From Kiritimatiellia bacterium (GTDB taxonomy: Bacteria; Verrucomicrobiota; Kiritimatiellia; RFP12; UBA1067): a DNA stretch of 15,847 bases. The translations under genes and the position numbers were made by a program. The stretch lies in NCBI GenBank assembly GCA_024405255.1, contig JAKSOY010000093.1, forward strand, positions 1 through 15,847, read 5' to 3'. How positions within the stretch are numbered: the first letter of the stretch is position 1; every line of letters begins with the position of its first letter. The notes beneath the pieces are model-generated. The model was not told where the DNA came from. It ran no database searches and was given only the letters and a program-made list of their open reading frames with translations. Positions 1-15,847 of the stretch are shown one piece after another.

Positions 1-174
1 CTCACGGGCACGCTTGATTTCGGCCCGCGGACGGGACGCTTCTTCTGGTCGCTCAACGGGGCCTGGGGTACGGCGACTGTCTCGTCCGACAAGGTCGTAC
101 TTGAAGTCTGCGAAGGCAAGCTCGACGTCAAACAGGTGACGAAGGGAGGCAAACCCGTGGCGTGGTCCAAGTGA
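1..174 (+). CDS. 3' end of an unrecognised gene (C-terminal 57 residues)
   Basis: Frame 1 is open from the first base of the window to a TGA at 172-174. It encodes 57 residues beginning LTGTLDFGPRTGRFFW and ending GGKPVAWSK. The segment is rich in Gly, Val, Thr and aromatic residues in alternating patterns, compatible with the last strands of a secreted beta-sandwich or beta-helix protein like those downstream. Codon use matches the following genes (GC-rich third positions). I do not recognise a family. It ends 62 bases before the next start on the same strand, so it may be the previous member of the same operon. The 5' end lies outside the window. Confidence 0.7.
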   Translation, partial: LTGTLDFGPRTGRFFWSLNGAWGTATVSSDKVVLEVCEGKLDVKQVTKGGKPVAWSK

Positions 175-236
175 TTTTGATCTGATTTAAACGTTAATCG
201 GCAGCTCGTTGTACCAATGTGCCATAAGGAACAGAA

Positions 237-3200
237 ATGAGCGCGGGAGCGCTCTTGGGCGCCATGTTCGCGAGTTCTCTCCCTTGGTTTGGAGTTGACT
301 TCTCAGACTATAGGGCAGACGAAGCCTTGTCGGACAAAGGTGCGTACGGCGGGAGTTGGGGAAGTCCGGCAGTCCCGAGTGGGACTGTTGTCACGGCTCG
401 AACGACGGATGCTGGATTCCCGGCGATGGCCCTCCAGGGAGGACTCGATGTTTGGCCGTCCCTTACTTTTGTTCCCGAGACGGTGGCGACGAATGACCTG
501 GTCTCCTTTGACATTCGGTTCAGTCCGGGAGAAGCGATGGATTTTGGCAGTGCCGTCGAGGATTGCAAATTCCTGCTCACCTTCGTTGCCGGCGCTCGGG
601 GCGGCCTGGATGTGGCGGTGGTCGTGGCAGGGCGATGGACGCGCCTTTGCGCGACGGGCCTGACCTTCGAGACCGATGGCTGGTATGACCTACGGGTGAT
701 CCTGAAGGAAATCGGCGGTGAAGCCTATTTGGGCGTGGCGGTGAAGACGGATTCCGGGTATGAACAGCTTGCCGCCGTTTCGGGAGTGAAATGGATTCCC
801 GTCGACCGTGAGGCGATGAAGGCGATTGCGGGTGTGAGCATTGCAGGCGACTGCCAGTTTTCAGGGTTCATGGCGCGTCAGGGAGAATTGCCGGTTGAAT
901 CGGTGGCGAAAGAATGGGTGGGTGGTACGGATGGCGAGTGGAATGCCGCCACCAATTGGTCGGATGGCAGAGTGCCTGCCACTGGCGAACTCGTCCGTCT
1001 CGCAGGACCGGTTGCGCTCGAACGGAACGGCGAAACGGCAACTCTTGCCGAGGCGCTCGTGCGTCCCACGGCCGAGGGTGCGCTCTCGCTTGAAAGTGGC
1101 ACGATTCGCACGGAACTCGAGATGGATTTTTCTCGTCCGCGCGTGGGCGTGCCGCTGGGTATGACGGTGCGGTCGTTTGCCGGCATCACGCCGCCGGTAG
1201 AACTCCGGTGGCTTCGAAGCGAAGGAACGGCCCGTATGAAGTGGGATGTCGTTTCGCTCATGCCAACCTATTCGCCCGCCGTCGCCGACCGTGAGCATTG
1301 GCTCAAGTGCGAGGCAACCGACGCCCTTGGTGTTTGGGCGGAACGCGATTTCTTCTTTTCGCGGCTTCCCGTCGTCTATCTCTCAACAGACGACGGCAAG
1401 GCCCCGATGGTGCCGAGGGAAGAACATGCCGGGCATCTTTATGCGCAGGGAAACGAGGAATGGAAGAGCCCCTACGAGGGAGCGATGACGATCAAGGTGC
1501 GGGGCAATTCCACGGCAGGCTACGCAAAGAAACCGTGGAAGATCAAACTCGACGAGAAGACGAAGATGTTCGGCATCCCGAAGTCGAAACATTGGGTGCT
1601 TCTCGCGAACTATCTCGATCCCACGCAGATGCGCGACAAGCTCGCCTATGACTTCGCCAACGAGATCGGACAGCTCGGGATGAAGTCGACATGGGTCGAG
1701 TGTGTGCTCAACGGCGAATGGCAGGGATGTTATCTTTTCTGCGAACATTTGCGCATTGCCCAAAACCGCGTTGACATCTTCGATTGGGAAGAGGAGGCGG
1801 AGGCACGTGGCATCGAAGGGGGCGACAAGGATTTTTCGTGGGTTGATCCCTCGGTGGACGATCTTTCCGGCGGCTACCTTTTCGAGTTCGACTATCGGGA
1901 CGACGAGCGCTCGAAGTTTACGCTCTCCTCCGGTAACTTGAAAGGACTGCTCACGAAGGTTGTCTCGCCGGAATATCTTTCGTCCAACCCGACAATGATG
2001 ACGTGGTGCCAGGACTATTTGCAGAACTACTTCGATGCCTGCACATCGTTTGACGGAACCGCTGCGGGACGGCATTACTCGGAGTATTGCGACGTCGATT
2101 CGATGGTCAGCTATTTCCTCGTGATGGAAATGTGCGGCAACTGGGATGCGCGCTCGTTGAGCCGATTCGCCTACAAGGATCGTGGCAAGCTCTTGAAGTT
2201 CGGCCCCGTGTGGGACTTCGATTACGATATGGGCAACCCCGAGCGAACGGCCTTCGAGCGCCGTGATCCGGAACGGTGGCTTGTGAATGACGATGTCAAG
2301 AACGCACCCTACTCGTTTTACAAGGAATGGGCGGACGATCCATGGTTTTGCACGCTGTTGTGGACTGCGTATCCGGCGGCGCGGGCAAAGTTCGTGGAGA
2401 TGATTGCGAAGATTGACGAACATGCCGCGTATCTGTCCGAGGCCGGGGAGGCGAATGCACGGAAGTGGCCGCGCGCAACGGGAACGTTCACGAGTAGCAT
2501 TGCGATCTTGAAAGCGTTTCTGACGAAACGTCTCGCCTGGATGGACCGGCAGTTCCGCGATGTGCCCACGCTCATGGCCTCGCTTCGGAAAGTGGCGGAC
2601 GAAGCGGGAACGCCGTCCACCCATCCGTATTCGGCCGATGTCGCGACCCTGCCGCTCGCTTTCGTGAACGCTCCTGCCGGAACGCTGCGGGAAGGACAGT
2701 CGTTGAAACTTGCATTCGCGCTCGGCGATGTGCGCGTGGCGGATGTCGGCTTCTTCATGAACGGTCTCAATGTGGGCACGGCGTCGGTGACGAATGCAAC
2801 TGTGGAAGCGGTCGTGCCGTTTACGGCTTTGACGGCGGCGAAAGGCGATCCGAATTGTCTTTCGCTGATCGCCTATGACGGTGAAGGGGCGCCTCTTGCG
2901 CGCAACTTTGCCCTCGTCACCGTAACGGATTGGGACGAGACGCGCGATGCGACGCCGCCGACCATTGACGGTTCAGGCAATGCGGTACCGTCCGTACCTC
3001 ATCAATGGATTCGCGATGCGGCGGTGGCGGTACGTCCGTCGCTCGCATGGGCCACCGCGGAGGAGTTCGCGCAGGTGATACTCGAAACGCCCTCGCCCTG
3101 GGGCAAGTCCATTCCGCTTTGGCAGGACTACGTGGCGGGGACGATTCCCACCGACCCGAACGACCGTTTCCGCATCACCTCATTCGCGCGCGTCGATGGC

Positions 3201-3338
3201 AAGCCCCGTTTCACCTATTCGCCAGATCTCGGCGAGCGGCGCGTGTACACGGTTGTGCGCGTACCGTCTTCCGCTCCGGCGGAACTTTTCAAGATCAAAG
3301 TGGAATTACCCTTTCAAAACATCAACAAGGAGAAATGA
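237..3338 (+). CDS. secreted multidomain CotH-kinase protein
   Basis: This 1033-residue protein centres on a CotH-type kinase domain, the family named for the Bacillus spore-coat protein kinase CotH. Visible CotH signatures between about residues 377 and 770 are RGNST (422-426), KKPWKIKL just after it, the LLANYLDPTQMRD segment with R466-D467, GGYLFEFD with E550 and D552, and GPVWDFDYDMGN (656-667). The last resembles the metal-binding DxD of the family. Before the kinase come a short hydrophobic N-terminus (1-19), a concanavalin-like beta-sandwich (about 20-220), a short 'GEWNAATNWSDGRVP' module (about 225-275) and an Ig-like domain (about 295-375). After it come another Ig-like domain (about 800-900) and a C-terminal PLWQDYVAGTIPTDPNDRF module that looks calcium-binding. 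ATG 237 is chosen because AAGGA lies at 226-230 and a stop in frame lies at 225-227. The signal sequence lacks a basic n-region, which is odd. Exported location is inferred; the phosphorylation substrate is unknown. Confidence 0.9.
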   Translation: MSAGALLGAMFASSLPWFGVDFSDYRADEALSDKGAYGGSWGSPAVPSGTVVTARTTDAGFPAMALQGGLDVWPSLTFVPETVATNDLVSFDIRFSPGEAMDFGSAVEDCKFLLTFVAGARGGLDVAVVVAGRWTRLCATGLTFETDGWYDLRVILKEIGGEAYLGVAVKTDSGYEQLAAVSGVKWIPVDREAMKAIAGVSIAGDCQFSGFMARQGELPVESVAKEWVGGTDGEWNAATNWSDGRVPATGELVRLAGPVALERNGETATLAEALVRPTAEGALSLESGTIRTELEMDFSRPRVGVPLGMTVRSFAGITPPVELRWLRSEGTARMKWDVVSLMPTYSPAVADREHWLKCEATDALGVWAERDFFFSRLPVVYLSTDDGKAPMVPREEHAGHLYAQGNEEWKSPYEGAMTIKVRGNSTAGYAKKPWKIKLDEKTKMFGIPKSKHWVLLANYLDPTQMRDKLAYDFANEIGQLGMKSTWVECVLNGEWQGCYLFCEHLRIAQNRVDIFDWEEEAEARGIEGGDKDFSWVDPSVDDLSGGYLFEFDYRDDERSKFTLSSGNLKGLLTKVVSPEYLSSNPTMMTWCQDYLQNYFDACTSFDGTAAGRHYSEYCDVDSMVSYFLVMEMCGNWDARSLSRFAYKDRGKLLKFGPVWDFDYDMGNPERTAFERRDPERWLVNDDVKNAPYSFYKEWADDPWFCTLLWTAYPAARAKFVEMIAKIDEHAAYLSEAGEANARKWPRATGTFTSSIAILKAFLTKRLAWMDRQFRDVPTLMASLRKVADEAGTPSTHPYSADVATLPLAFVNAPAGTLREGQSLKLAFALGDVRVADVGFFMNGLNVGTASVTNATVEAVVPFTALTAAKGDPNCLSLIAYDGEGAPLARNFALVTVTDWDETRDATPPTIDGSGNAVPSVPHQWIRDAAVAVRPSLAWATAEEFAQVILETPSPWGKSIPLWQDYVAGTIPTDPNDRFRITSFARVDGKPRFTYSPDLGERRVYTVVRVPSSAPAELFKIKVELPFQNINKEK
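3327..3332 (+). promoter_or_regulatory. Shine-Dalgarno AAGGAG deciding the start of the 3341 gene
   Basis: AAGGAG lies 8 bases before ATG 3341 but only 2 bases before the in-frame ATG 3335, so 3341 is the likelier start. ATG 3335 overlaps the TGA of the preceding gene (ATGA at 3335-3338), an arrangement typical of translational coupling. The frame stays open upstream to about 3005, but that part overlaps the CotH gene and has no signal peptide. Confidence 0.7.
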
Positions 3339-3340
3339 CA

Positions 3341-6300
3341 ATGAGCCGGAAATTCTGTAGGGCAATCGCCTTTGGCATCTGTGCCTTTGGCAGTATGTTC
3401 GCAAGTACGCTCTGGGCGGATGATTACACGCCCGCGCATCCGCTGCCGGCGGACTACACGCGTATCGAGTTCGTGGAATCGACGGGGACGCAGTTTGTGA
3501 ACACCGAATACATGCCCAAGGCAACGGACGTGATTCGGGCGGAAATGTGCGTGCCGCACAGTCAGAATGTGTGGTCGGCGGCATTTGGCACGCGTGACAG
3601 ATCATCGGCCCACGCATTTGAGTTCGATGTCCATGGCAAGGTCAATGGCGCCGGTGCCGACTATACGCTTCGTTATCTGCGTCGTGGCAGTGAATCCGTC
3701 ACGACGGTGACGAACTTTTTCAACCGACGGGTTGGAATCGTCTGCAACGGGACGAATCTCACGTGGAAACCTGTCGGGGGAGGGGAGGAGACGACTCTGA
3801 ACTCGTTGGCGCTGAATGGCGACTGCGTCTTTCCGCTCTATATCTTCGGCTTGAACAATGGCGGGACATGCGCGGATTCGGACAAGTCGAAATACAAGCT
3901 CTTTTCCTTCCGCGTCGAATCGGCGGACGGTACGGTTCGGCGTGACTACATCCCGTGCCTCAATCCGGCGGGCGACGCGGGATTGTGGGATACGGTGGAG
4001 GGCAAGTTCGCCGTGAAGTCGGGAACCCTCAACGGCTACCGTCGTTTGAGCTTCATCGAATCGGACGGCACCCAATACATCGATACGGGCGTGATTCCGA
4101 AGGAGGGCTATGAGATCCAAACGGACATCTATGCCTACAAGGTTCAGGCTTCCAACTGGGCGACGGCGTTTGCCGTTCGGGAGACAGGAAATACAAAGGC
4201 CTACGAAGTTTCGGTTCGCTGCGGTGCGGGTGGCACGGGCCAATACCGGTATCTGCGCGGCAATGCGATTTCGGGATCGAATGCGGCGTTCTATGAGCAG
4301 CGCATTTCCATGAACTGCACGAAGACGGCGATGTCGTGGAAGCCGGTGGGGGATGAAAACTGGATGGAGATGCTGACGGGGGTGAAGACCTCCGGCGACT
4401 GTGCGAAAACGATGACGCTCTTTGCGTTGCGCCAGGGATCTTCCACACCGACAGACAAGGGCAAGTTGAGGATCTATTCCTTTTTGATGACGACGGCGGA
4501 AGGAACCCCGGTTTGCGAACTCGTTCCCGCGCGCAAGAGCGATGGCACGATCGGCATGTACGATGTGAACGGGTACAATACATTCCGCGCAAAGGCGGCT
4601 GGCAATAATCTGTATCCCGGTTGCGTGTGCGCGGTTACGGGGACAGTGTTTCAGGCCTATGAGGGCGATTTGATGAAGGACGACTTCGCCGGTTTCTCGC
4701 GCCTTGAAAAGGTGGGCAACCGGGTGATCAATGCTGCCGGCGTCACGACGATTTCGATTCCCCTCACGGTTGCCGAAGGAACGTTCTCGCTGCAGAACGA
4801 CATGATCGCCGCTTGCGCAGTGACGGAGGAGCTCACGTTGAAGGGCGGTGCCACGCTTGGTGTGGATGTGGCGGCGACGGAATGCGACAGCCTCGCGCCT
4901 GCGGCGGTAGTCTTCGCCGGGGCGACATCGGCGAATCCACTTCTCGTCGATGTCCACAAGTGCGGTGCGGCCGCGCTTCAGGATGCGCCTTATGTCCTCA
5001 TTTCCTCCGGCGTCGATCTGCCGGATGGTCCGGTTGATTTCATTCGTTCGACGCCATCGGGCGACGCGATGATGACGTTTTCCGTGGCGAACGGACAATT
5101 GCTGATGCAGGTGAATCCCAATGCCGTTGTCGAGGCGACCTGGATGAATGCCGGGAACGGTGACATTGCCGATCCTTCCAACTGGCAGTGCTTGAACGCG
5201 TTGGGCGAGACGCTCGTAGGGGCGCTTCCCACTCTTGATACGCGGGTCATTTTGCCGGCGGGATGTACGTTCAGCTGCACGAACGGTGCGCCATTCCGCT
5301 GCAAGTCGGTTATCGCACCTTCTTCGCTCGGCGCGAACTGCGACTGGCGCGGATTGAATCTTGCGCTTCTGACGGGGAATGAGAACATCGATCTCAACGG
5401 TCATGTCCTGCGCTTGTCCCTCACGGGAGCAACGCCGAAAGCGTTCGCGATTACCGATGCGAACGAAGCCGGGATGGTGGGCGAAGTTCACATCGATGTG
5501 CCGGCCGGCGCTACGGCGACCAACGACAAAATTGCGCTCTTGGGCAACTTGAAGCTCGTCAAGGAGGGCGAGGGTACTTTTGTGGCGGCGAAGAGCAACC
5601 AGACTTACGTGAATGGTTTGGAAATCGTTTCCGGTACGGCGAAGACGACGCTGGGGATCAACGCGAACAAACCTTGGGGGGTACCCGACACGACCTCGAA
5701 TGCGATCACCATTGACGCGGACGGTACGCTCGACGTCAATGGTCTTTACGACTATGGACATTATAACATTATCCTTAACGGTGGTACACTCGCAAACCAC
5801 GGTGCGGACCTGGTCAACGGCTCGGCGAAAGGCTATTGGTGCTGCGGCGCGGTGACGCTCCGCGCGAACTCGACGTTTGACGTGGCAGGTTCTCTGCGCC
5901 ATAATAAGAACGCCGAATCCTATACGATCGATTTGGGCGGTAAGACGCTCACCGTGAACGTCGCCGTCGGGAAGGATTTTACGCTCGATGGCTGCGGTAC
6001 CTACAAGGATGGTACGATGGTGGTGGCAGGCGACGGCAAGTTCATGATCGATACGTCCACCAGACCCGAAGTGCCGGATATCTACGATTCCCGCACGATG
6101 GACCTTGACCTCGGGGTGTTTTTCACGCTCAACAAGGGCATCCAGGTGCGTAACCTGACCTTGCGCTATGCCGGCGAGAAGGCGAGTACGGGCACGGGAA
6201 CGATCCAGGTGTTCGGTACCTATACGCCGATAACGGACTACATCTACAATGTCGAGTTGCAAAACGGCGCGACAATCGACCTGACGGACCGTCAAGTTGC

Positions 6301-6514
6301 GGTGGACGCGGTGGGGAAGAGCCTTTCCTTCGCGGCAGGCGCGTCGCTGATCGATGTCGTGATGCCGTCCAAGCGTGTGCCGTCGGGCGAATATCTGATT
6401 CGGTGGAGCGCGAAGCCGGGCGTTCGGTTCCGGGCGAAGAACGACCGTGCATCGCTGGTGGCGAACGATGAGGGCCTTCGTGTGTTGCGGGGCTGCCAGA
6501 TTCTTTTCCGTTAA
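3341..6514 (+). CDS. secreted surface protein: tandem LamG-like domains plus beta-helix
   Basis: About 1057 residues from ATG 3341. A good Sec signal peptide is visible: basic MSRKFCR, a hydrophobic core, and cleavage probably after A26 (LWA-DD). Two LamG-like (concanavalin-fold) domains follow in tandem, residues about 39-232 and 233-425. Each opens with the same type of motif (RIEFVESTGTQFVNT and RLSFIESDGTQYIDT) and closes with a '(L)FSF/YSF...G...(P)...G(L/M)(W/Y)D' segment. Residues about 430-590 are beta-rich and unassigned. From about 600 onwards there is a WMNAGNGDIADPSNW module, then repeated Gly/Asn/Leu-rich strands such as LVKEGEGTFVAAKSN and ITIDADGTLDVNG, typical of autotransporter-associated (PATR-like) beta-helices. 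No translocating beta-barrel is evident; the protein ends GLRVLRGCQILFR. It follows the CotH gene by 2 bases and precedes the GH28 gene by 19. The likely role is a carbohydrate-binding or adhesive surface protein; that is inference from fold. Confidence 0.85.
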   Translation: MSRKFCRAIAFGICAFGSMFASTLWADDYTPAHPLPADYTRIEFVESTGTQFVNTEYMPKATDVIRAEMCVPHSQNVWSAAFGTRDRSSAHAFEFDVHGKVNGAGADYTLRYLRRGSESVTTVTNFFNRRVGIVCNGTNLTWKPVGGGEETTLNSLALNGDCVFPLYIFGLNNGGTCADSDKSKYKLFSFRVESADGTVRRDYIPCLNPAGDAGLWDTVEGKFAVKSGTLNGYRRLSFIESDGTQYIDTGVIPKEGYEIQTDIYAYKVQASNWATAFAVRETGNTKAYEVSVRCGAGGTGQYRYLRGNAISGSNAAFYEQRISMNCTKTAMSWKPVGDENWMEMLTGVKTSGDCAKTMTLFALRQGSSTPTDKGKLRIYSFLMTTAEGTPVCELVPARKSDGTIGMYDVNGYNTFRAKAAGNNLYPGCVCAVTGTVFQAYEGDLMKDDFAGFSRLEKVGNRVINAAGVTTISIPLTVAEGTFSLQNDMIAACAVTEELTLKGGATLGVDVAATECDSLAPAAVVFAGATSANPLLVDVHKCGAAALQDAPYVLISSGVDLPDGPVDFIRSTPSGDAMMTFSVANGQLLMQVNPNAVVEATWMNAGNGDIADPSNWQCLNALGETLVGALPTLDTRVILPAGCTFSCTNGAPFRCKSVIAPSSLGANCDWRGLNLALLTGNENIDLNGHVLRLSLTGATPKAFAITDANEAGMVGEVHIDVPAGATATNDKIALLGNLKLVKEGEGTFVAAKSNQTYVNGLEIVSGTAKTTLGINANKPWGVPDTTSNAITIDADGTLDVNGLYDYGHYNIILNGGTLANHGADLVNGSAKGYWCCGAVTLRANSTFDVAGSLRHNKNAESYTIDLGGKTLTVNVAVGKDFTLDGCGTYKDGTMVVAGDGKFMIDTSTRPEVPDIYDSRTMDLDLGVFFTLNKGIQVRNLTLRYAGEKASTGTGTIQVFGTYTPITDYIYNVELQNGATIDLTDRQVAVDAVGKSLSFAAGASLIDVVMPSKRVPSGEYLIRWSAKPGVRFRAKNDRASLVANDEGLRVLRGCQILFR
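3455..4612 (+). repeat. two tandem LamG-like domain repeats within the surface protein
   Basis: Protein-level tandem duplication: copy 1 is encoded at about 3455-4036 and copy 2 at about 4037-4612. Shared landmarks in order are IE(F)(V)ES.GTQ, a W.(T/S)AF motif, YRYLR/LRYLR, WKPVG, a GDC segment, an (L)FSF/YSF strand, and an aspartate-containing turn ahead of the end. The copies are clearly diverged in DNA, so the duplication is old. Confidence 0.8.
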
Positions 6515-6533
6515 ACAATAAGGTGAGTCATCA

Positions 6534-7904
6534 ATGAAAAAACAGTGTTTGATTGGTTTGGTAGTGGTCACGGGAGTGACGGCGTTCGCCGAGGTTGCGA
6601 CGACAACGCTGCGGGCGGAATCGTTTGCGGGCAAATCGGCCACTGCGGGCATTCAGCAGGCGATCGACGCGGCGACGGCGAAGGGCGGCGGCACGGTGCG
6701 GCTCGCGCCGGGTGACTACGCCGTGGCGAGCATTTTCCTGAAGGACAACGTGACGCTCCATCTCGAAAAGGGCGCGACGCTCATCGGGTCGACCAACTTT
6801 ACCGACTATGCGCTGTGCCCGAGTTCGGTGAAGGGACTCGACCACGCGATCGTCAATGCCCGCGATGCGCACAACGTGGCGCTCACAGGCGAAGGCGTGG
6901 TGAATGGACGCGGGCGTTTCGCCGTTCATAACAACAACGACAACCGGCGGTGGCTGGACTGTCTGTTCGCGCGTTGCGACGGCGTGAAACTGGAAGGCGT
7001 GACGCTACGCGACCCGTCCTTCTGGACGTGCTACTTCTCGGCCTGCACGAACGTCGTCGCCCGCCGCGTGACCATCAAAAGCCACGCCAACTTCAATGGC
7101 GACGGGATTGACATCGATGCCCAGAACGTGCTTATCGAAGACTGCGTGATCGATGCGGAGGACGATGCGATCTGCCTCAAGAGCGATACGCCCGGCTTCG
7201 TGGTGCGGAACGTCGAAGTGCGGAACTGCACGCTCGCCTCGAACTGCAACTTCATCAAGTTCGGCACGGCGAGTCTCACAGGGTTCGCCGACTGCCGGAT
7301 CCACCATTGCACGCTCGTACGGCCGAGTGCGAAGAGCCACTTCAACTGGCGTCCGTCGATCGTTCCGGGTGTGACGGGACCGCAAACGGGCATCGCAGGC
7401 GTGGCGTTGGAAGTGGTGGACGGCGGATTCATGGAGAACGTCCACGTGCACGACCTCGTGATGAAGGAGGGCGTACAGACGCCGCTCTTCATCCGCTATG
7501 GACGCCGCCGTTCGCCGAAACCGGGCAAGAAGAGCTGCTTGCAGAACATCCTCATCGAGCGCATCCGCGTGGAACAGACGGAATGTTTCATTGCGAGTTC
7601 CATCACCGGCGTGCCGGGCCTGCGGCCGCGCAACATCGTGCTCAGGGATCTCGACTTCACGGTGAGGGGCGGCGGTACGCGTCGGGCTTCGTCGGGACCC
7701 GTCCCCGAACGCGAGAAGAGCTATCCGGAGAACCGGATGTTCGGAACGATGCTGCCGGCTTATGGTTTCTACGTGCGTCATGCGGACGACATCCGCTTCG
7801 AAAACGTGCGCCTTCGTTACACGGGGTCGACGGAAGAGCGTCCGCCGCTCGTGCAGGACGACACTACGGGCGTGGTCGTCGACCGTTGCGATTTTAAGCA
7901 GTAA
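6534..7904 (+). CDS. glycoside hydrolase family 28 (polygalacturonase-like) enzyme
   Basis: 456 residues, the usual length for a bacterial GH28. GH28 enzymes hydrolyse galacturonan and related acidic glycans with a right-handed beta-helix. Residues 1-19 form a Sec signal peptide (MKKQCLIGLVVVTGVTAFA, cleavage before EV), so the enzyme is exported. AGIQQAIDAATAKGGGTV and DNVTLHLEKGATLIGS are the typical first helix turns. Catalytic motifs are N188-G-D190-G-I-D (NTD-like) and E209-D210-D211 (the DD pair). The third motif reads N237-CNFIKFGT instead of the textbook GHG, a variant I associate with exo-acting or non-pectin GH28 relatives. A LFIRYGRRR segment follows near residue 322. AGGTGA at 6521-6526 precedes ATG 6534 by 7 bases. 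It is flanked by secreted binding proteins, consistent with a polysaccharide-degrading locus. The substrate is not certain; a rhamnogalacturonan or mixed uronic-acid glycan is as plausible as homogalacturonan. Confidence 0.92.
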   Translation: MKKQCLIGLVVVTGVTAFAEVATTTLRAESFAGKSATAGIQQAIDAATAKGGGTVRLAPGDYAVASIFLKDNVTLHLEKGATLIGSTNFTDYALCPSSVKGLDHAIVNARDAHNVALTGEGVVNGRGRFAVHNNNDNRRWLDCLFARCDGVKLEGVTLRDPSFWTCYFSACTNVVARRVTIKSHANFNGDGIDIDAQNVLIEDCVIDAEDDAICLKSDTPGFVVRNVEVRNCTLASNCNFIKFGTASLTGFADCRIHHCTLVRPSAKSHFNWRPSIVPGVTGPQTGIAGVALEVVDGGFMENVHVHDLVMKEGVQTPLFIRYGRRRSPKPGKKSCLQNILIERIRVEQTECFIASSITGVPGLRPRNIVLRDLDFTVRGGGTRRASSGPVPEREKSYPENRMFGTMLPAYGFYVRHADDIRFENVRLRYTGSTEERPPLVQDDTTGVVVDRCDFKQ

Positions 7905-7915
7905 TATGTTATAAT
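7886..7915 (+). promoter_or_regulatory. possible internal promoter, TTGCGA - 18 bp - TATAAT
   Basis: A perfect TATAAT at 7910-7915 lies in the short gap after the GH28 stop, in otherwise GC-rich sequence. TTGCGA at 7886-7891 matches the -35 consensus in four of six bases, with an 18-base spacer. Transcription would begin near 7922, only about 9 bases before ATG 7931. The AAGGG at 7920-7924 would then be largely lost from that transcript, so the site may be fortuitous. Confidence 0.35.
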
Positions 7916-7930
7916 TCGCAAGGGCTTAGG

Positions 7931-10900
7931 ATGATGATGTTCCCTCCAGCTGTCGTTTGGACGGCGGCTCTTGCCGTTCTTGCGTTGTCTTTGCCGAGTG
8001 CGGCAGAGACTTCGACGGCTTTGCCGACGGTTGTTGTTCAGGGAACATGGATCGGAACGGCGGGATCGTGGAGCGACAAGGGCGATGTGGGCGCGAAGGC
8101 GTTTGACGGGAATCTTGCGACATACGTTGACGCACCTTCGGGGAGCGGGGCCTGGACGGGACTTGACCTGCGGATGCCGCAGCAGATCGTGGGCCTGCGC
8201 TTCGCGCCTCGTCCCTCCTGGGCGAAGCGCATGGTGGGCGGTGTTTTCGAGGGGGCGAATGCGCGCGACTTTTCGGGCGCGGTGACGCTCCATAAGATCA
8301 CGGTGGAGCCGCCTGAGGGGGTGATGACCGAAGTCTCCCTCGGGGCCTCTGCCGGACTCTATCGCTATGTGCGTTATGTGAGTCCTGCGGACGGCTATTG
8401 CAACGTGAGCGAAATCGCGTTTCTCGTGCCGGACGTCCATCTGGAGGGTCCTGCCGCGCCCACGCTTTCGGTGCCGCCCGGCTTCTCGTCCACGAATGTG
8501 ACGGTGGCGCTTTCCTATCCTGTCGACGGTGCGGAGATCTACTACACGCTCGATGGGTCCATGCCGGTCGCCACGGAAAGCGAGACGTGTTTCCGCTACA
8601 CGGCGCCGCTCGTTTTCGGTGATGTCACGAGCCGTCCGAACCGTCTCGCGCTTTTCCCCACGAATCCCTACGAGTTCTACACGTCCGGCTCCTACAAGGA
8701 CCAATACGGCTGGGCGGCGCCGAAGACGGACCAGCCGAACGTCAACGTACTACGGGCGCGGGCGTTCAAGAACGGCGTGGCGAGCACGAATGATGTCTTC
8801 GGCACGTGGCTCGTGGGGGCGATTCCGAACGCGCATACGTTACGCGTCGTTTCGATTCAAACGGACGAGGCGAATTTCTTTTCGGATGCGACCGGACTCA
8901 TGGTGCCGGGCGATGTCTACAAGTCATACGGGAAAGCTGTGAGCGGGATCGGTCTGCCGTATGCGAACTACTTCCAGCATGGCGACGCCTGGGAGCGGGA
9001 GGTCGCCTTCGAACTCTTCGAGACGAATCGCGCGGAAGTGGTGGCGCAGCATCTCGGCGTTCGCATGCATGGCGGCTATTCGCGTGCCTGTGCCCAGAAG
9101 ACGATGACGTTCTACGCCCGCAAGGAGTACGGCAAGAAGAAGGTGACCTACCCATTGTTCGGTGACGATCCGGAAACGGATTTCAAACGCTTCCTGCTTC
9201 GGAACGGCGGTAACGACTGGTATCAGACCGGCTTCCGCGATGCATTTGGACAATCCCTCTTCCGCGGGTGGGTGGCGTGCGATACGCAGGGCTATGAGCC
9301 GTGCGTCGTCTATTTGAACGGCGAATACTGGGGCATCCAGAATTTTCGGCATCACTACTCCAAGCATTTCTTCGAGACGTGGCATGGCGCCGATCCCGAA
9401 AATCTCGATTTCATCAAGACCGGCCGTTCTGCTGGCGACGACGTGCAGGAAGGGGACGGTGTCGCCTACGCCGAACTGTGTTCTTACCTTAACTCCCACA
9501 ATCTCGCCAGCGATGCGGCGGCATGGGCCTATGTGCAGACGCGCATCGACATCGACAATCTCATCGACTACAACATCCTTCACATCTATCTCGTGAACAC
9601 CGACTGGCCGGACAACAACCAGGGCTTCTGGCGCGAGCGCGTGGACTATTCGTCCACGGCCGCACCGCCCCATGACGGACGCTGGCGTTTCGTTTCCTAC
9701 GATACCGACCATGCGCTTGGACTTTCTGGAAGCGTGACGACGGACATGATCTCATACGCGAAGAAGCACGACTTTTTCAAGGCGCTCAGCGCCAATCCCG
9801 AATTCGTCCGCCGGTTTGCGTCCCGCACGGCCGACCTCCTGAACACCGCGCTCGTGCCCGCGCGCACGACGAACCGGCTCGCCCGCGCGGCGGCGCGTCT
9901 TCGCGGCGAGACGCCGCGCCACATTGCGCGCTGGACGCGTCAGGGTTCGCTTGCGACCTGGGAGAATCACCTCCAGACGGTCAACAATTTTCTCTTGAAC
10001 CGCGAAGCCCAGGTGCGGTCGAATTTGAACTCGTATTTTTCCGTCGGCGAGTCTGTGGCGCTCACGGTCAACACGAACGGTGCGGGCCGCATCCAGTTGA
10101 ACTCGATTTCCTCCGGGTCGGGCGAGACCGAGTTCGCATTGCCGTTTACGGGACGCTACTTCACCAAAGTGCCCGTCACGCTCACGGCAACGCCGGAACC
10201 GGGATGGCGCTTCATCGCGTGGATTGTGAACGAGGAGACGATGCTGGAACCCACGATTTCGCTCACCCTCTCAAAGGCGACATCGGCGCTTGCCTATTTC
10301 GTTCCCGTGCCGCGTCCGCAGATCGTCGTCAACGAAGTGATGGCGAATGCCGATGTGCCGGACTGGTTTGAACTCTTCAATGCGGGGACGGAGGAAGTCG
10401 ATCTCGGCGGGTGCTGGTTGACGGACGACTCCCTCTCGCATCTGACGACGATTCCGATGGGAACGCGTCTCGCGCCGGGCGGGTATTTGCTTGTGCAGGC
10501 GGATGACACGGTGGCCGAAGGACTTGATGCCAACGGCGTCCTCCATGTGCCGTTCGGTCTGGGTAAGAATGGCGACGCGGTGAACCTCTGGAATCCCGCG
10601 CGCACGGACCGGCTCGCGCAGGTCATGTTCGGTGCCCAGACGAAGAACGTGAGCGAAGGCTGCTGGCCGAACGGGACGGCGGACGCGTGGTGTGCGCAAA
10701 GCGTGCCGACCCCGGGGAAGCCGAATCGCTCGCCGGTTGCGACGGGCGGCTGGCTGCCGGATGGCGTGAGCACCAACGTGCTGGCGGGGGAACAAGTCGT
10801 TTTGTCCTGTACCGTTACGAATGCGGCGGCGAGCGGTGTGTATGCGCTCGAGGAGAGTCCGGAACGGGCGGCGGCGATTTCGTCGGCGGGCGTGTTCACA

Positions 10901-11992
10901 TGGCGGGTGCCGGCATCTGCCACGCCGGGGATGCGTGCGTTCCGCGTGAGCTGGTCGATGGCGGGTGAAAAAGTGGATGAAACGACGCTCCTCGTGACGG
11001 TGACGCGTCCTGTCGATTTGGAGGACCTGATTCCGCATGTGCCAACTGTGGCGTGTGCGGGAACGACGCGATCCGGGGCGACGCCGCTGGTCTATTGGAC
11101 GGTATCGCCGCATGCGGAATCCTATACGATCGAGCGTGCCGTGACGCTGTCGGGGGCGTATGCGCCGGTGGGGACCGTCGGAACGGGAACGTCCGTTTTC
11201 CTCGACCGCACGGCGAATGCGACCACCAACTGGTATCGGATCGTGGCGAATGGAAAGGCGGGGATCACGACAACGACGGTGGCCGGACAGGCCTGGGCGA
11301 GCGGATTCCGCCACACGTATTCCGGCGACATTCTCGGCACGCCGGGTTCGTGGAGCGGGAAAGGCGATGTGAAAGAACATCTCTTCGACGGCAACACGTC
11401 GACATACTTCGATGCGCCGGAAGCGAGCGGATGGGGCGGCATCGACGTGGGACGCGTCTGCGTGCGCGCGATCGAGGAAATCCGCTATTGGCCGCGGAAC
11501 GACTGGGCGGCGCGGATGGTCGGCCAGCGCTTTCAGGTGGCGCAGGAGCTGACGGCGGACGGGGACTTCGCGAACCCCACCACGATCTATACGATTCCTT
11601 CCGAGCCCCCGCAGAGAACCTGGACCACGGCGAAGCTCGCGAACACGAATGCGTGGCGGGCCATTCGCTATATCGCCACCAGCGGCAACTGCAATGCGAA
11701 TGAAATCGAGTTCAGAGGGCAGGACGTCGTACCGTCCGTGCCGACGGGATTGCATGTGGAGGCGCGCGACATCGCATCTTCGCAGCTGGCGTGGAACGGC
11801 GTTGCGCCGGCGACGGGCTATCTCGTTTTTACCAACGGTGTTCCATGGGCGTTTACCGCCTCACCCTCGGTTTCTGTTGCGCGTCATAAAACGCGTACGG
11901 CAATCGGTGTCGAGACGGTGAATGGCAATGGCAGGAGCGGGAGGTGCACGATTGAAATTCCTCCGTCGTCGTTCGCGCTCTTCTTCCGATGA
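7931..11992 (+). CDS. large secreted CotH-kinase protein with discoidin-like and lamin-tail domains
   Basis: 1353 residues with a Sec signal peptide (1-25, ending PSAA before ETS). Apparent order: F5/8C (discoidin)-like domain about 34-167; chitobiase-type beta-sandwich about 175-285 (EIYYTLDGSMP); CotH-kinase domain about 295-690; B-repeat-like strands about 700-790 (LTATPEPGWRFIAWI); lamin-tail domain about 795-933 (IVVNEVMANADVPDWFELFN); Ig-like about 935-1035; FN3-like about 1040-1120; second F5/8C-like domain about 1130-1265; FN3-like to the end. CotH landmarks are R378-M-H-G-G-Y-S-R, WGIQNFRHHY and D591-T-D593-H-A-L-G. This CotH is divergent from the one at 237. Three ATGs run at 7931, 7934 and 7937; AAGGG at 7920-7924 fits the first. 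The protein ends SFALFFR, recalling the LFR end of the 3341 product. It probably binds glycans or cell surfaces; kinase activity is family-based inference. Confidence 0.9.
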   Translation: MMMFPPAVVWTAALAVLALSLPSAAETSTALPTVVVQGTWIGTAGSWSDKGDVGAKAFDGNLATYVDAPSGSGAWTGLDLRMPQQIVGLRFAPRPSWAKRMVGGVFEGANARDFSGAVTLHKITVEPPEGVMTEVSLGASAGLYRYVRYVSPADGYCNVSEIAFLVPDVHLEGPAAPTLSVPPGFSSTNVTVALSYPVDGAEIYYTLDGSMPVATESETCFRYTAPLVFGDVTSRPNRLALFPTNPYEFYTSGSYKDQYGWAAPKTDQPNVNVLRARAFKNGVASTNDVFGTWLVGAIPNAHTLRVVSIQTDEANFFSDATGLMVPGDVYKSYGKAVSGIGLPYANYFQHGDAWEREVAFELFETNRAEVVAQHLGVRMHGGYSRACAQKTMTFYARKEYGKKKVTYPLFGDDPETDFKRFLLRNGGNDWYQTGFRDAFGQSLFRGWVACDTQGYEPCVVYLNGEYWGIQNFRHHYSKHFFETWHGADPENLDFIKTGRSAGDDVQEGDGVAYAELCSYLNSHNLASDAAAWAYVQTRIDIDNLIDYNILHIYLVNTDWPDNNQGFWRERVDYSSTAAPPHDGRWRFVSYDTDHALGLSGSVTTDMISYAKKHDFFKALSANPEFVRRFASRTADLLNTALVPARTTNRLARAAARLRGETPRHIARWTRQGSLATWENHLQTVNNFLLNREAQVRSNLNSYFSVGESVALTVNTNGAGRIQLNSISSGSGETEFALPFTGRYFTKVPVTLTATPEPGWRFIAWIVNEETMLEPTISLTLSKATSALAYFVPVPRPQIVVNEVMANADVPDWFELFNAGTEEVDLGGCWLTDDSLSHLTTIPMGTRLAPGGYLLVQADDTVAEGLDANGVLHVPFGLGKNGDAVNLWNPARTDRLAQVMFGAQTKNVSEGCWPNGTADAWCAQSVPTPGKPNRSPVATGGWLPDGVSTNVLAGEQVVLSCTVTNAAASGVYALEESPERAAAISSAGVFTWRVPASATPGMRAFRVSWSMAGEKVDETTLLVTVTRPVDLEDLIPHVPTVACAGTTRSGATPLVYWTVSPHAESYTIERAVTLSGAYAPVGTVGTGTSVFLDRTANATTNWYRIVANGKAGITTTTVAGQAWASGFRHTYSGDILGTPGSWSGKGDVKEHLFDGNTSTYFDAPEASGWGGIDVGRVCVRAIEEIRYWPRNDWAARMVGQRFQVAQELTADGDFANPTTIYTIPSEPPQRTWTTAKLANTNAWRAIRYIATSGNCNANEIEFRGQDVVPSVPTGLHVEARDIASSQLAWNGVAPATGYLVFTNGVPWAFTASPSVSVARHKTRTAIGVETVNGNGRSGRCTIEIPPSSFALFFR
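8030..11724 (+). repeat. N- and C-terminal copies of one discoidin-like module
   Basis: Two copies of the same F5/8C-like module bracket the protein, encoded at about 8030-8430 and 11321-11724. Copy 1 reads GTAGSWSDKGDVGAKAFDGN..TYVDAP and copy 2 GTPGSWSGKGDVKEHLFDGN..TYFDAP. Both continue with a R..WAKRMVG / NDWAARMVG segment and end in a (V)RY(V/I)...GNCN/GYCN..EI.F strand. The span given covers both copies and the unrelated domains between them. Confidence 0.8.
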
Positions 11993-12023
11993 CAAATTGA
12001 AAAGGGAAAATGAGGACTAGACC

Positions 12024-13097
12024 ATGATGTCGTTTGTTAAAGTGCCGGAATCGAATTATCGTTTCTTTGTGACGGCGATGCAGAACAAGAAGCCGGAACG
12101 GATGCCGCTTTACGAGCATCACATCGATGCCGGGTTCATTCAGAAGGACATTCACGAGCCGATGGTGGAACTGCTCGATGGTCCGGTGGAGGCGAAGCGG
12201 AAGTTCTTCCGCCTCTACGTCGACTATTGGCAGAACCACGGCTACGACATCGTCACTTTCGAGCGGGGCATTCCGCTGGCCTGTCCGGGGAGCGGTGCGT
12301 TGCGCTTCAACGGCGAGCCCTGCATCAAAACGCCCGAGGATCTCGCCCGCTACCCGTGGGACGAGATTCCCGACCGTTATTTCGCGCAGGAAGCGGAATA
12401 CTTCGAACTGTTTGCGGAGGAGGTCCTGAAGCGCGACAACATCCGCGCTGTTGGCGGACCCGGCTACGGCATCTTCGAGACGGTGCAGGATCTCGTTGGC
12501 TATCAGGAACTCTGCTACCTGATGTACGACGAGCCCGAGATGGTGGAGGAACTTTTCCGCCGCGTGCGCGAATTGTATGTGACCATCTGGACGCGTTTCC
12601 TCAAGGACTATGCCGCGCCGTATTGCGTGTGTCGCATGGGCGACGATCTCGGCTTCAAGGACGAGACGCTTCTGCCGCACGCGTTCATCGTGAAAAACAT
12701 TCTCCCCGGCTACAAGCAGATCGTCGATCTCGTCCATGCGAGCGGCCGTCCGTTCATCCTCCACTGCTGCGGCAAGATTTTCGGCGTGATGGACGAAATC
12801 CTCGCTACGGGCATCGATGCGAAGCACAGCAACGAAGACCAGATCGCGCCGTTCCACCGCTGGGTTGAACTCTACGGCGACCGCATCTGCAATCTGGGCG
12901 GCATCGATATGAACGTCCTCTGCATGGAGAAGCCCGAGACCATTGCGCGCAAGGTGCGCGAGACGATCGAGGAGAACATCGACTTCGGCGGCTTCGCACT
13001 CGGCTGCGGAAATTCCATTCCCGACTATATCCCCGTCGAGGGCTTCCTCGCAATGAACCAGACCGCCAACGAATTCCGTCTGCGGCAACTGCGGTGA
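12024..13097 (+). CDS. URO-D-fold methyltransferase (MtaA/MtbA-like, cytoplasmic)
   Basis: 357 residues with no signal peptide, resembling uroporphyrinogen decarboxylase-family proteins. Many of these are zinc-dependent cobamide methyltransferases rather than true haem enzymes. The zinc-ligand pattern H-x-C...C seen in the MtaA/MtbA group is present as H247-C-C249-G and C328 (FALGCGNSIPDYIP, near the C-terminus). RMGDDLGFKDETLLP and HSNEDQIAPFHRW are typical of this family. The N-terminal arginine residues of true HemE are not evident. GAGGA at 12012-12016 precedes ATG 12024 by 7 bases; a second ATG follows at 12027. It lies 31 bases after the CotH gene, so it is probably co-transcribed. No corrinoid protein or reactivase is in the window, so its methyl donor and acceptor are unknown. 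Confidence is good for the fold, low for the substrate. Confidence 0.85.
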   Translation: MMSFVKVPESNYRFFVTAMQNKKPERMPLYEHHIDAGFIQKDIHEPMVELLDGPVEAKRKFFRLYVDYWQNHGYDIVTFERGIPLACPGSGALRFNGEPCIKTPEDLARYPWDEIPDRYFAQEAEYFELFAEEVLKRDNIRAVGGPGYGIFETVQDLVGYQELCYLMYDEPEMVEELFRRVRELYVTIWTRFLKDYAAPYCVCRMGDDLGFKDETLLPHAFIVKNILPGYKQIVDLVHASGRPFILHCCGKIFGVMDEILATGIDAKHSNEDQIAPFHRWVELYGDRICNLGGIDMNVLCMEKPETIARKVRETIEENIDFGGFALGCGNSIPDYIPVEGFLAMNQTANEFRLRQLR

Positions 13098-13168
13098 GAG
13101 GTGCTTCGTCCGCCTTTGAATTTGATATGGTAATGTGTATTCCCGTGTACGATGATTTTGAGAGGGTG

Positions 13169-13232
13169 GACTTAAGTCAATTCGACTATAGTCGAAAGAT
13201 TTCGATTTTTTTTCACTCCGTCGACTATGGTC
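13169..13232. repeat. three copies of a 10-bp GACT..(A/G)GTC dyad before the first ATPase
   Basis: GACTTAAGTC (13169-13178) and GACTATAGTC (13184-13193) are perfect palindromes; GACTATGGTC (13223-13232) has one mismatch. The middle copy extends to a 16-base perfect palindrome, TTCGACTATAGTCGAA, at 13181-13196. The third lies just upstream of the -10 element. Spacing between copy starts is 15 and 39 bases. This looks like an operator array for a dimeric regulator; which protein binds is not known. Confidence 0.65.
13181..13213 (+). terminator. possible weak intrinsic terminator after the secreted-protein operon
   Basis: Two mutually exclusive hairpins can form: TTCGAC(TATA)GTCGAA at 13181-13196, and TCGAA(AGAT)TTCGA at 13192-13205. 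The second is followed directly by eight T residues (13206-13213). Stems are short and AT-rich, and the region overlaps the palindromic operator array, so termination is only one reading. Confidence 0.35.
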
Positions 13233-13234
13233 TA

Positions 13235-13243
13235 TGATATAAT
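13235..13243 (+). promoter_or_regulatory. extended -10 promoter for the first ATPase
   Basis: TGA-TATAAT at 13235-13243 is a perfect -10 with the upstream TG dinucleotide. There is no convincing -35 at 16-18 bases. Transcription would start near 13250, giving a short leader with GAGGAG (13252-13257) 7 bases before the GTG start at 13265. The third GACTATGGTC dyad ends 2 bases before the TG and would occlude polymerase if bound. Confidence 0.6.
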
Positions 13244-13264
13244 ACTGCGCCGAGGAGTCATGCC

Positions 13265-14479
13265 GTGCTCATACGAAACAGTTATCTTGAGAAGGTTCGC
13301 CCGTTCGTCGGGTTGGACGTCGTGAAGGTTATTACGGGAATGCGCCGCAGCGGGAAGTCCGTTCTGATGGAACAGATCCGCGACGAGATCATTCGAAAGG
13401 ACAATCCACGCACGACGGTGTTCTATTTGAATCTGGAAGAAGAAGAGAATGCCAGGTTCCTGAAGAAAGGCGTGTTGCATGAACATGTCCTCAAAATCAT
13501 TCGTAAGGCCAAGGGGGGACGAGTCGCCGTTTTCCTGGATGAGGTCCATGAGGTGGAGGACTGGGAGATCACGGTCAATTCTCTCCGTGCGAAAAAGAAT
13601 GTGGATGTCTATGTCACAGGATCGAACTCGAAACTCCTGTCGGGAGAACTCGCGACTCACTTGACGGGGAGATACGTTGAAATCAAGGTCAGCCCATATT
13701 CCTTTGCGGAATTTCGCGAGGCGTCGGCGTCGGTTTTCGGTGCGCTTTCGCGTGAGGAGCAGTTCCAACGCTATCTGACGTTCGGGGGACTGCCGTTCCT
13801 CGCCAATCTCGGCTACTGCGGGGAGTGGACGAAGGTCTATCTGGAGGATGTGTTTTCCTCCATCCTTCTCAAGGATGTTGCCCGGCGGGGAAAGATACGC
13901 GACATTGATCTGCTGAACCGTGTCGTACGCTATGTCATGACAGAGGCCGGACATACTTTCTCGGCGGCGTCGATTGTCCGTTATCTCAAAAACGAGGGAC
14001 GCCCTTGTACGGTGGACACGGTTCTTAACTATCTGACACTTTGCGAGGAGGCGTTCCTGTTCATGCGGGTCCCGCGTGAGGACTTGGTCGGGCGAAAGGT
14101 GTTGTCGGTTGATGAGAAGTTCTACGTCACCGATCACGGTATGCGCCGCGCGCTGGTCGGTGGGGCAGTTCGTCAGGACATCGACCAGATGCTGGAGAAC
14201 ATCGTATGTGGGGAGCTTCTCCGTCGGGGATGGCGGGTTACGGTTGGCAGAGTTCGGGCGAAGGAGATCGACTTTGTCGCGGAGAAGGGCGGGGACAAGT
14301 GCTATTACCAGGTCGCCTACTTGATGCCGGACGAAAAGGTCAGGCGACGCGAGTTTGGCGCGTTCGAGGGGTTGAAAGATGGATATCCGCGCATTGTCGT
14401 TTCAATGGATCCCGTTGATATGGGCGGTAACGGCATTCGGCATATGAATGTCTGCGATTTTCTGCTTCAATCGATATGA
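13265..14479 (+). CDS. AAA+ ATPase with C-terminal DUF4143 (first copy)
   Basis: 404 residues from a GTG start; no in-frame start lies upstream before a stop at 13235-13237, and GAGGAG fits. Walker A is G25-MRRSGKS32 and Walker B is VAVFLDE (87-93). VYVTGSNSKLLSGE (about 115-128) is the sensor-like strand. A winged-helix stretch lies around 215-270 (FSAASIVRYLKNEGR). The C-terminal DUF4143 region has K333-E-I-D336-F and ends in Y347-Y-Q-V-A-Y, where nuclease-like relatives have an ExK; the catalytic lysine is therefore absent. This is a known family of stand-alone bacterial and archaeal ATPases, usually present in many paralogous copies, whose cellular role is unsettled. It has its own promoter and palindromes, so it is not part of the upstream operon. 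Nuclease function seems unlikely for this copy; DNA binding through the winged helix is inference. Confidence 0.9.
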   Translation: MLIRNSYLEKVRPFVGLDVVKVITGMRRSGKSVLMEQIRDEIIRKDNPRTTVFYLNLEEEENARFLKKGVLHEHVLKIIRKAKGGRVAVFLDEVHEVEDWEITVNSLRAKKNVDVYVTGSNSKLLSGELATHLTGRYVEIKVSPYSFAEFREASASVFGALSREEQFQRYLTFGGLPFLANLGYCGEWTKVYLEDVFSSILLKDVARRGKIRDIDLLNRVVRYVMTEAGHTFSAASIVRYLKNEGRPCTVDTVLNYLTLCEEAFLFMRVPREDLVGRKVLSVDEKFYVTDHGMRRALVGGAVRQDIDQMLENIVCGELLRRGWRVTVGRVRAKEIDFVAEKGGDKCYYQVAYLMPDEKVRRREFGAFEGLKDGYPRIVVSMDPVDMGGNGIRHMNVCDFLLQSI

Positions 14480-14538
14480 GAGGTAAGGACAGGTCCGACA
14501 AAGCGGGTGGGTATTTCGTTGTATGATGTTTGATCTGT

Positions 14539-14601
14539 GTACCAAAGCGGACAGGTGTCCGTTTTAGTTTGTACCAAAGCGGACACCTGTCCGTTTTGGT
14601 A
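14539..14601. repeat. twin 28-bp palindromes with inverted cores before the second ATPase
   Basis: Copy 1 spans 14541-14568 and copy 2 spans 14573-14600. Both begin GTACCAAAGCGGACA (14539-14553 and 14571-14585, a direct repeat 32 bases apart). In copy 2 the 13-base arms ACCAAAGCGGACA and TGTCCGTTTTGGT pair with one mismatch around a central CC; copy 1 has two mismatches around a central GG. The 12-base cores GGACAGGTGTCC and GGACACCTGTCC are exact reverse complements. A decayed partial copy (GGACAGGTCCG, then ACAAAGCGG) lies at 14487-14506. Copy 2 abuts the -35 element. They could be operator sites; as RNA they could also form hairpins followed by TTTT, acting as a terminator for the first ATPase. 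Confidence 0.8.
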
Positions 14602-14630
14602 TTGATTGTCCAGCCCGTTTATGCTATACT
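14602..14630 (+). promoter_or_regulatory. promoter TTGATT - 17 bp - TGC-TATACT for the second ATPase
   Basis: TTGATT at 14602-14607 and TATACT at 14625-14630 are separated by exactly 17 bases, with an extended -10 TG at 14622-14623. The -35 begins one or two bases after the second palindrome. Predicted transcription start is near 14637, 3 bases before ATG 14640, so the message may be leaderless. Confidence 0.7.
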
Positions 14631-14639
14631 GTCTACGTA

Positions 14640-15847
14640 ATGAAAGCAATGCATTATCCACGTCTCTACGAGACAATTGTTCGGGAACATCTTTCTCGGT
14701 ATCGTCAGATGGTGTTCCTGTCTGGTCCTCGTCAAGTTGGCAAGACGACACTTGGTGAGCAGTTGTCGACGGATTACCTGAGCTGGGACGATTCAGATGT
14801 GCGCCGGGCGATTCAAACAGGACAGCGTGCAGTTGTCGATCAATATGCCTTGGCAGCGGCCACGGAGAGGGAGCGTGTTGTTGTCTTCGACGAAATACAC
14901 AAATATGCGAAATGGAAGTCCTTTCTCAAAGGGTTCTACGACGCCCATGCCAAGAACATGCATCTCATCGCCACCGGGTCCGCCAAGATGGATGTTTACA
15001 AAAAAGGTGGCGATAGTTTGATGGGGCGGTATTTCCCCTACCGTATGCATCCATTTTCCGTCGCGGAATTACTTGATGTTACGATCCCCGATGAGAAACT
15101 CATTCGTCATCCGAAGCAGCTTGTCGATGCGGAGTGGGAGGCTCTCTGGCGGTTCGGTGGATTTCCGGATCCGTTTTGTCGAAGGGACGTCCGCTTTCTG
15201 AATCGTTGGCGCTCGCTTCGGTTCGAGCAGTTGACCCAGGGCGACACACGCGATTTGACCCAAATTGTCGAGTTGGAGCAATTGATCGTTTTGGCGGAAA
15301 TCCTCGCAAATCGTTCGGGCGAGCAGCTCGTCTATAAAAACCTGGCGGTTGAAATCGGCGTGGATGAGAAGACCGTCAAAAAATGGATCAAGACGCTCAA
15401 GTATCTCTACTTTGGATTTGAGGTTCGACCGTGGTTCAAAAATATTGAAAATTCAATCAGGAAAATGCCCAAGTGGTATGTTCGTGACTGGTCGGGTGTC
15501 GAGGACGAAGGGAAACGCGTCGAAACATTGGTCGCCTGCCACATGCTCAAGGCGGTAGAAGGATGGACCGATATGGGCTTTGGATCATTTTCGCTCAATT
15601 ATGTGCGGGACAAGCGGAAGCGGGAGGTTGACTTCTTGGTCGCGAAAGACAACCGTCCATGGTTCTTGGTTGAGGTCAAAATGTCCGATATGCACCTTTC
15701 TGACAATTTGGCCGCTTTTCAGCGTCTCTGCGGGGCCAAGCATGCTTTTCAAGTCGTGTGGGACTGTCCGTATGTCGAGCGCGATTGTTTTGATTATACG
15801 GATCCTGTCGTGGTTCCCGCCCGGACATTCCTCAGTCAACTGCTTTA
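14640..15847 (+). CDS. AAA+ ATPase with C-terminal DUF4143 (second copy; cut at the last codon)
   Basis: The frame is open from ATG 14640 for 402 codons and the window ends on TA, which is probably the start of a TAA or TAG stop, so the protein is almost certainly complete. Walker A is G29-PRQVGKTT37 and Walker B is VVVFDE (80-85). ATGSAKMDV is the sensor-like strand and GRYFPYRMHPFSVAEL follows, as is usual in the family. A winged helix lies around 215-275 (LAVEIGVDEKTVKKWIKTLKYL). The C-terminus keeps the full restriction-endonuclease-like signature: E329-V-D331-F...E345-V-K347. It differs in this from the first ATPase, with which it shares little beyond the fold. No Shine-Dalgarno is visible before 14640 or the alternative ATG 14649. 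The codon mix looks more AT-rich than the secreted-protein operon, which may reflect separate acquisition. Function unsettled. Confidence 0.88.
   Translation, partial: MKAMHYPRLYETIVREHLSRYRQMVFLSGPRQVGKTTLGEQLSTDYLSWDDSDVRRAIQTGQRAVVDQYALAAATERERVVVFDEIHKYAKWKSFLKGFYDAHAKNMHLIATGSAKMDVYKKGGDSLMGRYFPYRMHPFSVAELLDVTIPDEKLIRHPKQLVDAEWEALWRFGGFPDPFCRRDVRFLNRWRSLRFEQLTQGDTRDLTQIVELEQLIVLAEILANRSGEQLVYKNLAVEIGVDEKTVKKWIKTLKYLYFGFEVRPWFKNIENSIRKMPKWYVRDWSGVEDEGKRVETLVACHMLKAVEGWTDMGFGSFSLNYVRDKRKREVDFLVAKDNRPWFLVEVKMSDMHLSDNLAAFQRLCGAKHAFQVVWDCPYVERDCFDYTDPVVVPARTFLSQLL

What the first reader, a model, noticed from the sequence alone, without database searches (positions are those of the whole stretch)
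14539..14601. Twin palindromes with mirror-image cores abutting an ATPase promoter
Two 28-bp near-perfect palindromes share a 15-base direct repeat 32 bases apart, yet their 12-base cores are exact reverse complements. The second stops at the -35 box. Thirty-two bases is about three helical turns, so both sites face the same side of DNA. This looks like a dedicated operator pair. I do not recognise the motif from a described regulator.
Basis: partly seen in the sequence, partly recalled or inferred. Interest (0 to 1): 0.7.

Follow-up and report, generated by a model that had tools for sequence, protein, structure and literature searches.

The report
Private operator of a self-regulating ATPase
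Two matching palindromes in front of an ATPase-nuclease gene look like a private switch read by that gene's own protein, because across related bacteria the palindromes and the protein's DNA-reading helix change together.

Summary
The twin palindromes are real: 28-bp units at 14541-14568 and 14573-14600, 32 bp apart, ending one base before a predicted -35 box of an AAA_14-DUF4143 ATPase with a PD-(D/E)XK-type motif (PADLOC candidate PDC-S01). They belong to a conserved module. In 72 loci (the window and 71 homologues), 67 have a second unit 31-33 bp away and 67 have TTG 0-2 bp after a unit. The outer frame ACCA...TGGT is nearly constant. The inner core differs between orthologues and between paralogues of one genome, but agrees between both copies of a locus. 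An unbiased scan of the protein finds one segment that best tracks the core: residues ~231-251, the helix-turn-helix of the AlphaFold model. K244 x half-site position 10 ranks first of 5,628 residue-base pairs. So the ATPase most likely reads its own operator and regulates, probably represses, itself. The 'mirror-image cores' follow from GG/CC centres and carry no signal. Binding, sign of regulation and the ATPase's task are untested; a second subfamily gave an inconclusive scan. No description was found in the open papers searched.

The parts
14541..14568 (+). operator unit U1, 28 bp, ACCAAAGCGGACA-GG-TGTCCGTTTTAGT
   Evidence: a second unit in 67 of 72 loci
14573..14600 (+). operator unit U2, 28 bp, ACCAAAGCGGACA-CC-TGTCCGTTTTGGT, one base before the -35 box
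14602..14630 (+). predicted promoter TTGATT-17-TATACT (extended TG); ATG follows after 9 bases, so the mRNA is probably leaderless or nearly so (inference)
   Evidence: weak alone; TTG 0-2 nt after a unit in 67 of 72 loci, TTGAC in 48 of these
14640..15847 (+). AAA_14-DUF4143 ATPase, 402 codons; stop codon cut by the window end
   Evidence: Pfam AAA_14 7.3e-27, DUF4143 1.5e-24; PADLOC PDC-S01 3.5e-53; AF2 model pLDDT 92.3
14724..14747 (+). Walker A, GPRQVGKT (aa 29-36)
   Evidence: G29, P30, R31, Q32, G34, K35 invariant in an alignment of 112
15333..15404 (+). helix-turn-helix: helix aa 232-239 and recognition helix aa 243-255 (E243, K244 at its start)
   Evidence: secondary structure of the model; peak of co-variation with the operator core
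15624..15680 (+). PD-(D/E)XK-type motif E329-V-D331 ... E345-V-K347
   Evidence: E329, D331, E345 invariant and K347 >=90% in an alignment of 112; PDC-S01 is described as ATPase fused to PD-(D/E)-X-K in a passage of PMC12988326
13181..13232 (+). pair of sites before the first ATPase of the window: TTCGACTATAGTCGAA (13181-13196) and CGACTATGGTC (13222-13232), about 39 bp apart; -10 TATAAT at 13238-13243
   Evidence: sequence, by eye; homologues of this subfamily show such pairs with other cores by eye
13265..14479 (+). first AAA_14-DUF4143 ATPase (another subfamily), GTG start
   Evidence: PADLOC PDC-S01 2.7e-139

Best explanation
The two palindromes are a private, two-site operator of the ATPase gene behind them. 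The ATPase binds them itself: the winged helix-turn-helix in its DUF4143 part reads the inner core (CGGACA here), the nearly constant outer ACCA/TGGT gives a family-wide frame, and two dimers sit on the same face of the helix, about three turns apart, against or over the promoter. The most likely effect is autorepression. Shown here: existence, conservation, register, concerted change of both copies, and co-variation with the HTH of the ATPase. Inferred: physical binding, dimers, repression rather than activation, and whether ATP state switches binding.
For: Second unit in 67 of 72 loci at -32 (36), +32 (23), -31 (6) or -33 (2); U1/U2 core similarity within a locus 0.89 against 0.52 between loci, 0 of 2,000 shuffles reach it. 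Scan of 11-residue windows against core distance, divergence of the remaining protein removed: peak r 0.40-0.42 at aa 238-248; best outside aa 220-262 is 0.22; 0 of 500 label permutations reach the observed maximum (0.38 in that version of the scan; largest permuted 0.21); U1 alone and U2 alone peak at the same window; control DNA (30 nt before ATG; -170 to -131) gives no HTH peak. K244 x half-site position 10 ranks first of 5,628 residue-base pairs; E243 x position 8 ranks 13th; 8 of the top 25 pairs lie in aa 228-254 against 1.7 expected. With relatives above an identity limit excluded, 13 HTH residues pick loci with similar cores better than the rest of the protein: 0.666 v 0.572 (limit 60%), 0.732 v 0.681 (65%), 0.741 v 0.696 (70%), nearly equal at 90% (0.866 v 0.860); they also beat each of 26 other 13-residue windows. 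35 non-overlapping nearest pairs: best window 240-250, r 0.58. The peak is the HTH of the AF2 model. U2 cores differ between paralogues in each of 10 genomes compared (similarity 0.12-0.84). Frame pattern: 15 of 17 hits lie before an ATPase or its relic. One genome looked at more widely: 11 of 14 analysable DUF4143 genes of G001 (of 25) have significant upstream repeats against 8 of 80 other genes.
Against: No binding data. Core positions 10-12 taken alone peak at aa 219-229 (HTH 0.22), and the frame positions follow aa 325-335 (0.35) instead. 17 of the top 25 MI pairs lie outside aa 228-254, among them Y6, M312 and T199. In the nearest-pair test window 48-58 is close behind (0.53). Label permutations do not keep phylogeny, and the helix-core tallies are not independent events. 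In the subfamily of the window's first ATPase (n=19) the scan is inconclusive: top 299-309 at 0.44, then 219-229 at 0.39, HTH window 246-256 third at 0.38. In 48 of 67 loci, the window among them, both units end 25 nt or more before the ATG, that is upstream of or at the -35 box, a place where an activator could also sit. 5 of 72 loci lack a good second unit. Among paralogues some cores are close (L058/L066 0.84).
Confidence: 0.85

Rival explanations
1. Operator of a separate regulator encoded elsewhere, not of the ATPase.
For: Palindromic sites before -35 boxes are usual for dedicated transcription factors (general knowledge); nothing here shows binding by the ATPase.
Against: U2 cores differ between paralogues in each of 10 genomes compared, so several regulators would be needed; core change tracks the HTH of the ATPase best. 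Windows at the 5' end of the gene, physically nearest to the operator, track it weakly (sampled windows starting at aa 1-37: r 0.14 or lower), which speaks against mere linkage.
Confidence: 0.07
2. RNA-level element: paired hairpins or a terminator of the preceding gene.
For: In the window the units lie about 60-120 bp after the stop of the first ATPase, and both could fold as RNA: only position 14 (U2) or positions 3 and 14 (U1) do not pair if G-U is allowed.
Against: In 60 of 72 loci the picked unit has at least one non-pairing position in stem positions 5-12, and one half-site begins AA where the other begins TT in 15 loci, which breaks a stem but not a DNA half-site; a unit is followed by TTG after 0-2 bases in 67 of 72 loci and in 19 of 67 the last unit reaches within 15 nt of the ATG or beyond; no terminator-like site and no Rfam family; the symmetric core tracks an HTH.
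Confidence: 0.03
3. Ends of a mobile element or a dispersed repeat.
For: ATPase genes are multi-copy (25 DUF4143 matches in G001); L058 has an identical unit after its stop codon; two relics keep operator and gene 3' end.
Against: A copy (<=8 mismatches of 28) within up to 400 nt downstream in 1 of 70 loci, and no 3' flank common to the set by eye in the 60 printed; the units keep the promoter register and follow the HTH type.
Confidence: 0.03
4. The units are chiefly a substrate or anchoring site of the nuclease part (for example a self-mark or parking site), regulation being secondary.
For: The same protein carries an intact PD-(D/E)XK-type motif; one site in G001 at <=3 mismatches; an orphan operator pair without a recognisable gene exists (L162).
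Against: The strict promoter register argues for transcriptional control.
Confidence: 0.1

Closest known systems
PDC-S01 (PADLOC defence candidate; ATPase fused to PD-(D/E)XK)
   Same: Both window ATPases match its models. [quoted passage not shown] passages of PMC13356809 call it the most frequent individual locus in the rumen data set.
   Different: No operator or self-regulation is mentioned in the passages that I saw; I did not read either paper whole. Anti-phage activity is a prediction.
SSO1545 and PABY2304 ATPases (PDB 2fna, 2qen)
   Different: The C-terminal nuclease-like part is not covered; no DNA site is known from these calls.
Autoregulators with co-evolving operators (toxin-antitoxin repressors, restriction-modification C proteins, LacI-family paralogues) - recalled, not from a call
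   Same: A gene's own HTH product binds palindromic sites at its promoter, and specificity diverges between paralogues.

Membership tests
AAA_14-DUF4143 ATPase | AAA_14 followed by DUF4143, over curated cut-offs | tested here: met
   94.4 and 87 bits against cut-offs 27 and 28.1
PDC-S01 (PADLOC) | match to PDC-S01 models | tested here: met
   3.5e-53 over aa 3-364
PDC-S01 (PADLOC) | anti-phage activity | not testable with these tools
   needs phage challenge
PD-(D/E)XK nuclease | acidic residues and E-x-K on adjacent strands | tested here: met
   E329, D331, E345 invariant, K347 >=90%, on strands 329-336 and 339-347; no fold match to a nuclease was sought for this part alone and activity is untested
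SSO1545-like / STAND-type ATPase fold | same fold of ATPase plus winged helix | tested here: inconclusive
Autoregulatory HTH protein with private operator (works like) | own-promoter palindromes whose sequence co-varies with own recognition helix | tested here: met
   not reproduced in the first ATPase's subfamily with 19 loci (inconclusive)
Autoregulatory HTH protein with private operator (works like) | binding and repression in the test tube and cell | not testable with these tools
   needs gel shift, footprint, reporter
Transposon termini / dispersed repeat | copies at both ends or spread over the genome | tested here: not met
   downstream copy in 1 of 70 loci; one site in G001 at <=3 mismatches

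The most novel reading that the evidence does not exclude
Each PDC-S01 ATPase is a DNA-anchored sentinel: bound at its own private operator the STAND-like nuclease is both off as an enzyme and off as a gene. Infection that damages host DNA, changes ATP or displaces the protein frees it and at once derepresses the gene, so that the operator is sensor, brake and self-mark in one. Dozens of copies with different cores would let each act independently.
Probability: 0.12. Interest if true: 0.9.

Novelty: new variant of a known kind. Interest (0 to 1): 0.68.

Why it matters
AAA_14-DUF4143 genes are very numerous (29,494 PDC-S01 in Bacteria and 9,986 in Archaea in PMC12988326, passages seen; 25 DUF4143 matches in one genome), yet the open papers searched say little about them. 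This analysis gives them a likely DNA target, a mode of control and a first recognition code. Tally of residues 243-244 against half-site positions 8-11: EK with CGGA in 10 of 14 (CGGC 1; the three AEKT proteins have TGAC), EN with CGCA 8 of 9, PK with TGGA 5 of 6, EP with TAAA 5 of 6, PH with TGCA 4 of 4, ET with TAGC or TAGT 5 of 5, PD with TCGA 4 of 6; EV mostly CA-A (9 of 10). It makes the open question of what these ATPases sense directly testable, because the promoter is a ready-made reporter.

Tried and rejected
Rejected: one global regulator, RNA hairpin/terminator, mobile-element ends (see rivals). The mirror-image cores were examined as a special feature and dropped: centre bases do not track the HTH. 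The phylum scan with the strict motif at <=3 mismatches gave 5 of 387 genomes; only G001 has the motif without mismatch, the other four have 3 mismatches and I take them for chance, without looking at their context. Viral contigs: 11 stretches match a shorter core pattern, none with ACC before and GGT after it; not pursued. Plasmids: no match. Phages: two Aeromonas phage records at E 0.03-0.09, not followed. One search used a pattern that I wrote one N too short per arm; its single match in 288 genomes is therefore only an accidental control. No solved structure matched by sequence better than E 0.21. No NCBIfam family; one weak PHROG match. Rfam: none. Paper searches: DUF4143 1 paper, PDC-S01 3, PF13173/PF13635 1; others (12 of 68 listed; 25 of 634 listed, many by word beginnings such as DUF2345; 5 papers) were seen as listings only.

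Dropped before counts: of 106 ATPase-homologue loci (L018-L123) plus the window, 72 (the window and 71 loci) were kept for (>=44% identity to the window protein and >340 aa) and 35 left out: distant subfamilies, truncated genes L043, L044, L063, and L069 (41.6%) and L103 (43.6%) just under the limit; L069 carries the pair. Two of the 72 (L058, L059) entered the core profiles with one unit only. In one search, 11 of 25 G001 genes were dropped because the script found no start or too little upstream DNA, and one of the 14 kept (L183) is the gene of L040, already among the 72; one search used 80 of 90 control genes.

Full report
Observation. The window holds, just before an ATPase gene, two 28-bp palindromic units, 14541-14568 and 14573-14600, inside a 31-nt direct repeat of spacing 32. 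The second ends one base before TTGATT (14602-14607), 17 bp from TATACT (14625-14630); ATG is at 14640. The gene encodes AAA_14 plus DUF4143. A second, different AAA_14-DUF4143 gene precedes it (13265-14479). No whole genome is held for the window; the few named close protein relatives are Kiritimatiellae or Kiritimatiellia.

Where else is the motif? A strict pattern of the unit has one exact match in the species-genome collection, locus L012 (RUG14528). There the unit stands directly before TTGACA, and about 25 bp after the unit begins a stretch that encodes the last 31 residues of a DUF4143 ATPase (65% identity, E 1e-8): the site marks a deleted ATPase gene. In 387 genomes of the phylum no other match with fewer than 3 mismatches was found. 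The motif as written is therefore rare.

The module is common, the core is not. ATPase homologues were collected from the family (114 genomes), order (161) and class (345) of that genome and their DNA fetched. Most upstream regions show two 28-bp units of the same anatomy: ACCA-WW, a six-base core, four centre bases, the core inverted, WW-TGGT. In the 72 loci kept for counting (window included), a second unit with >=14/28 identity lies at -32 (36), +32 (23), -31 (6) or -33 (2), 67 in all; a unit is followed after 0-2 bases by TTG in 67 of 72, TTGAC in 48 of these. In 48 of 67 the last unit ends 25 nt or more before the ATG; in 19 it ends less than 15 nt before it or runs over it, so that by reading of the sequences it covers the promoter. 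Unit score >=16 in 53 of 72 loci against 0 of 1,440 shuffles; second-unit identity >=18 in 56 of 72 against 0 of 1,440.

The cores differ: CGGACA, CGGATA, TGGACA, CTAAAC, CTAGCG, CTGACC, CCGCAG, CCAAAT, ATCGAG and others. Yet the two units of a locus agree (core similarity 0.89 within, 0.52 between loci, 0 of 2,000 shuffles), while the U2 cores of paralogues differ in each of the 10 genomes with several, with similarities from 0.12 to 0.84. This speaks strongly against one shared regulator.

Who reads the core? For each 11-residue window of the ATPase I asked whether its divergence between loci follows the divergence of the operator core once divergence of the remaining protein is removed. There is one outstanding peak, aa 231-251, r 0.40; after removing sequences >=90% identical (61 of 72 left) it is 0.42 and the best window outside aa 220-262 has 0.22; 0 of 500 label permutations reach it; control DNA gives no such peak. 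The AlphaFold model (112-sequence alignment, pLDDT 92.3) has helices 232-239 and 243-255 followed by a strand 259-264: the peak is a winged helix-turn-helix. The first-ranked residue-base pair of 5,628, K244 with half-site position 10, sits at the start of the second helix; E243 with position 8 ranks 13th. With near relatives excluded, 13 HTH residues pick loci with similar cores better than all the rest of the protein (at the 90% limit the two are nearly equal). Residues 243-244 read as a first code: EK with CGGA in 10 of 14, EN with CGCA in 8 of 9, PK with TGGA in 5 of 6, EP with TAAA in 5 of 6, PH with TGCA in 4 of 4, ET with TAGC or TAGT in 5 of 5, PD with TCGA in 4 of 6. The clearest exception is AEKT, three loci, with TGAC. 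Against the reading: core positions 10-12 taken alone and the outer frame do not follow the HTH, 17 of the top 25 residue-base pairs lie outside aa 228-254 and a second window (48-58) is close in the nearest-pair test, and the permutations ignore phylogeny.

Independent test of place. A pattern of the frame without any core, ACCAWW-N16-WWTGGT-N1-2-TTGAC, gave 17 hits in 16 of 155 genomes (reversed control: 1): 13 before intact ATPases, 2 before 3'-end relics (L165, which is the L012 site, and L166, where the alignment of 50 residues runs back into the operator and by eye about the last 36 codons remain), 1 orphan pair (L162), 1 non-palindromic hit before an mraZ-like gene (L157; the mraZ likeness is my reading of the translation).

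Beyond this subfamily. The window's first ATPase and homologues have, by eye, pairs of sites about 40 bp apart, the second between -35 and -10, again with differing cores; the co-variation scan with 19 loci is inconclusive. In genome G001, 14 of 25 DUF4143 genes could be examined: 11 have significant direct or palindromic repeats upstream, against 8 of 80 other genes; of the 7 with direct repeats 6 have them 32-34 bp apart. So private operators may be a rule of the family rather than of this gene; this rests on one genome and on visual reading elsewhere.

Mechanism. Best reading: autoregulation by the ATPase through its own winged helix. The sign is inferred: units that cover or touch the promoter favour repression. 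Whether nucleotide binding, infection or DNA damage relieves it is unknown. The one expression record that I saw for a DUF4143 gene is TT_P0211 of Thermus thermophilus, 6.6-fold up in the Argonaute wild type with plasmid (PMC4406477, section 7 read); the authors see no clear link between the genes concerned and I take it as a lead only.

Noticed in passing
13181-13243: The window's first ATPase has its own pair of sites with another core (TTCGACTATAGTCGAA and CGACTATGGTC), about 39 bp apart; homologues show the same layout by eye.
   Followed up: partly
L012 minus strand about 3692-3545; L166: Two relics in two genomes keep the operator and -35 box next to the last 30-odd codons of the ATPase, with most of the gene lost.
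   Followed up: partly
L162 (G254:C68:413): Twin operator of the TCGA type; none of the 72 ATPase proteins matched the held stretch around it.
   Followed up: partly
L058: Only one unit upstream, but an identical unit 18 nt after the stop codon: the gene is flanked by two copies, the single such case in 70.
   Followed up: no
L045-L047, L074-L076, L123: Distant DUF4143 subfamilies carry, by eye, non-palindromic direct repeats of about 20-24 nt, in several running into a TTGAC -35 box.
   Followed up: no
L096/L097 (G528), L091/L092 (G091): Tandem ATPase genes in two genomes, each gene with its own, different operator.
   Followed up: no
14631-14640: Nine bases separate the predicted -10 box from the ATG, and a picked unit ends 35-41 bp before the ATG in 53 of 72 loci, suggesting leaderless or very short-leader mRNAs.
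   Followed up: no
phage records OR359403.1 and OQ628262.1: Weak similarity of the operator region to sequences found at 6 and 4 places in two Aeromonas phage genomes (E 0.03-0.09).
   Followed up: no
237-3338, 6534-7904, 7931-11992, 12024-13097: Two large CotH-domain proteins, a GH28 protein and a URO-D-domain protein precede the two ATPase genes.
   Followed up: no
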